Program-made: the position numbers and the translations under genes
The notes under the pieces: generated by a model
Seen by the model: only the letters and a program-made list of their open reading frames with translations
What the model was told of the DNA's origin: nothing
The model's database searches: none
DNA from: Erysipelothrix amsterdamensis
GTDB lineage: Bacteria > Bacillota_I > Bacilli_A > Erysipelotrichales > Erysipelotrichaceae
Length of the DNA stretch: 64,000 bases
Assembly: GCF_940143175.1 (NCBI RefSeq)
Contig: NZ_OW659496.1
Coordinates: 1,736,001-1,800,000 of the forward strand
Direction: 5' to 3'
In this document: positions 1 to 64,000 of the stretch, piece after piece
How the letters are laid out: the number at the start of each line of letters is the position of its first letter
Numbering within the stretch: position 1 is the first letter of the stretch

Positions 1-668
1 CTCTTATCATAACAGCATTCCAATACTTCGACTGAATGTGGGCCATTCGTAACGATTGCATAAGCAATCAACACACCGTTTTCTTGAAGACCAATAATTT
101 GACCATTCTGTTCTCTCATTGTTTTCTTGAGTTTTCCAAAATAATTTTCATCACGAACACAATTCCCTGTGAAATGACTTGTGAAACGACGGTACACTTC
201 TAACAGACTTTCTGGACTGGGATCACGTACAATCCCATCCATTCCTAAAGAAGGCAACGAAACAGCTGGAATGGTATAAATATAGTTTTCCACAACCGTT
301 TCAAATCCAAATGGTTCAAACCATTCTGGATGATCCGTATGACATAAAGTAATAATGTCTGTTTTCGAGACTTCTTCCAATATTGTTTCAATAAGTGATG
401 TCATGGTTTCAAGCAAAACATTTGGCCTCATAAAACTCCCTATCAAATAGGATACTTTAATGTTTTTATCATGTAACGATAAAACCTTATCATGAACTTG
501 GATCGAAGCTAAGATTTCATTATGATTATTTTTAGATAAGTAACACTGATCCTCATGATAAAAATTATTAAAATATGCATCGACAGAACCACGATTTAAG
601 TTTGGAAACGCATCTTTCCACAACATTTGTAATTCTTTTTTATCTGTGCTGACTGCTTTTGAAATCAT
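1..668 (-). CDS. GNAT-family N-acetyltransferase, C-terminus cut off by window edge
   Basis: An open frame runs from an ATG at 668 to the window edge without a stop, giving the first 222 residues. The start MISKAVSTDKKELQMLW and the later stretch ITLCHTDHPEWFEPFGFET look like the larger GNAT enzymes of the Eis type, in which an N-terminal acetyl-CoA-dependent acyltransferase domain is followed by a second GNAT-like fold. The substrate cannot be told. A purine-rich GGAGGGGA just upstream (about 673-680) supports the start. It is downstream of the small membrane-protein gene at 691-963 on the same strand, 22 bases away, so the two are probably co-transcribed. The family call is from fold-like spacing rather than a strong acetyl-CoA motif and is moderate. 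Confidence 0.6.
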   Translation of the reverse strand, partial: MISKAVSTDKKELQMLWKDAFPNLNRGSVDAYFNNFYHEDQCYLSKNNHNEILASIQVHDKVLSLHDKNIKVSYLIGSFMRPNVLLETMTSLIETILEEVSKTDIITLCHTDHPEWFEPFGFETVVENYIYTIPAVSLPSLGMDGIVRDPSPESLLEVYRRFTSHFTGNCVRDENYFGKLKKTMREQNGQIIGLQENGVLIAYAIVTNGPHSVEVLECCYDK

Positions 669-690
669 GAAGCATCCCCTCCCTTAATTA

Positions 691-963
691 TTACTTGTTT
701 TCTTTATCTGTTACATCACGCGTTGTATACTCAACATCAATGACATCACCATTGTGGTTATCAGAATATGACGCATCTGAATGTGTGCTTTGGTTTTCGT
801 AGAAATCTCGAGTACTTCCTCGAGGACGACGCACTTCTTGGATAACACGTACAATCGTACTAATTACCCAAATAATTACAACAAGACCCACCAGTTGAGG
901 TAGAATCCTGATAATAATCATTGTTATAAAGAATAAAATTAAAAATGAAATAATTGAACCCAT
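691..963 (-). CDS. small membrane protein, function unknown
   Basis: A 90-residue protein. The first ~45 residues are almost wholly hydrophobic and could form one long or two short membrane helices, including LVGLVVIIWVISTIV. A basic stretch (RRPRG) follows, then a polar, acidic tail rich in Asp, Ser and Thr. The charge pattern suggests a short integral membrane protein with a cytoplasmic tail. I do not recognise a family. It sits between the partial acetyltransferase gene and the GNAT-whiA run on the same strand, 74 bases from the latter. The hydrophobic start and a clean open frame make it likely to be a real gene, but nothing in it points to a role. Confidence 0.6.
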   Translation of the reverse strand: MGSIISFLILFFITMIIIRILPQLVGLVVIIWVISTIVRVIQEVRRPRGSTRDFYENQSTHSDASYSDNHNGDVIDVEYTTRDVTDKENK

Positions 964-1037
964 AATAAATACCGCCTTTTAATAATTATAACACGAAAAA
1001 AAATGTCTAATACATTTTTAGCGTGCTTCACCAATCA

Positions 1038-1565
1038 TCACATAATGTCTGTTTGGAGGAGAGAATAGATGCAAATATCGATGTACTGTCCCGCTTCATA
1101 CTCCGCTTGGCGCAGAGTTCCTTCGTATTTAAAACCGGTCTTCTCTAAAAGACGAATACAGCCTTTATTCTCCGGACAAACTTTAACTTGGAGACGATTA
1201 TAGTATTTGAAATTGAATGCATAATCGATAGCGTATTGTAATGCTTCGGACAGAATCCCTTGATTCCAATATTCGTATTTTAATTTAAAACTCACTTCGA
1301 TGCAGTTAAAATCAAGATCATAATTATAACACCCTACATCACCAATATAATGATCCATTTCATCGGAAATAACCCAACGAAAGCCATCTAAACTTGTCTC
1401 TGATTCTTTAAATCGATGGATTTCATTGAGCGCCTCGTCAATGCTTTCAAAACGACCCATGCCATAATATTTTGTAACACGATCGTCACACATTATATTA
1501 TAGAGTTCACCGGCATCCGAATCTCTAGCGTCTCTCAAGTTAAATTTTACACCTTGGTAATGCAT
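1038..1565 (-). CDS. RimJ/RimL-type GNAT acetyltransferase
   Basis: A 175-residue GNAT enzyme, the usual length for the RimJ/RimL-like group that acetylates protein N-termini or small amines. The fold markers are visible in order: the N-terminal FNLRDARDSDAGELYNIM strand-helix, the central IGDVGCYNYDLDFNCIEVSF strands, and the acetyl-CoA loop region YWNQGILSEALQYAIDYAF, followed by VCPENKGCIRLLEKTGFKYEG near the C-terminus, which is typical of this subgroup. Its ATG overlaps the whiA stop by one base (TAATG), so it is almost certainly translated by coupling to whiA as the last gene of the rapZ-yvcK-whiA run. The substrate is unknown; a ribosomal protein is possible but not shown. Confidence 0.8.
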   Translation of the reverse strand: MHYQGVKFNLRDARDSDAGELYNIMCDDRVTKYYGMGRFESIDEALNEIHRFKESETSLDGFRWVISDEMDHYIGDVGCYNYDLDFNCIEVSFKLKYEYWNQGILSEALQYAIDYAFNFKYYNRLQVKVCPENKGCIRLLEKTGFKYEGTLRQAEYEAGQYIDICIYSLLQTDIM

Positions 1566-2512
1566 TATGATGCTTCCTCTTGATCCAATTTATCAGCTAA
1601 TTCGATTAACTTTTTAAAACGGTGTTGCAGCCCCGATTTACTAATCGTTGCGCTATGCTCCGCTTCATAATGTTCAATAAGTTCGTTTAAACTTGCTTCA
1701 GGATGATTCATTCGTAGGTCACCCACCTGAATTAACCGATCTTCGAGTTGATTATAACGATTGTGTTCGATAAGTTTATAGATTGCATCTAATTGTTGAC
1801 TGCCCGCTTTAATGGTTTTAACTTCATTCGCAACCTCGCAATTATCAAGTCGGGTTAATGAATTCTTAAAATCGCGTTGAATTCTTATATCTTCAAATTC
1901 AAGTGTATTCACATGAGCTCCGGTAATTTTTAAGAAATCCGCAATTTGGTCTGCAGCTTTCACATAAACAACTTGCCGATTGCGTCTTGAGGTAATTTTA
2001 GCGGAGATATCAAAACGATTTAAGAGTTTTTGTAAATAGAGAGCGAGTTCCTCTCCTTCACAGGTAATTTCCATATGATAATTCGCTGTTGTGGGCGCAT
2101 TAATGCTTCCACTCGCAAGAAACGCACCTGCAAGATAAGCTCGTGCACAACATTCTTTAAGTGTAATTACGCTGTACGGGGTGTTCCGCATTCCTTTTGA
2201 TGAATAAATTCCTAGGTCTTCTAAGATTTCCATACCCCGATCCATTACGCGTAAGATATATACGTTATTCTTTTTTAATTTTTGCTTTTTCACAACAGTT
2301 AAATCAATTTCAACCTGGTAACGTTCTTTCAAAAGTGAAAACAATCGTTTCGCGATCGCCGCATTTTCAATCTCTATTTGAATTTGCATCCGTTTGTTAG
2401 CGATTATAAGATTTGAGTTAATTTGTAAGAAGGCAGATAAAAAAGCACGTTCACAGCACTCGTGATAGATGTTTGTAGATATTTCATGTTTTACTTCACT
2501 GCTAAAGGACAT
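1565..2512 (-). CDS. whiA: WhiA, LAGLIDADG-like DNA-binding regulator
   Basis: A 315-residue WhiA protein, a Gram-positive chromosome-associated DNA-binding protein linked to cell division and chromosome segregation. The N-terminal ~190 residues form the degenerate homing-endonuclease-like domain, with ECCARAYLAGAFLASGSINA as the family hallmark. The C-terminal ~90 residues form the helix-turn-helix part, including LRMNHPEASLNELIEHY. The start at 2512 has a GGAGGTGAT ribosome binding site inside the end of yvcK, which it overlaps by 22 bases. The order rapZ-yvcK-whiA is conserved in most Firmicutes, so the assignment is firm. It is translated as part of a tightly coupled run. Confidence 0.96.
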   Translation of the reverse strand: MSFSSEVKHEISTNIYHECCERAFLSAFLQINSNLIIANKRMQIQIEIENAAIAKRLFSLLKERYQVEIDLTVVKKQKLKKNNVYILRVMDRGMEILEDLGIYSSKGMRNTPYSVITLKECCARAYLAGAFLASGSINAPTTANYHMEITCEGEELALYLQKLLNRFDISAKITSRRNRQVVYVKAADQIADFLKITGAHVNTLEFEDIRIQRDFKNSLTRLDNCEVANEVKTIKAGSQQLDAIYKLIEHNRYNQLEDRLIQVGDLRMNHPEASLNELIEHYEAEHSATISKSGLQHRFKKLIELADKLDQEEAS

Positions 2513-3450
2513 CCAATCACCTCCAATATTTCATAAAAACCTTCACGCACACGATCATGATCATGACGGATTTTCCCATTTTCAAAACTTAATAAGTTTT
2601 GATCGACAACGGTATAGGTATGAACCATACTTCTAAAGTATATTGGATGGGAATCTTCGTTCTCATAATTTTGAATCACATCCGTAGGAATTTCGTCAAT
2701 ACATCGAACAACAAGATCAATCGGTTTTTCGATATGCTTCACAATCGCATTAACGTGATCTTCACCACTATAACCATCTGTTTCACCCGGTTGACTCATC
2801 GCGTTACAGTAATACACTATTTTCCCTGTACTTTCTTGTAGTGCCTCTTTGATCTCGGGAATAATGATATTAGGTAGTATTGATGTATACAAAGACCCTA
2901 CACCGAGCAAAATTACATCTGCTTCCAAAATCGCTTTAATGGCTTTATCCGTTGCATGAACCGGCTCGTCATAGTAAACGCAATCGATTGAGTTTGCATA
3001 TTTAGGGATGTTAGATTCTCCTCGGACAATCGTTCCGTCCTCCATACGTGCGCATAACGTGATCGTTTCTTCGGATGAAGGAATGATATCTCCCATTACA
3101 TTTAAGACTTTAGATACGGATGCGACTGCATCCATGAAATCTCCGGTTGTGTCCGTGAGTGCTGTTAGGATTAAGTTTCCCAGATTGTGACCTGCAAGTG
3201 TAGACCGCGAATCTTTACTGAAACGGTAGTTCATGATTTGAGATAGTAAGTTCTCGGACTCAGCCAATGCGAGCATCACATTTCGTATATCACCCATTGC
3301 CGGAACATTAAAATCTTCTCGTAAACGACCCGTACTCCCACCATCATCTGCCACCGTAACAATAGCACTGAGTTCGATTGAATCAATATGTTTTAACCCT
3401 CTTAAAAGCGCTGACTGTCCTTTACCGCCACCAACAACTGCGACCTTCAT
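2491..3450 (-). CDS. yvcK: YvcK/GlmR, gluconeogenesis and cell-wall precursor factor
   Basis: A 319-residue YvcK-family protein (CofD-like fold). In Bacillus it binds UDP-GlcNAc, supports growth on gluconeogenic carbon sources and stimulates GlmS, linking carbon state to wall synthesis. Visible hallmarks are the N-terminal nucleotide loop VVGGGKGQSALLRGL, the VTVADDGGSTGRLRED motif at about residues 31-46, DIRNVMLALA, and VLLGVGSLYTSILPNI. The length matches the family. Its start overlaps the last base of the rapZ stop (3450), and its own end overlaps whiA by 22 bases. The C-terminus has no extra domain. The function is inferred from the family. Confidence 0.96.
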   Translation of the reverse strand: MKVAVVGGGKGQSALLRGLKHIDSIELSAIVTVADDGGSTGRLREDFNVPAMGDIRNVMLALAESENLLSQIMNYRFSKDSRSTLAGHNLGNLILTALTDTTGDFMDAVASVSKVLNVMGDIIPSSEETITLCARMEDGTIVRGESNIPKYANSIDCVYYDEPVHATDKAIKAILEADVILLGVGSLYTSILPNIIIPEIKEALQESTGKIVYYCNAMSQPGETDGYSGEDHVNAIVKHIEKPIDLVVRCIDEIPTDVIQNYENEDSHPIYFRSMVHTYTVVDQNLLSFENGKIRHDHDRVREGFYEILEVIGCPLAVK

Positions 3451-4310
3451 TACTCTTTGTCCTCAGGCATGTCACGGTGGTCTTTAAGTGTGTTATATTG
3501 CTTATCATAATTTTCATAAAGCCAATTAACGATGGAAACAGATCGATGTTGCCCACCGGTACATCCAATCGCAACTGTTAATAAGTGTTTTGATTCTTCA
3601 ATATAACGTTCAAACGCATAATCTAAAAATTGGGTTAGGTATTTTAAGAACTCTTGGGTTTTTTCATCGTTAATAACGTAATCAAATACAGGTTTATCAT
3701 TCCCTGTCATCGATCGCAAAGACTCTTCCCAATATGGATTGTTTAAGAATCGCACATCAAAAACAAGGTCTGCATCCATCGGCAAGCCTTTACGATACCC
3801 AAAGGATATGAAACTCAGCGACAATGATTGGTTTCCTTCAATTTTGAAGAATCGTTTAATTCTTGATGTTAGGTTTTGTTGTGTTAAAAATGTTGTGTCG
3901 ATGATAATTGATGCACGTGATTTAATGTTTGAAAATTGTTCAATTTCCGCATCGATTGCTTCTTCAAGTCCATTTGCTAAATTCGCAACGATTAATGGAT
4001 GGTTGCGACGATTATATTTGTAGCGTAATAGAAGCTGCTCTTTGCTCGCATCTAAAAACAACACAATTAATTCGCATTCTGAGTTTTTAAATGTACGGTA
4101 GAAAATATCAAAATCCGCTGCATTAACACTTAACGCTAAATTACTGTATGTTCCATCCTTCATTGCTTCGATATCTTTGACAAGATCTTCGATCATAAAT
4201 ACAGGAAAACGATCAATACAATGATACCCCATGTCTTCTAAAACGGCCATGGCACTTGTTTTCCCTGCACCCGATAGACCTGTTACTAAAACTACTTTTT
4301 GTTTTTCCAT
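3450..4310 (-). CDS. rapZ: RapZ/YvcJ nucleotide-binding adaptor protein
   Basis: A 286-residue RapZ-family P-loop protein. The Walker A motif GLSGAGKTS lies at residues 11-19, and the conserved C-terminal segment AIGCTGGQHRSVSIV lies near residue 250; this is the region that binds RNA and a metabolite in E. coli RapZ. In Firmicutes (YvcJ) it hydrolyses nucleotides and affects competence; there is no GlmY/GlmZ sRNA system to partner with, so its role here is less certain. The start has an AGAGGTGG site 3-9 bases upstream. It is the first gene of rapZ-yvcK-whiA and is separated from trxB by a terminator-like hairpin at 4337-4363. Confidence 0.95.
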   Translation of the reverse strand: MEKQKVVLVTGLSGAGKTSAMAVLEDMGYHCIDRFPVFMIEDLVKDIEAMKDGTYSNLALSVNAADFDIFYRTFKNSECELIVLFLDASKEQLLLRYKYNRRNHPLIVANLANGLEEAIDAEIEQFSNIKSRASIIIDTTFLTQQNLTSRIKRFFKIEGNQSLSLSFISFGYRKGLPMDADLVFDVRFLNNPYWEESLRSMTGNDKPVFDYVINDEKTQEFLKYLTQFLDYAFERYIEESKHLLTVAIGCTGGQHRSVSIVNWLYENYDKQYNTLKDHRDMPEDKE

Positions 4311-4336
4311 GTTCCACCTCTTACCCCAATTATAAC

Positions 4337-4363
4337 AAAAATCTAAGGCTATGCCTTAGATTT
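4337..4363 (-). terminator. Intrinsic terminator after trxB
   Basis: The minus-strand transcript forms an 11-bp stem (AAATCTAAGGC with GCCTTAGATTT, loop of 3) followed by a T-run. The stem includes the trxB stop codon. It separates trxB from rapZ-yvcK-whiA. Confidence 0.75.
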
Positions 4364-5284
4364 AAGATCTTGTATATAGTGAAATGCATTTTGCGCCGCA
4401 ATTGCTCCATCACTTGTTGCTGTAACAATTTGACGTAAATGTTTTTGAATAACATCCCCTGCTCCAAAAATACCTGGAATTGCAGTTTCAAGTTGGTTAT
4501 TAACGATCAAATAACCTTCGTTATCGAGAACATTTAAATCTTTTAAGAACCCTGTTGCTGGAATCGCTCCAATATAAGGGAAGACGCCATCTGTATCAAT
4601 TACAAGTGGCTCTCCAGTTTCAACATGTTCAAACTTCATACCTGTTAACTTCCCATCGTTATCGATGTAGTCCACTGGAATATGTTTTTTAATGATATTA
4701 ATTTTTTCGTTATTAAATACTTGGCGTTGCGCTGAATCATCACCACGGAACACATCTCTTCGAATCACAAGATTAACTTCATTGGCAAACTGTGTTAAAT
4801 AGACAGCCTCTTCAAGTGCGGAGTTTCCTCCACCAATAACAACTACTTTTTTATCTCTAAAGAATGCTCCATCACACACAGCACAATAAGATAGACCATG
4901 ACCCAAGAGTGCATCATCTTTTTCAAATCCTAATGTACGTTCGTTTGTCCCTGTTGCCACAATCACAACATGGGCACGGTATTCTGAACCATCTTCAGTT
5001 TTGATTACTTTAAATTCCCCTTCATCAACAATGCCATTCACATTCCCATAAAGGTATTCTGTACCATAAGCGGTTGAGTGTTCAAACATCTTCATTGATA
5101 AATCAACACCCGCAATATTATCCACACCTGGATAATTTTGGACCAAGTCCGTTTTAATCATTTTTCCACCGGGAGCTTCCGATTCCAACATTGCTGTTTT
5201 CAAGCCTGCACGTCCTGCATAAACGGCTGCTGTTAAACCTGCTGGACCCGCTCCAATAATGATTACATCATAGTTATTGTCCAT
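4349..5284 (-). CDS. trxB: Thioredoxin reductase (NADPH)
   Basis: A 311-residue flavoprotein that transfers electrons from NADPH through FAD to thioredoxin. The FAD-binding GAGPAGLTAAVYAGRAG lies at residues 11-27, the redox pair CAVC at residues 134-137, and the NADPH-binding VIGGGNSALEEA follows. The C-terminal FAD motif GIFGAGDV is also present. Length and motif order match low-molecular-weight bacterial TrxB. The start has a strong AAGGAGGA site, placed inside the end of the lgt-ppaX gene, which it overlaps by 22 bases. It is therefore downstream of lgt-ppaX and probably translated by coupling. Confidence 0.97.
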   Translation of the reverse strand: MDNNYDVIIIGAGPAGLTAAVYAGRAGLKTAMLESEAPGGKMIKTDLVQNYPGVDNIAGVDLSMKMFEHSTAYGTEYLYGNVNGIVDEGEFKVIKTEDGSEYRAHVVIVATGTNERTLGFEKDDALLGHGLSYCAVCDGAFFRDKKVVVIGGGNSALEEAVYLTQFANEVNLVIRRDVFRGDDSAQRQVFNNEKINIIKKHIPVDYIDNDGKLTGMKFEHVETGEPLVIDTDGVFPYIGAIPATGFLKDLNVLDNEGYLIVNNQLETAIPGIFGAGDVIQKHLRQIVTATSDGAIAAQNAFHYIQDLKSKA

Positions 5285-6723
5285 TCGTGATCCTCCTTCA
5301 ATATTTCTTTGATTTCCATTAAATCCGAAATCATACGATTCGGTTTACTTTCTTCTAAATCCTTCTCACGTATTTTATCAAATACATATCCGATAGTAAA
5401 CGAACCTGCCCGCTGTCCAGCGAGAATATCTGAAGCAGTATCTCCAACATATATTAATTGTCCACGATCTGCATTCATCAATTCAAGTGCCTTATCGATG
5501 CCTGCTGGATCGGGTTTAACCGGTTCAAATAAATCACAGCCTAATACGACTTCAAAAAGTTCGGGTTTAATTCCTGTAACTTTCATTCCGAGTTCAAGGG
5601 TTGATGTGATTTTGTTTGAAACAATACCCATTCGATATCCTTCATTTTTTAAATCTTCTAATAGCTCTATGGCGTGTTCCATAGGAACAACATAGGTTTC
5701 ATGTAATTCATGATTAATTCGTCGGTACTCTTGAATAATGGCGTCGATTTCTTCTTCTTCAAAGTATTTACTAAACGTATCGTGAAGTGTCGGTCCGAGG
5801 AATGTTTTCATTTCTTGTTCTTCCAGTTGGTATTCGGGTTTGTATATTTCGAACACGCGACGGAACGTTTCTAGAATACATGATTGGGTATTGGCGATGG
5901 TTCCATCAAAATCGAATAAGATAATCGGTTTTCGACGTTCCAAGTATTTCTTAAAGCAGCCCATATATCCCGCAACACCAACAATTACAAATATAATTGA
6001 AATAAATTGCGCAACGCGAATCGGTCCAAACATCAGACTGTCTGATCTAAACCCTTCAATAATGAAACGTGTTGCACCATACCACATCATATATGCGAAG
6101 GTTAAATCACCACGTTTAATTTTACTTAATCGTTTAAGTACAAAAACAATAAGAATCCACCCTATAATGTTTGCGACACTTTCATAGAAAAATGTAGGTT
6201 GACGGAAAGCACCATCAATAAACATCATGTCTTTAAACCACATAGGGAAATGATTATAGAAGCTTTCTTGGACGACACGTCCATAGGCTTCTTTATTCAT
6301 AAAATTACCCCAGCGCCCAATTGCTTGAGCGAGTAATATATTTGGAATAATTAAATCAGCCCACTGTATAAAATTAAGACGACGGCGTTTGGTAAACCAG
6401 TAACCGAAAGCGACCCCCGCAATCAAGCCTCCTTGAATTGCAAGACCACCTTCATGAATCGCGAAGATACGTAACGGTTGAGCAAGGTATGTTTTAAATT
6501 CAAAAAATAAAACATACCAAATACGCGCGCCTAGAAAACCGGCGATGAGCGAACCCATAAATAAATCTTCAATATCGTCTTTCTTATAACCCACCTTTAG
6601 TAAGTTACGTTGACTTATATAATATGCAAGAAATGCACCCGTCATAATCAAAATTGCATACCACGCAATGCTTACAGGGCCAATCTGCACGAATGTTTGA
6701 GTATTTGGAAAAAACTTAATCAT
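5263..6723 (-). CDS. lgt: Lgt prolipoprotein diacylglyceryl transferase fused to a PpaX-like HAD phosphatase
   Basis: One open frame of 486 residues encodes two enzymes. Residues 1 to ~258 are a complete Lgt: several membrane helices, the EGGLAIQGGLIAG stretch, the signature GRWGNFMNKEAYG and the RFIIEGFRSD motif. Lgt moves diacylglyceryl onto the lipobox cysteine of prolipoproteins. Residues ~265-486 are a HAD hydrolase with DFDGT (about 271-275), the KPDP motif and VGDTASDI; GPTLHDTF and the overall plan resemble Bacillus PpaX pyrophosphatase. In Bacillus these are separate adjacent genes after hprK. I chose the ATG at 6723 (AAGGAG seven bases upstream), overlapping hprK by 8 bases; an ATG at 6729 is too close to that site. 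The HAD part should face the cytoplasm after the last helix. The PPi activity is inferred. Confidence 0.93.
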   Translation of the reverse strand: MIKFFPNTQTFVQIGPVSIAWYAILIMTGAFLAYYISQRNLLKVGYKKDDIEDLFMGSLIAGFLGARIWYVLFFEFKTYLAQPLRIFAIHEGGLAIQGGLIAGVAFGYWFTKRRRLNFIQWADLIIPNILLAQAIGRWGNFMNKEAYGRVVQESFYNHFPMWFKDMMFIDGAFRQPTFFYESVANIIGWILIVFVLKRLSKIKRGDLTFAYMMWYGATRFIIEGFRSDSLMFGPIRVAQFISIIFVIVGVAGYMGCFKKYLERRKPIILFDFDGTIANTQSCILETFRRVFEIYKPEYQLEEQEMKTFLGPTLHDTFSKYFEEEEIDAIIQEYRRINHELHETYVVPMEHAIELLEDLKNEGYRMGIVSNKITSTLELGMKVTGIKPELFEVVLGCDLFEPVKPDPAGIDKALELMNADRGQLIYVGDTASDILAGQRAGSFTIGYVFDKIREKDLEESKPNRMISDLMEIKEILKEDHEWTITMM

Positions 6724-7669
6724 CAACATGCTCCTTTGCTTGACGTTTAATAAAATCCATTACGCGCTCGTCAAAAATCTCTGCGCTATTAATTCCTCGT
6801 TGCTTAAGCATATGATCACGCACTGCTGATTCAACGAGCACAGCCATATTACGACCCTCTTTAACAGGGAACACCAAATGCGGAATTTGTAATCCTAATG
6901 CTTCATAGGGTAACTGTTCTTCGATTCCCGCTCTTAAATATTGCTGATTATCATCCCATTTTGTAAACTCAATTACAAAATTTATTTCTTCTTGTTCAAG
7001 ATAGGATCGTACACCAAACATCTGACTTACATCAATGATTCCAATTCCACGAATTTCAAGCATGCTCCGTAGTAACTCGGGTGCAGTCCCAATTATTTTA
7101 TCTTTAACACGGGTAATATCAACACGATCATCGGCGATCAATGCATGACCACGCAATACCAGTTCAAGTGCTACCTCACTTTTACCCATGCCACTTTCAC
7201 CAATAATAAGTACGCCTTTACCAAAAACGTTCATTAATACACCGTGAACATTCCCTGTAGGGGCCAATACTTCATCCAAGAACGTAACGATTTCCACCAT
7301 GATATCGGAACTTGGTCGTTCTGTAACAAACACTGGAAAGTTCTTTTGATTCGCTACTTTACAAAGTGTTGGTGGACATGGGTTTCCACCTGTAATCAAA
7401 GCAAATGGTGTTTCTTCGTTAAGTATTGTACCAAAGCGTTCTTCTTGCTCTGATTCATCAAGTGTTTTGATAAATGATGATTCTTTATTACCGATAATAA
7501 CAACACGCTTCGGTTCTGCATGGGCATAGAACCCTGTTAATTCAAGACCTGGTCTATTTGTATTTGGGAGCGTAATTCGTCTTCTTAATGATTCACGATC
7601 ACCTGCTACTTGTTCGAACCCGAAATGGTCAACAAGGGTCTTAACACTACACGATACTCTTTCTTCCAT
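6716..7669 (-). CDS. hprK: HPr(Ser) kinase/phosphorylase
   Basis: A 317-residue bifunctional enzyme that phosphorylates HPr on Ser46 with ATP or PPi and reverses the reaction by phosphorolysis, setting carbon catabolite control. The C-terminal kinase domain shows the Walker A motif GESGMGKSE near residue 153 and the family signature around LEIRGIGIIDVSQMFG. The N-terminal domain is of normal length. The partner HPr is encoded at 46870-47136 in this window with Ser46 intact. Three bases separate it from uvrA, and it overlaps lgt-ppaX by 8 bases. Phosphorolysis makes PPi, which fits the PpaX-like domain next door. Confidence 0.97.
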   Translation of the reverse strand: MEERVSCSVKTLVDHFGFEQVAGDRESLRRRITLPNTNRPGLELTGFYAHAEPKRVVIIGNKESSFIKTLDESEQEERFGTILNEETPFALITGGNPCPPTLCKVANQKNFPVFVTERPSSDIMVEIVTFLDEVLAPTGNVHGVLMNVFGKGVLIIGESGMGKSEVALELVLRGHALIADDRVDITRVKDKIIGTAPELLRSMLEIRGIGIIDVSQMFGVRSYLEQEEINFVIEFTKWDDNQQYLRAGIEEQLPYEALGLQIPHLVFPVKEGRNMAVLVESAVRDHMLKQRGINSAEIFDERVMDFIKRQAKEHVDD

Positions 7670-7672
7670 AAA

Positions 7673-10498
7673 CTACCCCTTTTCTAATACCCCTTTGAGA
7701 TAATGTCCTGTATAACTATTTTCAACTTGAGCGATGTCTTCAGGTGTACCACAGGCAACAAGCGTACCGCCGCCTTCGCCACCTTCTGGACCTAAATCAA
7801 TCACATAGTCTGCATTTTTAATAACATCTAGGTTATGTTCAATAACAACAACGGTATCACCATTTTCCACAATACGTTGTAATACACCAGTTAGTTTTTC
7901 CACATCGTAGCTGTGTAAACCTGTTGTAGGTTCATCTAAAACAAACATAGTCTTACCCGTTGATGGTCTTTGGAGTTCACTTGCAAGTTTAACACGTTGT
8001 GCTTCTCCACCTGATAATGTGGTTGCTGATTGACCCAATTTGATGTATCCAAGCCCAACATCTTGTAACGTTTCAAGACCCTTACGAATTTTTGAAATTG
8101 GCGCAAAGAACTCAGTTGCTTGATCAATACTCATATCAAGAATATCAAAAATTGTTTTTTCTTTATAATGTACTTGAAGTGTTTCATCGTTATATCGTTT
8201 ACCGTCGCATTCACTACATTTCACAAATACATCTGGTAAAAAGTGCATTGATATCCGCTTCACACCATCACCCTTACACATTTCACAGCGGCCTCCCGCC
8301 ACATTAAACGAAAATCGACCTTTATCGTATCCACGCATTTTCGCTTCAGGCGTTTTCGCAAACAAATCACGAATATCATCAAATACTCCCGTATATGTTG
8401 CGGGGTTTGAACGTGGTGTCCGTCCGATTGGATTTTGATCAATCGTAATTAATTTATCGATATTTTCAAGACCTTTAATTTTCTTATGCTTACCTGGTTT
8501 CACACGCTGTTTTCCAAGTGCATGATATACTGTCTTACTTAAAACTTCATTTACAAGCGATGACTTACCACTGCCACTTACACCCGTAACTGCAATGAAT
8601 GTACCAAGTGGAAACTTAACATTGATTCCTTTGAGGTTATTTTCTTCTGCACCCATAATTTCAATTTTCTTTTTATTACCTTTACGGCGTTTTTTAGGTG
8701 TAGGTATTCTTCGTTTTCCACTGAGATACTGACCCGTAATGGAATCTTCGTTTTCTAAAATAGACGCAAGGGGTCCGTTTGCAATAACTTCTCCACCTAA
8801 AGCACCCGCACCCGGACCAATATCCACAATCCAGTCTGCTGCTTCCATTGTTTCCTCATCGTGTTCAACAACGATAAGTGTATTTCCAAGATCACGCATG
8901 TTTTTTAAAGTTTCGATAAGCCGTGCATTATCACGCTGATGCAGTCCGATGGATGGTTCATCTAAAACATAGAGAACCCCGGTCAGACGCGAACCAATTT
9001 GCGTAGCAAGTCGAATTCTTTGCGACTCGCCTCCGGAAAGACTTCCAGCGATACGGTCCAAAGTTAAATATTCAAGCCCAACATCTTTTAGGAATGTAAG
9101 ACGAGAGACAATTTCTTTAATCACCAGTTCCGCGATATTCGCCTTCATTTCGTCGAGTTCTAGACGATCCATGAAGTGAAGTGCATCTCCAATGGATTGT
9201 TCCGTAAATTGACTGATGTTTAATTCACCGACACGCACACTTAAAGCTTCTTGATTGAGACGGGCACCATGACACTCAGAACACACTGCTTCACCCATAA
9301 ATGATCCATACCATTCACGTGATGATGAAGATGTTGTATCACGATGACGACGTTCAATAAGACTTACAACCCCTTCAATGGGTTCATTACGATGAAAACT
9401 ATTACCAGAACGAGACTCGATAACATATTTAACCGGAACAATACTTCCATAAAGTAAAATATCCATTTGCTTTTTCGTAAGTTTACTAATTGGTTTATCC
9501 ACATCTACTTTTGCGAATTGTATAAGATGTTCAAAAGTCTGCCATTCAATGTTTTGAGAATTAACGATGTTTTTATAGTAGCGAATTCCGCCCTCTGCAA
9601 TTGATAAACTTGGGTCTGGTATTAAAAATTCAAGGTCCACTGATTGGGTCATTCCTAAACCATTACAGTTATGGCATGCTCCCATGGGTGAATTAAAGGA
9701 AAAAAGACGAGGTTCAATGGATGCGATACTAAATCCACATTCAGGACAGGCAAAATTACTTGAAAACACCATGTTTTCTTCACCATTCTTCACAAGAACA
9801 ACGCCATCACTCAGTTTCAGCGCTGTCTCTAACGAATCACTGAGTCGGTAACGACTGTCTTCTTTTTTCACAATACGGTCAATCACAACTTCGATATCAT
9901 GGCGATTATTTTTCTCAAGTGTCACTTCTTCATCAAGCATCACTAAAGCACCATCGATATACGTACGTACATAACCTTCTTTTCGAAGACTATCCAATAA
10001 CTCTCGGTGCTCTCCCTTTTGTGCCTTCACAACAGGTGCCAAGATTTCTAAACGCGTTTTATCTTCAAGCAACATAATACGATCAACCATTTGTTTGATC
10101 GTTTGTGATGTGATTTCAACATTATGGATTGGGCAATAAGGAATACCCACCCGAGCATACAAAAGACGCAAGTAATCATAAATCTCTGTTACAGTTCCTA
10201 CTGTAGAACGGGGATTATTACTTGTCGTTTTTTGATCAATTGCGATGGATGGAGAAAGCCCCTCAATTAATTCAACATCGGGCTTTTCCATATTACCTAA
10301 GAACTGGCGTGCGTATGAACTAAGCGATTCAACATAACGGCGTTGACCTTCAGCATAAATCGTATCGAACGCTAAACTCGTTTTACCAGAACCGGACAAA
10401 CCAGTCATAATTACAAGTTTATCTCTAGGAATTTCAAGGCTTATATTTTTTAGATTATTTTCTTTTGCACCTTTAATGATAATTTTATTGTTTTCCAT
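7673..10498 (-). CDS. uvrA: UvrA excinuclease ABC subunit A
   Basis: A 941-residue DNA-damage recognition ATPase of nucleotide excision repair. Two ABC domains are visible, with Walker A GLSGSGKTS near the N-terminus and GVSGSGKSS in the second half, each paired with a LSGGE signature. Two zinc-binding regions of the CxxC type (CPECG...CHNC and CEMC...CSEC) are present. The start at the ATG at 10498 is preferred because AGGTGA lies five bases upstream; an in-frame GTG three codons earlier lies within that site. It is the same run as hprK and is separated from uvrB by the ANT(6)-like gene. Confidence 0.98.
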   Translation of the reverse strand: MENNKIIIKGAKENNLKNISLEIPRDKLVIMTGLSGSGKTSLAFDTIYAEGQRRYVESLSSYARQFLGNMEKPDVELIEGLSPSIAIDQKTTSNNPRSTVGTVTEIYDYLRLLYARVGIPYCPIHNVEITSQTIKQMVDRIMLLEDKTRLEILAPVVKAQKGEHRELLDSLRKEGYVRTYIDGALVMLDEEVTLEKNNRHDIEVVIDRIVKKEDSRYRLSDSLETALKLSDGVVLVKNGEENMVFSSNFACPECGFSIASIEPRLFSFNSPMGACHNCNGLGMTQSVDLEFLIPDPSLSIAEGGIRYYKNIVNSQNIEWQTFEHLIQFAKVDVDKPISKLTKKQMDILLYGSIVPVKYVIESRSGNSFHRNEPIEGVVSLIERRHRDTTSSSSREWYGSFMGEAVCSECHGARLNQEALSVRVGELNISQFTEQSIGDALHFMDRLELDEMKANIAELVIKEIVSRLTFLKDVGLEYLTLDRIAGSLSGGESQRIRLATQIGSRLTGVLYVLDEPSIGLHQRDNARLIETLKNMRDLGNTLIVVEHDEETMEAADWIVDIGPGAGALGGEVIANGPLASILENEDSITGQYLSGKRRIPTPKKRRKGNKKKIEIMGAEENNLKGINVKFPLGTFIAVTGVSGSGKSSLVNEVLSKTVYHALGKQRVKPGKHKKIKGLENIDKLITIDQNPIGRTPRSNPATYTGVFDDIRDLFAKTPEAKMRGYDKGRFSFNVAGGRCEMCKGDGVKRISMHFLPDVFVKCSECDGKRYNDETLQVHYKEKTIFDILDMSIDQATEFFAPISKIRKGLETLQDVGLGYIKLGQSATTLSGGEAQRVKLASELQRPSTGKTMFVLDEPTTGLHSYDVEKLTGVLQRIVENGDTVVVIEHNLDVIKNADYVIDLGPEGGEGGGTLVACGTPEDIAQVENSYTGHYLKGVLEKG

Positions 10499-10552
10499 AT
10501 CTCTCACCTACTGAACAAATTATAACATGTTTCTTGTTTCCGCAATACCGCT

Positions 10553-11401
10553 TTACTCATCGTTAATCTGTTTTAAGACATAAGTTGAAACATCATGATA
10601 TTCATGACGATCATATACAAACGTTCCATAATCTCCCACCCGATCAGCCACAACTGAAAAGATAGTCAACATCGATTCCAAAACTACAATACACTGCTCT
10701 TTTGAACTTAAATTATACGTCGCAAGCACCTTATCCCACATACTTGAGCTGATATATCGATCAAGATATTTGAAATTTTTCCCAACACTAATCGAAAAGT
10801 CAGTTTCAAAACCAACTTGCCAAGTAATCATTTGAAGAAGCATTTGACGCATCGATGCGAGATGGTCCATCGCATAAATCGGCTCATGACGTTTGATACC
10901 TTTCACGACATAAAATGATAACCATAACATCTCATTAATACAATCACGATATTTCTGTTCATTTGGTTTTTCAATCCAATAGTCACGATCTGTTGCCGGT
11001 ATAACTCCCGATATAATGGAATCCTTATCCAGAATTATTTCTACGAGGTGGTCTTCCTGAAGGTAGGCTTCTAAATTTTCAATAGCGATAAAGGTAAAGT
11101 CGATACGAACTCCATCTTCAAATTGAACCAAATAATGATAGTCGCGTGATTTTAACTGTCCAAACAGCGTGAAATCATCCGGTCTTTGCATCATAAGGAC
11201 TTTCCCAAAAGGTTCTAACCAAGACTGATGATTGATATAATATTCTAAATTATCCACAATGAATGCAATATCATAATCTTGCATCAAATCTTTCTCAATT
11301 TTTTTATTCACTCTTGAACCATTCATTGCGACAATTCGAATATGTTGACTCAATTTTGCTTGATCCAAAATCAGTGTCATTATTTCAGTTTCTGTTCGCA
11401 T
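10553..11401 (-). CDS. ANT(6)/AadK-like aminoglycoside 6-adenylyltransferase
   Basis: A 282-residue nucleotidyltransferase closely resembling the chromosomal streptomycin adenylyltransferases of Bacillus (AadK) and the AadE group. The active-site pattern is visible: AMNGSRVN, then DYDIAF with the paired aspartates, and later VRIDFTFI. Conserved family stretches such as FGKVLMMQRPDDFTLF, DYWIEKP and CINEMLWLSFYVVKG are also present. These enzymes inactivate streptomycin by transferring AMP. It sits between uvrB and uvrA, which are usually adjacent, with a good GGAGGCGG site. The base composition does not look foreign. Whether it gives resistance cannot be told from sequence alone. Confidence 0.88.
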   Translation of the reverse strand: MRTETEIMTLILDQAKLSQHIRIVAMNGSRVNKKIEKDLMQDYDIAFIVDNLEYYINHQSWLEPFGKVLMMQRPDDFTLFGQLKSRDYHYLVQFEDGVRIDFTFIAIENLEAYLQEDHLVEIILDKDSIISGVIPATDRDYWIEKPNEQKYRDCINEMLWLSFYVVKGIKRHEPIYAMDHLASMRQMLLQMITWQVGFETDFSISVGKNFKYLDRYISSSMWDKVLATYNLSSKEQCIVVLESMLTIFSVVADRVGDYGTFVYDRHEYHDVSTYVLKQINDE

Positions 11402-11415
11402 AGTCCGCCTCCTTG

Positions 11416-11434
11416 TGATAATAAGTAATTATCA
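11416..11434. repeat. Short perfect inverted repeat upstream of the ANT(6)-like gene
   Basis: TGATAAT and ATTATCA are separated by five bases, just upstream of the ribosome binding site of the gene starting at 11401. It could be an operator or an mRNA hairpin. AT-rich sequence makes chance occurrence likely. The remainder of the 11402-11548 gap shows nothing else I can name. Confidence 0.3.
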
Positions 11435-11548
11435 ATTTAAAGAAATCCTAAAAAGCAATTTCATTCATCTCTGCACATATACACGATTTCGATTAAAACG
11501 CTGTAACACTTTATATCATCTATTATCTCACGAGTACGCACAAACTAC

Positions 11549-11573
11549 AAAAAAGACCAAGTTACCTTGGTCT
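11549..11573 (-). terminator. Intrinsic terminator after uvrB
   Basis: Minus-strand stem AGACCAAG / CTTGGTCT with a 4-base loop followed by TTTTTT. It begins at the uvrB stop codon and would end the ctpA-uvrB transcript before the ANT(6)-like gene. Confidence 0.85.
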
Positions 11574-13563
11574 ATAAGCTTGCTTTCATCTCCATAACAA
11601 TATCGCGGAGTTGAGCTGCTCTTTCAAAATCAAGAAGCGCTGCTGCTTCTCGCATTTCTTTTTCGAGGCGTTGGATAAGCTCATCCACAGCTTTTTTATC
11701 CTTACGTTTGCCTTTATTGTTACGAATACGATGTGTTAACGCTGCGGTTTCTTTACCTGCTATGACATCGCGTATTTCTTTTTTAATCGTTTGTGGTGTA
11801 ATACCATGTTTCTCATTATACGCAATCTGAATATCACGTCTTCGTTTTGTTTCTTCAATCGTCTTTTTCATCGAATCCGTAATGCGATCTGCATACATGA
11901 TTACATGACCATTTGAATTTCGAGCTGCACGACCTACAATTTGAACCAATGAACGGTATGAGCGGAGGAATCCCTCTTTATCGGCGTCAAGAATTGCAAT
12001 TAAACTGACTTCAGGAAGATCTAGTCCTTCTCTTAAAAGGTTAATTCCAACCACCACATCATATTTCCCTAAACGCAAATCTCTAAGAATTTCAATGCGC
12101 TCAAGTGTCTTCGTTTCATGATGAAGATAGGCTACTTTAATACCCGTTTCTAAAAGGTAATTGGTTAAATCTTGAGCCATTTTAACGGTGAGAGTTGTAA
12201 TTAAAACACGTTCATCACGTTCGCGACGTTCTAAAATTTGATCAATTAAGTCATCAACCTGACCCTGACTTTTTTTAATTTCGATTGTGGGATCTAAAAG
12301 ACCCGTAGGGCGAATAATCTGCTCGACAACCTGATGATTTACCTTTTCAAGTTCATAATCACCGGGAGTCGCGGAAACATATATTGTTTGTTTTTGAACA
12401 CTCGTAAATTCTTCGAAAGTCATTGGACGGTTATTCATTGCACTTGGCAATCGGAACCCATACTCTACAAGTGTGCGCTTACGAGACTGATCCCCATTAT
12501 ACATTCCTCTAACTTGAGGTAGTGAAACGTGAGACTCATCCACAACAAAGAGATAATCATCTGGGAAATAATCAAAGAGTGTGTAGGGTCTTTGATTAGG
12601 ATCACGACCGTCAATATGCATTGAGTAGTTTTCCACACCCGAACACATCCCAAATTCTCGTAAAGCCTCAAGATCGTACTCTGTACGTTGTTTAAGTCGT
12701 TGGTATTCCACAAGTTTATTCTCAGATTCAAAATAAGCCAAACGCTCATGCAACTCAGCTTCGATTCGATCTGCTGCAGGACGAATTTGATCCATATCCC
12801 GAGCATACTGATTCGCAGGGAAAATGTCGTACACTAAATATCCTTCGCGGACATTCCCTGTTATGCGATCCACTTCAACAATACGATCAATTTCATCACC
12901 GAAGAACTCAACACGTACTACAATATCATCACGATCACCGCGAACCACTTCAATTACATCACCACGAACTCTAAATGTTCCTACACTTTGTTCCATATCA
13001 TTACGGATGTATTGACGCTTTACAAGATCTCTCATCAAATCTTCTCGCGTTATTTCTTGACCAACACGCATAACATACAACATTTCTTTATAATAACTTG
13101 GATCTGCAGTTGCATAGATACTCGCCACCGATGCAACAATAATGGTATCACGACGTTGTAATACAGAGTTTTGGGCCGCATGGCGAAGCATATCCAACTC
13201 TTGATTAATCATCGAACTTTTTTCGATATAAGTATCTGAGCCTGGTAGATAAGCTTCAGGTTGATAATAATCAAAGTTTGAGACAAAGTATTCTACACGA
13301 TTGTTTGGAAAAAATTCCTTAAACTCCGAATAGAGTTGACCTGCAAGGGTTTTATTATGTACAAAAACAAGCGTAGGTCTGTTTAACTTCGCAATCACTT
13401 GACTAACCGTGAAGGTTTTACCCGTTCCCGTAGCCCCTAAAAGAACTTGTTCTTTTTTTCCACTGAGAATCCCTTGAGTAAGTTCTGCGATTGCCTTAAC
13501 CTGATCACCTTTAGGATCAAATTTAGATACAAGTTCAAATTTATGTTCTTCTTTATTTGCCAT
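11572..13563 (-). CDS. uvrB: UvrB excinuclease ABC subunit B
   Basis: A 663-residue helicase-like subunit that loads at damaged DNA with UvrA and recruits UvrC. Walker A GATGTGKT lies near residue 45, the damage-probing beta-hairpin region [19 protein letters not shown] near residue 95, and helicase motifs such as VVDESH and QIVGRAARN follow. The C-terminal UvrC-binding UVR motif is present ([18 protein letters not shown]). The length is normal. The start overlaps the end of ctpA by 11 bases, so ctpA and uvrB are likely one transcript, closed by the terminator at 11549-11573. Confidence 0.98.
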
Positions 13564-15049
13564 TCTTCACAACCTCAATTGCTTTTTGTAACTGAACATC
13601 TCGAGCATTGCGATTACTAGACCATTCTGAAACTACAGAACTGTATAACTGTTCTTGGATACTATGATCAATTGTATCATTCGTTTCCAAATTAAGATCT
13701 GCTTTATATTTCATCAATGCTTCTGATGTTTTGGTATCATAATATCCGTCTGTTCGACCATTATGATATCCTAAAAATTTTAATGCATTTTGAGTGTAGA
13801 CAACCGCTTCATGGACTGTATCTACGTGAATTTCTTTGGAATCATCTAACACTACAAAGTTTGTATAGAAAATTGCAGGCAGCTTCACTTCTACATCCGG
13901 CTTAATGCCTGTACCGTGAATATTATTTCCCTTTGGTGAATTCCACTTCGCAATTGTAACCTTGAGCGCGCTTTTGTCATTGTATTCGTGCTGTGTTTGA
14001 ACTGTGCCTTTTCCATAAGAATTAACCCCGACAACCTGAACGCCACGATTTTCTTGAAGCGCGAGCGTTAACACTTCTGAAGCACTCGCTGATTTCTCAT
14101 TAATAAGCACCGCGATATCTTTGAATGGATATTGATCTTTCTCACTATCTGATACTTTATAAACTTTTTCAGAATTGTTCATAAAATCTTCTTTATAGAC
14201 AACTTCATCGTTATCGAAGAAAATACGCGCAATATCTTCAATGGCTTGTAGATACCCGCCACCGTTATCACGTAAATCAATCACTAACTTATCCACACCT
14301 TGTTCTAAAAATTCATCAAGATAGAGTTTGGTTGCATCCGCAAGATTTTTCCCAAATGAAGATATTTCGATATAGCCGACGCCATCACGAATTTCTCCCC
14401 ATACAAGCGCATTAATTTTTCCACGCTTAATATCAAATTCTATCGGTTTTTGATCACGCAAGACTTCTACTTTAACCGGTGTTCCTTCTTTTCCCATGAT
14501 TAATTCTTGAATCTTTTCACGATCAACGGTTTTTATTTCCACACCATCAACTTTAGAGAGAACATCTCCAGCTAAAAGTCCAGCCCCCTCTGCAGGTGAC
14601 CCTTTAAATACACGTGTGATAATGTTGGCACCATTACCTGCGTAGTATTGAACACCGATACCATCAAAATTCATATTTATAGATTCATTTAAATTATTCA
14701 TTTCTTCTTGAGTCATGTAAGAGGTATGTTGATCCCCATTCTTCTCAAGCATTCCTTTTATCGCATTATCAATCATTTCAGATTCTGGTTGTTCCATATC
14801 TGTTTTAAAGTACCAACTTGCGAGTAAATCACGATAGACACGTTCAAAACGCTCCACGCCGACATGTGCGTCCGTTGGGCCTGCAGCTAAGTTTGAAATT
14901 TTATTAAATTGAGTACCAAGTAAAAATGCAACAATAATTACAATTACTATTTTAAAAGCCTTACGTCGTTTTTGTTGGTCTTTTGCTATTTCATCAGGCC
15001 ATCGATGACGTTCGAGTTTTATACTTACTTTTTTATTTTTATCTTTCAA
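13553..15049 (-). CDS. CtpA-type S41 carboxy-terminal processing protease
   Basis: A 498-residue secreted or membrane-anchored serine protease. A basic N-terminus is followed by a membrane helix ([17 protein letters not shown]), a PDZ domain at about 110-190 and the S41 catalytic domain with the serine in [14 protein letters not shown] and lysine in SYGKGTVQ. The C-terminal ~75 residues look like a peptidoglycan-binding domain ([20 protein letters not shown]). I chose a TTG start at 15049 because GAGGTG lies six bases upstream; an ATG at 15082 lacks such a site. Family members trim or degrade envelope proteins, often with peptidoglycan hydrolases. It overlaps uvrB by 11 bases. Confidence 0.92.
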
Positions 15050-15205
15050 TGAAATCACCTCAATATGGTTATAGTTTACCATAGTCTAAGCATCAAGCGT
15101 TAACATAGACTTTGGTAAAAGTAATCTAATATAATCCTAGCATAAGGGAATTAGAATTCAATGTTATAATATTAATAATCACAAATAAATCACGGAGGAC
15201 AGATT

Positions 15206-15757
15206 ATGAAACGAATTGCAGTTTTTTGCGGATCAAAAATGCCAGAATTACCCATTTATCGCGAGGAAGCTGTTAGACTCGCTAAATATTTTTCAAGTAA
15301 CGATATTCAGCTTATTTATGGCGGTGCAAAGGTCGGAATTATGGGGCTTATTGCAGATACAATGCTCGATAACGGAGGCTATGTTATCGGTGTGATGCCA
15401 AGAGTTCTTGCGGATAAAGAAATTCTCCATGAAGGAATCTCAGAAGCAATACTTGTAAAGTATATGCATGAGCGTAAAGCGACTATGATGGAGATGGCAG
15501 ATGGATTTATCGCTTTTCCTGGCGGATGTGGCACGATGGAAGAAATCTTTGAAGTAATAACATGGAATCAGATTGGGATTCATCATAAACCCTATGGATT
15601 CTTAAATGTGGACCATTACTATGATGGTATTAAAATGTATCTAGATAATGCCGAACGTGTTGGTTTTTCTACTAAAGAACAGATTGACCACATTATTTTC
15701 GAATCGCGTTTTGATGATTTTATCCATAAAATGGAATCTCACTTTCCGAAGAAGTAA
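15206..15757 (+). CDS. LOG-family protein (cytokinin riboside phosphoribohydrolase-like, TIGR00730)
   Basis: A 183-residue protein of the LOG / YvdD family, which hydrolyses the N-glycosidic bond of nucleoside 5'-monophosphates. The conserved Rossmann-like motifs are visible: FCGSKM at the N-terminus, YGGAKVGIMGLIAD, then the signature MHERKATMMEMADGFIAFPGGCGTMEE, here described by its PGGxGTxxE core at about residues 110-118. The start has CGGAGGA seven bases upstream. It is a single plus-strand gene divergent from ctpA, ended by the bidirectional terminator at 15772-15808. Bacterial members often act in nucleotide salvage, so the plant-hormone name should not be read literally. Confidence 0.92.
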   Translation: MKRIAVFCGSKMPELPIYREEAVRLAKYFSSNDIQLIYGGAKVGIMGLIADTMLDNGGYVIGVMPRVLADKEILHEGISEAILVKYMHERKATMMEMADGFIAFPGGCGTMEEIFEVITWNQIGIHHKPYGFLNVDHYYDGIKMYLDNAERVGFSTKEQIDHIIFESRFDDFIHKMESHFPKK

Positions 15758-15771
15758 TCGATATTTATCCC

Positions 15772-15808
15772 AAAATAAAACTGAGCTTAAGAGGCTCAGT
15801 TTTATTTT
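15772..15808. terminator. Bidirectional intrinsic terminator
   Basis: A perfect 15-bp stem (AAAATAAAACTGAGC with its complement) and a 7-base loop, A-rich on one side and T-rich on the other. It lies between the convergent LOG gene and the M23 gene at 15812-17287 and can serve both. Confidence 0.9.
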
Positions 15809-15811
15809 GTT

Positions 15812-17287
15812 TTAGTAAAGTCCTAGTGTTGATTGCGGATGTAAGCGACATGGTACACCATATCCTTGATCACATCTTCGACCACCACTGCTTGCGGAAC
15901 CCGTTCCAAAGTTCATAGTACTGTTCTCAGCCCATAGACTCCAGGCATCATAAATGGATCCACCACCCATATTAATTGTTTCCACATGTAAGTGAGGTCC
16001 TGTTGACGCTCCCGTATTCCCTGTTAATCCAAGGACTGAACCTGGATGAACAATCTGTCCTTCCGAAACGTATACAGCACTCAAGTGGGCAAATAGAATT
16101 CCGTAATTTTGACCGTTAACATGAACCAGGTAAGAGATATAGTTTCCATACCCTCCACCACAGTTCCAATTACCTTCAGAACACCCTGAATTTGTAGCAA
16201 CAACCATTCCGGTTCCTACAGATCGAGCATTGTTACCGTAATAGACCTCTAAGTCTACACCCATATGAGGTGAACCCCATTCATAAGCCCAAACACTATT
16301 TCCAACACGATAAACTCCGGGGTCTAAAGGAAGTGAAAAACCACTGGTTGAACCACCACCTGTAGATCCACCACCTGTAGAACCACCGCCTGTAGAACCT
16401 CCTCCACTCGATTCACCACCCGTAGAACCGTTTCCTGAAGATTCTCCCGATGACTCGCCACCATTTGAACCCTCTGAACCTGAATTATTATTGTTTTGTT
16501 CTTGCGCAAGTTCATTTGCGAGCTGTTCAGCTAATGCTTTAATTTGACTTTCATGACCCGCATTAACATATTTTATTTCATCAAGTTCATCTTGTAACTC
16601 TGCTTCTTGTTTTTGAAGTTCTTTTACAATTTCCTCAACATGTTTCTCATATATTTTTGCAGTTTCTTTTTGAAGTTCAATATCTTCTTTGTGGAGTTTA
16701 ATTTCTTCGCGTTCAACTTCTTGAAGTTTTTTATCAGCCTCAAGTTCAAGTTTAATCTTGTAAATTGATCGTACTAGTTCTTCATTATAACGTTTGATTG
16801 AACTTAACACTTCAAATCGTCGAACGATTTGCGAAAAATCTTCGCCAGTCATCATAAATTCGAAGTAACCATTAACACGCGTTGCGGATTGCGCATTAAG
16901 CATATAGGACTTAACCTTAACGTCAGTCTCCTCAATTTTTGCTTGGCGATCATCAATAGATTTTTGCAGTTGCACGATTTGTGCCTCTGAAACACGGATT
17001 TCTCCTTCAATTTCTTTGATTTTCGCATCGAGACTAGAAATTTGTTCTTTATATCCACTAAGATTTTTCATTTCCTCAGTTAAGTTTGCCTTAATATCCT
17101 TTTGAGATCCTTCAAGCGCACTTAATTTTTTCTTGTTTTCTTCAATTTGTGCGCGTCGTTCTTCTTGTTCTTTTGTCGTCTCTGATGACACAGCAAACAC
17201 CGTTGTACTAAGAGCAGGTGTTAGCGTTCCACCAAGTACAAACAAGGCAAGAAATATACACAGTCCATTTTTGATTATTTTTTTCAT
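15812..17287 (-). CDS. Secreted coiled-coil M23 peptidase (second FtsEX-linked hydrolase)
   Basis: A 491-residue exported protein. A signal peptide (residues 1 to ~32) is followed by a long coiled coil (~40-255), a Gly/Ser linker with STGGG repeats (~262-315) and a C-terminal LytM/M23 metallopeptidase domain. The zinc-site pattern is intact: HMGVD, then AHLSAV and HLHVE. Two cysteines bracket a short loop (GCSEGNWNCGGGYGN), and the tail contains GGRRCDQGYGVPCRL. It is a paralogue of the next gene upstream (17393-18697), so the pair probably arose by tandem duplication. The coiled coil plus M23 layout matches hydrolases activated by FtsEX. A weak hairpin (17358-17383) separates them, so it may be expressed separately. 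Confidence 0.9.
   Translation of the reverse strand: MKKIIKNGLCIFLALFVLGGTLTPALSTTVFAVSSETTKEQEERRAQIEENKKKLSALEGSQKDIKANLTEEMKNLSGYKEQISSLDAKIKEIEGEIRVSEAQIVQLQKSIDDRQAKIEETDVKVKSYMLNAQSATRVNGYFEFMMTGEDFSQIVRRFEVLSSIKRYNEELVRSIYKIKLELEADKKLQEVEREEIKLHKEDIELQKETAKIYEKHVEEIVKELQKQEAELQDELDEIKYVNAGHESQIKALAEQLANELAQEQNNNNSGSEGSNGGESSGESSGNGSTGGESSGGGSTGGGSTGGGSTGGGSTSGFSLPLDPGVYRVGNSVWAYEWGSPHMGVDLEVYYGNNARSVGTGMVVATNSGCSEGNWNCGGGYGNYISYLVHVNGQNYGILFAHLSAVYVSEGQIVHPGSVLGLTGNTGASTGPHLHVETINMGGGSIYDAWSLWAENSTMNFGTGSASSGGRRCDQGYGVPCRLHPQSTLGLY
16347..16406 (-). repeat. 15-bp tandem repeat encoding STGGG units
   Basis: Four imperfect 15-base units lie back to back and encode GGGST repeats in the linker between the coiled coil and the M23 domain. 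Units differ by one to a few bases. The length is a multiple of three, so copy-number change would keep the frame. Confidence 0.9.
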
Positions 17288-17357
17288 ACAATCACTCCTA
17301 TTTCGTAATAGTGCAGAACTATGAACAAATCATAGACGAGTAGGATCCTAGGCAAAG

Positions 17358-17383
17358 AAAGTACAAACGGATATTTGTACTTT
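17358..17383. terminator. Hairpin with T-run, possible terminator between the M23 paralogues
   Basis: AAAGTACAAA and TTTGTACTTT form a perfect 10-bp stem with a 6-base loop. The longer T-run is on the plus strand; on the minus strand, which carries the genes, the tail is only CTTTG, so termination of the ftsEX transcript is probably partial. Confidence 0.55.
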
Positions 17384-17392
17384 TTTCTATAA

Positions 17393-18697
17393 TTAAATTC
17401 CTAATGTTTGACGTGGATAAAGTCGGCATGGTACACCATAGCCTTGATCACAACGTCGACCACCATAAGAGGCCGGTCCTGTTCCAAATTGAGGGTCACC
17501 ATTCCAGCGATTCCAAGCATCTAGAACTGTTCCAGGTCCCATGTCAATGGTCTCAACATGAAGATGTGGTCCAGTTGAAGCACCTGTGTTTCCAGAATAT
17601 CCAATTAGACTTCCAGCGGAAACAACTTGATTTCGTGATACAGATACGCTCGATAGATGGGCCACAAGAATACCGTAGTTATGTCCCCCTACATTTACAA
17701 TATAAGAAATGTAGTTTCCATATCCACCACCACAACTCCAGTTACCTTGATAACATCCGGAATTGGTTGAAACAATAAGTCCATTACCAACCGCAAATAC
17801 CGATGTCCCCTGATTAACACCTAAGTCAACACCAGCATGAGCACTGCCACCATATTCAGCAGGATAATGCCAAACATCAGCCGTTACGTCAAATGAACCT
17901 GAAGGAAGCGGAAGTGTAAACCCATTACCGCCTGTTCCAGGCGTAGATGGAATTTGCATTTGTTTAATCTTTTCTTCATCTTCTTTATTCTTATCATTGA
18001 TGCTTGCGATTTGTTCCTGAGCTTCTTTTTCTTTTTGGTGAAGTTCAGAAATAACAGCACGAACACGTTCTTCAAGAAGTTTCGCTTCTTCCTTTTGTAG
18101 TTCCGAAGCTTCCTTGCGAAGTACAATTGCTTGTTTTTCTTCTTCTTGTTTTGCTTTATCCGCTTCTAACTCAGCTTTTATTTCATTCATTTCACGAATT
18201 AAATCTTCATTATAACGTTTGATGGCTCCCATACCTTCGAGACGACGAACCATCTCAGCAAAGTCTTCAGCACCCATTACAAATTCAAAGTATCCATTTA
18301 CACGGGTAGAAGATTGGGCATTGACCATATAGCCCTTAACCTTTTCTTCCGTTTCTTTAATCTTTTTTGCTCTTTCTTCAATACTTGCTTGAAGGCGTTT
18401 AATTTCTTCTTCAGAAGTTGCGATTGCTGTCTTCATAGACTCAATTTCAGCTTCTAGATTTTTGATTTGTTGGCGATAATCGTCCAACTTAGCGACTTCT
18501 TCAGAAAGTTGTTCTTTAATATTAGCCTGTTTCGACTTTTGCGCCTCGAGCTCTTTTTCACGTTCGGCAATTGAATTTTCAAGCGATTCAATATCTTCAG
18601 CGTAAATTGGGACCGTTACAAAAACAGGTGCCAACACCCCAGCAAGCATTAATACAACTACTAATATGATTATAACATTTCTGAAAATTTTTTTCAT
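17393..18697 (-). CDS. Secreted coiled-coil M23 peptidase partner of FtsEX (EnvC/PcsB-like role)
   Basis: A 434-residue exported protein: signal peptide (1 to ~33), coiled coil (~35-250) and C-terminal M23 domain. The start ATG at 18697 overlaps the ftsX stop as ATGA, and AAGGTGG lies upstream, so it is translationally coupled to ftsX. In other bacteria FtsEX opens and activates a coiled-coil hydrolase or activator (PcsB, CwlO, RipC, EnvC), and this gene is in the matching position. Unlike EnvC, the zinc-site residues are intact (HAGVD, AHLSSV, HLHVE), so it may cut peptidoglycan itself. The Cys pair in GCYQGNWSCGGGYGN and the tail GGRRCDQGYGVPCRL are shared with its paralogue. Confidence 0.92.
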   Translation of the reverse strand: MKKIFRNVIIILVVVLMLAGVLAPVFVTVPIYAEDIESLENSIAEREKELEAQKSKQANIKEQLSEEVAKLDDYRQQIKNLEAEIESMKTAIATSEEEIKRLQASIEERAKKIKETEEKVKGYMVNAQSSTRVNGYFEFVMGAEDFAEMVRRLEGMGAIKRYNEDLIREMNEIKAELEADKAKQEEEKQAIVLRKEASELQKEEAKLLEERVRAVISELHQKEKEAQEQIASINDKNKEDEEKIKQMQIPSTPGTGGNGFTLPLPSGSFDVTADVWHYPAEYGGSAHAGVDLGVNQGTSVFAVGNGLIVSTNSGCYQGNWSCGGGYGNYISYIVNVGGHNYGILVAHLSSVSVSRNQVVSAGSLIGYSGNTGASTGPHLHVETIDMGPGTVLDAWNRWNGDPQFGTGPASYGGRRCDQGYGVPCRLYPRQTLGI

Positions 18698-19599
18698 CGT
18701 GACCACCTTAAGAATTTACCTACTGAGAAGAGACTTCCCAATGCTCCTACAACGATTCCAATTAAAGCGAGAATCCCTGAGATTTGTAGTGATAATGGAT
18801 AGACCGCAACCAATTTAAACATTTGCGAAATTAGAATACCGCCTGTTGCTTGATATAAGTATTGATATCCAAATATCGATATAACAATTGGAATTATTGC
18901 TCCCAATAATCCAATTACCATCCCCTCGATGATAAACGGCCAACGGATGTACCAATTGGTTGCTCCGACCGTTCTCATAATACTAATTTCACGACGACGT
19001 GAATGAATTGATACACGAATCGTATTTGAAATTAAAAATACTGCAATCACAGCAAGTGTGACTACGATAATAAATCCAACATTTCGAACTTGTTCAAGCA
19101 TACCAAGGAAATCAGTCGTTCCACTTCCACCGTAACTTGTTTTGTATACACCTTCGATTTTCGCAATTTTATTTGATAAATCTTTAATTTCATCACCTGA
19201 TTTTGCATTGATCAAAAAGGCATTTAACATCGGATTGTTTTCACCACGATACCCACCATAAAGGCTTTCTGCATCTTCTGAATCATTGGCTCTAATAAAT
19301 GCATCCAGTTCATTTTCTTTTGAAGAGAACTTAACATCTAAAACTTCGGGTAATTGTTCAATCTGTTTTTGAATCTCATTAATCTGTGACTTTTCTTCAA
19401 AATCATTTGAAATCTGAGCATGAATTTGAACACTTTGCTCCATTGATCTTGTGATTGTACTAATATTTACACTTAAAAATAGAAATATAGACATTAATAA
19501 CAGTGTCACAGTAACTGATGAAATACTTGATAGTGATAATGCAAAGTGTCGTGTAACACCTGTAATACCATCTTTGATATGACGCCAGACTCTACCCAT
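18694..19599 (-). CDS. ftsX: FtsX, cell-division ABC-transporter-like membrane subunit
   Basis: A 301-residue membrane protein with the FtsX plan: a cytoplasmic N-terminus, a first helix (LSLSSISSVTVTLLLMSIFL), a large extracytoplasmic loop of about 120 residues, then three more helices. The loop is the part that contacts the coiled-coil hydrolase. The segment RREISIMRTVGATNWYIRWP between helices is a family hallmark. It overlaps ftsE by 8 bases and the downstream M23 gene by 4. With FtsE it uses ATP to switch on wall hydrolysis at the septum rather than to move a substrate. Confidence 0.95.
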   Translation of the reverse strand: MGRVWRHIKDGITGVTRHFALSLSSISSVTVTLLLMSIFLFLSVNISTITRSMEQSVQIHAQISNDFEEKSQINEIQKQIEQLPEVLDVKFSSKENELDAFIRANDSEDAESLYGGYRGENNPMLNAFLINAKSGDEIKDLSNKIAKIEGVYKTSYGGSGTTDFLGMLEQVRNVGFIIVVTLAVIAVFLISNTIRVSIHSRRREISIMRTVGATNWYIRWPFIIEGMVIGLLGAIIPIVISIFGYQYLYQATGGILISQMFKLVAVYPLSLQISGILALIGIVVGALGSLFSVGKFLRWSR

Positions 19600-20281
19600 G
19601 GTTGATATATCCTCCCGCAGTCAAATCAGCCACTAAGTGACCTTCATCTAAAGCAATTGTACGTTTTTTATTTTTATTAACAATTTCAACATCGTGTGTG
19701 ACCATTACGACTGTTGTTGCTTCTTCTTGATTAATACGTTCTAATAAATGAATAATTTCCGTGGATTTATCTGGATCAAGATTTCCTGTAGGCTCATCAC
19801 AAATTAAAACCTTAGGTCTATTTGCAATAGCTCGGCCAATGGCAACACGTTGTTGTTGACCTCCTGATAATTCATTTGGATACGCATTTGCTTTTTCAGT
19901 TAAATCAACAAGTCTTAAAACTTCTCGTACGCGCTTACGCAATTCAACGCGTGGCGTGTTTACAACTTCAAGTGCAAAAGCAATATTTTCAAATACTGTT
20001 TTACGTTCTAATAATTTAAAGTCCTGAAATACTACTCCGATATGTCGTCGATACAACGGCACTTTCGAGTGTTTTAATTTACCTACATTAAATTTCCCAA
20101 CTTTTACGGTCCCTTTCGTAGGTATTTCTTCACCATTTAAAAGACGAATCATCGTTGATTTCCCTGAACCTGTTGGTCCAATAATATAAACAAATTCGCC
20201 TTGTTCAATTCCAAGATTAATATTATAGAGCGCGTTAACACCGTTTTTATACTGTTTTGATACATTTTCGAAATATAACAT
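19592..20281 (-). CDS. ftsE: FtsE, cell-division ATPase
   Basis: A 229-residue ABC ATPase. Walker A is GPTGSGKST near residue 35, the signature is LSGGQQQRVAIGRA, and Walker B is VLICDEPTGNLD. Length and the close fit to FtsE, plus the overlapping ftsX, make the call firm. It opens the ftsE-ftsX-M23 operon. A good extended -10 promoter (TGGTATAAT) lies 30-40 bases upstream of the start, which carries an AAAGGAG site. Confidence 0.96.
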   Translation of the reverse strand: MLYFENVSKQYKNGVNALYNINLGIEQGEFVYIIGPTGSGKSTMIRLLNGEEIPTKGTVKVGKFNVGKLKHSKVPLYRRHIGVVFQDFKLLERKTVFENIAFALEVVNTPRVELRKRVREVLRLVDLTEKANAYPNELSGGQQQRVAIGRAIANRPKVLICDEPTGNLDPDKSTEIIHLLERINQEEATTVVMVTHDVEIVNKNKKRTIALDEGHLVADLTAGGYINHG

Positions 20282-20310
20282 CGATCAACTCACTCCTTTT
20301 ATCATGTGTT

Positions 20311-20319
20311 ATTATACCA
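20311..20319 (-). promoter_or_regulatory. Probable extended -10 promoter of ftsEX
   Basis: TGGTATAAT on the minus strand, about 30 bases upstream of the ftsE start, has the TGn extension and a perfect TATAAT. No good -35 box lies at the normal distance, which is acceptable for extended -10 promoters. Confidence 0.5.
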
Positions 20320-20356
20320 CACCGTTTATGACCATAATGTGAAAAAGTATGGTAGG

Positions 20357-21211
20357 CTATGTGATTGAAGCCTTCATAAAACCTTTTCCATGAACTTCTG
20401 TTGCATCTGACACAATCAAAAATGCATTTGGGTCAACCTCTTTAACTAGACGTTCGAGTTCAACATATTGGTCTTTCATTAATACTGTTAAAATAATTTC
20501 TCGAGATTCATTTGTATAACCACCTGTTGCAGGAATACGTGTTGATCCCCGATCAATCATAGTATGAATTCGATTTAAAACTTCATTAACCTCATTTGTT
20601 ATGATAAACACTTGTTTAGCTTGTTCACCAGAAATCATCTGAATCTTATCAATCGCTATTGCTGAGGTAAATATTGATAAAAATCCAATTAAAACATTAT
20701 TTAAGCCATAACTTTTAAGTCCCAAAAGAACTGTAATGGTATCAATGAGTGCAATCCATACAGAAACCTTGATTCCTGTATATTTCGATAGAATTAATGG
20801 TGGAATATCCATACCACCAGTACTTGCGCCCGTTCTAAATGTTAATCCTAATCCAACTCCCATGAGTGCTCCTCCAAAAATAGAGGCAAGAATTGGGTCT
20901 ACTTCTGGTGCATAACCAACAGATGATAGAATATTAATTAACAGCGGGGATAATATTGTGCTCGCTAGCGTTTTAATCGCAAATCGCTTACCTAAGAAAA
21001 CCAACCCTAATAAAAACGACGATGCATATATAATATTAATCATCAATTCTTTTTCAATCCCTAAAAATGGGTAAAGCGCAACGGATACTCCCGATACGCC
21101 CCCAGAAAGAATATTATTGGGTAGTATAAAAAACGTTACTGCTACCGCGAGTACAAAGTTTCCTAGAAGTAAAAATAGCAAGTCGCTTAAATGTTCTTTT
21201 ATACGATCCAT
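20357..21211 (-). CDS. YitT-family membrane protein (DUF161/DUF2179)
   Basis: A 284-residue protein. The first ~200 residues form five or six membrane helices with the family motif around GASTGGMDIPPLILSK. The C-terminal ~85 residues form the small cytoplasmic DUF2179 domain (RGSTRIPATGGYTNESREII). The biochemical role of the family is not established; some members are linked to nutrient or stress phenotypes. Only one base separates its start from the prfB stop, so it is likely co-transcribed and coupled with prfB. No terminator is obvious after it. Confidence 0.88.
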   Translation of the reverse strand: MDRIKEHLSDLLFLLLGNFVLAVAVTFFILPNNILSGGVSGVSVALYPFLGIEKELMINIIYASSFLLGLVFLGKRFAIKTLASTILSPLLINILSSVGYAPEVDPILASIFGGALMGVGLGLTFRTGASTGGMDIPPLILSKYTGIKVSVWIALIDTITVLLGLKSYGLNNVLIGFLSIFTSAIAIDKIQMISGEQAKQVFIITNEVNEVLNRIHTMIDRGSTRIPATGGYTNESREIILTVLMKDQYVELERLVKEVDPNAFLIVSDATEVHGKGFMKASIT

Positions 21212-21212
21212 T

Positions 21213-22317
21213 CTATACTCCTACATTCATTTTCAAAAATGCTTCAATAAAATCATCAATGTCACCATCTAATACGTCACCATATTGGCTTGTTTCAAAT
21301 TTAGTGCGATGATCTTTAACCATTGTATAAGGGTGAGCTACATAAGAACGAATTTGAGAACCCCATTCGATTAACTTATGTTCACCTTTTATTGCTGCAA
21401 GCTGTGCTTGCTTTTCTTCGATTTCTCGTTGGTACAACTTACTTTTCAGCATCATTAATGCTTCTTCTCTATTTTGAAGTTGACTTCTTCCTGCTTGACA
21501 AGTTACTACGATACCTGTTTTTTTGTGTGTTATCCGTACTGCAGAGTCTGTCTTATTAACATGTTGACCCCCAGCACCGGTAGCACGCATCGTATCGACA
21601 TCGATGTCTTCCGGTAAAATTGTAATTTCAATACTGTTGTCAAATTCAGGTGCTACATCTACAGATGCAAAGGAAGTGTGACGTCGTCCTGATGAATCGA
21701 AAGGACTGATTCTAACAAGACGATGAACACCTTTCTCTGCTTTTAAATAACCGTAGGCAAACATACCCGATACTGAAAAGGAAACAGATTTTAATCCGGC
21801 CTCGTCACCATCAAGATAGTTAAGAACACTGATTTTAAAACCATGATCTTGCGCCCATCGTGTGTACATACGATAAAGCATTTCTGCGAAATCTTGGCTC
21901 TCTGTTCCTCCGGCACCCGGATGAATTTCAACAATTGCATTTTTTTGATCATAATCATGACTTAGAAGTACAAGTACTGAGAAAGATTCCATTTCTTTTT
22001 GGATTTCTTTAACTTCTACTTCTAGTGAGTTCTGAAACTCCTCATCCGCTTCTTCTTTTAATAAAAGAATACTGTCAGAGCATGACATCAATCGTTCGAG
22101 TAAATCGTGATGTGTTTCAACGACTTTTTTTAATTGATTCAGCTTTTGAATGTGTTGTGAACTGTGTCTATGGTCATCCCAAAAACCGTCTTCAACCATT
22201 TCTGATTCGAGTTCTTTGATTTTAGCTTCTTTTTGAGCTAAGTCAAAGTGAATCACCAAGTGCTTTCAAATCAGATGTTGTTGAGTCAACAATCTGTGCT
22301 ATTTCAAATAATTCCAT
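21213..22317 (-). CDS. prfB: Peptide chain release factor 2, made by +1 programmed frameshift
   Basis: RF2 recognises UGA and UAA stop codons. The coding region is split. A first frame starts at the ATG at 22317 (MELFEIAQIV...), reads 24 codons to CTT and meets an in-frame TGA at 22243-22245. Shifting +1 at CTTTGAC continues as DLAQKEAKIKE into the main frame ending at 21213. The SPF codon-recognition motif (RISPFDSSG) and the GGQ catalytic motif (GAGGQHVN) are both present. Joined, the protein is about 367 residues, normal for RF2. It lies 14 bases downstream of secA. Confidence 0.97.
22243..22260 (-). other. Programmed +1 frameshift site of prfB
   Basis: The minus strand reads GGTGATTCACTTTGAC around the site. 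CTT TGA C is the classic RF2 slip, where slow UGA decoding lets the ribosome move from CTT to TTT-GAC. The internal Shine-Dalgarno-like element is GGTGAT, three bases before CTT, which is weaker or shifted compared with the usual AGGGGG. Confidence 0.92.
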
Positions 22318-22330
22318 CGTATCACCCTAT

Positions 22331-24673
22331 CTATTGTCTGTATTCAATCTTTACATTTACACAGAACATAACAATGTCTTGTGCAATTTGTCCTAACATT
22401 TCTTCGAACATTTCAAATCCTTCAGTCACATACGCTTGAAGTGGCTTATCTTGAGCATATGAGCGCAAATGAATTCCTTCTCGTAATTTACTCATAGCAT
22501 CAATATGATCAACCCATGAGCGATCAATCATGTTGAGCACAACTTCTTTTTCAACACGTGTAAACTGATCTTGTACATCTGTAATTTTAATTTCATATTT
22601 TTCCCAAGCTGCATCTGTAATAATTGTTTGAATTTCTTCTTGAGATGCATTATCTAGAGACGCTTGGTCAAATGAGTCATCGATTAAGCCCAGCTTATCC
22701 AACGCTTCTACAAGTCCTTCTTTATCAATTGAGAAATCTCTTGATTCTAGATTTGTATATGATGCGATTGTATCTGAAACAACTCGCTTATACATCTCTT
22801 TAATGATTCCATGAACATCTTCGTTTTCTAATACATAATCACGTTGTTCATAAATGATTTCACGTTGTTGACGTAACACATCATCGTAATCAAGAAGTGT
22901 TTTACGGATATCAAAGTTCACTCCTTCAACGCGGCGTTGAGCAGCACTAATTTGTTTTGTTATTACTTTATTTTCAATTGCCACATCCCCAAGTTGGCTA
23001 TAAACATTTTCAAAACGTTCACTACCATGACGTAACATTAAATCATCTTCAAACGAAACGAAGAAACGTGACATCCCTGGGTCTCCTTGACGACCTGAAC
23101 GTCCACGGAGCTGGTTATCAATACGACGTGACTCATGGCGTTCACTACCTAAAACCGCAAGTCCTCCAAGAGCTCTTGATTCTTCATCAAGTTTAATATC
23201 AGTACCACGCCCAGCCATGTTGGTCGCGATTGTTACAGAACCTTTACGTCCTGCCTTCTCAATAATTTGAGCTTCACGAGCATGGTTTTTCGCATTTAAT
23301 ACTTCATGTTTAATCTTGCGTTGCTTCATCATCATACTTAAGTATTCTGATGTTTCAACCGCAACAGTACCTACAAGAACTGGTTGGCCTTTTTCGTTGA
23401 GTTCACGAACAGTTTCAATAAGTGCTTCAAATTTTGCCTTACGTGTACCATAAACGAGGTCTGGTAAATCTTCACGTGCGATTGGACGGTTTGTTGGAAC
23501 TTCCAGAACGCGCATGTTATAGATTTCTAAGAATTCTTCTTCCTCAGTTTTCGCAGTACCGGTCATCCCGGATAGTTTATTATATAGTCTAAAGAAATTT
23601 TGGTAAGTAACTGTTGCCAGTGTAACCGTTTCTTGTTTAATTGTTACGCCTTCTTTAGCACATAAAGCTTGGTGTAGTCCGTCAGAATACTCACGACCTT
23701 CCATCAATCGTCCTGTGAATTGGTCAACAATAACAACTTCGTTATTTTGTACAACATACTCGATATCATTGAGCATAATGTAGTTAGCTTTTAATGCATT
23801 ATTAATGTGATGCACCAAAGAGGTATTATCAAGATCATATAGATTATCTACTTTGAAAGTGCGCTCAGCTTTTTCAACACCTGCTTCTGTGAGTTGAACA
23901 GTTTTTGACTTCACATCAATAACATAGTCTGAACCTTCGCTTAATTTTTTTGCGAATTTATCCGATGATTCATACAATTTAGCACCATCACGCGCTCCAC
24001 CCGAAATAATTAATGGTGTACGTGACTCATCAATCAGAATCGAGTCAACCTCATCAACAAGTGCATAGTTTAAAGGACGCAATACACGTTGTTCAACCTT
24101 AGTAACCATGTTGTCTCGAAGATAGTCAAAACCAACTTCTGAGTTTGTTGTATATGTAATATCACATTCATATACTTCGCGTTTACCTGAAGGTGATAAA
24201 GCACGTACGTTTATACCGACTGTAAGTCCTAAGAAACGATGGATTTCTCCCATCCATTCCGCATCACGTTGAGCAAGATACTCATTAACTGTAATAACAT
24301 GAACTCCCTTACCCTCTAATGCATTAAGGTAAGTAGGCATGATTGCTGTTAATGTTTTACCTTCTCCAGTCTTCATTTCCGCGATATCACCGCGGTGAAG
24401 AATTATAGCCCCCATAAGCTGAACAACATATGGGAATTCACCAATAACTCGGTAAGCTGCCTCACGTGAAACAGCATAAGCCTCCACAAGAAGATCATCT
24501 AAAGTTTCCCCTTGAGCAATACGGTTTTTAAATTCATTAGTTTTTTCTTTTAACGCTTCATCAGATAGAGCACGCGTCTCTTCTGCCAACGCATCAATTT
24601 CATGTGCAATTTTTTCAATTTCATTTAAAATCTTACGATCGCCACTAAAAAGATTACTTAAAAATCCAGCCAT
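22331..24673 (-). CDS. secA: SecA protein-translocation ATPase
   Basis: A 780-residue motor of the Sec translocon. The DEAD-type domain shows AEMKTGEGKT and VDEVDSIL; the second domain has ATNMAGRGTDIKL and the GRSGRQGDPG motif. The helical scaffold and helical wing follow. It ends at ...MFCVNVKIEYRQ without the C-terminal zinc-binding tail (CxCxSG...) of most SecA proteins, making it about 60 residues shorter than Bacillus SecA. It lies just upstream of prfB, a common Firmicutes order. The start has a GGAGG site ten bases upstream. Confidence 0.97.
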   Translation of the reverse strand: MAGFLSNLFSGDRKILNEIEKIAHEIDALAEETRALSDEALKEKTNEFKNRIAQGETLDDLLVEAYAVSREAAYRVIGEFPYVVQLMGAIILHRGDIAEMKTGEGKTLTAIMPTYLNALEGKGVHVITVNEYLAQRDAEWMGEIHRFLGLTVGINVRALSPSGKREVYECDITYTTNSEVGFDYLRDNMVTKVEQRVLRPLNYALVDEVDSILIDESRTPLIISGGARDGAKLYESSDKFAKKLSEGSDYVIDVKSKTVQLTEAGVEKAERTFKVDNLYDLDNTSLVHHINNALKANYIMLNDIEYVVQNNEVVIVDQFTGRLMEGREYSDGLHQALCAKEGVTIKQETVTLATVTYQNFFRLYNKLSGMTGTAKTEEEEFLEIYNMRVLEVPTNRPIAREDLPDLVYGTRKAKFEALIETVRELNEKGQPVLVGTVAVETSEYLSMMMKQRKIKHEVLNAKNHAREAQIIEKAGRKGSVTIATNMAGRGTDIKLDEESRALGGLAVLGSERHESRRIDNQLRGRSGRQGDPGMSRFFVSFEDDLMLRHGSERFENVYSQLGDVAIENKVITKQISAAQRRVEGVNFDIRKTLLDYDDVLRQQREIIYEQRDYVLENEDVHGIIKEMYKRVVSDTIASYTNLESRDFSIDKEGLVEALDKLGLIDDSFDQASLDNASQEEIQTIITDAAWEKYEIKITDVQDQFTRVEKEVVLNMIDRSWVDHIDAMSKLREGIHLRSYAQDKPLQAYVTEGFEMFEEMLGQIAQDIVMFCVNVKIEYRQ

Positions 24674-24732
24674 AATTCAAGCCTCCATTCCTTGATATTG
24701 TAACACATAACGAATTCAGAATACATAACTAA

Positions 24733-24755
24733 AAAAGTTGGCATAACCAACTTTT
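24733..24755 (-). terminator. Intrinsic terminator after the cold-shock gene
   Basis: Minus-strand stem AAAAGTTGG / CCAACTTTT with a 5-base loop and a TTTTTT tail, just after the stop codon at 24761. Confidence 0.85.
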
Positions 24756-24760
24756 CTACT

Positions 24761-24958
24761 CTAGATTCTCACAATATTATGTGCTTGCAAACCGCGCTCA
24801 GATTCCACAAGTTCAAATTCAACTTCAGTACCCTCTTCAATGGTTTTAAATCCTTCCATAATCAGATGAGTATAATGAAAAAATATGTCTTGTCCATCCT
24901 CTGCTGTGATGAAACCAAATCCTTTGTTTTTGTTAAATGTTTTAACTTTCCCCTTCAT
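24761..24958 (-). CDS. Cold-shock protein (CspA family)
   Basis: A 65-residue single cold-shock domain, the full family length. The two RNA-binding motifs are visible: KGFGFITAED (RNP1) at residues 13-22 and DIFFHYTHL (RNP2) at residues 24-32. Such proteins bind single-stranded RNA or DNA and melt mRNA structure at low temperature or in stationary phase. It is monocistronic, with its own promoter at 25007-25035 and a terminator at 24733-24755. The ribosome binding site is AGAAAGGG. Confidence 0.95.
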   Translation of the reverse strand: MKGKVKTFNKNKGFGFITAEDGQDIFFHYTHLIMEGFKTIEEGTEVEFELVESERGLQAHNIVRI

Positions 24959-25006
24959 TGTATAGACCCTTTCTAAGCATATTTATATACTTTTAATTTC
25001 AATAAA

Positions 25007-25035
25007 ATTATACGATAGAGGTACTTAAAAGGCAA
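25007..25035 (-). promoter_or_regulatory. Sigma-A promoter of the cold-shock gene
   Basis: TTGCCT and TATAAT are separated by 17 bases on the minus strand. This leaves a leader of about 40 bases, short for a cold-shock gene, where long structured leaders are common. Confidence 0.7.
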
Positions 25036-25045
25036 GTGAAATCGC

Positions 25046-25726
25046 TTACTTATGGTTTGTAAGGGTACCCGCTAAGCACAGTGCTTCGATATGATCCACA
25101 AAAGGTTTGATTTGATCGGCTATAGCTTCTAAAGTATTTCCAGTTGTCACAATATCATCAATAATTAAAATCTTCGTTGTTCTTTTTTGAGGTAATTTCT
25201 CGAGTGCAATATGATCGCGTATTTTACGACGGTCTTTTGAGTTACAGAGAGCCTGTTTAATCGGAGCATTGCTCACAAGATTGATACCGCTGTGTTTAAG
25301 CCCTAGTTTATCTACTAAAAGATCTAAATGATTGGGCTTACTACTATTAGTTGTATTAGATGGGGCGATAACATATTCGTAACGGGAATAATGGAATTGA
25401 ATCCAAAAACGATGATACTCAAACAAATATTTTTTGAGATGGTAATCATGATGAACTTTATATCTGAGAATGAGGTTTCGAATAAAACCCCGATACTCAT
25501 ATAGGACACAGGTTTTGAAAGATAGGTCTCCACGATAAAACTTTTTACACCTTAGGCGCTCATAACACAGGTTACAGAGCGCTTCATTTTTCGAACCGAT
25601 TAATGAGTCGAGAAGTGGCTTAACTTCAATTTTTTCAAAACAGATGTCGCATGATTGTTCGCATTCACAAGAGCACGTTTTGACTTTATCAATGATGGTG
25701 TCAATTCGAGAAAAAAACACATACAC
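25046..25726 (-). CDS. comFC: ComFC-like phosphoribosyltransferase-domain protein
   Basis: A 226-residue ComFC/GntX-family protein. Cysteine pairs in CDICFEK and CNLCYE form the N-terminal zinc site, and ILIIDDIVTTGNTLEAIA near residue 195 is the PRPP-binding loop. ComFC is needed for natural transformation. The only in-frame Met is at 25726, with AAAGGAG five bases upstream, both inside the comFA coding region, so the genes overlap by 127 bases in different frames. A small signal-free N-terminal extension (CSCECEQSC) adds three more cysteines. Confidence 0.88.
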   Translation of the reverse strand: MYVFFSRIDTIIDKVKTCSCECEQSCDICFEKIEVKPLLDSLIGSKNEALCNLCYERLRCKKFYRGDLSFKTCVLYEYRGFIRNLILRYKVHHDYHLKKYLFEYHRFWIQFHYSRYEYVIAPSNTTNSSKPNHLDLLVDKLGLKHSGINLVSNAPIKQALCNSKDRRKIRDHIALEKLPQKRTTKILIIDDIVTTGNTLEAIADQIKPFVDHIEALCLAGTLTNHK

Positions 25727-26727
25727 ACTCCTTTCACAGGATTAATACCCCGTTCGACACGACCTGCAATTTGAATTAAAGATGCTGTATCAAAAATTGG
25801 GTGATCAGCATAAAGTACAAACACATTACATTTTTTGAACGTAACACCCCGTTCCAAAACCGTAGTACAAACCAACACTCCCCCAAACTCTCTAAAGTGG
25901 TTAAGATATACCTCACGGTTTTCGGTCTGCGAGGTGATTGAAGGCACACCTAAAAGAAGCGAAAGGACTCTCGCGATTCTACGAGTCGGTACAAAAATAA
26001 GAAGATGATCTTTTTTTATTCTTCGATATTCAATCATCATTCGTAGAAACGGAAAACATGTTTGAATATAGATTGGTATTGGTAACAGTCTTCCACTTGG
26101 TCGAAGGGATGCATAGAGATGCTTGACGTCCTTAGAATGACACAGTTCTTCTAAAAATTGATTACAGGTTGCACTGAGATAAACAATACGTCCCTTACAT
26201 GCATAAATCACAAACCTAAGTAGCAAATCATTATTCGCAAATGGGAACGCGTCCGGTTCATCTAAAATCAACAGATCAAACTGCTTCGAATATCGATAGA
26301 GCTGATGTGTTGTGCAAATCACGAAAGGAGCTACAACATCATTCGTTCTTCCACCACATACGCAAGCTATTTTAAGTGTTTTGAAATAAGACTTAAATCG
26401 TTCAAAAAGTTCCAGAACAATCTCCCTTCTTGGAACGGCCCAGCATACACATTTTCTATCCTTAAGCGTCTTCTCAATTAACGGCAGACAAATCTCTGTC
26501 TTTCCAGCTCCACACACCGCTTCAAGAAAAACATCATTATGTTCAACGAGCGAACATAATCGTTTTGCGATGCCCTTCTGATAAACAGTCAACTCAAAAG
26601 GTATTGTACATATACTCTCCTGGACATAATCATCACATACGTCGAGATCAACGAGATACTGACTGTAATAAAGGCACCGCCTACATGCTCCATTTTGGAT
26701 TTTCAAGCCGCATCGATCACATTCCAT
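25600..26727 (-). CDS. comFA: ComFA-like DNA helicase of competence
   Basis: A 375-residue superfamily-2 helicase, the motor thought to help pull single-stranded DNA in during transformation. An N-terminal zinc motif (CDRCGLKIQNGACRRC) precedes Walker A AVCGAGKTE, DEPDAFPF as the DEAD-type box, SATCN as motif III and QIAGRVERG as motif VI. It is shorter than Bacillus ComFA (about 460). I prefer the ATG at 26727 (GGGTGA upstream) over a GTG nine bases earlier. The C-terminal 42 codons overlap comFC by 127 bases. Confidence 0.9.
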   Translation of the reverse strand: MECDRCGLKIQNGACRRCLYYSQYLVDLDVCDDYVQESICTIPFELTVYQKGIAKRLCSLVEHNDVFLEAVCGAGKTEICLPLIEKTLKDRKCVCWAVPRREIVLELFERFKSYFKTLKIACVCGGRTNDVVAPFVICTTHQLYRYSKQFDLLILDEPDAFPFANNDLLLRFVIYACKGRIVYLSATCNQFLEELCHSKDVKHLYASLRPSGRLLPIPIYIQTCFPFLRMMIEYRRIKKDHLLIFVPTRRIARVLSLLLGVPSITSQTENREVYLNHFREFGGVLVCTTVLERGVTFKKCNVFVLYADHPIFDTASLIQIAGRVERGINPVKGVCMCFFLELTPSLIKSKRALVNANNHATSVLKKLKLSHFSTH

Positions 26728-26773
26728 ATTAATCACCCACTAATAATTATGTGTTATCCCAAAATAAGCCTAT

Positions 26774-26800
26774 AAAAAAACCACTCTGAGAGTGGCTTTC
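26774..26800 (-). terminator. Intrinsic terminator after the SPFH gene
   Basis: Minus-strand stem CCACTC / GAGTGG with a 3-base loop, then TTTTTTT. It follows the SPFH gene stop at 26805 and separates it from comFA. Confidence 0.85.
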
Positions 26801-26804
26801 TTTA

Positions 26805-27692
26805 TTATTTAATAATTTCTTTTCCAGACGCTAATACAGAAGCTAAGTTTTGAAGATCAGATGGAACAATAATTTTTGTTGCCTGACCATTTGCTGCTTT
26901 TTCAAATGCTTCAAAACTCTTAAGTTTTAGATATGCACTGTTTGGATCAATTGTTGATAACAGTAGCGCACCTTTTGATTGAGCATCAAAGACGCGTTCC
27001 ATCGCTTGAGCCTCACCCTCAGCTTCAGTAATCATCGCTTCTTTATGGGCTTGAGCTCGGAGGACTGTAGATTCCTTTTCACCTTCAGCAATAAGAATTG
27101 CAGAGCGTTTTTCACCCTCGGCGCGTAAGATTGACTCACGACGCTCACGTTCAGCACGCATTTGTTTCTCCATTGCTTCTTGAATATCACGTGGTGGAAT
27201 AATATTTTTAACTTCAACACGTTGAACTCGAATCCCCCATGGATCCGTTGCCTCATCTAAGATAGCTCGCATCTTGGAGTTGATAATGTCACGTGACGTT
27301 AAAGTTTGGTCTAACTCTAAATCCCCGATAATATTACGTAGCGTTGTTGCTGTAAGATTTTCGATTGCATTGATCGGGTTATGAATTCCATATGTATACA
27401 ATACTGGATCTGTAATTTGGAAATATACAACCGTATCAATTTGCATTGTAACGTTATCTTTAGTGATAACCGGTTGTGGTGCAAAATCTTGAACACGTTC
27501 CTTAAGTGAAACCTTATTCGCAACACGGTCAACAAACGGAAGAATTAAATGCATTCCCTTATCAAGTGTATGACTGTAGGCACCTAATCGTTCTACAACA
27601 TATGCATTTGATTGTGGAATTACACGAATGCAATATCCTATAATTATTAATACTAATGCTAAAATTACTAAAAATAAAATTATTCCTGGCAT
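26805..27692 (-). CDS. SPFH/stomatin-like membrane protein
   Basis: A 295-residue SPFH (band 7) protein. One N-terminal membrane helix (ILFLVILALVLIIIGYCI) is followed by the SPFH domain (VVERLGAYSHTLDKGMHLILP and SLKERVQDFAPQPVITKDN) and a charged coiled-coil (MEKQMRAERERRESILRAEG). The C-terminus ends in a small hydrophobic segment. Such proteins scaffold membrane microdomains or assist proteases. It is followed upstream by an NfeD-like gene, the classic partner of stomatin-type proteins, one base apart. The exact role here is not known. Confidence 0.92.
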   Translation of the reverse strand: MPGIILFLVILALVLIIIGYCIRVIPQSNAYVVERLGAYSHTLDKGMHLILPFVDRVANKVSLKERVQDFAPQPVITKDNVTMQIDTVVYFQITDPVLYTYGIHNPINAIENLTATTLRNIIGDLELDQTLTSRDIINSKMRAILDEATDPWGIRVQRVEVKNIIPPRDIQEAMEKQMRAERERRESILRAEGEKRSAILIAEGEKESTVLRAQAHKEAMITEAEGEAQAMERVFDAQSKGALLLSTIDPNSAYLKLKSFEAFEKAANGQATKIIVPSDLQNLASVLASGKEIIK

Positions 27693-27693
27693 G

Positions 27694-28137
27694 TTAAGCC
27701 TCCTCTACACTTTTCACAATTAATTTTACACCCTCAATAGCAATAACTTCAACCCGTGTATGTGCTGAAATTGTAGATTGATCTGCAGTTGTGGCAGACC
27801 ACTCTTCACCATGAACCTTGATTTTTCCCCATGAATCTTGGTTGATTTCTTCATTTAGTATAAATTGACGACCAATTAAACGATCTGCATTCGTCGAAAC
27901 GACATTTCCTCGTAAGAGATTTTTTGTCATTGGACGAATCATAATTAGTGCCGCAACACTTACAATAGCGAAAACCGCTAACTGTACCGCTACATTATCT
28001 GTTAAAAATGTTGTACCTAGTGCTGCAAGCGCACCAAATGAAAACCAAAGTGAAACTAAATTTCCTACCGTGATTACTTCAAGCACCAACATCCCTAAAC
28101 AAACAATTAGCCATACCCAATCCATCGTTAATGTCAT
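27694..28137 (-). CDS. NfeD-like membrane protein with OB-fold tail
   Basis: A 147-residue short NfeD protein. Three or four membrane helices in the first ~75 residues are followed by the soluble C-terminal OB-fold domain (GKIKVHGEEWSA near residue 103, then VIAIEGVKLIVK). NfeD is the standard neighbour of stomatin/SPFH genes and is thought to help set up membrane domains. The start has a GGGAG site. It overlaps the downstream orphan gene at 28134-28514 by four bases and sits one base from the SPFH gene, forming a coupled trio. Confidence 0.9.
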   Translation of the reverse strand: MTLTMDWVWLIVCLGMLVLEVITVGNLVSLWFSFGALAALGTTFLTDNVAVQLAVFAIVSVAALIMIRPMTKNLLRGNVVSTNADRLIGRQFILNEEINQDSWGKIKVHGEEWSATTADQSTISAHTRVEVIAIEGVKLIVKSVEEA

Positions 28138-28514
28138 AGTATCACTCCCTCTTCATTTAGTGATGACAAATCAAATGTTAAAACACGTTCCTTTTTGTCA
28201 TAATTCGCAATTACCTTTTGACCGTCAAGATTTTTCCCTACCTTAGCGGAGATTAAATCACACAACGCCTTATTATTAACTTTCGCATATCCTTTACCAA
28301 TTGAAATTTTATGCAAATTCTCAACTGGATATACATTCAGTTCAAGATCGCGTTTTGTAACTGGCTTGATGCCTACCTGCCCATCTTTCGAAAATCCTAC
28401 CAAAACATATTGGCTGTCTTTAAAGTGAGATGAAGCATTTTGATTTAATGTTAAACTTTTTTCAGTCAAAGTCACAACTTGAAGTTGTGCATTTCCTGTT
28501 ACCCATTCAAACAT
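28134..28514 (-). CDS. Orphan protein coupled to nfeD
   Basis: A 126-residue soluble protein of unknown family. It lacks a signal peptide or membrane helix. It has no obvious catalytic motif, only a beta-strand-like alternation (VVTLTEKSLTLNQNA, YVLVGFSKDGQVGIKPV). It is the first gene of the operon with the NfeD-like and SPFH genes and overlaps the former by ATGA. A good AGGAGG site stands upstream. It may be an SPFH partner, but that is inference from position. Confidence 0.75.
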   Translation of the reverse strand: MFEWVTGNAQLQVVTLTEKSLTLNQNASSHFKDSQYVLVGFSKDGQVGIKPVTKRDLELNVYPVENLHKISIGKGYAKVNNKALCDLISAKVGKNLDGQKVIANYDKKERVLTFDLSSLNEEGVIL

Positions 28515-28593
28515 AGCGACCTCCTTTACTTTTCAAATTATACCGCTTATTTCACTAATTTCAATATTTTCACCGATAATAATTGAAATAAAA

Positions 28594-28629
28594 AAAACTG
28601 ACTCTCTTTTTAGAAAGAAAATCAGTTTT
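28594..28629 (-). terminator. Terminator-like hairpin after the HAD gene
   Basis: AAAACTGA and TCAGTTTT enclose a second imperfect stem and precede a long T-run on the minus strand, directly after the stop at 28634. Confidence 0.75.
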
Positions 28630-28633
28630 CTGT

Positions 28634-29185
28634 TTACCAAGGTTTAATTGTATCTCCATCAACAAGATAAGCATGCTCTGCATATTGTGCTAAAGGATCA
28701 TCGGAGTATGAATCCGAATAAAACGCCTCCATCAGACCCAAATCATAGTGTGCTTCCATCCGAGCAACTTTTTCAGCGCCCCAACAATTATGCTTCAGAT
28801 TTTTTCCCGTACTTGGATCGACCACTGAAGCGATCAACGCAATCCCTAATTCATCACAAATAGGTTCAAGCATAAATTCTGGTGAAGCTGAAATTATTAA
28901 ATCATCATCACGTTTTTGCTCTAGATACCATGGCTTAATTTTTTCACGGTGTTCATCCCAAAACTCTAAAACGCGTTTTTTTATATCTGGGATTGCTGTA
29001 AAGTACTCATAAAATACCGTTTTCATGTCGGTCTTATCAATCTTTCCACGTTTGTAGTCAACAGCAGCTTTTATCTGACGTGGCCAAAATTTGATGATGG
29101 ATTTATCACGCTTAAGATTGTATTTATAGAAATCCATGGAACTGTCACCATCATAGATGGTTTTGTCGAAATCATAAACATTCAT
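28634..29185 (-). CDS. HAD-IB family hydrolase (SerB-like)
   Basis: A 183-residue HAD phosphatase. Motif I is DFDKTIYDGDSS near the N-terminus, motif II is LIISASPEFM (Ser in SAS), a lysine follows near residue 130 and motif IV is YSDSYSDDPLA. These patterns match the HAD-IB subfamily of phosphoserine phosphatase-like enzymes. The substrate is not predictable. Its ATG follows directly after the exonuclease stop (TGAATG), so the two are translated in a coupled fashion. A terminator closes the unit. Confidence 0.88.
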   Translation of the reverse strand: MNVYDFDKTIYDGDSSMDFYKYNLKRDKSIIKFWPRQIKAAVDYKRGKIDKTDMKTVFYEYFTAIPDIKKRVLEFWDEHREKIKPWYLEQKRDDDLIISASPEFMLEPICDELGIALIASVVDPSTGKNLKHNCWGAEKVARMEAHYDLGLMEAFYSDSYSDDPLAQYAEHAYLVDGDTIKPW

Positions 29186-29788
29186 TCACTCTACCCCCTT
29201 CTCTACTGGATAAACTTGCGGTGCTTTTTCTTTTTGAATTTGTCGCAATCGTTTGTATTTATCTTTCATTTTTATATAGACTTCTGCCGTTTGAAGACAG
29301 TCTTCTGAACCACGATGACCTACTAATCGCTCAACATCAAAATAAGTACATAAAGTTTCCAATTTATGGTTCTTAGAATCTTTATTTAGAAGTCTTGAAA
29401 CGCGGAGTGTGTCAACGTAATCATTATGCATACGAAGTCCAACGGTTTCGAGATAAGCATTATAGACAAGACCATAATCAAACATGACATTATGACCCAA
29501 AATAACATCCGACCCAATAAAATCAACGAATTGTTTAATCACCTCATTAATTTTGGGTGCGCTTGAAACCATCTCCTCCGTAATTCCCGTGAGTTCTACC
29601 ACGAAAGGAAGAATCGAATTATCTGGTTTCACCAATGTGGAAAATGCATCGACCTGTTTATAGTTTCGATACTTTATAGCACTTAATTCCGTTATGTCTT
29701 CAAACTTATTACTACGTCCTGTTGTTTCTAAATCAATTACCGTGAAATTAGGAACAAATTTCAGTAGATTTTCTCCTACACTTCGCAT
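29186..29788 (-). CDS. DnaQ-like 3'-5' exonuclease (DEDDh family)
   Basis: A 200-residue exonuclease of the PolC/DnaQ proofreading type. The motifs are in order: VIDLETTG (Exo I) near residue 20, HNVMFDYGLV (Exo II) and HRGSEDCLQTAEVYI (Exo III with the histidine and aspartate). No polymerase or helicase domain is attached. I start at the ATG at 29788, which has an AGAGG seven bases upstream; a longer frame to 29824 lacks such a site. It could be a proofreading or RNA-processing enzyme; the family does not decide. It is followed directly by the HAD gene. Confidence 0.88.
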   Translation of the reverse strand: MRSVGENLLKFVPNFTVIDLETTGRSNKFEDITELSAIKYRNYKQVDAFSTLVKPDNSILPFVVELTGITEEMVSSAPKINEVIKQFVDFIGSDVILGHNVMFDYGLVYNAYLETVGLRMHNDYVDTLRVSRLLNKDSKNHKLETLCTYFDVERLVGHRGSEDCLQTAEVYIKMKDKYKRLRQIQKEKAPQVYPVEKGVE

Positions 29789-29866
29789 TACAAATCCTCT
29801 TTTTCTAAATCTATTGTAGCACAATCATTCTGAAACCACAGAATTTTATTATTCTCATTATAAGAG

Positions 29867-29895
29867 AAACCCCTTCATTAAACACAAAGGGGTTT
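29867..29895 (-). terminator. Terminator-like hairpin after htpG
   Basis: AAACCCCTT / AAGGGGTTT, 9 bp with an 11-base loop. The following T-run on the minus strand is short (TTTCTCTT), so it may be only moderately efficient. Confidence 0.65.
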
Positions 29896-29905
29896 TGTAG
29901 AACAT

Positions 29906-31762
29906 TTATTTTGTGGATGCAACCATTAAGTCCGCAACACGTTTTGAGAATGTTACAGGGTCTTTGATTGGTAGTCCTTCAATAAGACATGCTTGATCGT
30001 ATAGAATTGTTGCGAAATCACCGAGTTCATCCGGTTTCTCTTGATGCACACGCTCCAGAGCTTCCAATAATGGGTGTTCAGGGTTAATTTCTAAAATGCG
30101 TTTTGCTTTCACACGTTCGCCTTGATCTGGAATTGCATTCAATACTTTCTCCATCTCAAAGGATACACCCTCTTCACTTACAAGACACACTGGATGGTTT
30201 ACAAGTCGTGTAGACAAGGTTACATCATCAACTTCATCTTTCAATGTTTCTTTTAGTGCTGTAATTAAATCTTTGTGACTTTCTTTTTTCGCTTCAATTG
30301 ATTTTTTAGTTTCTTCATCAACTAAATCTAAGTCTCCTTGATTAATAGATTTAAAGGCTTTTCCCTCGTACTCTCTTAACATTTGAATTGCAAATTCATC
30401 AATTTCATCAGTGAAGTAGAGTACTTCATATCCTTTAGAAACAACAAATTCCGTTTGCGGTAAATGAGCACATTTCGTTACATTTTCGCCTGAGACATAG
30501 TAAATTTCTTCTTGATCCTCTTTCATACGTTCCTTATACTCTTTGAATGATACAAGATCTTCACTATGAGAACTCTTATAGAGAACAAGATCTTTTAGTG
30601 CATCACTCTTCGATCCATATGAAGTATAGATTCCGTATTTAATGGATAGTCCGAAATTAGTCCAAAATGATTCATATGCCTCACGATCATTTTTCATCAT
30701 CAATTCTAATTCGCTTTTAATCTTCCGTTCGATACGTTTTGAAATCGCAGCAAGTTGACGGTCATGTTGTAAAATTTCACGAGATATATTGAGATTTAAA
30801 TCCGGTGAGTCCACAAGACCACGTACAAATCTAAATTCTTCTGGAATTAAGGACTTATTATGATCCATGATAAATACGCCACGACTGTAGAGTTGGAGTC
30901 CCGGTTCAAATGATTGAGAGTAGAAATCCATTGGTACATGTTTAGGGATAAATAATAACGCATCAAAGGAAGGATTACCTTCGACTTTCATTTGAATCGT
31001 TTTAAATGGATCATCATAATCATGGAATTTATCTCTGTAGAATTGATTCAATGCTTCTTCAGTCACATCATTTTTAGAGCGTTTCCAAATTGGTATCATT
31101 GAGTTTAAGACTTCAGTCTCGCCTTCAACTTTCATTTCAATTGGATAACGGATGTAATCAGAATACGTTTTTACTAAGTTCTTAATCGTGTATTCATCAA
31201 TAAAACGTTCATAAAATTCATCATCCGTATTGTCTTTAATCTTACAAATAATTGTAGAACCATGTTTTTCACGTTCTGCTTCTTCAATTTTAAATCCGTC
31301 TAAACCATCAGAACTAAATTTATATGCTTTTTCTTCGCCATAGGCTTTTGAGATTACATCCACATGATCACTGACCATGAATGCAGAATAAAATCCGACA
31401 CCAAATTGACCAATCACATCGACCGCATCATCACCTTCTTCAAGTGCCTTCTTAAAGGCGTGAGAGTCACTTTTCGCAATTGTACCAAGGTATGTTTCCA
31501 ATTCTTTCTCGGTCATACCAATACCGTAATCATGAATTGTTAGGGTACGGTTTTCCTCATCCAATTCTATTTCAATCTTCAAATCTTCTTTATTAATTTC
31601 AATTGAAGTATCTTGTAAAGATTTATAGTAAAGTTTATCTTCCGCATCACTCGCATTTGAAATTAATTCTCTTAAGAAAATTTCCTTATTCGTATAGATA
31701 GAATTAATCATTAAGTCTAGTAGCCTTTTTGATTCAGCTTTAAATTGTTTTGTTCGAGCCAT
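29906..31762 (-). CDS. htpG: HtpG, HSP90 chaperone
   Basis: A 618-residue Hsp90. The ATPase domain shows ELISNASDA near residue 35, DYGIGM and GQFGVGFYSAFMV. The middle and C-terminal dimerisation domains are of normal length. The start is placed at the ATG at 31762, with AGGAGG six bases upstream; an upstream in-frame start falls inside the operator. A sigma-A promoter and a CIRCE element stand directly upstream, so it should be repressed by HrcA. This differs from Bacillus htpG, which is not under HrcA control. It is monocistronic. Confidence 0.97.
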   Translation of the reverse strand: MARTKQFKAESKRLLDLMINSIYTNKEIFLRELISNASDAEDKLYYKSLQDTSIEINKEDLKIEIELDEENRTLTIHDYGIGMTEKELETYLGTIAKSDSHAFKKALEEGDDAVDVIGQFGVGFYSAFMVSDHVDVISKAYGEEKAYKFSSDGLDGFKIEEAEREKHGSTIICKIKDNTDDEFYERFIDEYTIKNLVKTYSDYIRYPIEMKVEGETEVLNSMIPIWKRSKNDVTEEALNQFYRDKFHDYDDPFKTIQMKVEGNPSFDALLFIPKHVPMDFYSQSFEPGLQLYSRGVFIMDHNKSLIPEEFRFVRGLVDSPDLNLNISREILQHDRQLAAISKRIERKIKSELELMMKNDREAYESFWTNFGLSIKYGIYTSYGSKSDALKDLVLYKSSHSEDLVSFKEYKERMKEDQEEIYYVSGENVTKCAHLPQTEFVVSKGYEVLYFTDEIDEFAIQMLREYEGKAFKSINQGDLDLVDEETKKSIEAKKESHKDLITALKETLKDEVDDVTLSTRLVNHPVCLVSEEGVSFEMEKVLNAIPDQGERVKAKRILEINPEHPLLEALERVHQEKPDELGDFATILYDQACLIEGLPIKDPVTFSKRVADLMVASTK

Positions 31763-31773
31763 TCTATTCCTCC

Positions 31774-31800
31774 TTAGCACTCTTATACCTTAAGTGCTAA
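31774..31800. promoter_or_regulatory. CIRCE operator (HrcA binding site)
   Basis: TTAGCACTC, nine bases, then AAGTGCTAA. This matches the CIRCE consensus TTAGCACTC-N9-GAGTGCTAA with one mismatch. It lies between the -10 box and the Shine-Dalgarno sequence of htpG, the position typical of HrcA-repressed heat-shock genes. Confidence 0.93.
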
Positions 31801-31801
31801 T

Positions 31802-31829
31802 ATCATATCGCATTCTCGTATTTTGTCAA
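31802..31829 (-). promoter_or_regulatory. Sigma-A promoter of htpG
   Basis: TTGACA and TATGAT are separated by 16 bases on the minus strand. The CIRCE element starts immediately after the -10 box, so HrcA would cover the transcription start. Confidence 0.85.
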
Positions 31830-31880
31830 CGGGTTTGAGAATATTTTTAGTTCTTAATTCGTATTACTAAATATGTATAC

Positions 31881-31909
31881 AAAAAAACCAGTCCTAAGCT
31901 GGTTTTTTT
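31881..31909. terminator. Terminator overlapping the 3' end of the ClC gene
   Basis: AAAAAAACCAG and CTGGTTTTTTT form an 11-bp stem with a 7-base loop. The 5' part of the stem in the minus transcript encodes the last residues of the ClC protein (KKPA) and the stop codon lies in the loop. Confidence 0.85.
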
Positions 31910-33450
31910 GTTGAAACTTGCTCTAAAAGTTTCTTCCGTACTTCTGCACTAGAACTCAAATCCGTTAAAATTTTCAACGTATCTCCCGCAAGAATAACCG
32001 TATCTCCGTGTGGAATCAATTCATGTTCTCCACGCCCAAGCCCGGCTAACAAACATGACTTTGGCCAAAAGACGTCACGTACCATACACCCATCCAGTGC
32101 ACTTTCCACATGAACACATACCTCGATAATCTCTTTTTCACCGGTAATGTTGGGTGCACGTTCCCCCGCAAGTCGTTCTAACATTGCTTCATATACAGGT
32201 TCACCGCCACATAAATCAGAAACAACATAGGCAACCAAAGATACCACCGCAATCGGCATTAGTTGGTCAAAATTACCAACCATTTCTGTAATCAACACAA
32301 TTGCAGTAAGTGGTGCTTTTCCGATTGCTGTAAAGTAACCTGCCATGGCAATCACGATAAATGACTTCAGAAATGTGGGATCTAAGCCAAACTTTGAAAT
32401 CAAAAAAGAACCGTAAATGGCACCTAACAGTGCCCCAAGTGAAAGAATTGGTAAAAATATTCCTCCAGGAAGACCAGAACCATATGAGACCATTGAGAAA
32501 ATAAATCTTAGAACAAAAATTGAAACTAGCACAGAAAGTCCGAATGGATTTTCCACAAGTATATGAATAATATCACTACCACCACCAATTAAGTGTGGAT
32601 AAAAGAACCCAATTGGAATAACAAGAACAAAAGGGATGACGCCATAGAAATGTGCTGGTACTTTTTTTATTTTATTGTAAACAGTAGGAATCCAAAGCAC
32701 TATTTTTTGGTAAATAAATCCCGCAACACCTAAAATCAAACCTAATACAATTATAAATCCATAATGCTTTAACTCAAACGTCTGCAAATAACCAAAAGAT
32801 AATATTGGACTCAGCCCAAAGAAATAAAGCGAAATAAAATTTGCAGTTGTTGTTGCAGCAAGGGTTGTTAAAAGCACTAATGGTGAAAAATTATGATGAA
32901 CCTCTTCCAAAACAAAGAGAAGTCCCGCGACAGGAGCATTGAACGCAGCCGCAAGACCCGCTCCCGCACCACTTGAAACTAGAACCTTTTCAGACATCGT
33001 GTTTCCCTTGAAGCCCTGATTAACGCCTTGTCCTACTGCAGCTCCTAATTGAATCGAAGGTCCTTCTCGTCCTAAAAAAAGCCCTGAACCAATTGACAAG
33101 ACCCCGGCGATACCTTTTCTTAAAATAATAGAGAGCCAATTCATATGCATGACCCCTAACATCTGACCTTCAATTTGCGGAATACCGCTCCCTTTAATCA
33201 TTGGGTCTTTTTTAATAATAAAACCAATTCCAATCGCAAGCACAATTGATGCGAACACCCAAACAAATATCCACTGTGGATGAATGCGTAACAGCGCATA
33301 GGCCAGTTTCACATAACCTAATAATTCCTCTATCAAATACCGAAACAAACTTACGATAAGTCCAGAAAATACACCGACCACAATTCCTTTTCCAATAAAT
33401 TCCAGACGTGTTTTATCAAAATAATTTAAAATATCTTTTTTTCTTTCCAA
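31894..33450 (-). CDS. ClC-family chloride/proton antiporter with C-terminal TrkA-C-like domain
   Basis: A 518-residue ClC transporter. The anion-path motifs are present: GSGIPQIEG, GREGPSIQ and GGIFLPIL. The glutamate in GREGP is the proton-gating residue, so it should exchange chloride for protons rather than act as a channel. About ten membrane helices are followed by a ~75-residue TrkA-C/RCK-like domain (HVESALDGCMVRDVFWP), which may bind a ligand. I prefer a TTG start at 33450, eight bases after GGGAG, over the TTG at 33465. Its stop lies inside a terminator. Confidence 0.9.
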   Translation of the reverse strand: MERKKDILNYFDKTRLEFIGKGIVVGVFSGLIVSLFRYLIEELLGYVKLAYALLRIHPQWIFVWVFASIVLAIGIGFIIKKDPMIKGSGIPQIEGQMLGVMHMNWLSIILRKGIAGVLSIGSGLFLGREGPSIQLGAAVGQGVNQGFKGNTMSEKVLVSSGAGAGLAAAFNAPVAGLLFVLEEVHHNFSPLVLLTTLAATTTANFISLYFFGLSPILSFGYLQTFELKHYGFIIVLGLILGVAGFIYQKIVLWIPTVYNKIKKVPAHFYGVIPFVLVIPIGFFYPHLIGGGSDIIHILVENPFGLSVLVSIFVLRFIFSMVSYGSGLPGGIFLPILSLGALLGAIYGSFLISKFGLDPTFLKSFIVIAMAGYFTAIGKAPLTAIVLITEMVGNFDQLMPIAVVSLVAYVVSDLCGGEPVYEAMLERLAGERAPNITGEKEIIEVCVHVESALDGCMVRDVFWPKSCLLAGLGRGEHELIPHGDTVILAGDTLKILTDLSSSAEVRKKLLEQVSTKKPA

Positions 33451-33519
33451 ATCAACAACTCCCAACTTTTCATAATTATCATACGCTTATGAAGTTTTCC
33501 TGACAAGAATAAAACAAAA

Positions 33520-33547
33520 AAAATAGATACGAAATTGTATCTATTTT
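33520..33547 (-). terminator. Terminator after the lipoprotein gene
   Basis: AAAATAGATAC / GTATCTATTTT, an 11-bp stem with a 6-base loop and a long T-run on the minus strand. It overlaps the stop codon at 33546-33548. Confidence 0.85.
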
Positions 33548-34127
33548 ACTGAATCGGTTTTCGATAATTAGTGATCTCAATATATTCCATGCGTCCTGAA
33601 TCGACATCGAATTTGAAAGTGCTTTTTGCTTTTTTATTATGTTCGAAGGTGATGTTTTTAAATCGGGCATTCTCATCTTCCTTAAATTCACCTAATTGTT
33701 CAATAATTTGTTCTTTAGGTGTTTCAAATGTAATACCTTCATGTACAACAATATCAACCGGATCATCGTAGTAGGACTCTCGATTTTCTGCACTGATAGA
33801 TGCAACCAGAGTTTCTTCTAAAAGTTTTTCCTCTTCTGCCGCATTAAAAAATGCAATCCAAATAATATTACGGTCTTTACGTAAAGCATAACCATCTGTA
33901 TAACTATTGGAAGCGAGCGTTATCGTATCAATATCTGTAGTTGGTTCCCATCCATCTTCAAATAAGGTTTGATAAGATACAGGAAGTTGATAATCTTTGC
34001 CTCCTAATTTAAATGCAATGGTTTCATAGGTATTCACCGGTGGTTTAATGACTTCAGGTTCTTCTGGAGTCTTTGTACACCCTGTTAAAATAAGCAATAA
34101 AACTAAAACAGAACTTAGACGTTTCAT
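33546..34127 (-). CDS. Lipoprotein of unknown function
   Basis: A 193-residue exported lipoprotein. The basic start and hydrophobic stretch end in the lipobox LTGC, which Lgt and signal peptidase II would modify. The mature part starts with a Pro/Glu/Thr-rich linker (TKTPEEPEVIKPPV) and continues as a soluble domain with mixed strands. I recognise no family. The signal sequence and its own ribosome binding site and terminator support a real, separately expressed gene. It lies between ClC and a glycosyltransferase. Confidence 0.85.
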   Translation of the reverse strand: MKRLSSVLVLLLILTGCTKTPEEPEVIKPPVNTYETIAFKLGGKDYQLPVSYQTLFEDGWEPTTDIDTITLASNSYTDGYALRKDRNIIWIAFFNAAEEEKLLEETLVASISAENRESYYDDPVDIVVHEGITFETPKEQIIEQLGEFKEDENARFKNITFEHNKKAKSTFKFDVDSGRMEYIEITNYRKPIQ

Positions 34128-34182
34128 AGGTTCACCTCATTATTGTCATCATATCATAAGTTTGATTTTACGAAAAGATTTC

Positions 34183-35187
34183 CTACTTCTTCTCCAGAAC
34201 ATTTGAATAGATACGTTTTAATTGTTCTCCAATAGCACCGATACTACGTGCTTTCGCGACATGGTATCCTTCCGCTGTTGTGGCAGGTAACTGTTGATCG
34301 AGACAACCTCTAATAATTCGGATAAAATCATCATTCGTCTCGCCCTTATAACAGTTCTCCCCATCCACAAGCCATGGATCGTATACACCAATATTTCGAA
34401 CCAGCGTTTGACAACGTGCAGCAAGAGCCTCTAATACCACAATGCCCTCAGTCTCTTCATATGATGGGAAAAAGAACATATTTGCGCACATGTATGCCCC
34501 TTCGATAATATCTCCTGAAATATAACCTGGAAGCATTACATTATCCGGCTTATTTTTAATCGCATCACGAATTTTTTGCGTAACACTTGCAAGAGGAGTA
34601 TGGCCAAACCATATAAACGTAACCTCTGGCATATTTCGAGCAACTTCCATAAAATCAGGCAGTCCTTTTCGCTCAAAATAGAGTCCTACAGAAACGACTA
34701 CTTGTTTTCCTTCTTCAATCTTAAAATAATCTCTAAATGCTTGAACTTTATCATCTGAATATTCAAAGCGACTCAAGTCAATTCCATTTGAAATATCTTC
34801 AATTGGAATTGTAATGCCATACCCCTTAAGAATGCGTTTAGAATAAGGAGTTGGAGTGAGAATATAATCCCCTAACTTATAACTTGAAACGATATGCTTT
34901 TTAAAAAGCGGAGCGAGCTGATTTGAAAACATAAATGAATTACGGAAGTCTTCTTCAGTAGAATGCGCGTGATAAACAACTTTTTTTCCCATTCTACGTG
35001 CCTTACGTGCAAACTTACGCGCTCCAAAATCCACAGTATTAATATGAACCAAATCATAGTTGTCTTGGATATTTGTTGTAAAGTCAACATGAGCTTCCGA
35101 CAAAGCACGTACTTGATGCTTCATTGCACGTCCAATTCCCGATTTACTAAATGCCTTTTCGCCCTTTTGATAGAGTAATATTTTCAT
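34183..35187 (-). CDS. GT4 glycosyltransferase, CpoA-like (glycolipid synthesis)
   Basis: A 334-residue GT-B glycosyltransferase. It resembles the Gram-positive diacylglycerol glycolipid enzymes (CpoA type) that add the second sugar to membrane glycolipids: note YQKGEKAFSKSGIGRAMKHQ, VVYHAHSTEEDFRNSFMFSN and LTPTPYSKRILKGYG. The E-x7-E pattern of the family is visible in EETEGIVVLEAL. I place the start at the ATG at 35187 after a GGCGG site; the longer frame to 35235 has no such site. The product would be a galactosyl-glucosyl-diacylglycerol, but the sugar donor and acceptor are inferred from family resemblance only. Confidence 0.85.
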   Translation of the reverse strand: MKILLYQKGEKAFSKSGIGRAMKHQVRALSEAHVDFTTNIQDNYDLVHINTVDFGARKFARKARRMGKKVVYHAHSTEEDFRNSFMFSNQLAPLFKKHIVSSYKLGDYILTPTPYSKRILKGYGITIPIEDISNGIDLSRFEYSDDKVQAFRDYFKIEEGKQVVVSVGLYFERKGLPDFMEVARNMPEVTFIWFGHTPLASVTQKIRDAIKNKPDNVMLPGYISGDIIEGAYMCANMFFFPSYEETEGIVVLEALAARCQTLVRNIGVYDPWLVDGENCYKGETNDDFIRIIRGCLDQQLPATTAEGYHVAKARSIGAIGEQLKRIYSNVLEKK

Positions 35188-35321
35188 GATAAACCGCCTT
35201 TGTCTTTTGTACTCTAAGCCTATCATTGTGATCATAACCTGTCAATAAAGCTTCGTATGCAAGCTTGCTCTTTCAATTTAGAGTTTCATTCGTTACAATA
35301 AGTAAAAAGAGGTGATTTTAT

Positions 35322-35825
35322 ATGCATGGTGATGTACGACGCACACAGATTATTACAAAATTGTTCGATTCGGAACATGCAATTAGCGCAAATCAATTCG
35401 CAAAGACATTTAATGTATCACGACAAATAATTGTCGGGGATATTGCACTTTTAAGGGCACAAGGACACGACATTATTGCGACAGGTAAAGGATATCTTAT
35501 AAATCGCATTGATGAGAACATGAAAATCTATACACTTGCGATGCAACACAGTCATTACGATACACAAAAAGAATTAGAAATTTTCATTAAACACCACGCA
35601 CATGTTTTGGATGTCACCGTTGAACATCCCGTCTATGGTTCCCTTACCGGTCAATTGGATATTCGAACTTATGAAGATATTACACTTTTTATGAACCAAA
35701 AACCTGAACTTCTCGCTTCACTTACAAATGGTATCCACCTTCATCGCATTGCAATTTCTAAAGAGCACTACCCCGAACTCATGATTGATTTAAAACAACA
35801 TGAATTTCTCTATGAAAGTAACTAA
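35322..35825 (+). CDS. niaR: NiaR-type transcription repressor of niacin uptake
   Basis: A 167-residue regulator with an N-terminal HTH (ISANQFAKTFNVSRQIIVGD) and a C-terminal 3H domain whose spaced histidines (KHHAHVLDVTVEHPV, then HLHRI) bind the ligand metal or nicotinate. In Firmicutes this family (YrxA/NiaR) represses NAD precursor genes when niacin is plentiful. Its target, the niacin transporter gene niaX, lies immediately downstream, with two palindromic operators between. The start has an AGAGGTGAT site. The length fits the family. Confidence 0.93.
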   Translation: MHGDVRRTQIITKLFDSEHAISANQFAKTFNVSRQIIVGDIALLRAQGHDIIATGKGYLINRIDENMKIYTLAMQHSHYDTQKELEIFIKHHAHVLDVTVEHPVYGSLTGQLDIRTYEDITLFMNQKPELLASLTNGIHLHRIAISKEHYPELMIDLKQHEFLYESN

Positions 35826-35840
35826 GGTGTCTTGACACCT
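35825..35840. promoter_or_regulatory. NiaR operator 1
   Basis: AGGTGTCTTGACACCT is a near-perfect palindrome, matching the NiaR consensus as I remember it (core GGTGTCtaGACACC). It overlaps the stop of niaR and the -35 box of niaX. Followed by a T-run, it could also act as a weak terminator for niaR. Confidence 0.85.
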
Positions 35841-35860
35841 TTTTCTTTTACCACTACAAT
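35832..35860 (+). promoter_or_regulatory. Sigma-A promoter of niaX
   Basis: TTGACA and TACAAT are separated by 17 bases. The -35 box is part of operator 1, and operator 2 begins six bases after the -10 box, so NiaR would block RNA polymerase from both sides. Confidence 0.85.
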
Positions 35861-35866
35861 ACCTCT

Positions 35867-35882
35867 AGGTGTCAAGACACTT
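35867..35882. promoter_or_regulatory. NiaR operator 2
   Basis: AGGTGTCAAGACACTT, the same palindromic core with two mismatches at the end. It lies between the -10 box and the ribosome binding site of niaX. The spacing between the centres is about 42 bases, four helical turns. Confidence 0.85.
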
Positions 35883-35893
35883 TGGAGGATCTC

Positions 35894-36403
35894 ATGAAAT
35901 CTGTTCGTAATCTTAGTATCACTGCTCTACTCATCGCACTCGGAATTACTATACCTATGTTTATGCCTAAAATCATCATACCGCCGGCATCCTATACACT
36001 CGCAAGTCATGTTCCATTATTCGTTTCAATGTTTATATCACCTGCTGTTGCACTTGCTGTAGCTTTGGGGACAGGAGTAGGTTTTTTAATCTCTACGCCA
36101 TTTATCGTTGCGGTCCGTGCTTTCTCACACTGTGTGTTTGCATTACTAGGATCACTTTATATACAAAAAAATCCAGACCTTATCAAGCATCGAAGAAAAT
36201 GCATCAGTTTTAATATTATTATTGGTTTCATTCATGCAACCGTTGAATGTCTCGCCGTTACCCCATTCTTTTTTACTCAAACCCCAACTTCTGGTTCTTA
36301 CTTTACAATTGTCTTTTTGGCGGTTGGTGTCGGTGGTTTTATCCACAGTCTTATCGACTTTTCAATTGCATCCACAATTTTAAAACGTATTCCTTTAAAA
36401 TAA
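35894..36403 (+). CDS. niaX: NiaX, niacin-specific S component of an ECF transporter
   Basis: A 169-residue membrane protein with about five to six helices (NLSITALLIALGITIPMFMP and MFISPAVALAVALGTGVGFL). It matches the NiaX family, the substrate-binding subunit that pairs with the shared ECF energy module encoded elsewhere. Its context confirms the substrate: niaR upstream and NiaR operators in its promoter. A TTG at 35882 opens a longer frame, but the ATG at 35894 has GGAGG five bases upstream. Uptake of niacin suits an organism that cannot make NAD from scratch, a likely but unproven reading. Confidence 0.92.
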   Translation: MKSVRNLSITALLIALGITIPMFMPKIIIPPASYTLASHVPLFVSMFISPAVALAVALGTGVGFLISTPFIVAVRAFSHCVFALLGSLYIQKNPDLIKHRRKCISFNIIIGFIHATVECLAVTPFFFTQTPTSGSYFTIVFLAVGVGGFIHSLIDFSIASTILKRIPLK

Positions 36404-36422
36404 TATGTTATCATTAACATAT
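36403..36422. repeat. Short inverted repeat between niaX and the ArsC-like gene
   Basis: ATATGTTA and TAACATAT, 8 bp with a TCAT loop, starting at the niaX stop. Could be an operator for the ArsC/Spx-like gene or a weak hairpin. Confidence 0.4.
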
Positions 36423-36440
36423 ATTTAAAGGGAGGTTCTT

Positions 36441-36794
36441 ATGAAACCATTATTTATCTACTATCCTAAATGTTCTACATGTAAACGTGCCGTAAAATAT
36501 TTAGAAGAAAACAACATCGATGTTGTTTATCGCGACATGATGCTTGAGAATCCAACGAAAGCAGAATTAAAAGAATGGCTCCAAATTAGTGGCTTACCCA
36601 TCAAACGATTCTTTAATACATCCGGTATCGTTTATCGCGAAATGAAGTTGAAGGATAAACTTCCGGAAATGAGTGATGACGAAGCACTTGAATTACTCTC
36701 AACAACAGGTCGTTTAGTCCGAAGACCTATGTTAATTGGCGATCACGGTGTATTTGTTGGCTTTCATGAAGAGATGTATGAGACATTAAAATAA
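36441..36794 (+). CDS. ArsC/Spx-family thioredoxin-fold protein
   Basis: A 117-residue protein with the family fold: the N-terminal CSTC motif in YYPKCSTCKRAVKYLEEN and the C-terminal LVRRPMLIGDHGVFVGF stretch. This group covers arsenate reductases, Spx and YffB/MgsR-like regulators; Spx proper lacks this exact pattern, and an oxidoreductase is more likely. It starts after a GGGAGG site and its stop overlaps the yaaA start by one base, so the two probably share a transcript. Confidence 0.85.
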   Translation: MKPLFIYYPKCSTCKRAVKYLEENNIDVVYRDMMLENPTKAELKEWLQISGLPIKRFFNTSGIVYREMKLKDKLPEMSDDEALELLSTTGRLVRRPMLIGDHGVFVGFHEEMYETLK

Positions 36795-37513
36795 TGATTA
36801 TTCTCGTATCACCAACTAAAACACAAAAAGAGAATTCTCAAGATAACCTTGAGAATTCTCTTTTTCCAGAAATAAAGTCAGAGCTTCTTGCTTCACTTCA
36901 AGCATTTACGCGTGATGAGATTAAAAAATCAATGCGTGTTTCCGATAAAATTGCGGATACCGTTTACCACAACTATCAAAACTTTTCAGAAACGACACCT
37001 GCGATTTTATCCTATCAAGGTTCTTCTTTCAAAAACATGAATCGAGAACTTTGGTCACACGATGATTATCTAGAGGCTCAAAAACGTCTCTACATTTTCT
37101 CCGCACTCTACGGACTCTCTAAGTGTTCTTCTGCGGTTGGACGCTATCGCCTCGATTTCCTGATGAAACTTAACATAGATCTGTATCAAATATGGAAACA
37201 GCCGATCACGGATTACCTTAATGAGTTAAATCAGCCCATTGTGAACCTAGCCTCAAGCGAGTATAGTTCAATGATCGATGTGAACACTTTAAGTGTGCCG
37301 ATGATTACCTTAGATTTTAAAGAACAAAGTGGCGATTCCTATAAAACCAAATCGACCTATGTTAAGATTGCTCGTGGAAAAATGGTCTCATACCTCATTC
37401 AAAATCGTATTCAAACATTCAATGACATTAAAAACATTTCGTTTGATGGTTACACATTCAATAGAACCTTATCCACAGACAAATCCTATATATTTACTCG
37501 AAAAGAAAGTTAA
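36794..37513 (+). CDS. yaaA: YaaA, peroxide-stress / DUF328 protein
   Basis: A 239-residue DUF328 protein of the YaaA family, which in E. coli limits intracellular iron and oxidative damage during peroxide stress. Hallmarks are ILVSPTKT at the start, LSYQGSSFKNM, LYIFSALYGLSK near residue 105 and NLASSEYSSMID. The start ATG overlaps the stop of the ArsC/Spx-like gene by one base. Codons 11-24 include a perfect 18-bp inverted repeat. The stop codon sits in the loop of a terminator hairpin. Confidence 0.93.
   Translation: MIILVSPTKTQKENSQDNLENSLFPEIKSELLASLQAFTRDEIKKSMRVSDKIADTVYHNYQNFSETTPAILSYQGSSFKNMNRELWSHDDYLEAQKRLYIFSALYGLSKCSSAVGRYRLDFLMKLNIDLYQIWKQPITDYLNELNQPIVNLASSEYSSMIDVNTLSVPMITLDFKEQSGDSYKTKSTYVKIARGKMVSYLIQNRIQTFNDIKNISFDGYTFNRTLSTDKSYIFTRKES
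36825..36865. repeat. Perfect 18-bp inverted repeat inside yaaA (terminator-like)
   Basis: AAAAAGAGAATTCTCAAG and its exact complement are separated by five bases and end in TTTTT. The palindrome GAGAATTCTC recurs in both arms. It lies in codons 11-24 of yaaA, just after the ArsC-like gene, and looks like a terminator that the yaaA frame reads through. Confidence 0.85.
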
Positions 37514-37527
37514 GACTTTCTTTTTTT
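37505..37527 (+). terminator. Intrinsic terminator after yaaA
   Basis: GAAAGT / ACTTTC stem with a 4-base loop holding the yaaA stop codon, followed by TTTTTTT. Confidence 0.8.
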
Positions 37528-37604
37528 ATACTACATTTCATCATACTTTTTCAAACATATCCAAACGAAATGCTACACTGTATTTGAAAGCGAGGGTTAT
37601 GTTT

Positions 37605-38570
37605 ATGAAAAAAGTATTTGTTCTCGGTGGCACTGGATTTCTTGGTTATCATACAGTTTGCGAACTTCTAAAAAGGGGTTACCAAGTCAAGACAATGTCT
37701 CTACCTCCAATGCCTTCTGAAAATCTATTTCCAGAACATGTGGAGAATCAATTGGGAGATATCAATCAAATGAGCGACTCCGAAATTGTAGATATGCTTT
37801 ATGATATTGATGGATTTATTTATGCAATAGGTGCTGATGAACGATGGTTACCGGATGCACCGTCTTATCGTGCATTCTATCAAGCAAATGTTCTTCCCAC
37901 ACAACGAATTGCACGACTTGCAGTTGAAGCGGGTGTGGAACGATTTGTGTTATTTGGATCTTACTTTTCTGAATTCGCAGAACGCCTTCCGCAATATAAT
38001 TTAAAAAACCAGAGCTATCCTGGTACACGTTTACTTCAAGAGCAAATTGCCTTTGCGGAAGGTGAAGGTGCCATGCGTGTCACAAGTCTTAGACTCCCCT
38101 ATATTTTCGGAACTATGCCTGGGCGAACACCTCTTTGGAAGATGTTTGTAGACATGGTGCGCGATCAACCAGTATACCCTATACACAAAGGCGGAACTGC
38201 GGTAATTACCGCTACACAGGTCGCAGAAGCCGCAATAGGGGCTCTTGAAAACGGAATCCATCGTTCAACATACGCAATCTGCGATTCGAACCTTAAATAC
38301 GAAGAATTTTTCCAAATGATCGTTGAGACATTAAACCAAGATACAAAAATACAGGTTGTAGATTACGAGTCCATGCGCGATCGATATGTCGCGGCAGACC
38401 AACATGCTGCATCTGAAGGAAAAGAACATGGAATCCATGTTGAGATATCACAAAAAATGCAAGAAGAAGATCTCTATCTCGACCCAAATGAAACCATGTC
38501 CACGCTTAAATTTAAACCTGAACAGGATATAAAAGCGGTTATACGCGAAACACTGCGTCATTGCTTATAA
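37605..38570 (+). CDS. Atypical SDR / NAD-dependent epimerase-like protein
   Basis: A 321-residue extended short-chain dehydrogenase. The NAD(P)-binding motif is GGTGFLGYH near residue 7. The usual YxxxK pair is YPGTR here, with Arg in place of Lys, so classical catalysis is doubtful. The rest has an epimerase-like plan including LRLPYIFGTMPGR. It could be an NAD(P)-binding regulator (NmrA-like) or an active atypical SDR. I place the start at the ATG at 37605, eight bases after GAGGG. Its terminator was later split by the insertion sequence. Confidence 0.8.
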   Translation: MKKVFVLGGTGFLGYHTVCELLKRGYQVKTMSLPPMPSENLFPEHVENQLGDINQMSDSEIVDMLYDIDGFIYAIGADERWLPDAPSYRAFYQANVLPTQRIARLAVEAGVERFVLFGSYFSEFAERLPQYNLKNQSYPGTRLLQEQIAFAEGEGAMRVTSLRLPYIFGTMPGRTPLWKMFVDMVRDQPVYPIHKGGTAVITATQVAEAAIGALENGIHRSTYAICDSNLKYEEFFQMIVETLNQDTKIQVVDYESMRDRYVAADQHAASEGKEHGIHVEISQKMQEEDLYLDPNETMSTLKFKPEQDIKAVIRETLRHCL

Positions 38571-38575
38571 ACAAA

Positions 38576-38587
38576 AAAAAGACAGCT
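38576..38587 (+). terminator. Left arm of a terminator split by an insertion sequence
   Basis: AAAAAGACAGCT here is the exact complement of AGCTGTCTTTTT at 40419-40430. Removing the IS and one TAC repeat restores a 12-bp stem with a 10-base loop, which would have served both the SDR gene (plus) and the NUDIX gene (minus). Confidence 0.85.
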
Positions 38588-38669
38588 TATAAATACTGAT
38601 AAGCTCCCCTTAAAGTAGACACCCGAAATAAATAAAATCGGGCACTACAAAAAAGGAGGAGCTTTTTCT

Positions 38670-39374
38670 ATGGGGAGAAAGAATAAATATCCAGCCGAAA
38701 TAAAAGAACAAGCAATTAATGAATATTTGAATGGCATAAAAGGTGCACCAGAAATAGCTGAAGAATTATCTATTGATTCTAGTACATTACGTAGTTGGGT
38801 GAAAAAGTATCAAACTTATGGTATTGAAGTTTTTTCAGATAAAGATCGAAACAAAAGTTATTCGAAAGAGCTCAAGGAATCCGCAATTAGGGATTATCTT
38901 GAAGGCGCAGGTTCTCTTAAAGATATTAGTATTAAATATGGTATAAGTTCCCATGAGGTTTTGCGCGGATGGATAAAAAAGTATAATAGACTTGAAACTA
39001 TAAAGGATTACGATCCTAAAGGAGAAGTCTATATGACAAAAGGTAGAAAAACAACAATTGAGGAGCGTCAGGAAATTGTCGCATATTGTATTGAACATGA
39101 CTACGATTATAAGGGGACTGCTGAGCGCTATGAACTTTCTTATGCTCAGGTTTATCAGTGGGTGAAAAAGTATAACGAATTGGGAGATGATGGTCTTCTT
39201 GATAAACGTGGCAAGCGAAAACAAGAAGATCAACTTAGTAATGAAGAACGTTTAGAACGTAAAGTAAAACTACTTGAAAGACAACTCGAACTGAAAGAAC
39301 GCGAGAACATTCTATTAAAAAAAGTGAAGGAAATCGAAAGGGGGCGATATTCTCCAAAGCAAAACAAGAAGTAA
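38670..39374 (+). CDS. IS3-family OrfA (helix-turn-helix protein)
   Basis: A 234-residue OrfA with three tandem HTH-like repeats: EIAEELSIDSSTLRSWVKKY (~30-49), DISIKYGISSHEVLRGWIKKY region (~90-110) and GTAERYELSYAQVYQWVKKY (~150-170). Most IS3 OrfA proteins are 90-175 residues with one or two repeats. A leucine-rich segment (LERKVKLLERQLELKEREN) near the C-terminus is the usual oligomerisation zipper. The start follows AAAGGAGGAGC. It terminates the IR-binding part; a -1 slip in the A7 run near its end would join it to OrfB. Confidence 0.92.
   Translation: MGRKNKYPAEIKEQAINEYLNGIKGAPEIAEELSIDSSTLRSWVKKYQTYGIEVFSDKDRNKSYSKELKESAIRDYLEGAGSLKDISIKYGISSHEVLRGWIKKYNRLETIKDYDPKGEVYMTKGRKTTIEERQEIVAYCIEHDYDYKGTAERYELSYAQVYQWVKKYNELGDDGLLDKRGKRKQEDQLSNEERLERKVKLLERQLELKERENILLKKVKEIERGRYSPKQNKK
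39317..39324 (+). other. Probable -1 programmed frameshift site of the IS
   Basis: A run of seven A residues followed by G lies near the end of orfA. The -1 frame is open from 39278 onward and continues without a stop into orfB, so a slip here would give an OrfAB fusion transposase, the standard IS3 arrangement. Confidence 0.75.
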
Positions 39375-39385
39375 AGTATCTCGCA

Positions 39386-40333
39386 GTGCAGGAACTACAT
39401 CATAAACATGGCTGGAGTATTCAGTGGATGTGTAAGGTACTTAAAATCGCAAGAAGTAGTTATTATAAATGGACGCATCGTGTTGAAACAAGCAATGAAA
39501 TTGAAAATCATGAGCTTTGCAATCTCATTCTTGATTATGATGAACTATTTGGACATATCTTAGGCTATCGACGCATGACGGATTGGATCAATGAGTTGAA
39601 TAGCGTTCAATATAACTCGAAGAGGATTCATAGACTCATGAAGATGCTAGGGGTGAAATCAGTGATTCGTCAAAAGTCTAAAAAATATTCACGAAGCACT
39701 CCTGAAATCACAGCTGAAAATATTTTAAATCGAAATTTCTTTGCCGCAAAACCGAATGAAAAATGGCTGACAGACGTCACAGAATTTAAGATTAAAGGTT
39801 CAAGTAAGAAACTATATCTCAGTGCGATTATTGATCTTTATGATTTAAGTGTTGTGGCGTATCAAATAAGTGATCGGAACAATAATCAACTTGTGTTTGA
39901 TACTTATCATAAAGCTATCGCGAGATATCCAGAGGCAAAACCTTTATTTCACAGTGACCGCGGATTCCAATACACAAGTAGGGCATTTAGGAAACAGCTA
40001 GAAGATCAAGGAGTGATGCAAAGTATGTCTAGAGTGGGACATTGTATTGATAATGGTCCTATGGAAGGATTTTGGGGAACAATCAAATCAGAAATGTACT
40101 ACCCTAATGAATTCAGTACAAGAAGCGAATTGAAGAAAGCAATTGAAGTGTATATTGATTTTTATAACAACAAGAGACTTCAGAAACGCTTCAAAAACAA
40201 AACACCAATGATGGTTCGAACTGAAGCGCTAGGAACAGAGACACCTGTAGTCTACGCGATTCCAACTAACAAGAAGATTGAAGCTTACTGGTCAAACATT
40301 AGAGAAAAACAAATGCAGTCACTTGTAGCATAA
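39386..40333 (+). CDS. IS3-family OrfB transposase (DDE)
   Basis: 315 residues from a GTG at 39386, though it is probably made as an OrfAB fusion. The HTH_21-like part leads into the rve core with the DDE triad: NEKWLTDVTEF (first Asp), LFHSDRGFQYTS (second Asp) and MEGFWGTIKSEMY (Glu). The motif order and the Tyr-rich tail (YIDFYNNKRLQKRFKNKTP) are typical. No stop or frameshift lesions are seen. A hairpin at 40336-40368 follows. Confidence 0.93.
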   Translation: MQELHHKHGWSIQWMCKVLKIARSSYYKWTHRVETSNEIENHELCNLILDYDELFGHILGYRRMTDWINELNSVQYNSKRIHRLMKMLGVKSVIRQKSKKYSRSTPEITAENILNRNFFAAKPNEKWLTDVTEFKIKGSSKKLYLSAIIDLYDLSVVAYQISDRNNNQLVFDTYHKAIARYPEAKPLFHSDRGFQYTSRAFRKQLEDQGVMQSMSRVGHCIDNGPMEGFWGTIKSEMYYPNEFSTRSELKKAIEVYIDFYNNKRLQKRFKNKTPMMVRTEALGTETPVVYAIPTNKKIEAYWSNIREKQMQSLVA

Positions 40334-40335
40334 AA

Positions 40336-40368
40336 AAGATGATTCATCATAAAGTGATAAATCATCTT
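40336..40368. terminator. Hairpin after orfB inside the IS
   Basis: AAGATGATT / AATCATCTT, 9 bp. The T-run after it is short, so it is a weak terminator or a structural element of the right end. Confidence 0.4.
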
Positions 40369-40418
40369 GGATATTTTATTTATTTCACCTGTCTACTTGA
40401 CAGGGAGCAGTTCATACC

Positions 40419-40430
40419 AGCTGTCTTTTT
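40419..40430 (-). terminator. Right arm of the split terminator
   Basis: AGCTGTCTTTTT, the partner of 38576-38587. It overlaps the stop codon of the NUDIX gene by two bases. Confidence 0.85.
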
Positions 40431-41214
40431 ACATGCTCTGGATGATTTGTTTAACTTCAACCATCCCCATATTAATGTCTTCAATTTCATCTTCCGTAAT
40501 CCATAAGACCGAGGACGCAGCAGGTTCTGAAAAGTCACCTGACACTTCAAAAACCAGATTCACATAATGGACTGTTTTATGAAACTCTGGAAGTTCTACA
40601 ATATCTTCCGCAATCCCAATAAAATAAGAATCATCGATATCATAACCAGTCTCTTCTTTAACTTCGCGTTCCAAGGCTTGGTAAATTGTTTCGTTCAACA
40701 TTTGACGTCCGCCCACTAGGTTATGTGCATCATCGAAAAGAATACCTTTATCAGAACGTATTAAAGCACTAACTCTAAACGTCAATTCATGCCCCTCCAT
40801 AATCGTATAACTCATATCCTTGGAAGTTAATGAATTTGGCTCTACATTACGATACTCATAAAAATCAAAATCCTCTGCTTTAATAAAAGGGAGCCACTCA
40901 TCTGGGTAATTGCCTTCTTCAACAAGCGTATAGGATGTTTCATCACTGAGATCATCTACTTCAGCGATTAATACAAAGTTATGTGCATGATCATAATCTC
41001 GTCCAAATGATTCACCAATGCCCATAAACTCAAGATTCGAAATGTCTTGATTATATGATTCCTTAACCAATCGTTGTGCACAATCTTCAATTCGCTCTTT
41101 ATACTGTAACACACCTTGAATTGGCTGAAGGTTTCGATCAAACAAGTACTTTTCTTTATATTTAATAAGCACTGTAACGACTACACAGTATTCTTTCTTA
41201 AATTTTAAGTCCAT
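40429..41214 (-). CDS. Tandem NUDIX-domain protein
   Basis: A 261-residue protein with two NUDIX-like halves. The second half (~150-261) carries a full Nudix box: GRQMLNETIYQALEREVKEE fits GX5EX7REUXEE. The first half has only a degenerate version (GVLQYKERIEDCAQRLVKE), missing the REUXEE glutamates, so only one active site is expected. NUDIX enzymes hydrolyse nucleoside diphosphates linked to another group; the substrate is unknown. It lost its own downstream terminator to the IS. The start has TAAGGAG upstream. Confidence 0.85.
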   Translation of the reverse strand: MDLKFKKEYCVVVTVLIKYKEKYLFDRNLQPIQGVLQYKERIEDCAQRLVKESYNQDISNLEFMGIGESFGRDYDHAHNFVLIAEVDDLSDETSYTLVEEGNYPDEWLPFIKAEDFDFYEYRNVEPNSLTSKDMSYTIMEGHELTFRVSALIRSDKGILFDDAHNLVGGRQMLNETIYQALEREVKEETGYDIDDSYFIGIAEDIVELPEFHKTVHYVNLVFEVSGDFSEPAASSVLWITEDEIEDINMGMVEVKQIIQSM

Positions 41215-41235
41215 AATTACTCCTTATTGATATAG

Positions 41236-41260
41236 AAAAACCGGTCAGAGACCGGTTTGT
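41236..41260 (-). terminator. Intrinsic terminator after rplA
   Basis: AAACCGGTC / GACCGGTTT with a 3-base loop and a T-run on the minus strand. Closes the rplK-rplA transcript. Confidence 0.9.
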
Positions 41261-41275
41261 TTAATTTAACATAAA

Positions 41276-41959
41276 TTAGTCGATTGAAACTTTGATTCCA
41301 GGACCCATTGATGTTGAGATTGTAAGGTTTTTAATAAAAGCACCCTTAACAGCAGCTGGACGTGATTTAAGAATTACGTCATGTAATGCGTTAAAGTTTT
41401 CTTCTAATGCTTCATCTGTAAATGATGATTTACCGATAATTGTGTTAACGTTTGATTCTTTATCAACACGGTATTCGATTTTACCTTTTTTGATTTCTTC
41501 AACAGCTTTAGTGATGTCCATAGTTACTGTTCCAGTTTTAGGGTTTGGCATTAAACCTTTAGGTCCTAATACACGACCAAGTTTACCAAGCTCACCCATC
41601 ATATCTGGTGTAGCAACGATAATGTCAAACTCGAACCATCCTTTTTGGATTTCTTCAAGAATTTCTTTACCACCAACAAAATCTGCTCCTGCATCTTTTG
41701 CTTCTTGTTCCTTAGCGCCTTGAGTTACAACCAATACCTTTTGTGAACGTCCTGTTCCATTAGGTAATACCATTGCACCACGGATTTGTTGATCAGCATG
41801 ACGAGGATCAACATTTAAACGGTATGAAACTTCGAATGTTTCATCGAATTTTGCGAAACTTGCTTCTTTTGCTAATTTGATTGCTTCAGAAATTGAGTAA
41901 ACTTTTGAGCGATCCACTAATTCATTAGCTTTAACGACGTTTTTTGATTTTTTAGCCAT
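41276..41959 (-). CDS. rplA: Ribosomal protein L1
   Basis: A 227-residue L1 with the family hallmarks [19 protein letters not shown] and [16 protein letters not shown]1 binds the 23S stalk region and in many bacteria also represses its own rplK-rplA mRNA; a matching site is visible in the leader (42422-42456). It follows rplK after six bases. The usual downstream rplJ-rplL pair is not here. Confidence 0.97.
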
Positions 41960-41965
41960 TATACT

Positions 41966-42388
41966 CTAGTCCTCCATTCCTTCAATAGCAATACCCATAT
42001 TACGTGCTGTACCAGCAACGATGTTCATAGCACCTTCGATGCTATTTGCATTTAAATCGGGCATTTTATATTCAGCAATTTCACGTAATTGATCTGCTGA
42101 GATCGTAGCAACAATGTTTGAATTTGGTGTTGCTGATCCACTCTTAACTCCAGCAGCTCTCTTTAATAAGATAGCAGCAGGTGTTGTTTTTAAGACAAAA
42201 TCGAATGATTTGTCATCGAATACTGTAATTTCTACAGGTACGACGTCTCCTGCACGATCTCTACTTTGATCATTGAACGCAGTACAGAATTGAGGCATGT
42301 TAATACCAACACCAGCTAATGCAGGTCCTGGTTTAGCGCCACCGGCAGGGAATTGTAGTTTAACTACTCTTGCAACTTTTTTACTCAC
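41966..42388 (-). CDS. rplK: Ribosomal protein L11
   Basis: 140 residues. The start is GTG at 42388 ([16 protein letters not shown]), eight bases after AAGGAGG; longer upstream frames are not supported. The signature [17 protein letters not shown] and the thiostrepton-domain end GTARNMGI are present. It is preceded by its own promoter (42485-42513) rather than by secE-nusG, so rplK-rplA forms an independent unit here. Confidence 0.97.
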
Positions 42389-42421
42389 GAGACATTCCTC
42401 CTTATGTGTGTTTGTCTGTGC

Positions 42422-42456
42422 TGTGGTTAAATGAATGGTTGCATCACTCTCCCACA
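42422..42456 (-). promoter_or_regulatory. Probable L1-binding autoregulatory leader of rplK-rplA
   Basis: The leader RNA can form TGTGG...CCACA around an inner stem (TGATG with CATTCA, loop CAAC), with GAG and TTTAA in an asymmetric internal loop. This resembles the L1 site on 23S rRNA (GUGGGAG opposite ...UACCAC) and the mRNA mimics used for L1 feedback. Inferred from pattern; no binding data. Confidence 0.6.
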
Positions 42457-42462
42457 TTACAA

Positions 42463-42480
42463 AAGCCTTTTTACAGGCTT
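42463..42480 (-). other. Hairpin at the 5' end of the rplK transcript
   Basis: AAGCCT / AGGCTT, 6 bp with a 6-base loop, starting at about the expected transcription start. Probably part of the leader fold. Confidence 0.4.
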
Positions 42481-42484
42481 ATAT

Positions 42485-42513
42485 ATTTTACATCTTACAC
42501 TGGTCTAAGTCAA
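42485..42513 (-). promoter_or_regulatory. Sigma-A promoter of rplK-rplA
   Basis: TTGACT and TAAAAT with a 17-base spacer, about 97 bases upstream of the rplK start. Confidence 0.75.
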
Positions 42514-42532
42514 GCGTCATTTTTGAGGAAGA

Positions 42533-42955
42533 TTATAGGACTTCCGGCCAAACCATCGTATGTTCTGTTGGGCCATCATTATGCGTCTCCACAACAACAA
42601 ATCCCTCACGTTTATAAAAACTTTGTGCTCTTGTATTTTGATCATAAACATTAAGTGTGAGTTCATCATAACGTGTTTTTATATAATCAAGAAGTTCTTT
42701 ACCAATGCCCTTATTTCGCGAATCGTTAGAAACAAAAATTCCCGCAAGATAATATCCTTCCATCACTCCCGCAAATCCCTCAATGACACCGTCTTCTACA
42801 GAGACATAGATATTCGCATGCTCCATCATCTCTTTCACACTATCATAATTATCGTTCCAAAACGCAGCATCCACAAATGAATGAACCTCTAAATTACATT
42901 TTAACCAAATCTCCATAACTTGATCTATTTCAGGAATTTCCATATAACGTATCAT
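42533..42955 (-). CDS. GNAT-family acetyltransferase
   Basis: A 140-residue single-domain GNAT. The acetyl-CoA loop RNKGIGKELL lies around residue 85, and LNVYDQNTRAQSFYKREGF near residue 110 is the usual C-terminal pattern. This short type acetylates small amines or a protein N-terminus; the substrate is unknown. It is separated from rplK by a promoter and from tkt by a terminator, so it is a separate unit. Confidence 0.85.
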   Translation of the reverse strand: MIRYMEIPEIDQVMEIWLKCNLEVHSFVDAAFWNDNYDSVKEMMEHANIYVSVEDGVIEGFAGVMEGYYLAGIFVSNDSRNKGIGKELLDYIKTRYDELTLNVYDQNTRAQSFYKREGFVVVETHNDGPTEHTMVWPEVL

Positions 42956-43021
42956 CTACGTACACCTCTTCTCTTTATATCTATTATACCTATTTTTTTA
43001 TACGTCGCACGCCTCTTTAAG

Positions 43022-43052
43022 AAAAAAAAGATGTGAGCGCTGCCCACATCTT
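43022..43052 (-). terminator. Intrinsic terminator after tkt
   Basis: AAGATGTG / CACATCTT with a GC-containing loop, followed by TTTTTTTT on the minus strand. Confidence 0.85.
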
Positions 43053-43058
43053 ATAAAT

Positions 43059-45038
43059 TTATTTAAGTATTGATTTTACCGTTTCAGATACATTATCCAC
43101 TGTAAATCCGAATGCTTCAAAGAGTTTCGGTGCTGGTGCAGAACCACCAAAGTGATCCAAGGTTACATAAGCGCCATCAAGACCGATAAGTTTACCCCAA
43201 CTGAGAGATGAACCTGCTTCTACGGCAACACGCGCGCGCACTGCTGATGGAAGCACAGATTCTTGATATTCTTTGCTTTGTTCTTCAAAAAGTTCAATAC
43301 ATGGCATCGAAACAACACGAACACCTATGTTTTCTTTCTCCAAAGACTCAGCAGCTTCAATTGCTAATGAAACTTCAGATCCTGATGCCATGATAATCGC
43401 ATCGATCTTTTCAGCGTCCTTCACAACGTAACCACCTTTAAGTGCATCCGCACCTGTCATTTCAAGTTGTGGTAAGTTTTGACGTGAAAGAATCAGCCCA
43501 ACAGGTGTTGTTTTAGATGTAAGAGCTAAAACCCACCCATATGCAGTTTCGATAGCATCCGCTGGTCGGAATGTATAGAAGTTCGGTAATGAACGTAACA
43601 TAGTAAGTTGTTCAACCGGTTCATGTGTAGGTCCATCTTCCCCAACACCAATACTATCGTGAGTTAAAACGTAAGTTAGTGGTAAGTTCATCAGTGAACT
43701 TAAACGAGCCATTGGTTTTAAGAAATCAGAGAACACAAAGAATGTTGCGACATATGCTTTAAGTCCACCGTAAAGTACAATACCATTACCCATCGCAGCC
43801 ATTGCATGTTCACGAATTCCAAAATGAATATTACGGCCTGCAAAATTTTGTGATGAGAATGAATCTTCCTCATTCATATGGGTCATATTAGAAGGGGCTA
43901 AATCCGCTGATCCTCCAAAAATATTTGAATATTGATCTTTAAGACGATTTATCATCATACCGGAAACATTACGTGTTGCCATTGGTTTGTCTTCAAATTC
44001 AAATAATGATTTATTCTTTGTTAGTTCTTCTACAGTAATGTCTGTGAAGTCTTGTTCTAACTGTTGTGCTAATTCTGGATAAGCATTTTTATATGAATCC
44101 ATCATTGCATTCCATGCATCTTGTGCTTTCGCACCTTCAGCTGCAATAGCACCAAAGTGTTCGTACACTTCTTTGGGAACATAGAATGGTTCCAGGCTTG
44201 GGTAATTTACAAGTTCTTTAAATGTTTTGATTCCTTCCTCACCGATTGGAGCACCATGTGATGAGGCAGAACCTTCTTTAGGTGTTCCGAAACCAATCTT
44301 AGTTCGGATTTCAATAAATGAAGGTTTATCAAGATTTAATTTAGCTTCAGTAATTGCAGCGTTGATTGCTTCGATATCATTACCGTCTTCAACCACAAAT
44401 GTATCGAAACCATAAGCTTCATAACGTGCACATACATCTTCATGGAATGAAAGATCTGTACTTCCTTCGATTGTGATGTTATTTGAATCATAAAGGACAA
44501 TCAAGCGACCTAAGTTCATTGCGCCCGCAAAAGAAGATGCTTCACTTGTAATTCCTTCCATCATACAACCATCACCTGAAATAACGTATGTGAAGTTGTT
44601 GAATACGTCGAATCCGTCTTTGTTATATTTCGCTGCGAGGTGTTCTTGAGCCATTGCCATACCAACTGCAGTTGATAAACCGGCACCCAAAGGACCTGTT
44701 GTTGCTTCAACGCCATCCGTATGACCATATTCTGGATGACCGGGTGTTAACGAATTGAATTGACGGAAATTTTGTAAGTCTTCTTTCGAAACTTTATATC
44801 CAAACACGTGCAAGAGTGAGTAGAGAAGTGCCGATCCATGTCCTGCTGACAGAACAAAACGATCTCTGTTGATCCATTTAGGATCAGCCGGATTAAAGTT
44901 CATATGATTTGCCCACACAGTATATGCCATGGGTGCAGCGCCTAAAGGCATTCCAGGATGACCTGAATTTGCTTTTTGAACTGCATCTACAGATAACACA
45001 CGAAGTGCATTAACTGCTAAGTTTTCAATATTATTCAT
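43059..45038 (-). CDS. tkt: Transketolase
   Basis: A 659-residue thiamine-diphosphate enzyme of the non-oxidative pentose phosphate pathway. Markers are KANSGHPGMPLG, GDGCMMEG as the ThDP/Mg motif and GIREHAMAAMGNG. Full length, monocistronic, with a fair promoter upstream (45070-45098) and a good AGAAGGAG site. It provides ribose-5-P and erythrose-4-P. Confidence 0.97.
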   Translation of the reverse strand: MNNIENLAVNALRVLSVDAVQKANSGHPGMPLGAAPMAYTVWANHMNFNPADPKWINRDRFVLSAGHGSALLYSLLHVFGYKVSKEDLQNFRQFNSLTPGHPEYGHTDGVEATTGPLGAGLSTAVGMAMAQEHLAAKYNKDGFDVFNNFTYVISGDGCMMEGITSEASSFAGAMNLGRLIVLYDSNNITIEGSTDLSFHEDVCARYEAYGFDTFVVEDGNDIEAINAAITEAKLNLDKPSFIEIRTKIGFGTPKEGSASSHGAPIGEEGIKTFKELVNYPSLEPFYVPKEVYEHFGAIAAEGAKAQDAWNAMMDSYKNAYPELAQQLEQDFTDITVEELTKNKSLFEFEDKPMATRNVSGMMINRLKDQYSNIFGGSADLAPSNMTHMNEEDSFSSQNFAGRNIHFGIREHAMAAMGNGIVLYGGLKAYVATFFVFSDFLKPMARLSSLMNLPLTYVLTHDSIGVGEDGPTHEPVEQLTMLRSLPNFYTFRPADAIETAYGWVLALTSKTTPVGLILSRQNLPQLEMTGADALKGGYVVKDAEKIDAIIMASGSEVSLAIEAAESLEKENIGVRVVSMPCIELFEEQSKEYQESVLPSAVRARVAVEAGSSLSWGKLIGLDGAYVTLDHFGGSAPAPKLFEAFGFTVDNVSETVKSILK

Positions 45039-45069
45039 AATTTATATGTGCTCCTTCTTTTTCATATAT

Positions 45070-45098
45070 AAGATACATGATTTCAGCGAATATATCAA
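45070..45098 (-). promoter_or_regulatory. Possible sigma-A promoter of tkt
   Basis: TTGATA and TATCTT separated by 17 bases, about 30 bases upstream of the start. Confidence 0.45.
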
Positions 45099-45123
45099 TG
45101 TACCGCTTACGCCTTAAAAAGAC

Positions 45124-45157
45124 ATAGCACAACATATTTTTAGTCGAGTTGCGCTAT
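45124..45157 (-). terminator. Terminator-like hairpin at the end of pgcA
   Basis: ATAGCGCAAC pairs with GTTGTGCTAT (one G-U) and a TCTTTTT tail follows. It overlaps the stop of the phosphoglucomutase gene. Confidence 0.6.
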
Positions 45158-46807
45158 TTCATTAATATCTTCTTTTAGTGCTTCAAATTTCAAGAGTGAT
45201 TCTTCAATTGTTTTCCCCACAACGCAATAGTAAAATTTACATTTTGGTTCCGTCCCAGATGGTCGGATTGCAATCCAAGAGCCATCTTCAAGACTATATT
45301 TAATAACATTTGATTTTGGTAATGTTAAGATCTCACCGTTTGAACGTGAAGATGTTAAATAGTCATCACGGTAAAGAACCTTAATTCCCGCAAATGCTTC
45401 GATTGTTGATTCTCTAAATGTTGAAAGAATTTCCTGAATACGATTCAAGCCTTCTTGTCCTGATAACGTAATTGCTACTTGTGTTTCATGATATGCACCA
45501 TGTCTGTCATAAAGCCCGTTCAGAACATCAACAAGCGTTAAGCCATGATTTTTGTAATAGTTAGCCGCTTCCGCAACCATCATACATGCTTGCAAGGCAT
45601 CTTTATCACGTACAAAATCTGCGAGAAGATAACCGTAACTTTCTTCATAACCAAAGACAAAATTAAAGTCACCCACTTTATTGTGATTTTCGATGCTATC
45701 ACCAATGTATTTAAAACCCGTTAATGTTTTCTCTACATTCACCCCGTAAGATTGCGCAATTTTTTCTCCTAAATCGGAAGTTACGACAGTATTAAACATA
45801 ATTGGATTTTCTGGCATCGTTTCTTTTTCGATTCGCGTTGCATAGATATATTCTTGAAGTATTGATCCACCTTGGTTTCCTGTAAGATAAACATACTCAC
45901 CGTGGTGCTTAACCACAATACCCATACGGTCCGCATCCGGATCACAACTGAGTACAAGATCTGCATCCTGTTTTACCGCATATTCAACGGCTAAATCATA
46001 GGATGCCTTTTCCTCAGGATTCGGAGTTTTTGTATTACTAAAATCAGGATCATAATTACTTTGTTCCATTACAGGAATAACATTGTATCCTGCATCCGTT
46101 AAGATATCCGGTACAAGTGGATAGGATGTTCCATGTTGCGATGTAAACACAACCGATAGGGTTTTTTCTTCCTCTGGACGTAATTGAATTGAATGAATTG
46201 CATCTTTATAGGTTTCATCAAAATCAGCTTCCATATAAGAAATCATTGAACGATTCCCCTGATTGATATCCACTTTAGTTTCATCGGGTTCTTCATTGAT
46301 GAGGGAAATCACTCGAGCAATCTTGTGATCTACCAATTGACATCCATTTTCATCATATACTTTATAACCATTGTATTCTTTAGGGTTATGACTTGCTGTA
46401 ATAACAATTCCACCAACACAGTTTAACGTTCTTACCGCAAATGATAACTCAGGTGTTGGACGTGGTTGTGAAAAGATGTAACTTTTAATCCCGTAAGTTG
46501 ATAACACCATCGCACTCACATCCGCAAATTCTTTAGACATATGACGGTTGTCATACGCAATCGCTATTTTTAATTCTTGATCTTTAAATGTCTCAACTAA
46601 GTATTTCGCAAATCCCACACTTGCTTTCGCTACCGTATAAACATTCATGCGGTTAGGTCCGATTCCTAATAATCCGCGCATACCTGCAGTACCAAATTCT
46701 AATGACTTATAAAAAGCGTCATGTTTTGTGCTTTCATCCATAGTTTGCATTGCTTCCTCAATCCATGAATAATCGCGAGCCAACTCATTCCATCTATCTA
46801 ATGACAT
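45140..46807 (-). CDS. pgcA: Phosphoglucomutase/phosphomannomutase (PgcA-like)
   Basis: A 555-residue alpha-D-phosphohexomutase. The catalytic serine lies in TASHNPKEYNGYKVYD near residue 140, the metal site is DPDADRMG, and FGYEESYGYLL is the sugar-binding loop. The C-terminal phosphate-binding RPSGTEPK is intact. It interconverts glucose 1- and 6-phosphate for UDP-glucose and glycolipid synthesis, linking to the glycosyltransferase at 34183. I start at the ATG at 46807 after GGAGGG; a frame from 46822 is unlikely. Confidence 0.93.
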   Translation of the reverse strand: MSLDRWNELARDYSWIEEAMQTMDESTKHDAFYKSLEFGTAGMRGLLGIGPNRMNVYTVAKASVGFAKYLVETFKDQELKIAIAYDNRHMSKEFADVSAMVLSTYGIKSYIFSQPRPTPELSFAVRTLNCVGGIVITASHNPKEYNGYKVYDENGCQLVDHKIARVISLINEEPDETKVDINQGNRSMISYMEADFDETYKDAIHSIQLRPEEEKTLSVVFTSQHGTSYPLVPDILTDAGYNVIPVMEQSNYDPDFSNTKTPNPEEKASYDLAVEYAVKQDADLVLSCDPDADRMGIVVKHHGEYVYLTGNQGGSILQEYIYATRIEKETMPENPIMFNTVVTSDLGEKIAQSYGVNVEKTLTGFKYIGDSIENHNKVGDFNFVFGYEESYGYLLADFVRDKDALQACMMVAEAANYYKNHGLTLVDVLNGLYDRHGAYHETQVAITLSGQEGLNRIQEILSTFRESTIEAFAGIKVLYRDDYLTSSRSNGEILTLPKSNVIKYSLEDGSWIAIRPSGTEPKCKFYYCVVGKTIEESLLKFEALKEDINEIAQLD

Positions 46808-46826
46808 AATTCCCTCCTGCATAAAA

Positions 46827-46854
46827 AAAATAGAAGATTCTCATCTTCTATTTT
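46827..46854 (-). terminator. Intrinsic terminator after ptsH
   Basis: AAAATAGAAGAT / ATCTTCTATTTT, 12 bp with a TCTC/GAGA loop and T-run on the minus strand. Confidence 0.9.
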
Positions 46855-46869
46855 ATTCTAATTATAAAA

Positions 46870-47136
46870 TTAAGCAATTACTTTTTGTGCTTTTAGTACT
46901 TCTTCAATTGTAGCGATTGCATCATCTTGATCTTCGCCTTCAGCAGAAATAACGATTTCTGACTGAGTTGGAATTCCTAATGACATAACGCCCATGATTG
47001 ACTTCATGTTTACAGCTTTACCTTTGTAGCTGATTTTGATTTCGCTCTTGAATTTGCTTGCTGCATTAACTGCTACGGTTGCAGGACGTGCGTGCAATCC
47101 AACAGGATCAATAACTGTTACTGTAATCTCTTTCAT
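46870..47136 (-). CDS. ptsH: HPr phosphocarrier protein
   Basis: An 88-residue HPr of the sugar phosphotransferase system. His15 (GLHARP) takes the phosphate from enzyme I, and Ser46 ([11 protein letters not shown]) is the HprK target, both intact. It is not followed by ptsI, so HPr is made from a separate unit, closed by a strong terminator. The regulatory partner HprK is at 6716-7669. The start has AGGAGG upstream. Confidence 0.97.
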
Positions 47137-47206
47137 AAGTATAACCTCCTACTTTTCATTTCAATTTTATACTATTTTAAAGATTAATACAATGATTAGT
47201 CTTTTT

Positions 47207-47662
47207 TTACTTGTGATATGGATGATTTTTTGAAATCATAAAAAACCGATACACTTGTTCGTACAACATAAGGCGGACGAGTTGGTGTGGAAAAGTAAGG
47301 TTTGAAATCTTCCAACGATAGTTAGAACGCTCTCTAATTGCTTGGTTTACACCGTGAGAACCTCCAATAATAAATGTGATTGGTTTTCCCATATCGATGA
47401 GATCCATAATCTTTGCACTCATCGAAACGGAATCTAAATCTTTTCCACTTAAGTCCATTAATACGACATAGTCACGATCATCGATTTTCTCAAGTATTCG
47501 TTGACATTCATCTTCAATGATACTTGTAACATCAGTTTTATTAGAATTTACGAGTTCGATCATCTCGACAGAATGTATGGGCTTAAGACGTTTCTCATAT
47601 TCTTGAATCAGTGCTTGCATTGGTTTTTCTTTAATTTTTCCAATTGCGATAATTTTTATCAC
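47207..47662 (-). CDS. rlmH: RlmH, 23S rRNA pseudouridine-1915 N3-methyltransferase
   Basis: A 151-residue SPOUT methyltransferase. FIIGGSHGVNQAIRER and the C-terminal HPYHK tail are characteristic; the latter forms the knot with the AdoMet site. It methylates helix 69 of 23S rRNA. Its start overlaps the htrA stop as ATGA, matching the walJ-htrA-rlmH order of Bacillus. Confidence 0.94.
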   Translation of the reverse strand: MIKIIAIGKIKEKPMQALIQEYEKRLKPIHSVEMIELVNSNKTDVTSIIEDECQRILEKIDDRDYVVLMDLSGKDLDSVSMSAKIMDLIDMGKPITFIIGGSHGVNQAIRERSNYRWKISNLTFPHQLVRLMLYEQVYRFFMISKNHPYHK

Positions 47663-48762
47663 TGCAATGTTACCTCTACCTCGTGAATTTCTCCATTACG
47701 ATTTATCGTAAGTTTAACAGTATCGCCTACTTTATGTGCATAAAGTTCACGTCTAAACTCACGGTAACTTGAAATGGCTTTACCATTAATATGGGTTAAA
47801 ATGTCTCCCTCTTTAATGTCTGCTTTACGTGCTGGGCCATTTTGTGTTAACTCAGCAATAAAGACTCCCGCATTCACGTCTGAGGGAACTTTATAGTAAT
47901 TCTTTAAGAAAGGGTTCATTTCAGAAACGGAAACACCCGAAATTCCAATAACAGGATACGAAACTTTTCCAGTTTCTTCGATTTGTTTAATAATTGGTAC
48001 AACTTCATTGACAGGAATTGAGAATCCCATCCCTTCAACTTGAGCCGAAGAGAGTTTCATGGAGTTAATTCCAATCAATTCCCCATTCATATTTACTAGT
48101 GCTCCACCACTATTTCCCGGGTTAATTGCAGCATCTGTTTGCATTACAACCATATCCCAATCTGGATTGCGGTCTCCATTTAAGTCAACTGGGACTTTAC
48201 GATCTTTTCCAGAAATAACTCCAAATGTTACGGAGTTTGCGAATTCTAAATCTACTGGACTTCCGATAGCGAGAACAAATTCCCCCACCTTAACAACAGA
48301 AGAATCCCCAAGTTTCATTGGTTTCACATCAGAATCAGTTTCTACTTGAAGAAGGGCTAAATCGGTAAATGGATCTGCACCCAATAGTTTCGCTTCGACT
48401 TTTTCACCATTTGAGAATTGAACATAAAATTGTTCACCTTTTTCAGTTACGTGATTATTGGTGATAATGTGAATCTTACCACCTTCATTTTTGTACACAA
48501 CTCCTGATCCGCTTCCAGCCAATTGTCCACCTTGTACATTTAATACACTGACAACTTGATCCCTAACGTTTTCAACAACTTTCGTTGGATCTGACTCAAA
48601 CTCGGTTACGACTTTTTCAACAGTCTTTCCATCTTCGGTCTTTTCTGTGACTGTAGGACGATTGTTTAGCTCGTAGACTTGATAGGTAAGAAATCCGTTC
48701 CACGCAAGTAAAATAACTAAAATTCCAATAAATGTGTTTTTAAAACCTTGATCTTTTTTCAT
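47659..48762 (-). CDS. HtrA/DegP-like membrane-anchored serine protease
   Basis: A 367-residue S1C protease with an N-terminal membrane helix (FIGILVILLAWNGFLTY), the catalytic triad His (ITNNHVTEKG), Asp (DPFTDLALLQ) and Ser (GNSGGALVN), and one C-terminal PDZ domain (VFIAELTQNGPARKADIKEG). It degrades misfolded exported proteins. It overlaps walJ and rlmH by four bases each. Confidence 0.94.
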   Translation of the reverse strand: MKKDQGFKNTFIGILVILLAWNGFLTYQVYELNNRPTVTEKTEDGKTVEKVVTEFESDPTKVVENVRDQVVSVLNVQGGQLAGSGSGVVYKNEGGKIHIITNNHVTEKGEQFYVQFSNGEKVEAKLLGADPFTDLALLQVETDSDVKPMKLGDSSVVKVGEFVLAIGSPVDLEFANSVTFGVISGKDRKVPVDLNGDRNPDWDMVVMQTDAAINPGNSGGALVNMNGELIGINSMKLSSAQVEGMGFSIPVNEVVPIIKQIEETGKVSYPVIGISGVSVSEMNPFLKNYYKVPSDVNAGVFIAELTQNGPARKADIKEGDILTHINGKAISSYREFRRELYAHKVGDTVKLTINRNGEIHEVEVTLQ

Positions 48763-49487
48763 ATTTGATATCCTCCAATTACAATTTCAAATTGTTTAGC
48801 GACATTGAATTCAATCCCCTCATTATCAACCAATTCACGTACGGTTGATAGGGCTAAATATTCATCATTAGCTTCCGAACTAAGATGGGCTAGTAAAATT
48901 TCCTTTGTTTTTTCCGAAACAACTTTTGATAACAGAACACCTGCTTCTTCATTAGACAAGTGACCTGTATCCGATAATATCCGACGCTTAATGGCGTAGG
49001 GACGATTGGTTTGCATTAATAATTCAGGATCATGATTACTTTCCAGGATGTAATAATCGGCATCTCTGATCAATTCAAAATCCTGTTCACGAATGTAACC
49101 CGTATCGGTAATATATACAAGTTTACGACTTCCGTCATCTACAATATATCCTACTGAATCATCCGCGTCGTGAGATGTTTTCACTGCCGTGATTATAAAC
49201 GGTCCAACGTGAAAGGGTATATACGGTTCAACCTTTGTATGGTTAAACATAACCTCTGAAGGACAGTAGATTTGATGGTGAGAAAAATGTTTCAATTGAC
49301 TGGTATGATCACTATGATCATGTGTAATCAAAACACAATCCACATCATCAAATGTTAGTTCTAGTGATTCAAAACTCTGTTTGAGATAACGCTTTGTGGT
49401 TCCACAATCAATCATAATTCGAACCCCATGCGATTCCACAAGACAACAGTTCCCTTTAGAACCGCTTGCAAGCATTGAATATTTCAT
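48759..49487 (-). CDS. WalJ/YycJ-like metallo-beta-lactamase-fold protein
   Basis: A 242-residue MBL-fold hydrolase. LASGSKGNCCLVES begins the protein, and ITHDHSDHTSQL carries the metal-binding histidines. The tail ends in HLSSEANDEYLAL, as in YycJ. In Bacillus and Staphylococcus yycJ follows the walRK operon; here walRK is absent and two M23 genes precede it. I choose the ATG at 49487, eight bases after AAAGGA. It overlaps htrA by four bases. Confidence 0.9.
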   Translation of the reverse strand: MKYSMLASGSKGNCCLVESHGVRIMIDCGTTKRYLKQSFESLELTFDDVDCVLITHDHSDHTSQLKHFSHHQIYCPSEVMFNHTKVEPYIPFHVGPFIITAVKTSHDADDSVGYIVDDGSRKLVYITDTGYIREQDFELIRDADYYILESNHDPELLMQTNRPYAIKRRILSDTGHLSNEEAGVLLSKVVSEKTKEILLAHLSSEANDEYLALSTVRELVDNEGIEFNVAKQFEIVIGGYQI

Positions 49488-49503
49488 AAACATCTTCCTT
49501 TAC

Positions 49504-51039
49504 CTAACATCCCATTACGGTGCATGGGTCTACCCGCACGCCGTGATAACGGAACTCTAAATGAACATGAGGCCCATAAGTAGTACCGGTCATACCCATA
49601 TATCCAATATTATCACCACGTTTTACAAGATCACCAACATTGAAGTAAGGACCTGTAGCCATATGTGCATAAAGTGTTGTGTAGCCATTACCGTGATCAA
49701 TCACAATATGATTTCCCCAACCACTTTCACATCCATAATTCCCTTCAAAACAACCACTTACAGTTTCCGAAACAACACCTCGGTCAACTGCATAAATTGG
49801 GCCGAATCCTCCACCATTGAGGACAAAATCGGTTCCATTATGGTTGTAGTAACACGAATTTCCATATACACATGAAATATTTGCGTTATCTAACGGCCAA
49901 CGATAGTTCCCCGATCCAATCCGTGGTTCAACCTTCGTACCATAGCGAACTTTACCACGTATAGGCTCTTTCGTTACTTGAGTCCGGATTTCTTCCGAAG
50001 ACTTCGGAGCACCGTTCACAATAACATCTTCATAAACCACATCTCGCTTACCATTTTGTTCCACAACATCCACAACTTCTTTCCCTTCAGATAATTCCGG
50101 GTCTGATTCGTAGATTGTTGACTCGGGATAAACAACCTCAGAGGTCATTCGTTCACGAGTGATTTTAACGGTAAAAGGAGAATTAAACTTACTTACTCGA
50201 AGTTTCGATCCAACCTCAAGCACTTGGTTTACATCTTTAATTATATCACTATTTATATATTTTATTTGATTTGCATCCATTCCTTTATGCCAAGCAATCC
50301 CTGCGATTGTGTCATAAGGTTGAACTTCATAAATTTCAACTTTTGGATTATATCCATAACTTAGAAACGTTAAAACATCACTTTCATTCATAAGAATATT
50401 CTCTTTGGATGTTAATCCTTTACTTATTTGAACTGTTTCTTCCACTTCAACATTAACATCATGCGTTCCATAATCCTTAATACTTTCAATTTTGCGATTA
50501 TTTTTCATCGCATCAAATGTTTTGTCATCTGTAAAGTTTCGAATAAAGGTATCACGGGCTTTGTTGAAATCATCGATGTTTTTAACATAAATAATCGCTC
50601 CATTGGAGAATGTGACTTGATTAACTTCAATCGCAAAGAGTTTTTCATCATAGAGATATTGGAATATTTCATCATCACGATCTTCATAGTGGTTAAAGCT
50701 TAATTCTTTAACAAGAATTAAGTCATCGATAAAGCCTAATTTTGAATCTGGAAATTCTGTTTTATATTCTTCTTCGTAGACCTTATCAAACATCTTATTT
50801 AATTTTGAACCGTCGCTTATAATCCCCACTAATTTTTCGTCACGATAAAGTTTTGTAACTTCAATGGGTTTATCCGACTTCCCTTCAGACTCTTGTGGGA
50901 AGATAGACGTAGATGTATCGGTTAATTTGTATAAATCCACAACACTCGTATTCGCACTCACTGTTTCAATTGCGTACGCAATAAGTACTGAGACTATAAA
51001 AGTTATCAGGATTAATTTCAGTTCTTTATGTTGTTTCAT
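49504..51039 (-). CDS. LysM-G5-M23 peptidoglycan endopeptidase (first copy)
   Basis: A 511-residue exported protein. A signal-anchor (LILITFIVSVLIAYAIETV) is followed by a ~200-residue unknown region, a LysM domain (VQPYDTIAGIAWHKGMDA), a G5 domain (VYPESTIYESDPELSEGKE) and a C-terminal M23 domain with intact HNGTD and HVHLEF. The loop GCFEGNYGCESGWGN holds a Cys pair and the protein ends in DPCTVMGC. It is a paralogue of the next gene upstream. The start at 51039 follows AAAAGGAG. It lies next to walJ, so a wall-homeostasis role is likely. Confidence 0.9.
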   Translation of the reverse strand: MKQHKELKLILITFIVSVLIAYAIETVSANTSVVDLYKLTDTSTSIFPQESEGKSDKPIEVTKLYRDEKLVGIISDGSKLNKMFDKVYEEEYKTEFPDSKLGFIDDLILVKELSFNHYEDRDDEIFQYLYDEKLFAIEVNQVTFSNGAIIYVKNIDDFNKARDTFIRNFTDDKTFDAMKNNRKIESIKDYGTHDVNVEVEETVQISKGLTSKENILMNESDVLTFLSYGYNPKVEIYEVQPYDTIAGIAWHKGMDANQIKYINSDIIKDVNQVLEVGSKLRVSKFNSPFTVKITRERMTSEVVYPESTIYESDPELSEGKEVVDVVEQNGKRDVVYEDVIVNGAPKSSEEIRTQVTKEPIRGKVRYGTKVEPRIGSGNYRWPLDNANISCVYGNSCYYNHNGTDFVLNGGGFGPIYAVDRGVVSETVSGCFEGNYGCESGWGNHIVIDHGNGYTTLYAHMATGPYFNVGDLVKRGDNIGYMGMTGTTYGPHVHLEFRYHGVRVDPCTVMGC

Positions 51040-51064
51040 TAAACCAACTCCTTTTGGAAAGCAC

Positions 51065-51086
51065 AAACGAGACCGAAATCTCGTTT
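51065..51086. terminator. Hairpin between the two LysM-G5-M23 genes
   Basis: AAACGAGA / TCTCGTTT, 8 bp with a 6-base loop and no U-tract on the minus strand. It may slow transcription or protect the mRNA rather than end it. Confidence 0.4.
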
Positions 51087-51106
51087 ATACTTCGATTTGA
51101 TAAAAA

Positions 51107-52615
51107 CTAACAGCCTATAACACCACATGCATCAACACGTGTTCCACCACCAACAATAATTTCAAGATGGACGTGTGGATAACTTGTTCGTCCCGTCATA
51201 CCAACATAACCAATATTCTCACCTTTAGCGACAGTTTGTCCTGCTTGGAAATAACCTGGACTTGCCATGTGTGCATAGAGGGATCTGTATCCATTACCAT
51301 GGTCGATAACTATATAGTTACCCCATCCTCCTGGATCATATGAGTTCGTTGTGACAACACCACGATCAATTGCGTAAATTGGTCCATAGCCACTACCGTG
51401 TGTTGAGAAGTCTGTACCTGAGTGATTTGGATAACAACCATAACCACAGAGAACATATGCATTGTCTAAAGGCCAACGCCATGCACCACTACCAACTTTA
51501 GGTTCAACTTTTGTACCATAACGAATAACACCACGTACTGGTTTCTTAGTTTCTTTACTCGATATTTCTTTCGTTGAAATGGATGCACCATTCTCATAAA
51601 TATCTTCATAAATAACGTCACGAGCTCCGTTTTGTTCCACGACATCCACAACTTCTTTACCTTCCGCAAGTTCTGGATCGGATTGATATACCGTTTTTTC
51701 AGGATATACCGGTTCCGTCGTCATACGTTGTTTTGTTACGGTGACTGTAAATGGCGAATCAAACTTACTTACTCGAAGTTCTGATCCAACTTCAAGAACT
51801 TGATTCACATCTTTAATTTTATCCGCATTAATGGATTGAATCTGGTTTACGTTCATTCCACTGTGATATGCAATACCTTCTAAGGTATCAAACGGTTTTA
51901 TTTTATATGTTTCAACTTTCGGATTATACCCATAGCTTAGGAAGGTCAGAATTTCTGTTTCATCTTTTAGGATTTTATCCTTCGTCGCAAGACCCCGTGT
52001 TACTTTTACGGTTTCTTTAACCTTCACGTCTATATCCTTGGTTCCATAATCTGTAATGGCAGGAATTTTCTTATTATTCTTGATCGCATCAAAGGTACTT
52101 TCACTGGTAAAGTTTTGGATAAATTTATCACGTGCTGAATCAAAATCTTCAGAATTCTTTACATAGATGATGGCTCCATTTGAGAATGTAACTTTATTCG
52201 CTTCAATTGCAAATAAGTTTTCTTTATAAAGATATTCAAAAATATCATTGTCACGATCTTCATAAACATTAAAACTCATTTCATCTACTTGAATGAGGTC
52301 GTCAATAAATCCCAGCTTTGAATCTGGAAATTCTTCTTTATATTCATTTTCATACACTTCATCAAACATCTTTTGTAGACGAGTCGAATCTTTTAAGACC
52401 CCTACAAGTTTTTGCTCGCGATAAAGCTTTGTAATCACTACAGGTTTATCATTTACAGTCACAACTTCTTGTGGAAATATTGCAGATGATGAATCGATTG
52501 CTTCATATGCTGTTTTAATTTCCGATGCTGAAGTTGGAGACTTGTAAAGATACCCTAATCCAACCGCAAAAAGAAATGCGACGGATATCATAATGAGGTT
52601 TTTATGTTTTTTCAT
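51107..52615 (-). CDS. LysM-G5-M23 peptidoglycan endopeptidase (second copy)
   Basis: A 502-residue paralogue with the same plan: membrane anchor (MISVAFLFAVGLGYLYKS), unknown region, LysM (KPFDTLEGIAYHSGMNV), G5 (VYPEKTVYQSDPELAEGKE) and M23 (HSGTDF, HVHLEI). It lacks the Cys pair in the M23 insertion (NSYDPGGWGN) but keeps the C-terminal DACGVIGC. The ATG at 52615 follows directly on the dnaB stop (TAATATG), with GGAGG 11 bases upstream, so it is coupled to dnaB. Confidence 0.9.
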   Translation of the reverse strand: MKKHKNLIMISVAFLFAVGLGYLYKSPTSASEIKTAYEAIDSSSAIFPQEVVTVNDKPVVITKLYREQKLVGVLKDSTRLQKMFDEVYENEYKEEFPDSKLGFIDDLIQVDEMSFNVYEDRDNDIFEYLYKENLFAIEANKVTFSNGAIIYVKNSEDFDSARDKFIQNFTSESTFDAIKNNKKIPAITDYGTKDIDVKVKETVKVTRGLATKDKILKDETEILTFLSYGYNPKVETYKIKPFDTLEGIAYHSGMNVNQIQSINADKIKDVNQVLEVGSELRVSKFDSPFTVTVTKQRMTTEPVYPEKTVYQSDPELAEGKEVVDVVEQNGARDVIYEDIYENGASISTKEISSKETKKPVRGVIRYGTKVEPKVGSGAWRWPLDNAYVLCGYGCYPNHSGTDFSTHGSGYGPIYAIDRGVVTTNSYDPGGWGNYIVIDHGNGYRSLYAHMASPGYFQAGQTVAKGENIGYVGMTGRTSYPHVHLEIIVGGGTRVDACGVIGC

Positions 52616-52616
52616 A

Positions 52617-53987
52617 TTACATTCTACCTCCATCTCCGGCAACACCATAGAACTTACTTATGGAAGCATTGAACATAAGTGTAATGTCTGCCAATGCACC
52701 ATTACGGTGTTTCGCCATTTTTAGTAATACTTCTTGTTGTTCTGGTTTCGGTAATTGAGGTCCATCGTCCTCTTCACCTTCGCGGTCTTTATAATAATCT
52801 TCTCGATACAAGAACATTACAATATCCGCATCTTGCTCAATCGAACCGGATTCACGTAAATCACTCAATTGTGGTATTTTACTGTCTCGACGTTCCACTA
52901 AACGTGATAACTGTGACAGCGCAATAACAGGGCAATCCATTTCACGGGCTAACTGTTTGAGACCACGTGAAATTTCAGATACTTCTTGTTGACGTGATTC
53001 TGTTTTTCCACGTCCTGAGATCAGCTGAATATAGTCAATCACAATCATATCTAAATTACCTTCAGATTTAAGTTTTCGACATTTTGAAAAAATTTCTGGA
53101 ACAGTAATTGTTGAACTATCATCAATAAAGATGTTGAGCTTTGATAGCACATTGGCTCCTGCATAAACATTATTTAATTGCTCATCATTTAAGTTACCGG
53201 TACGTAAATACTCGCTCTTCACAGAAGATTGCGCACTCAACATACGTGAAATTAGATGTGTTGCAGGCATTTCGAGGGAGAAAATCGCCATTCCTGCTTT
53301 TTCATTTTTATTGTGGCGTGCTGCATTCAGTGCTAGATTCAAGGCAAATGCCGTTTTCCCTACAGACGGACGCGCCGCTAAGATAATTAAATCACCACGT
53401 TGCAAACCGTTAGTAACATTATCCAAATGGCTGTAATTGGTCTTCAAACCGGTGATACGGTCGTGGTTTTCACGAATTCGATTTAAATTCTCTATTACTT
53501 CATTTACAACCTCACGACTTCGCTGCATTTCAGTTGTACGACGAACACGCGTTACTTCTAAAATTCTTTGTTCCGCTTCATCAAGCAGTGCAGTAAGTTC
53601 AGTAGTAGAGTCAAAACCCTTTTCAGCGATAGACTGCCCAACATCAATGAGGCGTCGCATTTGAGCTTTTTCTTGAACAACTTCAATATAGTGTTTCACA
53701 CTTGCTGGTGTTGCACTGTTTTCTGTAAGTGCAAACAAGTATTCGACACCACCCACACTATCAATTTCATGTTGATCTTTTAATCGTGTTATTAAAGTCG
53801 TCGCATCTAAAACACGACCACGTTCAATAATTTCTATCATATGAGAAAATATTTTTTGGTGCTCGGTATTATAAAAGTCATCGACTTGCATATCATATTC
53901 TTCAACAACTGCAACAGACTCTGGGAACACCAATAGCGTTCCTAAAAGAGCCATCTCAGCGTCTTGACTGTAAGGCAATTTACGCAT
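52617..53987 (-). CDS. dnaB: Replicative DNA helicase DnaB (DnaC in Bacillus)
   Basis: A 456-residue hexameric helicase. The N-terminal domain (YSQDAEMALLGTLLVFPESV) leads to the RecA-like core with Walker A ARPSVGKTAFALN, the Walker B region MIVIDYIQLI and the arginine-finger region. It unwinds DNA ahead of the replisome. The start follows AGAGGAGG. It is downstream of rplI after 12 bases and coupled to the LysM-G5-M23 gene. Confidence 0.97.
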   Translation of the reverse strand: MRKLPYSQDAEMALLGTLLVFPESVAVVEEYDMQVDDFYNTEHQKIFSHMIEIIERGRVLDATTLITRLKDQHEIDSVGGVEYLFALTENSATPASVKHYIEVVQEKAQMRRLIDVGQSIAEKGFDSTTELTALLDEAEQRILEVTRVRRTTEMQRSREVVNEVIENLNRIRENHDRITGLKTNYSHLDNVTNGLQRGDLIILAARPSVGKTAFALNLALNAARHNKNEKAGMAIFSLEMPATHLISRMLSAQSSVKSEYLRTGNLNDEQLNNVYAGANVLSKLNIFIDDSSTITVPEIFSKCRKLKSEGNLDMIVIDYIQLISGRGKTESRQQEVSEISRGLKQLAREMDCPVIALSQLSRLVERRDSKIPQLSDLRESGSIEQDADIVMFLYREDYYKDREGEEDDGPQLPKPEQQEVLLKMAKHRNGALADITLMFNASISKFYGVAGDGGRM

Positions 53988-53998
53988 AGTTCCTCCTC

Positions 53999-54445
53999 TT
54001 ATTCAGCAATTAATTTAACGTGGATTTCTCCGGTTACATCTCCATAAAGTGTTGCTTGGATACGATTTGATCCTAAATGAGTAATTGGACCACTGGGTTT
54101 AAATTTACGCTTGTCCACTTTAATCTTGTGTTCTTTTTTCAATGCATCTTCTACTTGTTTTGTGGATACAGAACCAAAGACACGACCACCTTCACCCACT
54201 TTGACTTTAAATTCTAAAGTGATTTTCTCAAGCTCTTTCGCTAGAAGTTTCGCTTTTTCAATTTCTGCCTGAACTTCAGCAGCATGTTCTTGTTTTTGGT
54301 GATCTAAAATTTCACGACTTTGATCACTTGCCATAACTGCGAGTTTATTCGGTAATAAAAAATTACGCGCATAACCATCCGCAACCTCAACGATATCGTT
54401 CTTTTTACCTACTTTTTTAACGTCTTTTAATAAAATTAATTTCAT
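53999..54445 (-). CDS. rplI: Ribosomal protein L9
   Basis: A 148-residue L9. The N-terminal domain (MKLILLKDVKKVGKKNDIVE) and the long linker helix are typical, with the rRNA-binding C-terminal domain following. The start ATG at 54445 follows the gdpP stop (TAATATG); an in-frame GTG three codons earlier is less likely. The gdpP-rplI-dnaB order is conserved in Firmicutes. Confidence 0.97.
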   Translation of the reverse strand: MKLILLKDVKKVGKKNDIVEVADGYARNFLLPNKLAVMASDQSREILDHQKQEHAAEVQAEIEKAKLLAKELEKITLEFKVKVGEGGRVFGSVSTKQVEDALKKEHKIKVDKRKFKPSGPITHLGSNRIQATLYGDVTGEIHVKLIAE

Positions 54446-54446
54446 A

Positions 54447-56402
54447 TTATTCACTTTCCTCTCTTACATTTTCTATAGCTTTTTTAAGTGACTCTACGAC
54501 TTCATGAATCGATTGTCCTTTAATTTGAGCTGCAGCTCCAGTAAAGTGACCGCCACCACCGAGGCGTTCCATAACAACTTGAACGTTTAATTCACCTTTT
54601 GATCGTGATGATATCGCGACAATGTCTTCATCAACATAAGCCACCACAAACGACGCTTCAACCTCTTTCACAGTTAGAATTTCATCAGCTGCTTGAGACA
54701 TCAATGGTCGTGGTAATAACTCATCCTTGTATGCTGCAATTACGTAGTAATCATCAAAAAATTCACATTTACTCAATACTTTGTTTTTCATTTCAAAACT
54801 CTCATATTCATCACGAAGCATATTTTCAACTTCCATTAAATCAGCGCCATACTTACGTAATTCAGCTGCGGCTTGGAAAGTTCTACTTCCACTTCGATTT
54901 CTAAAGCGATTGGTATCAATAAGCATTCCTGTATACATAAAGGTTGCTTCAAGTTTAGAAATAACAACATTACGTCGATGATACGGGAATAATTCCACAA
55001 TCAGTTCGCTCGCTGATGAAGCGGACGACTCAATGTACGTTAGGGTTGGTTTAAATTTAAAATCCCCTGTACGTCGATGATGGTCAATAACCACAACAGT
55101 TTCTGCTTTATCCACTAAATCTGGGAACTGACATTGTTGTAGCGAATGATGGTCTACCATGATCAGTAATGTGTTTGGACCAATAAGCGAACGCGCTTGT
55201 TCATGTGTCACTAAATTGTGATCCTTTTCAAACTCATCACGATGCTTACGAATACCTCCCGCAAGATTGACCTCAGTATCCTCTAAATCAATAACAATCG
55301 AAGCTTCTTTATTATAAACGGAAACGATTGACGAGACACCCAGCGCACTTCCGAAACAATCAAAGTCCATCATACGATGGCCTACAATCACAACATTGCT
55401 GGATTCTAAAATGTGTTCACCAAGATTTTGAGCCATAACCCGCACACGAACTTTACTACGTTTCTCCACAGCCTCTGTATTTCCACCAAAGTAACGCATA
55501 ACTTCATTTTTTGTATTAATCGCTACTTGGTCACCGCCACGACTCTGTGCCATTTCAAGGGCTTTATTCGACATATCCTCTAAATCCTTAAAGTTATCAC
55601 TATGTCGGGCAAACGCAAGAGACAAGGTAATACTTGCATCAATTTTTGTAGCTTGTTTTCGAATCTCATTCACAATCGAGAAACGTTCACTTTCAAGCCT
55701 TTGAAATACTTGTTCATTTAAGACTAAAAGATAACGGTCTGGGCGAATACGACGCACGAACATCTCATGATTATCAGCCCATCTTACGACAGCCTGTCGA
55801 ATGTTTGAGTCAATAAAAGCAATCGTTTGCTCTTCCTCATATTGAGTTGTTTCTTCATAGTTATCAAGGTGCGCAATCCCCAAGACAACTTGATTATTTC
55901 GGTTGATAATCTCAAGTTCATTTAAATCCGTAACATCTTTAAAGAAAATAATGTTCTTTTGACCCATCGTCGATGCTTCAAAAACATGGGAATCAAAACG
56001 AATTGTCATCGTTTCATTATTTCCTTTAATAATTTTCACAATAGTCGGAAAGATATCAGTAACCAATTCTCCGGTACCAAGGATATTAAGTTCATCAAAA
56101 AGCTCACTCATCCAAGTAATCGTATTTTGATCATCAAGTGTGATAATCCCCATATTTGCATATTCAAAAGCATAACTTGCTTCTTGTCCTAATACATCCG
56201 CAACAGATATAACGCGTTCCTTGCGACTTGTAATCGCAGTAGCGAAAATATAGAAGATAATTGCAAAGTCAATTACAAGAAAAATATACTGTACAACATA
56301 CAAATATTTATTAATAAAAACATGGAAAAAGAAGAGGACCACCAATTGGGTCAAAGTTAAAATCATTAAACGTGTTTTAAGAGTCTCAAATTGATTAGAC
56401 AT
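54447..56402 (-). CDS. gdpP: GdpP, c-di-AMP phosphodiesterase
   Basis: A 651-residue membrane enzyme that breaks down c-di-AMP. Two membrane helices (1-70) are followed by a degenerate PAS domain, a degenerate GGDEF domain (RPDRYLLVLNEQVF) and the DHH/DHHA1 catalytic part: HRMMDFDCFG, VDHHSLQQC, IDHHRRTG and GGGGHFTGAAA. The GGDEF catalytic motif is lost, as usual. It is followed by rplI with its stop overlapping the ATG region. Confidence 0.95.
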   Translation of the reverse strand: MSNQFETLKTRLMILTLTQLVVLFFFHVFINKYLYVVQYIFLVIDFAIIFYIFATAITSRKERVISVADVLGQEASYAFEYANMGIITLDDQNTITWMSELFDELNILGTGELVTDIFPTIVKIIKGNNETMTIRFDSHVFEASTMGQKNIIFFKDVTDLNELEIINRNNQVVLGIAHLDNYEETTQYEEEQTIAFIDSNIRQAVVRWADNHEMFVRRIRPDRYLLVLNEQVFQRLESERFSIVNEIRKQATKIDASITLSLAFARHSDNFKDLEDMSNKALEMAQSRGGDQVAINTKNEVMRYFGGNTEAVEKRSKVRVRVMAQNLGEHILESSNVVIVGHRMMDFDCFGSALGVSSIVSVYNKEASIVIDLEDTEVNLAGGIRKHRDEFEKDHNLVTHEQARSLIGPNTLLIMVDHHSLQQCQFPDLVDKAETVVVIDHHRRTGDFKFKPTLTYIESSASSASELIVELFPYHRRNVVISKLEATFMYTGMLIDTNRFRNRSGSRTFQAAAELRKYGADLMEVENMLRDEYESFEMKNKVLSKCEFFDDYYVIAAYKDELLPRPLMSQAADEILTVKEVEASFVVAYVDEDIVAISSRSKGELNVQVVMERLGGGGHFTGAAAQIKGQSIHEVVESLKKAIENVREESE

Positions 56403-56448
56403 AATAAACCCCCTAGGTTTTCACCTTAAATTTTATCACAAATCGACA

Positions 56449-56988
56449 CTATTTTCTATTACGATGTAACATCACTAAAACGATATCTGCACTCGTTTTC
56501 ATTATAAAGAGTTCCATAGCCATTGTAATTAGAACCATACTAATTGAAATACCATAAAGTACAAGTGAATTGTGAATATTTAGAATCCCTTTCACAGATT
56601 GAATGATTTCTTGAAAGTCCATACCAAAAGCAGGACCAAAGAAACGAATCATTATAAAGTAAAACAAAGCAATAACTACTCCCATAGCAAGATAACTCCG
56701 TGTTGGGGAAGCCTCTTTTTTCATACAGTAAATATACGCTAATCCTACAGCACCATACCCTGCCATCATCAAAATTGTTGAGAAAAGCCCCGACATGATA
56801 ACCGCCATTATAATACATGATAAGTAAACTACAAACGCCTCGGACCAATCACAATACGATCCGTAGACAATTAAAGGTAGCGCAAGAAACGTCATAAAAA
56901 AACCAGCCGTTATGCGATCAAAAAACAAAATAATCCCTGTTAAAGCAACAGTCATTGCACCATATGTTAGGCTCAGTGTTTTCTTCAT
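56449..56988 (-). CDS. YybS-like membrane protein (DUF2232)
   Basis: A 179-residue membrane protein with about five helices (SLTYGAMTVALTGIILFF, TFLALPLIVYGSYC, IIMAVIMSGLFSTILMM, AMGVVIALFYFIMI, LYGISISMVLITMAME). It is shorter than Bacillus YybS (~309) but has the matching place, between rpsR and gdpP. The function of YybS is unknown; the family has a transporter-like fold. The ATG at 56988 follows GGAGG by eight bases. Confidence 0.75.
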   Translation of the reverse strand: MKKTLSLTYGAMTVALTGIILFFDRITAGFFMTFLALPLIVYGSYCDWSEAFVVYLSCIIMAVIMSGLFSTILMMAGYGAVGLAYIYCMKKEASPTRSYLAMGVVIALFYFIMIRFFGPAFGMDFQEIIQSVKGILNIHNSLVLYGISISMVLITMAMELFIMKTSADIVLVMLHRNRK

Positions 56989-57008
56989 AATTGTATCCTC
57001 CATAAAGT

Positions 57009-57034
57009 AAAAACCTCTCGTTAGAGAGGCTTTT
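57009..57034 (-). terminator. Intrinsic terminator after rpsR
   Basis: CCTCTC / GAGAGG with a 4-base loop and a TTTTT tail on the minus strand. It separates rpsF-ssb-rpsR from yybS-gdpP-rplI-dnaB. Confidence 0.85.
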
Positions 57035-57041
57035 GAATATC

Positions 57042-57275
57042 TTAGTTATCTGATACGTATGGTAATAAAGCCATTTGACGAGCACGTTTAATAGCTGTTG
57101 CTAATGGACGTTGGTATTTAGCTTTTGTACCTGTAACACGTCTAGGAATAATTTTACCATTTGCTGAGATAAAGCGTTTTAGTAATTCCACATCTTTGTA
57201 ATCGATTGTTTTTACGTTATTTTTTGTAAAATAGCAAACTTTACGACGTGGTCCACGGAATTTTCTGAATGACAT
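57042..57275 (-). CDS. rpsR: Ribosomal protein S18
   Basis: A 77-residue S18. The signature [20 protein letters not shown] and [20 protein letters not shown] are present. It is the last gene of the conserved rpsF-ssb-rpsR trio and lies 17 bases after ssb. No zinc cysteines are present, only one Cys (KVCYFTKNN). Confidence 0.97.
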
Positions 57276-57292
57276 AACAAATCTCCTTTCGA

Positions 57293-57766
57293 TTAGAATG
57301 GAAGATCGTCACTGGTTATATCGAGAACAGGCTCATCATCCATTGAGAACGATGGTTCAGGATCAGCTTGGTATGAAGGTGTATAACTTGATCCACCTTG
57401 ATTACTATTTTGATTCTGGTATTGGCCTTGGCTTGCGCCTTGTTCTTGACGTTGTGCGCGTGATTCGAGTGATTGAAGTGTATCCACAACAACCTCTTGA
57501 ACGTATACACGTTTACCGGTAGCGTCTTCATATGATCTCGATTGAATTCGACCTTCTAGACCTACTAAAGCACCCTTTAGTAAGTAATTCGCCATAAAAT
57601 CAGCTGTTTGATTCCAAGCCACACAATTGATGAAATCAGTTTCATCTTGTTGACCGAAGCGGCGATTGCACGCTACAGTAAACGAAACGACTGACTTACC
57701 TGTTTGTGTTTTACGAAGTTCTGGATCTCGAGTTAAACGACCCACTAATATAGTGCGATTAATCAT
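57293..57766 (-). CDS. ssb: Single-stranded DNA-binding protein
   Basis: A 157-residue SSB: an OB fold ([43 protein letters not shown]), a flexible Gln/Asn/Ser-rich linker and the acidic tip DITSDDLPF that recruits partner proteins. It binds single-stranded DNA during replication, repair and transformation. It is in the middle of rpsF-ssb-rpsR. Confidence 0.97.
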
Positions 57767-57791
57767 AAATAATCACCCCTTGTGTTTTTGA

Positions 57792-58082
57792 TTAGATTTC
57801 GTCTTGACGTACGATCATGTGACGGATTACATCGTTATTGATACGTGTTAAACGGTTAAATTCATTAACTGCTTCATCACCTGATGTAAATTGAGTTACT
57901 ACATAGTAACCTTTTTTGAAGTCTTCAATTTCGTATGCTAGTTCGCGTAAACCCCATTCATTAACTTCATCAATTGTTGCTCCGTTATCTGTTAAGATAG
58001 CGTGTAATTTAGCAATAACTGCTGTACGAGCTTCCTCGTCTAATGTAGGTTTCACGATGTACATTACTTCATATTTGCGCAT
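57792..58082 (-). CDS. rpsF: Ribosomal protein S6
   Basis: A 96-residue S6 with YEVMYIVKPTLDEEA at the start and EVNEWGLRELAYEIEDFKKG in the middle. It starts the trio after AAGGAGG and uses the strong promoter at 58151-58179. Confidence 0.97.
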   Translation of the reverse strand: MRKYEVMYIVKPTLDEEARTAVIAKLHAILTDNGATIDEVNEWGLRELAYEIEDFKKGYYVVTQFTSGDEAVNEFNRLTRINNDVIRHMIVRQDEI

Positions 58083-58150
58083 TTGTACACCTCCTTCTGG
58101 TCTATGGCTCTTTCGAGCAAGGATATTTTTTTATATTTTATCCGTTCTTC

Positions 58151-58179
58151 ATTATACCAAACAAAAAGGTCTATGTAAA
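58151..58179 (-). promoter_or_regulatory. Sigma-A promoter of rpsF-ssb-rpsR
   Basis: TTTACA and TATAAT with a 17-base spacer. The -35 box lies inside the 3' arm of the terminator of the upstream ispD-like gene. Confidence 0.85.
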
Positions 58180-58215
58180 CCTATTCCGTCATCACTAAAT
58201 AAGTTTCACAGACCT
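58163..58215 (-). terminator. Terminator of the ispD-like gene, overlapping the rpsF promoter
   Basis: AGGTCTGTGAAAC pairs with GTTTACATAGACCT (with a mismatch) and runs into TTTTT. The same bases supply the rpsF -35 box. Confidence 0.75.
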
Positions 58216-58221
58216 AATGTC

Positions 58222-58860
58222 CTAATCTTCTTTTTTTAGAATAAATCGACGATTTCTTGAATCGCCTGCTTCAACCGCAATCTTAACATCAGAGAATGCA
58301 GAGACCACTTCTGAATCATCCATAAACGTCCCACCCGAACGATTCGCTTTCGCATAACAACTCAAAATAAAAGATGTGTGATATGCCTGAGGCGTTTGGG
58401 TTTGAATAAAGGAATCCGTATCAACTGTTGACTCAATATATCCATCAACAACACGGCACATACGGCTGGTTGGAGGTAATCCAAGTACACATGCTTTTTC
58501 AGTTTGCATGCGAACAAGTAGTTTATCAATTAAACCTTGACGTAACCAAGGACGTACACCGTCATGGATAAGAACAACATCCTCTGAAACCGCTGTAAGA
58601 CCAATCAACACGCTCTCCTGACGTGTTTTACCGCCCTTAACATAAACAATCTTGCCACTACCATTAGACTTTACAACACGCGTCATATCAGCAGAACTCG
58701 CAACAATTACAACCTGTTTGCACTGTGCATCATGCATAAAGACTGAAATTGTCTGACCTAAAACACTTTTTGAGTCATTAAATGAGGCAAGTGCTTTTGC
58801 ATAACTTGCACCTTCTGCTGCTTTTTTCCCAGCGGCAACAATTAATACTGAATAATCCAT
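58222..58860 (-). CDS. IspD/TarI-like cytidylyltransferase, degenerate nucleotide loop
   Basis: A 212-residue protein of the IspD/TarI fold. GGKTRQESVLIGL, VLIHDGVRPWL, QTQTPQAYHTSF, DDSEVV and GDSRNRRFIL match IspD in order. The N-terminal nucleotide-binding loop, normally AAGxGxRMG...PKQ, is AAGKKAAEGASYAKAL here, without the GxGxR. It could be an active enzyme with an altered loop, a TarI-type CDP-sugar enzyme or a decaying gene. Its place before rpsF is not informative. The frame is intact and the start follows AGAGGTG. Confidence 0.75.
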   Translation of the reverse strand: MDYSVLIVAAGKKAAEGASYAKALASFNDSKSVLGQTISVFMHDAQCKQVVIVASSADMTRVVKSNGSGKIVYVKGGKTRQESVLIGLTAVSEDVVLIHDGVRPWLRQGLIDKLLVRMQTEKACVLGLPPTSRMCRVVDGYIESTVDTDSFIQTQTPQAYHTSFILSCYAKANRSGGTFMDDSEVVSAFSDVKIAVEAGDSRNRRFILKKED

Positions 58861-58921
58861 AAGTCACCTCTTCTTTTTTAGTATTCTAACATATCACAGG
58901 CTCGGATTAAAGGAATTCGTA

Positions 58922-59773
58922 TTATTTACCAAATGCCTCCAGAACAATATCCACAAATTCATTCAAAGGATCTTCAAAAACTTGATTTTTTCGATAACAC
59001 AGAGTAATCGGTGTTGTGATATCAGTTGTGATATCGTCATAAATATAAAAATCATGATGTATGAGTACTTCCGGTAAGAAACCAATCCCTAAATCTTGTC
59101 TTACCGCGAAAAGAATTGCTTCTGAATTAACAGTTTGCCATGTCGGGTGATAAACTAATTTATGTTTTAAAAGCAACGCTTCAAATGCATTACGAATTGA
59201 ACTCCCGGATTCCCGAAGCAATACTCTGTGTTGAAGTAAAGATTCAAGGTTCGAAATATTATGTGGATATTTAGAGAAAAATTTTAAGCTATAAGTCCCA
59301 AGTTCAATTGTCTCAAATGTCTCATCGTGCATTGATCCTTCAATTATAGCGACATCAACTTTATCCTCAATGAGTAGTGCAAGCACATCTTGCGCATTGG
59401 CGATTGTTGTTTCGGTTTTATGCTCCAAATGTAAGGATTCATAGCGTTTGATAATATCTGGTAACGTTGTCTTTGCGACAGTGATACTGGACCCTATTCG
59501 TAAGGGATTCGATTTATTGAGTTTAAATACATCTGCTTCAAATTGGTGATAACCTTTTAGAAAATGAGTCACTTGAAGATAAAACTGAGCGCCAAACGGA
59601 GTTGGCTCAATGCCTCCAGACTTACGCACAAAGAGATTACGATTCAAGACCGTTTCAAGTTCCTTAACTGCTTGAGATACCGCCGGCTGTGATATATACA
59701 ACGTCTCGGTTGCTTTAGTAATTGACTTAAGTTCGTATACTTCTTTAAAGATTTTTAAGAGTCGAATATTCAT
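58922..59773 (-). CDS. LysR-family transcription regulator
   Basis: A 283-residue LysR regulator. The N-terminal winged HTH (ITKATETLYISQPAVSQAVK) is classic, and the C-terminal periplasmic-binding-like domain follows (VDVAIIEG near 140, RQDLGIGFLPEVL near 235). It is divergent from the chrA pair with 93 bases between, so it probably controls them. The 93-base gap holds TATAAT-like boxes and a GGAGG but no clear palindrome that I can assign as the operator. Confidence 0.9.
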   Translation of the reverse strand: MNIRLLKIFKEVYELKSITKATETLYISQPAVSQAVKELETVLNRNLFVRKSGGIEPTPFGAQFYLQVTHFLKGYHQFEADVFKLNKSNPLRIGSSITVAKTTLPDIIKRYESLHLEHKTETTIANAQDVLALLIEDKVDVAIIEGSMHDETFETIELGTYSLKFFSKYPHNISNLESLLQHRVLLRESGSSIRNAFEALLLKHKLVYHPTWQTVNSEAILFAVRQDLGIGFLPEVLIHHDFYIYDDITTDITTPITLCYRKNQVFEDPLNEFVDIVLEAFGK

Positions 59774-59866
59774 AACCTACCTCCATAATGATTTAGTTAT
59801 ACCTCTATCATTTCTATCTATTATAATTATTACCGAGAATTACCTATAATACAAGCGGAGGCTTTT

Positions 59867-60430
59867 ATGAAACAAATATCAAATTTAGAACTATTCTATA
59901 CATCCTTCTTTTTATCTGCTGTGTCGTTTGGCGGAGGGTATATTACCATCCCAATTTTACGCACAAAGTATGTTGAAGAGAAAAAATTAATTACCGAAGA
60001 CACATTACAAGATCTTGCTGCAATTGCTCAATCAGCACCCGGTGCCATATCCGTAAATCTAGCAACCGGAGTGGGCTATAAAATCAATGGTAAAGCTGGA
60101 GGGTTCGCATCGTTTATCGGGACCATCTTACCACCCTTATTTATAATCTCAGTAATAACATATTTTTATGATTTCTTTATGGGGCAAGCACTTATACAAG
60201 CTATATTTAAAGGCTTAGAAGTAGGTGTTGCTGTGATTATGGTGCGATTGGTGCTAGATATGGTTAAGGATCTGTACCAAAGAGATCACAAATTTGCAGT
60301 CTTCTTATATCTCACTGGATTGTTGCTTTCTCTCGCATTTAAGATTCATATAGTTTTTATTCTAATCTTTAATTTTGTAGTCGTGTTTATGTTTAATCGA
60401 TGGGAGCAAGATCATGTTACAGTTGATTAA
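59867..60430 (+). CDS. Chromate-transporter family protein, half 1
   Basis: A 187-residue CHR protein with about six helices. The motif FGGGYITIPILR and SAPGAISVNLATGVG match the ChrA half-domain. In Firmicutes such short CHR pairs act as a two-subunit transporter, exporting chromate or perhaps another anion; the natural substrate is not known. The start has GCGGAGG six bases upstream. It overlaps the second half by 17 bases. Confidence 0.88.
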   Translation: MKQISNLELFYTSFFLSAVSFGGGYITIPILRTKYVEEKKLITEDTLQDLAAIAQSAPGAISVNLATGVGYKINGKAGGFASFIGTILPPLFIISVITYFYDFFMGQALIQAIFKGLEVGVAVIMVRLVLDMVKDLYQRDHKFAVFLYLTGLLLSLAFKIHIVFILIFNFVVVFMFNRWEQDHVTVD

Positions 60431-60953
60431 GCTATTCTTTGAGTTTTTATATGTTGGGTTATTCAGTCTTGGCGGTGGATATGCAACCATTCCACTCATC
60501 GAGAATAGAATTATTAACATTCATGGTTGGATTACGACACAAGACTTTATCAATATGATAACCATTTCCCAAATGACTCCCGGGCCTTTGACAGTAAACA
60601 TCTCAACCTTCGTGGGTCTCAATATTGCTGGAATCCCGGGTGCAATGATCGCGACACTTGGATGCGTCCTTATCGGTGTCTGCTTAACACTTAGTGTGTA
60701 TGGATCCTATGATAAGGCAAGTCACAAAGATTTATGGGAATTGATTTTGAAATCCTTACGCATTAGTTCCGCAACACTTATCAGTCTTGCGACGGTAACC
60801 ATTTTTTCAATGTTGCTTTTGAATGAGAGTAGCTTTAGTGCTTTAACTATAGTTGTATTCATCTTAGTATTTGGATTTAGTTATAAATTCAAACTTCAGA
60901 CAACTCAAATTCTAATGCTTTCTGCCTTTCTTGGTTTATTATGGCTCTTATAG
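60414..60953 (+). CDS. Chromate-transporter family protein, half 2
   Basis: A 179-residue second CHR half with the same plan: LGGGYATIPLIENR and MTPGPLTVNISTFVGLN. It is translated by overlap with half 1. The two would form a heterodimer equivalent to full-length ChrA. It ends 2 bases before the bidirectional terminator. Confidence 0.88.
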   Translation: MLQLIKLFFEFLYVGLFSLGGGYATIPLIENRIINIHGWITTQDFINMITISQMTPGPLTVNISTFVGLNIAGIPGAMIATLGCVLIGVCLTLSVYGSYDKASHKDLWELILKSLRISSATLISLATVTIFSMLLLNESSFSALTIVVFILVFGFSYKFKLQTTQILMLSAFLGLLWLL

Positions 60954-60954
60954 A

Positions 60955-60989
60955 AAAAAAGATACTAACTGTCAGTTAGTATCTTTTTT
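60955..60989. terminator. Bidirectional intrinsic terminator
   Basis: A perfect 16-bp stem (AAAAAAGATACTAACT and its complement) with a GTC/GAC loop, between convergent chrA and lysS. Confidence 0.92.
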
Positions 60990-60992
60990 TCT

Positions 60993-62708
<1,716 letters not shown>

Positions 62709-63581
62709 TTAGTTTTTCTTACGTTCTAGAACAATTTCATTTAAATCATCTTCCGTAAATTCATATTTTGAATGACAGTAATGACATTCTAAAACCGCAC
62801 CTTTATCTTCCGCAATAAGTTCTTTCAGTTCATCAGTACTTAAAGTTCGTAACACATCCGCCATTTGTTCTCTATTGCATCCACAATAGTACTGCGTATC
62901 CGTTGTTTCAAGAATAAGAACATCAGGAAATAAATCAGCACAAACTTCGACTGCTTCTTTATCTACCATTAGATTTGAAACCGGAGGCAGTTTCGCAAGT
63001 GTTTTTTCAATTTCTGAAATATCATCTTCTGATGCTGAAGGAAGCACTTGAATTAAGATTGCTCCTGCGGATTTAATTGATAAATCTTCGTTCACTAAAA
63101 CACCTACAGAAACTGCAGATGGGATTTGTTCACTTTGTGCATAGTAGTATGCAAAATCATCACCGATCTCACCTGATTGAAGTTCAACTTGAGAACTGAA
63201 TGCCATACCATCTAAAACATCATGCGTTACGCTAAGTGTACCTTTTCCAATAGACCCACCGACATCAAGTTTACCAACACTATTTACTTTATGCACATAA
63301 GGATTTGAAACAAGTCCACGAACAAAGCCTTTATTGTCTGCATTAACCAAAATATTACCTAACTCACCATCACCACGAATCTCGATAACAAGTTTTTCGT
63401 CATCGTTTTTTAGTGTCGTTCCCATGATCGCACCAATACTTAAGGTACGGCCCAAAGCGGCTGAAGCAGCTGGGTAAGTACCATGAAGTTCGTGGGCTCT
63501 TTGTACTAGATTTGTTGTTTTTGCAACAAAAATTCGAACATTTCCATTTAGCGCCATTGCGCGTACGATTTTATCACTCAT
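62709..63581 (-). CDS. hslO: Hsp33 redox-regulated chaperone
   Basis: A 290-residue Hsp33. The zinc/redox switch cysteines are in YYCGCNRE (CxC) and ECHYCHSK (CxxC) near the C-terminus. On oxidative stress, disulfides form and the chaperone is activated. It is upstream of lysS and downstream of ftsH, the typical Firmicutes order. The start has AAGGAG. Confidence 0.96.
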   Translation of the reverse strand: MSDKIVRAMALNGNVRIFVAKTTNLVQRAHELHGTYPAASAALGRTLSIGAIMGTTLKNDDEKLVIEIRGDGELGNILVNADNKGFVRGLVSNPYVHKVNSVGKLDVGGSIGKGTLSVTHDVLDGMAFSSQVELQSGEIGDDFAYYYAQSEQIPSAVSVGVLVNEDLSIKSAGAILIQVLPSASEDDISEIEKTLAKLPPVSNLMVDKEAVEVCADLFPDVLILETTDTQYYCGCNREQMADVLRTLSTDELKELIAEDKGAVLECHYCHSKYEFTEDDLNEIVLERKKN

Positions 63582-63600
63582 AATTGTCTCCTTTTTTCTT

Positions 63601-63625
63601 AAAAAAGCCCCAACGAATTGGGGCT
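63601..63625 (-). terminator. Intrinsic terminator after ftsH
   Basis: AGCCCCAA / TTGGGGCT closed by a TTCG tetraloop and followed by TTTTTT on the minus strand. Confidence 0.92.
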
Positions 63626-63635
63626 CCCTCTAAGC

Positions 63636-64000
63636 TTAAATTTCTTTATCAATTGTTGTGTCAGGTTCTTGAACCGTCTCACTGACTACTTCAGCATCTA
63701 CGACTCCATTATCGTTGGCTTCACGGCCTTCAACAATGTTTTGAATTTGCTCTGCAGTAATTGTTTCATATTCAAGAAGTGCTTCAACAATACGGTCAAG
63801 AAGATCACGATTTTCCTCAATAAGTTTACGAGCATCTTCTTTACATTGATCAATAATATGACGAACTTCTTTGTCAATTTCAAATGCAATTTGACCTGAA
63901 TAGTTTTGAGGTTGGGAAATATCTCTTCCTAAGAAAACATTTCCATCATTACTATCGTATTGAATCGGTCCTAAGTCACTCATACCATATTGAGTAACCA
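63636..64000 (-). CDS. ftsH: FtsH protease, C-terminal part only
   Basis: The frame runs on beyond the window; about 121 codons are seen. VTQYGMSDLGPIQY, then GRDISQPQNYSGQIAFEIDK and LLDRIVEALLEYETITAEQI match the C-terminal helical region of FtsH, an AAA+ membrane zinc protease. The apparent ATG at 63983 is internal. An acidic, Asp/Glu/Val-rich tail (VVDAEVVSETVQEPDTTID) ends the protein. Confidence 0.93.
   Translation of the reverse strand, partial: VTQYGMSDLGPIQYDSNDGNVFLGRDISQPQNYSGQIAFEIDKEVRHIIDQCKEDARKLIEENRDLLDRIVEALLEYETITAEQIQNIVEGREANDNGVVDAEVVSETVQEPDTTIDKEI

What the first reader, a model, noticed from the sequence alone, without database searches (positions are those of the whole stretch)
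5263..6723. Lgt fused to a PpaX-like pyrophosphatase, right after hprK
In Bacillus hprK, lgt and ppaX are separate adjacent genes. Here a single frame joins Lgt (about 258 residues with the GRWGNFMNKEAYG signature) to a HAD domain with DFDGT, KPDP and VGDTASDI. The fusion would tether a PPi-removing enzyme to the membrane next to the HprK product whose phosphorolysis makes PPi. It suggests a physical link between lipoprotein maturation and carbon control, or simply a gene-order fusion fixed in this lineage.
Basis: partly seen in the sequence, partly recalled or inferred. Interest (0 to 1): 0.75.

Follow-up and report, generated by a model that had tools for sequence, protein, structure and literature searches.

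The report
Lipoprotein enzyme fused to a pyrophosphatase
In the bacterium Erysipelothrix and most of its family, the membrane enzyme that puts lipid on lipoproteins is permanently joined to a pyrophosphate-removing-type enzyme; relatives show that the second half really belongs with the neighbouring sugar-control kinase HprK, sometimes keeping a dead copy of the first half as a membrane anchor and once joining HprK directly.

Summary
The fusion is real: one 488-aa minus-strand frame (5263-6729) joins a complete Lgt to a PpaX-type HAD phosphatase, between hprK and trxB. It is not an assembly error. All 10 sampled genomes of the genus (Erysipelothrix) and 47 of 58 genera of the family carry it end to end. 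Separate adjacent lgt and ppaX genes (hprK-lgt-ppaX-trxB) appear to be the older state. Lgt-PpaX fusions elsewhere in the class are not one clade (AU test p=1.7e-5 and 5e-60), so fusion probably happened repeatedly.

Relatives act as natural experiments. In 32 genomes of 4 genera the Lgt half has lost its catalytic motif but is kept as a membrane domain under purifying selection, with PpaX intact and, wherever searched, a normal lgt elsewhere. In 25 genomes of one genus PpaX is free but still touches hprK. In 3 genomes PpaX is fused directly to HprK. In 4 genomes (3 genera) the HAD half decayed and Lgt stayed intact.

So PpaX follows hprK, not Lgt. I read the fusion as two enzymes sharing a membrane anchor, most likely for local pyrophosphate removal. 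A functional link between lipoprotein maturation and carbon control is not supported. Pyrophosphatase activity is inferred, not shown. I found no earlier description.

The parts
5263..6729 (-). Lgt::PpaX fusion gene, 488 aa plus stop
   Evidence: conserved end to end in 47 of 58 family genera
5944..6729 (-). Lgt half (residues 1-262), catalytic-network residues present
   Evidence: PF01790 231.8 bits, TIGR00544 over cut-off; PDB 5AZB match E=6e-27; residues
6280..6318 (-). Lgt signature GRWGNFMNKEAYG (residues 138-150)
   Evidence: sequence; R139, N142, E147, G150 invariant in fusions; deleted or changed in anchors
5266..5943 (-). PpaX-type HAD half (residues 263-488), cytoplasmic by Lgt topology
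   Evidence: PF13419 157.1 bits; best NCBIfam NF009804 170 bits; model matches HAD phosphatases
5899..5913 (-). HAD motif I DFDGT (D273, D275, T277)
   Evidence: invariant in full fusions and anchors
5506..5517 (-). HAD motif III KPDP (K405)
   Evidence: invariant in full fusions and anchors
5425..5448 (-). HAD motif IV VGDTASDI (G429, D430, D434)
   Evidence: conserved
6716..7669 (-). hprK, HPr kinase/phosphorylase, immediately upstream, 14-base overlap
   Evidence: TIGR00679 367 bits
4349..5284 (-). trxB, immediately downstream, 22-base overlap; its ribosome binding site and start (AAGGAGGATCACGAATGG, 5281-5298) encode the fusion's conserved C-terminal KEDHEW tail
7673..10507 (-). uvrA, upstream gene of the conserved cluster
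46870..47133 (-). ptsH (HPr) with His15 (GLHARPA) and Ser46 ([11 protein letters not shown]) sites, the substrate of HprK

Best explanation
The gene encodes one membrane protein made of two ordinary enzymes. The N-terminal half is a working seven-helix Lgt. The C-terminal half is a PpaX-type HAD phosphatase held in the cytoplasm against the membrane by a linker of about ten residues. It arose by in-frame joining of lgt and ppaX, which lay next to each other in the older cluster hprK-lgt-ppaX-trxB, in an ancestor of Erysipelotrichaceae. Each half does its own job: Lgt diacylglycerylates prolipoproteins on the outer face, and the HAD half most likely hydrolyses pyrophosphate made when HprK dephosphorylates P-Ser-HPr. 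The covalent tie to Lgt is a membrane anchor, tolerated or mildly useful, not a regulatory link. Shown by sequence: the fusion, its residues, its age, its polyphyly, the independent loss of either half, the loyalty of PpaX to hprK, and direct HprK::PpaX fusions. Inferred: the PPi substrate, the location of the protein and any benefit of tethering.
For: Synteny uvrA-hprK-lgt-ppaX-trxB with separate genes in several other families of the class, and separate hprK, lgt and ppaX genes in Bacillaceae and Listeria. One PpaX clade for the family (100/99), with anchor, free and HprK-fused states nested inside Lgt-fused ones. Catalytic residues of both halves kept in full fusions. dN/dS 0.02-0.09 (Lgt half) and 0.02-0.17 (HAD half) in full fusions; dead Lgt anchors 0.05-0.23. 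Most anchors keep five to seven hydrophobic segments and a basic loop before the HAD half. All 41 searched genomes of the altered genera have a canonical Lgt, which lies outside the fused frame in every anchor, free-PpaX and HprK-fused genome searched. PpaX touches hprK in 25 of 25 freed cases. HprK::PpaX in L273, L283, L284, with Pfam Hpr_kinase_N, Hpr_kinase_C and HAD_2 in the two scanned. HPr with Ser46 and HprK are both in this genome. HprK/P phosphorolysis yields PPi (PMC2937029). Lgt has been used as an artificial C-terminal enzyme anchor in E. coli (PMC9893748).
Against: PPi hydrolysis was not tested, and the PpaX score is below the curated cut-off (170 versus 218). The genome also has a protein with the DHHA2 domain of family II pyrophosphatases in a 554-aa frame, so PPi removal probably does not depend on this protein. 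In family f8 a PpaX-like HAD persists without HPr or HprK, and four genomes keep HprK but lost the HAD half, so the HprK link is not obligate. Freed PpaX shows that the anchor is dispensable.
Confidence: 0.6

Rival explanations
1. The fusion is a neutral by-product of overlapping, translationally coupled genes: the stop between lgt and ppaX was lost, nothing was gained, and it persists because breaking it is awkward.
For: Tightly overlapping genes on both sides; repeated fusions in one gene order; freed PpaX in 25 genomes; each half dispensable from the other.
Against: The dead Lgt half is kept at a constant 448-aa frame in many species with dN/dS 0.05-0.23 instead of drifting or being trimmed; full fusion kept in 47 of 58 genera.
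Confidence: 0.3
2. The HAD half is another small-molecule phosphatase (for example phosphoglycolate or repair phosphatase) whose position near hprK is only inherited gene order.
For: HAD phosphatases are promiscuous (general knowledge); score below the PpaX cut-off; PpaX-like HAD kept without HprK/HPr in family f8; nearest solved folds are annotated phosphoglycolate phosphatases and other HADs.
Against: PpaX model scores twice the Pgp model; PpaX stays with hprK while lgt leaves and trxB is no longer adjacent, and is fused to HprK.
Confidence: 0.2
3. The HAD half serves Lgt itself, by making phosphatidylglycerol at the membrane or recycling glycerol-1-phosphate released by Lgt.
For: Covalent joining to Lgt, probably more than once.
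Against: When a second Lgt of another type takes over, the HAD half stays at hprK and does not follow Lgt; when the HAD half is lost Lgt goes on; the Lgt active site faces outside (PMC4728403) while the C-terminus is cytoplasmic (PMC9893748); the HAD half is a capped PpaX type suited to small soluble substrates.
Confidence: 0.05
4. Assembly or annotation artefact.
For: None found.
Against: Same frame in 47 of 58 genera and 10 of 10 genomes of the genus, including single-contig genomes.
Confidence: 0.01

Closest known systems
Lgt, phosphatidylglycerol:prolipoprotein diacylglyceryl transferase (PF01790, E. coli 5AZB)
   Same: Full-length domain, signature motif and catalytic-network residues conserved; best structural match of the model.
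   Different: Carries a C-terminal phosphatase; position of E. coli H103 is Gln99 in the window and in about half of the relatives.
Bacillus-type PpaX (NF009804), a standalone gene in the hprK region
   Same: Best family model, same gene neighbourhood, all HAD motifs; about 35% identity to the Bacillus safensis copy.
   Different: Fused behind a membrane enzyme; scores below the curated cut-off.
hprK-lgt gene clusters of Bacillales, Lactobacillales and Mollicutes (PMC2405797)
   Same: Same gene order, with uvrA upstream and trxB downstream.
   Different: That survey reports HPrK as a single polypeptide except in Fusobacterium nucleatum; HprK::PpaX and Lgt::PpaX are not described in the passages read.
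Engineered Lgt membrane scaffold in E. coli (PMC9893748)
   Same: Enzymes fused to the Lgt C-terminus are held at the inner membrane.
   Different: Artificial; here it occurs naturally, and in 32 genomes the Lgt half has lost its catalytic residues.

Membership tests
Lgt (PF01790 / TIGR00544) | Profile score over curated cut-off | tested here: met
   231.8 bits (cut-off 24.9) and 215.7 bits (cut-off 118.9)
Lgt (PF01790 / TIGR00544) | Signature motif and catalytic-network residues (R143, N146, E151, G154, Y235, R239, E243, R246 of E. coli) | tested here: met
   R139, N142, E147, G150, Y217, R221, E225, R228 present, invariant in fusions (reference residues from PMC4728403)
Lgt (PF01790 / TIGR00544) | HGGL motif His (E. 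coli H103) | tested here: not met
   Gln99 here; His or Gln in full fusions of the family, so a family-internal variant and not by itself evidence of lost function
Lgt (PF01790 / TIGR00544) | Diacylglyceryl transfer activity | not testable with these tools
   It is the only lgt found in the genome, which suggests that it works
PpaX (NF009804) | Curated equivalog cut-off 218 bits | tested here: not met
   170 bits; unfused f2 relative L105 reaches 227.7
PpaX (NF009804) | Best match among HAD families, with HAD catalytic residues | tested here: met
   170 versus 83 bits for the next family; D273, D275, T277, K405, D430, D434 present
PpaX (NF009804) | Orthology to operonic PpaX of Bacillus and relatives | tested here: inconclusive
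   Same gene position and one clade within the family (100/99); clade with Bacillus PpaX against paralogous HADs not cleanly resolved because of long branches
PpaX (NF009804) | Pyrophosphate hydrolysis | not testable with these tools
   needs a bench assay
HprK/P-PPi pathway | HprK and an HPr with Ser46 in the same genome | tested here: met
   hprK 6716-7669; HPr with [11 protein letters not shown] at about 46870-47133

The most novel reading that the evidence does not exclude
Selection repeatedly fixes PpaX in place close to HprK and the membrane: Lgt was recruited as its anchor several times, in some genera Lgt then died as an enzyme and survives only as a dedicated membrane anchor, and in one genus PpaX was joined directly to HprK, giving a single enzyme that would release pyrophosphate at one active site and destroy it at the other.
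Probability: 0.35. Interest if true: 0.7.

Novelty: new variant of a known kind. Interest (0 to 1): 0.55.

Why it matters
It gives a natural series (separate genes, active fusion, dead-enzyme anchor, freed enzyme, fusion to HprK) for asking whether pyrophosphate removal is spatially coupled to HPr dephosphorylation. It also supplies a natural counterpart of an engineered Lgt membrane scaffold. A practical point: most anchor frames still score over the Pfam LGT cut-off although they lack the catalytic residues, and would be counted as a second lgt.

Tried and rejected
Assembly error: rejected. Single clade of all Lgt-PpaX fusions: rejected by AU tests on both halves. My early reading that f2 genus g71 was fused: withdrawn, the genes are separate and adjacent. 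Fusion in Listeria, Lysinibacillus and other Bacillales suggested by long tblastn hits: withdrawn, separate genes. HAD half acting for Lgt: disfavoured. Internal start giving a free HAD domain: the only candidate (M257) is not conserved. HprK::PpaX elsewhere in the class: none among 395 genomes at E<=1e-118, but no known positive was in that sample, so this shows little. Literature searches for Lgt-HAD or HprK-PpaX fusions found nothing, and the library lacks most subscription journals. The original paper on PPi-producing HPr dephosphorylation (Mijakovic 2002 PNAS, cited in PMC2937029) was not read.

Full report
Observation. Window 5263-6729 (minus) is one uninterrupted frame of 488 aa. Residues 12-254 match LGT (231.8 bits) and 270-447 match HAD_2 (157.1 bits). 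The Lgt half passes TIGR00544. The HAD half is closest to PpaX NF009804, 170 bits against a cut-off of 218, with phosphoglycolate phosphatase next at 83. The gene overlaps hprK by 14 bases and trxB by 22. The conserved C-terminal tail (KEDHEW) is encoded by the ribosome binding site and start of trxB, which may explain why this tail survives even where the HAD half has decayed.

Distribution. The genome (G000, 1.9 Mb, one contig) has a single lgt, this one. All 10 sampled genomes of the genus (this one included) have the fusion. The genus is Erysipelothrix: contig G146:C12 (58,405 bases) of a congener matches the named record of E. aquatica of the same length. End-to-end fusion is present in 47 of 58 genera of the family, including Amedibacillus dolichus and a Solobacterium MAG. 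In the sister family f2 the genes are separate, as they are in Bacillaceae, Listeria and Paenibacillaceae. Lgt-PpaX fusions also occur in families f11, f21 (with Anaeroplasma bactoclasticum) and f8. The tree of each half needs 5 or 6 changes between fused and separate, and one common clade is rejected (p=1.7e-5 for HAD, 5e-60 for Lgt). Counts of changes cannot tell gain from loss; that separate genes are the older state rests on their wide spread in one gene order and is inferred.

Natural experiments inside the family. (a) Dead Lgt half: 32 genomes of 4 genera keep the joint frame but lack the E147/G150 block and most of the other residues. Pfam still recognises LGT in most of those tested (45-89 bits; not detected in G003). 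A canonical Lgt, of another type (GRIGCFLAGCCYG) in those read, lies elsewhere in every such genome searched. By a simple hydropathy count the dead half keeps five to seven hydrophobic segments (the same crude method finds only four in the window's Lgt half, so the count is rough); the frame is often exactly 448 aa, and dN/dS is 0.05-0.23. In full fusions the Lgt half is usually more constrained than the HAD half; in anchors the order is reversed. dS is high in many pairs, so the ratios are approximate. (b) Freed PpaX: 25 genomes of genus g32 have a PpaX frame, nearly all 212-221 aa, touching or overlapping hprK; G004 of another genus has one too. (c) HprK::PpaX: three genomes (L273, L283, L284; 537-539 aa) carry HprK followed by an intact HAD half; Pfam sees Hpr_kinase_N, Hpr_kinase_C and HAD_2 in the two scanned, and the three form one clade with 100/100 support. 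Two of the three are nearly identical. (d) Dead HAD half: G037, G075, G051 and G013 keep every tested Lgt residue but only a remnant of about 100 aa without HAD motifs. They keep hprK.

Reading. The two halves are lost independently, so no obligate link between lipoprotein maturation and carbon control exists. What stays together is PpaX and hprK. HprK/P dephosphorylates P-Ser-HPr by phosphorolysis and makes PPi, which it can also use as phosphate donor (PMC2937029); that PpaX removes this PPi in Bacillus is from my own knowledge of the field. HPr with Ser46 and HprK are both present here. The Lgt active site faces outside (PMC4728403) and its C-terminus is cytoplasmic (PMC9893748), so the HAD half should sit on the inner membrane face. 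The predicted model (mean pLDDT 86.8, 12 sequences) matches Lgt 5AZB and HAD phosphatases including a Bacteroides pyrophosphatase.

Limits. PPi activity, a benefit of tethering, and intactness of the protein in vivo are not shown. A protein with the DHHA2 domain of family II pyrophosphatases is encoded too. In family f8 PpaX-like HADs persist in four genomes without HprK and HPr, so PpaX may have a wider role. Several key relatives are metagenome assemblies or fragmented drafts. I found no earlier description, but the paper library is partial.

Noticed in passing
L273, L283, L284: HprK fused directly to a PpaX-type HAD phosphatase in three genomes of one Erysipelotrichaceae genus.
   Followed up: yes
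window residue 99 of the fusion (6433-6435): The position of essential His103 of E. coli Lgt is Gln here and His or Gln across full fusions; E. coli H103Q does not complement (PMC4728403).
   Followed up: partly
L098, L100, L101, L102, L249: Family f8 Lgts carry a 150-180 aa N-terminal membrane extension (some also a C-terminal one) in genomes lacking HprK and HPr.
   Followed up: partly
G016, G056, G123: Three same-family genomes lack hprK; G016 and G056 lack HPr too.
   Followed up: no
window 3450 and 5263-5284: rapZ/yvcK and fusion/trxB stops and starts overlap, suggesting translational coupling along the cluster.
   Followed up: no
L063, L078, L079, L265-L268, L274, L279, L281: In genus g32 trxB is no longer directly downstream; rapZ-yvcK-whiA-like genes follow instead.
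   Followed up: no

Follow-up and report, generated by a model that had tools for sequence, protein, structure and literature searches.

The niaR-niaX locus and its predicted products

The window examined here, a 64,000-nt stretch of the Erysipelothrix amsterdamensis genome (NZ_OW659496.1, positions 1,736,001 to 1,800,000), contains a putative niacin repressor gene, niaR, followed at a distance of 68 nt by niaX, a putative niacin uptake gene. Two NiaR-type palindromes (here op1 and op2), a promoter with 11 of 12 consensus matches (TTGACA-17-TACAAT), and the ribosome binding site of niaX all lie in or at the edge of this gap (Table 1). An earlier note on this DNA had described the same crowded layout, and its account was confirmed base for base. 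The centers of op1 and op2 are 42 bp apart in the window. An Spx/ArsC-like gene (window 36441-36794) lies directly 3' of niaX.

Table 1. Features of the niaR-niaX region, in window coordinates.
Feature	Position	Strand	Remarks
niaR	35322..35825	+	Predicted niacin-responsive repressor, HTH_11 + 3H domain; stop TAA 35823-35825
op1, NiaR-type palindrome AAGGTGTCTTGACACCTT	35824..35841	+	Overlaps niaR stop codon; may double as hairpin of putative niaR terminator
op1 inner stretch GGTGTCTTGACACC	35826-35839		
-35 box TTGACA, niaX promoter	35832..35837	+	Right half of op1
T-rich tract, -35/-10 spacer	35840..35849	+	Putative U-tract of niaR terminator
-10 box TACAAT, niaX promoter	35855..35860	+	17-nt spacer from -35
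op2, NiaR-type palindrome GGTGTCAAGACAC	35868..35880	+	At predicted niaX transcription start
RBS GGAGG of niaX	35884..35888	+	From sequence
niaX, ATG 35894	35894..36403	+	Predicted niacin ECF-transporter S component

The niaR product combines an N-terminal HTH_11 domain (Pfam, 1.8e-13) with a C-terminal 3H domain (4e-20), the architecture that defines the NiaR family, and phmmer matched it to proteins with solved structures (chains 7cv0/7cv2, 9ebr, and 1j5y; E values of 1e-26 to 1.6e-25). The conserved metal/niacin His and Glu motifs, the roles of which in NiaR are described in PMC7713382, are present in an alignment to 7cv0 made by motif rather than by residue-by-residue numbering. The NiaX sequence from the window matched no Pfam or NCBIfam model that would place it in a curated family, nor any PDB sequence; among its 29 aligned relatives, 4 matched PF12822 and 12 matched TIGR04518 at E values up to 0.1. 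Its AlphaFold model was of good confidence (pLDDT 89.8), and the ten best Foldseek PDB matches were ECF S components or ECF transporter chains, led by TmRibU (TM 0.72, probability 1.00, E 3.4e-3, with none at E ≤0.001). The modeled NiaX is thus predicted to have the fold of ECF S components. The name niaX was based on the earlier note, the gene neighborhood, and the operator. Part of niaX is 67.7% identical to a stretch of a 24-kb Enterococcus faecium plasmid (NZ_CP040874.1) that is annotated as a hypothetical protein.

NadA was detected in none of the 13 Erysipelothrix genomes (12 of 14 control genomes were positive), and nicotinate phosphoribosyltransferase was found in all 13. Niacin salvage is therefore probably a main source of NAD in these bacteria, so that a gene for niacin uptake matters.

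Two palindromes, one of them shared with other genera

The cores of op1 and op2 both correspond to the type I NiaR box, TGT-N4-ACA (PMC7713382), placed in the promoter of a niacin gene. The 1.909-Mb genome has only three exact copies of GTGTCNNGACAC, of which two are in this gap. Over the 13 Erysipelothrix genomes, 23 of the 30 places with the exact sequence are in the niaR-niaX gap, and the center is A/T-only in all 23, with C or G in all 7 others. A matrix derived from 22 distinct niaX operators, all from genera other than Erysipelothrix, ranked op2 (18.9) first and op1 (16.1) second among 63,983 window positions; the third-best match (11.3, window 35412-35429) was inside the niaR coding sequence. 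Erysipelothrix sites scored from 5.9 (op2 of G005) to 21.8 on this matrix, lower than most of the operators from which it was built (14.9 to 30.6). The count of the 12-mer in the window with one mismatch allowed was not unusual: 2 were found where a mean of 1.13 was expected, and 31 of 100 shuffles reached 2. The weight of the operator assignment therefore rests on exactness, matrix scores, and conservation.

Both niaR and niaX were present in 12 of the 13 Erysipelothrix genomes and were adjacent in all 12, with the niaR stop codon 50 to 73 nt before niaX; the remaining genome (G009, 84% complete) had no match to either gene and carried the NAPRTase gene. All 12 pairs, representing 11 distinct gap sequences, have both palindromes, and in all 12 the -35 box is contained in op1, although these genomes are related and the counts are not independent. 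The comparison with relatives thus upheld two statements of the earlier note, namely that the gap holds NiaR-type operators and that the first of them includes the -35 box. The promoter spacer is 17 nt in 11 genomes and 16 nt in one. The sequence of op1 is AGGTGTCTTGACACCT in 11 genomes and GGGTGTCTTGACACCT, with one changed base, in G004. Its center is always TT, as the TTGACA hexamer requires, and that of op2 is AA in 9 genomes, TT in 2, and AT in 1. The TGA that ends niaR in G008 itself forms part of the hexamer. At the level of sequence, the fusion of a predicted operator with the -35 box in op1 is solid.

How far this layout extends was examined in 315 genomes of the order. A pattern search was positive in 8, all Erysipelothrix, and missed 4 of the 12 known Erysipelothrix pairs, so this search was not sensitive. 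Matches to niaX were found in 48 of the 315 genomes, 36 of them outside Erysipelothrix, and 35 of these 36 loci were read (L049 of G036, a weak match at 30% identity, was left out; the identical upstream sequences L036 = L082 and L010 = L012 were all kept in the counts). A NiaR box lies just after the -10 box in 32 of the 35 loci (31 by script and L039 by eye; L037, L038, and L044 have none there), and no operator-quality site was found on the -35 box in any of the 35. This distribution indicates that op2 is the predicted operator shared with other genera and that op1 is, among the loci read, an addition of Erysipelothrix; from it we infer that op2 is older than op1. The earlier note missed that op2 is the operator common to other genera, that op1 is confined to Erysipelothrix among the loci read, and that niaX is the one NiaR target recognizable in this genome.

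Two non-Erysipelothrix loci, L079 and L084, were flagged for boxes on the -35 by an expression for the core only. Both were rejected, with matrix scores of -0.1 and 0.4 compared with at least 14.9 for the building set.

The distance between the centers of op1 and op2 varies across the 12 genomes: 42 bp in six, 43 in two, 45 in one, 34 in two, and 35 in one. The center of op2 likewise falls anywhere from 6 to 17 nt after the end of the -10 box. The earlier note had seen in the 42-bp distance, about four helical turns, a sign that two NiaR dimers bind cooperatively. The distances of eight genomes (42 or 43 bp) would suit such binding; the other four depart from it, no single helical phase runs through the range of 34 to 45 bp, and most loci of other genera make do with op2 alone. 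The four-turn argument is thus unsupported, and we regard cooperative binding to op1 and op2 as improbable.

Another reading is that only one of the palindromes, most likely op2, works as an operator in vivo and that op1 has been retained because it serves as -35 box and terminator. A precedent exists at the Streptococcus pneumoniae nadC promoter, where R2 alone of the sites R1 and R2 is functional (PMC5343564), and the position of op2 is the one common to other genera. On the other hand, op1 keeps its full 16-bp palindrome better than op2 (11 of 12 identical), including left-half bases that the -35 box does not need, and we therefore consider a single working operator rather unlikely.

Other candidate NiaR targets were sought among all 20 further sites in the genome that differ from GTGTCNNGACAC at no more than one position. 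Of these, 19 are in open frames (frames of at least 80 aa were used for 13 sites and of at least 100 aa for 7), and the last is formally in a doubtful 85-aa frame beside tRNA-Cys; none was retained. In this genome no TGT-N4-ACA box was present in the 1.7 kb spanning the NAPRTase gene start, and in all 12 genomes that core was absent from the 200 nt before niaR, which gives no sign of NiaR autoregulation through it. Because the near-matches are in frames or beside a tRNA gene and no box precedes niaR, NiaR looks like a local repressor with niaX as its sole recognizable target in this genome, as far as near-consensus sites are concerned.

A perfect palindrome, GTGTCGCGACAC, is located just upstream of tRNA-Cys at G000:C1:1693134-1693145 (L100:835-846) and again in L116, among seven clustered tRNA genes, a context that is alike in G000 and G005. 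Its center is not NiaR-like, and in G001 the same 12-mer is inside a coding frame (L117).

The op1 palindrome at the end of niaR

A simple terminator scan reported the hairpin at 35824-35841 on the + strand with the tail TTTCTTTTAC; for this palindrome on the - strand it gave a poorer tail, AGTTACTTTC. Since NiaR operators are palindromic anyway, the hairpin by itself is no evidence for a terminator; in op1, a T-tract directly follows the stem. By a d'Aubenton-type score (d'Aubenton-Carafa), op1 reached 0 or above in 9 of the 12 genomes. It is borderline in the window (0.3), strong-looking in three genomes with two sequences (23.5 in G001 and G002, which are identical here, and 30.4 in G007), and negative in three (G012, -3.5; G010, -4.8; G008, -9.0). 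By the same score, op2 gave no candidate or fell below -60 in all 12. In the window, scores of at least 0 were obtained at 14 of 59 gene ends, crudely called as the ends of ORFs with 100 aa or more, versus 0 of 140 control stretches within genes; op1 was the lowest of these 14, with the others at 5.2 to 37.1. Within 120 nt of the end of niaR, no candidate was found that scored better than op1, which is the only one in the gap.

The spacer between the -35 and -10 boxes provided a second line of evidence. A T-rich spacer, in which 7 or more of 8 consecutive bases are T, was found in all 12 Erysipelothrix niaX promoters versus none of 87 distinct TTGACA-17-TATAAT spacers (from 108 matches) in the genus (Fisher p about 1e-15, kinship not corrected). 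In G001/G002 and G007, where the stem of op1 is longer, the T-run starts correspondingly later, at the base of the stem; in G001/G002 the stem extension is seen in op2 too.

These results bear on a reading in which op1 has no role beyond those of operator and -35 box, the T-run is simply part of a normal niaX promoter, and transcription of niaR either reads through into niaX or is stopped by bound NiaR acting as a roadblock. The contrast between the niaX spacers and others of the genus, the way the start of the T-run follows the end of the stem, and the lack of any better terminator candidate in the 120 nt after niaR all argue against it. In its favor are the borderline score of op1 in the window and the negative scores in G008, G010, and G012, and also T-rich spacers in other genera at loci where a hairpin with its own T-tract lies separately upstream (scores above 0 in L074, L078, and L080, -3.3 in L081, and by eye in L079). 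Such spacers mean that the T-run may be inherited promoter sequence. We judge this reading unlikely.

The loci of other genera also suggest where a niaR terminator tends to be placed. Among the 18 in which niaX is adjacent to niaR, 10 have a hairpin and T-tract scoring at least 0 before or at the -35 box, 4 score between -12 and 0, and 4 (L043, L079, L083, and L089) have worse or nothing, although a visible hairpin in L079 lies outside the range scanned for terminators. The T-tract starts 7 to 13 nt before the -35 box in 9 of the 18. T-rich spacers by the threshold of at least 7 in 8 nt were found in 8 of the 18 niaR-adjacent and 2 of 13 non-adjacent niaX promoters. With at least 6 in 8 nt, they track niaR adjacency outside the genus (14/18 versus 3/13, p 0.004, kinship not corrected). 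In L077 there is no niaR in the locus, which a contig end may have cut off.

Loci of other genera in which a terminator separates niaR from niaX (such as L041, L074, and L080) resemble Erysipelothrix in having the same gene pair and an operator just after the -10 box, and in them the T-tract of the hairpin starts 7-8 nt before the -35 box. Terminator and operator are separate at such loci of other genera, whereas op1 would merge them in Erysipelothrix; the terminator there often abuts the -35 box, and op1 occupies that very place. Upstream of niaX in L033 and L034, which belong to one genus and are two of the 10 loci scoring at least 0, the hairpin TGTCAGGCTGAGAAAAGCTTGACA is followed by a T-tract and has the -35 box in its 3' arm. 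It is not a NiaR box (matrix score -19.9), so an overlap of terminator and -35 box seems to exist there without an operator.

A further arrangement was noticed in L043 (G024), in which a long palindrome upstream of niaX carries two TGT-N4-ACA boxes 12 bp apart. By eye, the -35 box of this locus falls within the loop of a hairpin that might terminate niaR; the score (-55.6) did not confirm this hairpin.

Taken together, the idea that op1 and its T-run end the niaR transcript, already put forward in the earlier note, is reasonably supported, short of proof. The T-rich spacers in all 12 genomes and scores of at least 0 in 9 of them speak for it, and the value of 0.3 in the window and the three negative genomes count against it. 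Op1 probably serves as the niaR terminator, at about two in three.

A different role for the RNA was also considered, in which a read-through niaR-niaX transcript forms a long op1:op2 hairpin that touches the niaX ribosome site and silences niaX. The segment at 35815-35896 of the window does fold as a 19-bp op1:op2 hairpin (-29.5 kcal/mol), and op1 is likewise paired with op2 in the fold of lowest energy for 10 of the 12 genomes. However, two palindromes of one consensus pair automatically, so that the fold follows from the palindromes and is no evidence of a switch; moreover, separate hairpins are formed in G003 and G008, and op1 alone would form first during transcription. Such a switch seems very improbable.

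A compact form of NiaR control

Our preferred reading, to which we give a probability of roughly 0.66, is that NiaR represses a promoter in the niaR-niaX gap and that op1 merges an operator, the -35 box of this promoter, and the niaR terminator. In S. pneumoniae, NiaR represses niaX when niacin is present, and in Bacillus halodurans niacin and metal strengthen the binding of NiaR to DNA (PMC5343564, PMC7713382). By extension from NiaR elsewhere, with plentiful niacin the Erysipelothrix repressor would occupy both palindromes, op2 where transcription is predicted to start and op1 across the -35 box, turning niaX off. From the positions of the sites, NiaR on op2 would block open complex formation or promoter escape, and NiaR on op1 would block recognition of the -35 box. 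When niacin is scarce, NiaR would leave and RNA polymerase could take the TTGACA-17-TACAAT promoter. In the niaR transcript, the op1 hairpin and the U-rich tract would probably act as an intrinsic terminator, and if op1 does end this transcript, niaX would be insulated from the niaR promoter, which itself has no NiaR box.

The closest known counterparts are PniaX and PnadC of S. pneumoniae, in the type I NiaR/YrxA regulon (PMC5343564, PMC7713382). They are alike in having a 3H/HTH repressor and a TGT-N4-ACA box at the promoter of a niacin uptake gene, and PnadC has two predicted NiaR sites as well. Unlike in S. pneumoniae, the second palindrome of Erysipelothrix embraces the -35 box and sits on the niaR stop codon, niaX is the sole recognizable target in the window's genome, and the gap has no separate niaR terminator. 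Operator palindromes that also form RNA hairpins have a parallel in CIRCE, the HrcA operator, which does so in the 5' leader of the gene that it controls; the op1 hairpin would instead end the RNA of the upstream gene.

Among the matches listed in a literature search covering titles and the beginnings of abstracts, neither an operator doubling as a terminator at niaX nor NiaR in Erysipelothrix was found. Related reports concern engineered terminator-promoter elements in yeast (PMC10298055), the HTH regulator CcpA, which binds RNA near terminators and is a distant lead (PMC9130240), and short intergenic regions, where the parts examined do not describe an overlap of this kind (PMC3636130). The locus appears to represent known NiaR control in a new compact layout, with a predicted repressor site, part of a promoter, and probably the stop signal of niaR in one 16-base palindrome.

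A more speculative extension, which we hold to be a long shot, is that op1 is read in two chemical forms: niacin-bound NiaR and the sigma factor would recognize it as DNA, and RNA polymerase would meet it as RNA on its way out of niaR, with NiaR as a roadblock exactly at the terminator making it niacin-tuned without a riboswitch. If true, plentiful niacin would tighten termination at the end of niaR, and scarce niacin would let more transcription leak into niaX.

For annotation, these loci advise caution, as operator palindromes with T-runs may be called terminators, and vice versa. For Erysipelothrix and its order, they suggest that one palindrome can unite a repressor site with a promoter hexamer and probably also with the terminator of the upstream gene, in a form that is kept across a genus, and the intermediate-looking layouts in neighboring genera would make this fusion traceable.
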